From positions 1-8,197 of the forward strand of contig JALWSI010000047.1 of assembly GCA_027080315.1 (NCBI GenBank): a stretch of 8,197 nucleotides of DNA, written 5' to 3'. A program made the position numbers and the translations under genes. Numbering within the stretch: the stretch's first letter is position 1; each line of letters opens with the position of its first letter. Below the pieces are notes generated by a model that had not been told where the DNA came from, did no database searches, and saw nothing but the letters and a program-made list of their open reading frames with translations. This DNA is from a bacterium (GTDB taxonomy: Bacteria > Thermosulfidibacterota > Thermosulfidibacteria > Thermosulfidibacterales > JALWSI01). Positions 1 to 8,197 of the stretch are shown piece by piece.

Positions 1-2
1 AT

Positions 3-248
3 CTAAGAGAGGCCCTGAGCATCCTTGATAAGATAGCCGAAGGCACGGAGATTCTGGGCAGAGATGTTGATGAGATAGTTAAGATCAGCGACCTTCTTGA
101 TAGTGTCTCTGAAAACCAGGAGCTTTTGGCTCACGACATAAAAGGGCTTTACGGTATCTCAATGGCTCTCACAATGGCCTATAACCTTCAAAGCGTATCA
201 AGCAAAAAACTGGCAAGCATTCTTATGAAGCTTAGCGTGGAGAGTTAA
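3..248 (+). CDS. 3' end of an unrecognised gene (partial, start outside window)
   Basis: The frame is open from the left edge to a TAA and encodes the last 81 residues of a protein. The tail is rich in Leu, Ser, Asp and Lys and looks mostly alpha-helical. It has a run of acidic and hydrophobic residues ([22 protein letters not shown]) followed by [15 protein letters not shown] near the end. No cysteine motif, membrane segment or catalytic signature is visible, and I do not recognise the family. The stop lies 17 nt before the next start codon on the same strand, so it is probably the preceding member of the same operon. A real gene is favoured because the frame is open throughout, its codons resemble those of its neighbours, and the spacing is operon-like. 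The 5' part is missing, so no function is offered. Confidence 0.6.
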
Positions 249-265
249 CAAGCGGGTTTTCGCAA

Positions 266-901
266 TTGAGGGTGAACCCCTTTGAGTTGAAGGCAGCGGA
301 ATACGATGCCTGGTTTGATAGTAACTTAGAGATCTACAAGGCGGAATTGCAGGCGGTTAGGGTTCACCTTGATAACACCTTTTATTCTTCTCACAGCTTG
401 GAGGTGGGGGCAGGAAGCGGCAGGTTTGGAGGTGAGTTGGGGATAGGGATTGGACTTGATCCATCCCAGGCTATGCTGAGACTTGCAGAAAGAAGAGGCG
501 TTATTCCGGTTGTGGGAATAGGTGAAAGCCTGCCCTTTCGCGATAAGGTCTTCTCTTTAGCGCTGACGGTTACCACCCTTGCCTTCTGCTGTGAGCCTTT
601 TCTTTTTCTCAAAGAGATGTTCAGAGTGCTTCGCAGAGGGGGCAAAGCAGTGATTGCCGCAATAGATAGGGGTTCTCCTTTAGGCCGGTGGTATGAGTCA
701 AAAAAGGAGAAGAGCCATTTTTACAGACATGCAAGGTTTCTTTGTGCCCATGAGATTGTGGACATGGTGAAAGATGCAGGATTCTCAAACCTATCCTTCT
801 CTCAGACCCTGTTTGGAAGGTCCCTCGGTGAGGCATCCTTGGAGGTTAAGAGGGGATTTGGCCAGGGGGGCTTCGTTGTTGTTAGCGGAGTGAAGGCTTG
901 A
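266..901 (+). CDS. Class I SAM-dependent methyltransferase, substrate unknown
   Basis: This 211-residue protein has the Rossmann-fold methyltransferase pattern. Motif I is LEVGAGSGRF (residues 45-54), which binds S-adenosylmethionine. It is followed by GLDPS with Asp65, the acidic residue expected to hold the ribose. GESLPF (motif III region) and a later LRRGGKAVIA strand-turn resemble the post-III motif of the Methyltransf_11 family. The N-terminal AAEYDAWFDSN is also common in this family. The start is uncertain: TTG at 266 is the first usable codon after an in-frame stop at 233, and GTG at 272 is the alternative. Neither has a good Shine-Dalgarno sequence, so translation may be coupled to the preceding gene. 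Its stop overlaps the start of mqnB by 3 nt. That coupling makes a role in quinone metabolism conceivable, but nothing in the sequence identifies the substrate. Confidence 0.85.
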   Translation: MRVNPFELKAAEYDAWFDSNLEIYKAELQAVRVHLDNTFYSSHSLEVGAGSGRFGGELGIGIGLDPSQAMLRLAERRGVIPVVGIGESLPFRDKVFSLALTVTTLAFCCEPFLFLKEMFRVLRRGGKAVIAAIDRGSPLGRWYESKKEKSHFYRHARFLCAHEIVDMVKDAGFSNLSFSQTLFGRSLGEASLEVKRGFGQGGFVVVSGVKA

Positions 902-1611
902 ATCTGCCTATAGGTTTGGTGGCGGCTATTCCTTTAGAGTTGGAGAAGATTGTATCACTTCTGGAGGATTCACGTCCGGCTTTTAACAAAGGTAAGCTAT
1001 CTATCTTGAAAGGTTATCTTTTTGATGTGCCGGTTTATGTGGCTATCTCTGGAGTAGGTAAGACCAACGCCGGGGTGGCATCGACTTTGTTGCTTGAGCT
1101 TTTTAAGGTTAAGCACCTTGTTAGCCTGGGTATAGCTGGTGCTTATCCTGGTTCTGGATTATCCCCTGGGGATGTGGCTGTGGCTACCTCTGAGACCTAT
1201 GGAGATGAGGGATGCCTTTCTCAGGATGGGTGGCTTGACATGAAGGCCTTGGGACATCACTTGGCGGGGGGGAATAAAGGGAGATTTTACAACACACTTC
1301 CCCTTTGGGCACCCAAGGTGAATCTATGGCCTAAGGGCCCTTTCTTGACCCTATCAACGGTGACTGGTACCAGAGAGGCTTCAGAAGCGTTGATGGGCCG
1401 TTTCCCTGAAGCCATTTGCGAGACGATGGAGGGAGCAGCCGTTGCCCATGTGGCGGCCATGTGGGGTGTGCCGTGTAGCGAGGTTAGGGGGATCAGCAAC
1501 ATGGTGGGTCCCAGAGATAGAGACTCGTGGGTTGTGAATGAGGCTGCAGAAGCGGCTCAAGAGGCTGTGTTGAAACTTATTGAGAGCAGGATGCTGTGGA
1601 AGGAGGAGTGA
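898..1611 (+). CDS. mqnB: Futalosine hydrolase (menaquinone biosynthesis)
   Basis: This 237-residue nucleoside hydrolase of the MTAN/PNP superfamily would cleave futalosine to hypoxanthine and dehypoxanthinyl futalosine in the cytoplasm. That is a step of the chorismate-to-menaquinone futalosine pathway. Glu14 in AAIPLELE aligns by eye with catalytic Glu12 of E. coli MTA/SAH nucleosidase. GVGKTNAG (about 53-60) and GIAGAYPGSGLSPGDV match the phosphate/ribose-site loops. METMEG-like TMEGAAVAHV places Met177-Glu178 at the ribose site. RGISN-MVGPRDRDSW carries Asn201 where MTA/SAH nucleosidases have Asp. From memory, Asn and the following GPRDR..W are characteristic of futalosine hydrolases, and this favours MqnB over MTAN. 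The TTG start overlaps the previous stop (TTGA) and has GGAG at 887-890, 7 nt upstream. No other mqn gene is in the window, though menG lies downstream in the same run. Confidence 0.87.
   Translation: MNLPIGLVAAIPLELEKIVSLLEDSRPAFNKGKLSILKGYLFDVPVYVAISGVGKTNAGVASTLLLELFKVKHLVSLGIAGAYPGSGLSPGDVAVATSETYGDEGCLSQDGWLDMKALGHHLAGGNKGRFYNTLPLWAPKVNLWPKGPFLTLSTVTGTREASEALMGRFPEAICETMEGAAVAHVAAMWGVPCSEVRGISNMVGPRDRDSWVVNEAAEAAQEAVLKLIESRMLWKEE
1600..1606 (+). promoter_or_regulatory. Strong Shine-Dalgarno that fixes the NifU-like start
   Basis: AAGGAGG lies inside the last codons of mqnB, 9 nt before ATG at 1616. It settles the start of the NifU-like gene at 1616 rather than at the earlier in-frame ATG-type codon at 1580, which falls inside mqnB and has no such site. 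Confidence 0.85.
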
Positions 1612-1615
1612 TTTA

Positions 1616-1840
1616 ATGGATCTGAAAGAGGCTGTGCAGGAAGCTATTGATCAGGTTAGACCTGCCCTACAGGCTGATGGAGGCGATGTGGAACTGGTTG
1701 AGGTTGACGGGGATGTGGTTAAAGTGCGTCTTACAGGTGCTTGTGGTTCCTGTCCCTTTGCTCAGATGACCCTCAAGGCGGGTATAGAGGCAGTGATCAA
1801 GAGAATGGTTCCTGAGGTGAGTTCTGTAGAGGCTGTCTAA
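1616..1840 (+). CDS. NifU-like C-terminal domain protein (Fe-S cluster scaffold/carrier)
   Basis: This 74-residue protein consists only of the NifU C-terminal domain (the NFU family). The pattern RPALQADGGDVELVEVDGD then VKVRLTGACGSCPFAQMTLK is almost the family consensus. Cys43 and Cys46 form the CxxC pair that binds a [4Fe-4S] cluster, typically bridging two monomers. Such proteins carry and deliver clusters to apo-enzymes in the cytoplasm. There is no IscU-like N-terminal scaffold and no central ferredoxin-like domain, so it is a free-standing Nfu, not full-length nitrogenase NifU; its size is normal for that type. It begins 4 nt after mqnB stops and ends 15 nt before the permease gene. 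The radical SAM protein encoded downstream needs [4Fe-4S] clusters and is a possible client, by inference only. Confidence 0.9.
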   Translation: MDLKEAVQEAIDQVRPALQADGGDVELVEVDGDVVKVRLTGACGSCPFAQMTLKAGIEAVIKRMVPEVSSVEAV

Positions 1841-1855
1841 GTTTGAGGGAGGGCG

Positions 1856-2683
1856 ATGTTAGGTCGCCTTAAAGGAAATCCCATGGCCGTTGCAGGGGGA
1901 GCCATGGTTCTCTTCATGCTGGTTGTCTCCATTCTGGCTCCCGTGATCGCCCCTTACAATCCATACACAATTGATCCCAATGCGGTTCTTCAGCCCCCTT
2001 CTCTTCATCACCTGCTGGGTACAGATCATCTGGGAAGAGATCTGCTCTCTCGTATGATTTACGGGGCCCAGGTCTCACTGAAAGTGGGTTTTGTCTCAGT
2101 GGGAATCGCCACTGTTGTGGGTTGTGTGATAGGGGCTGTAGCCGGGTTCTATGGAGGGTGGGTTGATGCCGTTCTTATGAGACTGGTTGACATAATGCTC
2201 TGTTTCCCCACCTTCTTTCTGGTGTTGGCGGTGCTTGCCGTGGTTGAGCCCAGCATATGGAACATAATGGCGGTGATAGGGGTTACCTCGTGGATGGGAA
2301 TAGCCAGACTGGTGAGGGCAGAGTTCCTCTCTTTAAAAGAGAGGGAGTTTGTTATGGCTGCAAAGGTGTTGGGGATACCCCCTCGTAGGATCATATTTAG
2401 GCACATGCTACCCAATGCAATGGCCCCTGTGTTGGTGGCTGCAACCTTGGGTGTTGCAGGTGCTATTTTAACCGAGTCTGCCTTGAGCTTTCTCGGAATA
2501 GGGGTTCAACCTCCCACTCCAAGTTGGGGCAGCATACTGGCTGTGGGCAAAGATTATATCCAGGTGGCCTGGTGGTTGTCGGTCTTTCCGGGGTTTGCTA
2601 TCTTGGTGGCTGTGCTGGGGTATAACCTGTTGGGAGAAGGCATACGAGATGCTTTGGATCCCAAACTGAAGGGAGAGGGCTAA
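1856..2683 (+). CDS. ABC transporter permease, DppC/OppC type (peptide/nickel family)
   Basis: This 275-residue inner-membrane protein has about six membrane segments (roughly residues 11-34, 74-101, 106-130, 134-153, 190-216 and 240-264). It shows the hallmarks of the second permease of dipeptide/oligopeptide/nickel importers. The N-terminal OppC_N segment contains LLGTDHLGRDLLSRMIYGA. The cytoplasmic EAA loop begins near Glu164 (EFVMAAKVLG) and runs to RHMLPN, where it docks the ATPase. ESALSFLGIGVQPPTPSWG and the C-terminal GEGIRDALDPKL are near-invariant in the family. Length is normal and no damage is seen. A GA-rich ribosome site (GGGAGGG, 1847-1853) sits close to the ATG. What is odd is the context: no partner DppB-type permease, ATPase or binding protein is next to it, although these transporters need all of them. 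The substrate (peptide, nickel or other) cannot be told from this subunit. Confidence 0.92.
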   Translation: MLGRLKGNPMAVAGGAMVLFMLVVSILAPVIAPYNPYTIDPNAVLQPPSLHHLLGTDHLGRDLLSRMIYGAQVSLKVGFVSVGIATVVGCVIGAVAGFYGGWVDAVLMRLVDIMLCFPTFFLVLAVLAVVEPSIWNIMAVIGVTSWMGIARLVRAEFLSLKEREFVMAAKVLGIPPRRIIFRHMLPNAMAPVLVAATLGVAGAILTESALSFLGIGVQPPTPSWGSILAVGKDYIQVAWWLSVFPGFAILVAVLGYNLLGEGIRDALDPKLKGEG

Positions 2684-3499
2684 ATGAGAAGAAGAGGTTT
2701 AGGTTTTAGGCTTTTGGGAGCGGTATGTGCCTTATTGCTGGGTGTTAGCTTGGTATCGTGCTCTTCTACCCTTACAAAGAAGGAAGAGGAGGCTGCCAAG
2801 GCCCGCTCTGAAGAGGAGGCCATGAAGAAAGAGGCCCAGCTTCACTATAAGGTGGGTGTTTCATATCTCACCGATGGCAAGTGCAAAGATGCCCTTATTG
2901 AGCTTTTGAAGGCGGAGGATATCGGGATGCCCTCTCCCGAGATCTACAATGCCATTGGTCTTGCATACTTCTGTTTGGGTGAGGGCAAAAAGGCTAAAGA
3001 TGCCTACAACATGGCCATTGCCTTAAGGCCAGACTACTCTGATGCCCACACCAACCTCTCTGCCCTTTACCTTGCCGAGGGAGAGTGGATGAAGGCCATA
3101 GAGGAGAGCGACGCGGCTTTGCGCAATCGCTTCTATCTCAATCCCGAAAGGGCTTACAACAACAAGGCCTATGCATTGGAGATGCTTGGCAAAGATAAAG
3201 AGGCTTTAGAAAACTACAACAAGGCCATTCGTTACAACCCTAAGTTCACCAGGGCCTATGAGAATCTTATAGCCTTTTTCCTTAAGAAAGATAAAATCAG
3301 GGATGCCAAAGAGGTGCTTGATAACGCAGAGGCTGCGGGGCTATCCTCGGCTGGGCTTACCTATTTCAAAGCCTCTCTTGCAATGATCTATGGCAATAGA
3401 AAAAAGGGCCTTAAGTTATTCAGAGAGGTTATCAAGAGATATCCTAATACCCCTTGGGCCAGAAAGGCCGCCACCTACCTATCCACCCTGGGAAAGTGA
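2684..3499 (+). CDS. TPR-repeat lipoprotein, PilW/PilF (type IV pilus pilotin)-like
   Basis: This 271-residue exported lipoprotein begins MRRRGLGFRLLG, followed by a hydrophobic stretch and the lipobox LVSC. Signal peptidase II would cleave before Cys26, which would be lipidated. A short highly charged Lys/Glu segment (about 31-50) leads into about six tetratricopeptide repeats of about 34 residues, from residue 51 to near 256. Clear repeats include YNAIGLAYFCLGEGKKAKDA and YNNKAYALEMLGKDKEALEN. The architecture matches PilW/PilF/Tgl proteins, which help the PilQ secretin assemble in the outer membrane. The same architecture also occurs in generic TPR lipoproteins, and no pilus gene is nearby, so the pilus role is tentative. 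The residue after Cys26 is Ser, not Asp, which favours outer-membrane sorting by the enterobacterial rule. The ATG directly abuts the permease stop, with GGGAGAGGG upstream. The stop overlaps the next start (GTGA). Confidence 0.85.
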   Translation: MRRRGLGFRLLGAVCALLLGVSLVSCSSTLTKKEEEAAKARSEEEAMKKEAQLHYKVGVSYLTDGKCKDALIELLKAEDIGMPSPEIYNAIGLAYFCLGEGKKAKDAYNMAIALRPDYSDAHTNLSALYLAEGEWMKAIEESDAALRNRFYLNPERAYNNKAYALEMLGKDKEALENYNKAIRYNPKFTRAYENLIAFFLKKDKIRDAKEVLDNAEAAGLSSAGLTYFKASLAMIYGNRKKGLKLFREVIKRYPNTPWARKAATYLSTLGK

Positions 3500-4392
3500 G
3501 ATTAGAACCACTCTATCTTAGCAATCTCTCTCTCTTGAAAGAGACCTATGAGAGATTCTACCAGAGGCTCTCTTCTTGCGATCTCTGTCCCCGTGAGTGC
3601 GGTGTGGATCGCAGAAGTGGGGAGAGGGGATTTTGTGGTGCTTCTTTAGAAGTTGTGGTTGATACCGTTACCCCACATTTTGGTGAGGAGGCTCCGCTTG
3701 TAGGATACGGCGGTTCTGGCACCATCTTCTTCTCGCATTGCAGCCTTAAGTGTGTCTTTTGTCAGAACTACTCCATAAGCCATCTGGGTGAGGGGGAGGT
3801 GTGGAGCCCCCACGAGGTGTGTCATGCCATGCTTTGGCTTCAGGATAGAGGTTGCCACAACATCAATCTGGTGACCCCTACCCACTACCTCCCTCAGATA
3901 CTAAAGGCACTTTACATGGCTGCTGAAAGGGGGCTTTTTCTTCCTGTGGTGTACAACTGCGGGGGCTATGAGCCCCTGTGGGTGATTAAGGGCTTGGATG
4001 GGTTGGTGGACATCTACATGCCCGACTTCAAGATGAAGGATCCAGAGCTGTCAAAGGAGCTTTTAAGTGCATCTGACTACTTCCCGATAGCTCTCGCGGC
4101 GATAAAGGAGATGGCTCGTCAGGTGGGAAACTCCTTAGAGGTTGAAGGGATAGTGGCCCAGAAAGGGTTGCTGATAAGGCACCTGGTTATGCCTGGCATG
4201 GCGGAGGATGGATGTGAGGTGATGGATGCCATTGCTGAAGAGATTGGAGAGGGAAGTACGGTGAATGTTATGGCTCAGTACAGGCCACTGTACAGGGCTA
4301 AAGAGTTTCCCTTGATAGCCCGTAGGCCATCCCTTGAAGAGGTGAATAGGGTGAGAAGGCATGCCCAGAGACTCGGGCTTTCCTTGATTTAA
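3496..4392 (+). CDS. Radical SAM protein of the PflX family (pyruvate formate-lyase activase-like)
   Basis: This 298-residue cytoplasmic protein has the radical SAM cluster motif CSLKCVFC (Cys82, Cys86, Cys89; CxxxCxxC), which holds a [4Fe-4S] cluster and cleaves SAM. Ahead of it is a second cysteine set, Cys28, Cys31, Cys35 and Cys47 (CDLCPRECGV ... RGFCG), typical of the PflX/COG1313 group and possibly another metal site. VGYGGSGTIFFSHCSLKC and NLVTPTHYLPQI are strongly conserved in that group. Its members are often annotated as pyruvate formate-lyase activating enzymes, but the substrate is generally not established and no glycyl-radical enzyme is in this window. GTG at 3496 is chosen because it overlaps the preceding TGA by 3 bases, the start expected of a coupled pair, and leaves about 27 residues before the first cysteine. 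An upstream TTG at 3454 would extend 45 nt into the TPR gene. The stop lies 8 nt before menG. Confidence 0.86.
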   Translation: MRLEPLYLSNLSLLKETYERFYQRLSSCDLCPRECGVDRRSGERGFCGASLEVVVDTVTPHFGEEAPLVGYGGSGTIFFSHCSLKCVFCQNYSISHLGEGEVWSPHEVCHAMLWLQDRGCHNINLVTPTHYLPQILKALYMAAERGLFLPVVYNCGGYEPLWVIKGLDGLVDIYMPDFKMKDPELSKELLSASDYFPIALAAIKEMARQVGNSLEVEGIVAQKGLLIRHLVMPGMAEDGCEVMDAIAEEIGEGSTVNVMAQYRPLYRAKEFPLIARRPSLEEVNRVRRHAQRLGLSLI

Positions 4393-4396
4393 GGAG
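4391..4396 (+). promoter_or_regulatory. Shine-Dalgarno bearing on the menG start choice
   Basis: AAGGAG overlaps the PflX-like stop codon. It is 4 nt from GTG at 4401 and 7 nt from TTG at 4404. The second spacing is closer to the optimum, so TTG 4404 may be the true start. The difference is one residue. Confidence 0.6.
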
Positions 4397-4400
4397 AAGG

Positions 4401-5126
4401 GTGTTGAGAGAGAATAATCAATTGACCCCCCAGGACCAGAAAGGGGTATGGAGGATGTTCAACTCCATTGCTCCCTATTATGACTTTCTTAATCACCTGT
4501 TGAGCTTAAACATAGACCGCTACTGGCGTAGGTTTGCCGTTGATCTTCTGCTGGCGCATTCTCAAGAAAGGGGGATCTTTCTTGATCTTGCCTCGGGAAC
4601 CGGAGATGTGGGACTCACCATACTGAGCCGTAGTGATGCCAAGGTTGTAGGGGTGGATCCTGCAACGAAGATGCTGGCCATATTCAAGAAGAAGGCAGAG
4701 AAGAAGGGGCTTGAAGAGAGGGTCTTTGAAGTGGTGGGTGATGGACTCTCGTTGCCCTTGTCAGACTCTTCTGTTGATGGCGCCTTGATCGCCTTTGGTA
4801 TCAGAAACATACCAGATAGGGCATCTGCCTTGAAGGAGATGGAGAGGGTTGTAAGGCCCAATGGGGCTGTGGTGGTACTTGAGTTTTCTAAGCCTGAGGG
4901 TTTTTTTGGACTGGTGTACGACCTTTACTTTCACAGGATCCTCCCCTTCTTAGGGAGGCTTATCTCAAAGGACCCGAGTGCTTACTCGTATTTACCCAAG
5001 ACGGTTGAGGAATTTCCACCTCCACCTGCATTTGCTCATCTTATGGAGCAGGTTGGCTTCTTAAAGGTTAGGTACTGGCGCTTGACACAAGGAATTGTTA
5101 CCTGCTATTTAGGAATCGTTTCTTGA
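4401..5126 (+). CDS. ubiE: Demethylmenaquinone C-methyltransferase (MenG/UbiE)
   Basis: This 241-residue SAM methyltransferase would add the ring methyl group of menaquinone, the last step of the pathway, on the cytoplasmic face of the membrane. Both UbiE/COQ5 signatures are visible. The first is APYYDFLNHLLSLNIDRYWR (residues 24-43), and the second is RNIPDRASALKEMERVVRPN with VVVLEFSKPEG after it. Motif I is LDLASGTGDVG (61 onward, Asp62), and Asp86 in GVDPATKML would bind the ribose. The length is typical. The start is GTG 4401 or TTG 4404. The pathway link to mqnB in the same gene run supports a menaquinone rather than ubiquinone role, because mqnB belongs only to menaquinone synthesis. 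It is the last gene of the packed block, and I saw no terminator hairpin after it, so transcription may continue into the cytochrome gene. Confidence 0.9.
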   Translation: MLRENNQLTPQDQKGVWRMFNSIAPYYDFLNHLLSLNIDRYWRRFAVDLLLAHSQERGIFLDLASGTGDVGLTILSRSDAKVVGVDPATKMLAIFKKKAEKKGLEERVFEVVGDGLSLPLSDSSVDGALIAFGIRNIPDRASALKEMERVVRPNGAVVVLEFSKPEGFFGLVYDLYFHRILPFLGRLISKDPSAYSYLPKTVEEFPPPPAFAHLMEQVGFLKVRYWRLTQGIVTCYLGIVS

Positions 5127-5150
5127 TTTATAACCTTGATCGTCTATAAT
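5123..5150 (+). promoter_or_regulatory. Sigma70-like promoter candidate
   Basis: TTGATT (5123-5128, 4 of 6 to TTGACA) is separated by 16 nt from a perfect TATAAT (5145-5150). The -35 element overlaps the menG stop codon. Transcription would start near 5157 and give a leader of about 90 nt ahead of the cytochrome gene. A second TTGACA at 5161-5166 has no convincing -10 partner. The call rests on sequence match only. Confidence 0.45.
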
Positions 5151-5179
5151 GAGACTGAAGTTGACAATGTGAGAATTGA

Positions 5180-5194
5180 GGCTTAGTTATTGCT
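5180..5194 (+). promoter_or_regulatory. Sigma54 (RpoN) -24/-12 promoter candidate
   Basis: The sequence GGCTTAGTTATTGCT has GG and GC exactly 10 nt apart, the defining spacing of sigma54 promoters. GGC matches the -24 element and TTGCT matches the -12 element of the consensus TGGCACG-N4-TTGCW. The ACG part of the -24 element is not matched. Transcription would start near 5205, leaving a leader of about 45 nt that contains the ribosome site of the cytochrome gene. Cytochrome and motility genes are under RpoN control in some related anaerobes, which makes this plausible. No activator-binding site was identified. Confidence 0.42.
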
Positions 5195-5232
5195 AATTAA
5201 AGATGGTAGTTGATAAAAATCGAAAATCCCGA

Positions 5233-5240
5233 AAGGAGGA
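5233..5240 (+). promoter_or_regulatory. Strong ribosome binding site for a TTG-start gene
   Basis: AAGGAGGA lies 9 nt before TTG 5250. The strong match supports TTG as the start. The encoded signal peptide then begins MKDLIRV, with its basic residues in the right place. Confidence 0.85.
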
Positions 5241-5249
5241 TTTATAACA

Positions 5250-5711
5250 TTGAAGGATTTAATAAGAGTATCGTTGGTGATTGGGTTGGGAGTTCTTCTT
5301 CTTGCTGTGAACCCTGCTGCCGCAAAGAAGAGATACGTTGGCTCAAAGGCGTGCCAGGAGTGTCACGAAGAGGAGTATAACAACTTCTTCAAGTACGCAA
5401 AGAAGGCCCATTCTTACGAAAGCGTAGAGAAGATGAAGAAGGATCTCAGCGAAGAGGAGTTTGAAAGGTGTTTGAAGTGTCACACCACGGGTTATGGGGA
5501 GCCAGGGGGGTTTAAGTCTGTTGAGGAGACCCCTCAGCTTAAAGAGGCTGGCTGCGAGGTGTGTCACGGACCAGGGAGCAAGCATTGTGAGTCTGAGGAT
5601 CCTGAGGACATTAAAGGTAAACTAAATTTTCATGAGTGCGAGCGGTGTCACACGAGAGCTATCAGAGAAGAGTTTGATTTTAAACCCTTGATTCACGGGG
5701 GAGCCCATTAA
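5250..5711 (+). CDS. Periplasmic tetraheme c-type cytochrome, c554-like family
   Basis: This 153-residue secreted protein has a Sec signal peptide (hydrophobic core about 7-20, cleavage likely after Ala25 in NPAAA-KK). It has four CxxCH heme c attachment motifs: CQECH (35-39), CLKCH (74-78), CEVCH (102-106) and CERCH (130-134). HGPGSKH after the third motif and KKAHSYES after the first resemble the cytochrome c554-type multiheme fold, where extra histidines serve as distal heme ligands. The last residues, KPLIHGGAH, supply two more. It would be matured in the periplasm by the cytochrome c assembly machinery and act as an electron carrier or redox reporter; no catalytic site is evident. It lies 11 nt upstream of a chemoreceptor with its own CxxCH motif and probably shares its transcript. 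This pairing suggests a shared redox-sensing role, by inference. Confidence 0.92.
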
Positions 5712-5722
5712 AGGAGGGGAGT

Positions 5723-7693
5723 ATGCTGAGACTGAATAGACTATGGGCAAAGGTGGTTATCCCCACTGGGATAGTCTTATTAGTGGTTGTTTCATTGATC
5801 ACACTTATGAACACGAAAAGGCAGACGAAGGCTTTGATACTCCAACTTGCAGAGAAGGGAAAAGATTCTGCTGTTATAGTAAAGAACTCTGTGGTCTCTG
5901 CCCTTACTGTGGGAGATAATGAAGCTGTTAAAAAGACCTTTTATTTGATTGAGAACGAGATCCCAGATATGAACCTTTTTATCTGTGACTCTGAAGGAAG
6001 AGTCTCCTTCACCTCTGAGAAAGGGGCTGAAGGTAAAAGCCTCTCTTCTTATATGAACGATAAGACCTATGCGGCGCTATCTAAACTTTTGGGTTCAGGA
6101 ACCTCCACTCATGACTATTTTAGGGAGACAGTTAACGGAAAACCTTACATTACAGTGATTAAGCCCTTTTTGAATGGAAGCCTATGCTACCACTGTCATG
6201 GAACACAGAAAAGGGTCTTAGGGGCCATAGTGGTTCAGGCCCCTGCCGCCACGGCCATGGCAGCTGTTGATGCTGCAAGAGAGAACAACATAATCATGGG
6301 GATTGTCACCGTCCTAGTTGTGGGTATCGTTCTCTTCTTGATTGTTATCTTCTTTGTGAACAAGCCTGTGAACCATATCCTTGAGGTTCTTCAGGCCTTT
6401 GCCAAAGGAGATCTTTCAAAGAAGATAGAGGTTAATAGTAACGACGAGATTGGCCAGATGGCAGATGCTTTGAAAGATATGCTGAATGGAGTGATAGGAG
6501 AGGGCCAGTCTCTTAAGCATGGCATCACTATTCCCTTCTTCATGGTGAACAAGGATCTGGTGATAACCTTTGCCAATAAGGCCTCAAGGGCCAAGGTGGG
6601 TGCTAAAGCCAAAGATGTTCTGCACCCTGATGCATACAAGCTGGTTGAAGAGTGTATGAAAACCGGAGAGATGGTTACCGGTGAGGTTTCCATTGCAGGG
6701 GGAAAGATTGTGATAGCATCAACTGCTTCTCCTCTGAGAAACCTTGAAGGAGAGATCATTGGTGCCATGGGCATAGGAGTGGACATCACCGCCCAGAAAG
6801 AGCAGGAGCGTATGGCTGAAGAGCACAGCCGCTTCCTCTCTGAGGTGGCGGAGGAGGTCACCGATGTGGCCAACCAGGTGGCTTCTGCTGCAGAAGAGAT
6901 GTCTGCCATTATGAAAGAGATGGTTTCAGGGGCTGAAGAGCAGTCTCAGCAGGCCAGCCAGATAGCAGCGGCTGTTGAACAGATGAGCGCCACCATTATG
7001 GAGATGGCAAACAACGCCCGGGATGCTGCCAATGTTGCAGAGGAGACCAAGAAGAAGGCCGGTGAGGGAAGCGAGGTGGTGCACCAGTCCATTGAGAGCA
7101 TCAACAGGACCGCTGAGGTCTCTGCCCAGGTGGCGAGTTCAATAGAGGAGCTTGCCGAGAGAAGCAAAGAGATTGGTAAGGTGATAGAGGTTATCAGCGA
7201 TATCGCCAGCCAGACCAACCTTCTTGCCCTGAACGCCACCATAGAGGCGGCTTCTGCCGGGGAGGCGGGCAAAGGATTTGCCGTTGTGGCCTCTGAGGTG
7301 AAAGAGCTTGCAAAACAGACGGCGGATTCCACCGGTAATGTGCAGCGGGCCATTGAGAACATCCACCAGGGCGTTGCCAAAGCGGTGAAGTCTATGGATG
7401 AGGCCAGCAACGAGGTAGGTAAGGCCACCAGCTTTGCCAACGAGGCAGGAGCCGCATTGATGGAGATCCTTGAGAGGGTTGATAGAGCCGTTGATGCCAT
7501 ATCCCAGATTGCTACAGCCACTGAAGAGCTTTCTGCTGCGGCAAACAACGTGAGTGAAAACGTGATGAACATCACCAGCATAAGCGACGAAACGGCCAGG
7601 AGCGCCAAGGAGTCTGCCGTTGCCAGCGAGAGACTGGCAGAGTTGTCTGAGAGGTTGCTGGCCACAGTTAGGAAGTTTAAAGAGAGAGGATAG
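5723..7693 (+). CDS. Methyl-accepting chemotaxis protein with periplasmic heme c sensor and internal PAS domain
   Basis: This 656-residue chemoreceptor has membrane segments at about 11-29 and 190-212 enclosing a periplasmic domain of about 160 residues, probably a single Cache/PAS-like fold. Just before the second membrane segment sits CYHCHG (Cys155, Cys158, His159), a c-type heme attachment motif on the periplasmic side, followed by [13 protein letters not shown] linker follows (about 213-265), then a cytoplasmic PAS domain (about 270-360) with [16 protein letters not shown] and ending [11 protein letters not shown]. From about 370 to the end is the signalling coiled coil, whose hairpin tip [14 protein letters not shown] starts at residue 497 and binds CheA/CheW. 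No CheR-docking pentapeptide is at the C-terminus. The receptor likely senses redox state, a small ligand or gas at the heme, as proposed for heme-containing Geobacter chemoreceptors. AAGGAGG lies 5 nt before the ATG. Confidence 0.95.
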
Positions 7694-7711
7694 AAGGTAG
7701 TTAGGTAGAGC

Positions 7712-7744
7712 AGGGGAGGGCAGATCGCCTTCCCCTTTTATTTT
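7712..7744 (+). terminator. Rho-independent terminator after the chemoreceptor gene
   Basis: AGGGGAGGGC (7712-7721) pairs with GCCTTCCCCT (7727-7736) as a 10-bp stem with one G-U pair and a 5-nt loop. The tract TTTTATTTT follows. It starts 19 nt after the chemoreceptor stop and should end the cytochrome-chemoreceptor transcript. Confidence 0.88.
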
Positions 7745-7753
7745 GGGGGGAAT

Positions 7754-8197
7754 GTGGATTCTAAAGAGGACCACTACTTCTGGCTGCCCCGAGTTGTGGT
7801 AGAGGGATTGGAGAAAGGGCAAGTTCTGCCTTTGCCATCCCAGGCTGCCTACCATTTAAAGGTTAGAAGGGTAGGGCTGCGCCAGAAGTTTCTTGCCACA
7901 GATGGTGAGGGTAAAGAGGGGGTTTGTCGCTTGGCATCCATTGATCCCATGACGGCAGAAGTGGAAGAGGTTTTCAATTGTGAGGATAGAGAGCTTAGTA
8001 GATGCCCTGTATTGGCCTTTGCAGTGGTGAAGGACCAGAGGCTGGAGTGGGCGATAAAGGGCGCTGTGGAGGTGGGTATGAGACGTTTATTGCCCATGAT
8101 AACCCGGCGTTCTCTTCCAAAGGTGTCTGGCTCAAAGCTTGAAAGGTGGAGGAGAATCGCGGTGGAGGCAATGAAACAGTGTGGAGGGGTTCTGTTG
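7754..8197 (+). CDS. rsmE: RsmE, 16S rRNA m3U1498 methyltransferase (partial, 3' end outside window)
   Basis: The frame is open from GTG 7754 to the right edge, 148 codons. The protein would methylate N3 of uridine 1498 in 16S rRNA of the small ribosomal subunit. The first 75 or so residues match the PUA-like N-terminal domain (AAYHLKVRRVGLRQKFLATD, GEGKEGVCRL). The start of the SPOUT domain follows: VVKDQRLEWAIKGAVEVGM from about residue 91, then RRLLPMITRRSLPK and KLERWRRIAVEAMKQCG, which are near-consensus for RsmE. The SAM-binding knot with its GPEGG-type loop lies beyond the window, about 90-100 residues away judging by family length. GGGGGG directly before the start is a poor, too-close ribosome site. 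The start codon is only 9 nt past the terminator U-tract, so how the gene is transcribed is unclear. Confidence 0.9.
   Translation, partial: MDSKEDHYFWLPRVVVEGLEKGQVLPLPSQAAYHLKVRRVGLRQKFLATDGEGKEGVCRLASIDPMTAEVEEVFNCEDRELSRCPVLAFAVVKDQRLEWAIKGAVEVGMRRLLPMITRRSLPKVSGSKLERWRRIAVEAMKQCGGVLL

Follow-up and report, generated by a model that had tools for sequence, protein, structure and literature searches.

A c554-like tetraheme cytochrome encoded beside a heme-c chemoreceptor: a conserved gene pair with a probable role in periplasmic sensing

The stretch of DNA analysed here (8,197 nucleotides, hereafter the window) carries on its forward strand a gene for a small multiheme cytochrome (5250–5711, with a TTG start) followed by a gene for a chemoreceptor (5723–7693), the coordinates of both being confirmed from the open reading frames. 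Each gene has its own Shine-Dalgarno sequence: AAAGGAGG (5232–5239, +) is read 10 nt 5' of the TTG of the cytochrome gene, and AGGAGGGG (5712–5719, +), that of the receptor gene, lies within the 11-nt gap (5712–5722) between the two. A preliminary description of this DNA had proposed that a terminator closes the unit, and we indeed found an intrinsic terminator at 7712–7743 (+), consisting of a 10-pair stem (7712–7736; z = -2.0 versus shuffles) and a T-rich tail. A promoter-like site at 5123–5150 did not rise above chance (3 such sites found in the region versus 2.6 expected). The flanking genes are housekeeping genes, ubiE upstream and an rsmE-like gene downstream. CheW-family genes and genes for cytochrome c assembly are present in the window's own genome, which would allow both proteins to be produced in functional form. 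This genome also has three chemoreceptor-like genes in tandem (G000:C209; L004, L005, and L006), of which L004 encodes a large periplasmic domain without a CxxCH motif.

The first gene encodes a 153-residue protein that we place in a c554-like subfamily of secreted tetraheme c-type cytochromes. Its N-terminus is signal-peptide-like, with a single hydrophobic segment and an AxA-type cleavage region, and the four CxxCH motifs earlier counted in a secreted product encoded 11 nt before the receptor are all present: CQECH (residues 35–39; 5352–5366), CLKCH (74–78; 5469–5483), CEVCH (102–106; 5553–5567), and CERCH (130–134; 5637–5651), each on the + strand and each invariant in our alignment A4. Four such motifs did not arise once in 20,000 residue shuffles of the protein. 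The match to the Pfam Cytochrome_C554 family (PF13435; 1.2e-18) scored 68.3 bits against a cut-off of 20.8 and covered model positions 1–84 of 84, which together with the four motifs makes the protein a member of that family. It scored far under the cut-off of every NCBIfam equivalog that it touches, including that for c554 of ammonia oxidisers (NF043010; 39.6 bits versus 400). The best NCBIfam model by E-value for the product of 5250–5711 was NF041198, the C-terminal part of UshA-like (seleno)proteins, so a domain related to this tetraheme one also occurs as a fusion with a nucleotidase-like protein. Its relatives of solved structure are cytochrome c554 and larger multiheme cytochromes; the match to c554 of Nitrosomonas europaea (1bvb; 2.8e-11), likewise a four-heme protein of the C554 family, spans ~95 alignable positions, but the window protein is shorter (~128 residues when mature versus 211) and differs in its C-terminal part. 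The gene setting differs as well, as genes for cytochromes of the window type adjoin sensors, unlike the c554 gene of N. europaea, which we take to adjoin that for hydroxylamine oxidoreductase.

A profile built from the window cytochrome and 12 relatives (A4) delimited the subfamily: across 395 genomes from the phylum of genome G030, 44 members scored 143–218 bits and every other match 95 bits or less. Among 55 distinct members, His is found without exception at the four heme His positions, at position 112, and at the C-terminal position 153, whereas His54 is kept in 37. We regard His153 (5706–5708, +; the final residue of a GGAH end), His112, and His54 as candidate distal heme ligands on the basis of this conservation. 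Since there are at most three such candidates for four hemes, at least one heme may be without a distal His ligand, and may thus be open. The C-terminal end is strongly conserved around the motif F-x-[FY]-[KR]-P and the last His. An AlphaFold2 model of the cytochrome from 13 sequences had a pLDDT of 51, which is too low for heme ligation or packing to be read from it.

The second gene encodes a 656-residue chemoreceptor (MCP) that, by Pfam and hydropathy, runs from a transmembrane helix through a heme-c sCache sensor to a second transmembrane helix, HAMP, PAS, and MCPsignal. The presence of both a HAMP domain (6356–6487, +; PF00672, 4.1e-11, 43.5 bits) and an MCP signalling domain (7124–7582, +; PF00015, 3.4e-43, 147.9 bits) marks it as an MCP, and a cytoplasmic PAS domain (PAS_4) is located at 6533–6799 (+; PF08448, 2.8e-9). 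There are two hydrophobic segments (residues 4–32 and 186–223), and the sole CxxCH motif, CYHCH (155–159), lies between them and therefore on the periplasmic side; hydropathy and motif thus agree with the preliminary description, which had assigned one CxxCH to the periplasmic domain. A single CxxCH arose by chance in 1 of 5,000 residue shuffles of the receptor. The periplasmic sensor domain (residues 31–190; 5813–6292, +) was modelled by AlphaFold2 with a pLDDT of 88.3, and a Foldseek search with this model ranked 3b42 (GSU0935) first and 3b47 (GSU0582) seventh, the high rmsd of the match being consistent with the domain swapping reported for these crystals. Further Cache relatives of the model were found at Z 10–14, and the fold is related to those of WalK, LuxQ, and dCache receptors. 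A profile search of the PDB with the sensor returned the structures of GSU0935 and GSU0582 as its sole matches. Against the Geobacter heme-sensor family PF21563 the isolated sensor domain scored 31.6 bits (cut-off 27) and the full-length protein 25.7 bits, just under the cut-off, and PF21563 was the first match for all 16 members of our alignment A6. In the model, the motif CYHCHG (155–160; 6185–6202, +) occupies a short helix (123–129 in model numbering) between two Cache strands (110–120 and 135–144). This arrangement, with CXXCH on a helix that interrupts the Cache fold between two of its strands, is given as the hallmark of the sCache_heme proteins (DUF3365/Tll0287; PF11845) in PMC12889525, although the score against PF11845 was only 16.1 bits versus a cut-off of 24.1. 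Sequence and model together support the view that the periplasmic domain is a heme-c sensor with a putative covalent heme, and the PF21563 match and the fold (3b42, 3b47) favor kinship with the heme-c chemoreceptors of Geobacter.

The top fold and sequence matches, GSU0582 and GSU0935 of Geobacter sulfurreducens (PF21563; 3b47 and 3b42, respectively), resemble the window receptor in layout: a single-Cache domain carrying one covalent heme c lies in the periplasm between two transmembrane helices, and a HAMP domain and an MCP output follow. They differ in the heme motif (CQSCH there versus CxHCHG here), and neither shares with the window receptor its PAS domain or the dedicated tetraheme cytochrome gene 5' of it; the available part of the review PMC8396549 makes no mention of a partner cytochrome for either. 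A parallel to the PAS arrangement is DcrA of Desulfovibrio vulgaris Hildenborough, which by its description in that review also combines a heme-c periplasmic domain with a cytoplasmic PAS and an MCP output, and which has been proposed to sense redox potential and oxygen (PMC8396549). For the sCache_heme proteins, the results and discussion of PMC12889525 likewise do not mention a separate tetraheme partner gene.

A further difference lies in heme ligation. In our profile alignment to 3b47, Leu61 of the window receptor (5903–5905, +) occupies the place of Met60, the distal ligand of the reduced heme in GSU0582 and in the PF21563 type; Met60 was assigned as the 3b47 residue aligned with the Met conserved among the paired sensors and numbered backwards from His143 as given in PMC8396549. 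GSU0582 and GSU0935 (potentials of -156 and -251 mV, respectively) are reported to couple heme redox state to ligation and signalling, with oxidation freeing the Met ligand and this being thought to turn the sensor on (PMC8396549). Since Met60 is replaced by Leu, the Geobacter Met-ligand redox switch cannot operate identically in the window receptor, and its output step must differ in detail from that of GSU0582 and GSU0935. Met is kept at this position in 44 of 55 paired sensors. Leu was seen in the window and in L055, L056, L097, L099, L100, L102, L115, and L118, all in one clade, and the nine-row clade that holds the window sensor is Leu-bearing (support 100/99). That the Leu-bearing sensors form a single clade suggests that a change in heme ligation occurred once; the heme of this branch may be water-bound, open, or differently ligated, judging from the residue change.

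The preliminary description had treated the two genes as a functional unit and held that rare adjacency of the two families in other genomes would refute its reading. In a broad scan of a genome collection with one genome per species (84,980 species) using a two-sequence profile, we identified 17 loci at 50–61% identity, chiefly in MAGs of sulfate reducers. One of these, L053, was left out because its sequence runs out at the contig edge, in a start like that of the L051 receptor; at 15 of the remaining 16 informative loci a heme sensor is encoded immediately downstream, the spacing ranging from -1 to 61 nt and most junctions being of 9–12 nt or overlapping. The sole exception, L067, has a cytochrome without a sensor gene. 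At L067 (151–525) there is room downstream yet no sensor, and the downstream sequence looks repetitive and may represent an assembly fault. In the 395 genomes of the G030 phylum, every one of the 44 subfamily cytochromes (from 41 genomes) has a sensor-profile match downstream on the same strand, at 92–668 nt from the cytochrome match, and every one of these sensors carries the C-x-H-C-H-G motif; the two surveys overlap at a few contigs (e.g., L061 is G030). Assuming a 1.5-kb target on one strand and the observed density of 55 sensors over 395 genomes (~3.2 Mb each), we roughly estimate the chance of a sensor neighbour at ~3 in 100,000 per cytochrome. In the reverse direction, a cytochrome lies beside 42 of 55 sensors (≥79 bits). 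Among the 13 unpaired sensors, two are at contig ends in G101, leaving 11 truly unpaired; six are CxHCHG proteins in genomes with the cytochrome elsewhere (the one scanned, L184, being a histidine kinase) and five bear other motifs (CYNCHA, CYQCHD). Adjacency was thus the rule, contrary to that refuting condition, and we regard it as strongly supported by these gene neighbourhoods that the two genes form a functional unit, a module conserved in dozens of bacteria from many lineages.

The pairing has limits, both in distribution and in kind. A survey of 386 genomes across other phyla gave no cytochrome above 93 bits and no sensor above 63 bits, except in the window's genome and G030. Ten weaker and more distant sensors from outside the G030 phylum had no multiheme cytochrome gene within 1.5 kb, and so we rejected the notion that heme-c sensors in general have a habit of adjoining cytochromes. 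The pair was also absent from the eight sampled order-mates of the window's genome, its nearest sampled genomes, and for this reason it likely reached the window's lineage horizontally.

What is constant in these pairs is the cytochrome and the sensor domain only. The cytoplasmic output varies: of the 44 pairs we assign 38 to MCPs and four to hybrid histidine kinases (L114, L116, and L165 by Pfam, L117 by likeness to L116), the other two outputs being cut or frame-broken. The paired MCPs are themselves of several architectures, and several have no PAS domain; the cytoplasmic PAS earlier offered as a second input is therefore present in the window receptor but is best seen as accessory and outside the conserved pair. 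As the output changes while the cytochrome and sensor domain persist, the functional contact between the partners is most likely on the periplasmic side, to judge from domain composition. Two features of individual pairs deserve mention. On the reverse strand of L117 (1–1344; genome G360), the pair of cytochrome and sensor kinase is immediately preceded by the end of a reading frame that contains 13 CxxCH motifs, and the paired MCPs of L120 and L123–L126 have a GFEEF-like tail after a charged linker, which resembles the pentapeptides to which CheR or CheB is tethered.

Pairwise distances among the cytochromes correlate with those among the sensors (r = 0.78, permuted maximum 0.13), a value that relatedness alone would raise, and the nearest relatives of the window proteins are L097 and L100 in both the cytochrome tree and the sensor tree; the cytochrome evolves more slowly than its sensor partner. 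In addition, we found a second, divergent clade of 11 pairs in which c554-like tetraheme cytochromes scoring 80–95 bits lie beside sensors with a CxKCHG motif. Six of these (L192–L197: G204:C4, G097:C1 twice, G195:C17, G076:C2, and G410:C52) have the cytochrome directly 5', five more cases were found by coordinates (G133, G114, G179, G150, and G131), and the outputs of the three CxKCHG sensors scanned are histidine kinases.

Taken together, the pair very probably cooperates, reporting either redox conditions or a heme-binding gas outside the inner membrane. Because of the adjacency at 44 of 44 cytochromes and at 15 of 16 informative loci, the differing outputs, the correlated distances, the second clade, and the redox behaviour reported for GSU0582, GSU0935, and DcrA, we think it reasonably probable that the two proteins make up one sensory module, in which a soluble periplasmic tetraheme cytochrome would serve a heme-c Cache chemoreceptor and couple its heme to the periplasmic electron pool. 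The cytochrome would dock onto the periplasmic domain of the receptor and exchange electrons with the one heme c there, whose oxidation state would in this way track the pool of periplasmic electron carriers; a change of heme state would then shift the sensor helices, and the signal would pass through TM2 and HAMP to the signalling tip and bias CheA, the outcome being movement along redox or electron-acceptor gradients. A redox role of this kind is the best reading of the pair, though an unproven one.

The strongest competitor is gas sensing, in which NO, or some other small molecule, would be the ligand of the receptor heme, with the cytochrome either handling the same gas or re-reducing the receptor heme for binding. 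The missing Met60 ligand keeps NO sensing alive, as it would leave the distal site of the window sensor open, and one of the cytochrome hemes may be open as well, given the small number of conserved distal His. The cytochrome is moreover related to Nitrosomonas c554 (see above), a protein with documented NO reductase activity. A signalling-type sCache_heme protein, that of P. azotoformans, is reported to behave as an NO sensor that binds NO strongly, releases it slowly, and forms no stable complex with O2 (PMC12889525), but this is one protein from another branch of the family. An open site is also not family-wide, since most paired sensors keep the Met, and a freely diffusing gas would leave the constant neighbouring cytochrome unexplained; we consider gas sensing unlikely overall. 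Somewhat less likely still is that the cytochrome acts purely as a docking partner in the manner of a periplasmic binding protein, as LuxP does on LuxQ; the signal would then lie in how the redox or ligand state of the cytochrome governs its binding, and electrons would not have to enter the receptor heme. Some of the receptors to which the Cache fold is related (WalK, LuxQ, dCache receptors) have partner proteins, and the conserved cytochrome C-terminus could form an interface, but the heme motif of the receptor is invariant in pairs, and this points to an involvement of the heme. That an ordinary electron-carrier gene came to stand before a chemoreceptor by chance, as the housekeeping flanks and the lack of any conserved third gene seen with the pair might allow, is very improbable given adjacency without exception in another phylum and matching trees, and we rejected it on the co-occurrence counts.

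The component parts of the proposed redox module are of known kinds, but we did not find the obligate two-gene module described in the searchable literature. The literature searched, which covered few subscription papers, held no description of the cytochrome-receptor pairing, and prior notice of it is possible. DVU0700 and DVU0702 of D. vulgaris may be one such pair; DVU0700 is annotated under chemotaxis and DVU0702 as a cytochrome c family protein. As a broader and more tentative proposal, to which we give slightly less than even weight, such pairs may be a widespread class of redox receptor built from two proteins. In these, heme-c Cache sensors would depend on a dedicated multiheme cytochrome as an obligate input subunit, through which interchangeable taxis or kinase outputs would be wired straight to the electron pool of the periplasm. 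Studies of heme-c chemoreceptors have dealt with the isolated domains, and a cytochrome always encoded alongside names a concrete physiological partner for them. Such a module would tie the behaviour of sulfate reducers and related anaerobes to electron transport, and would explain the reuse of one input by taxis receptors and histidine kinases.
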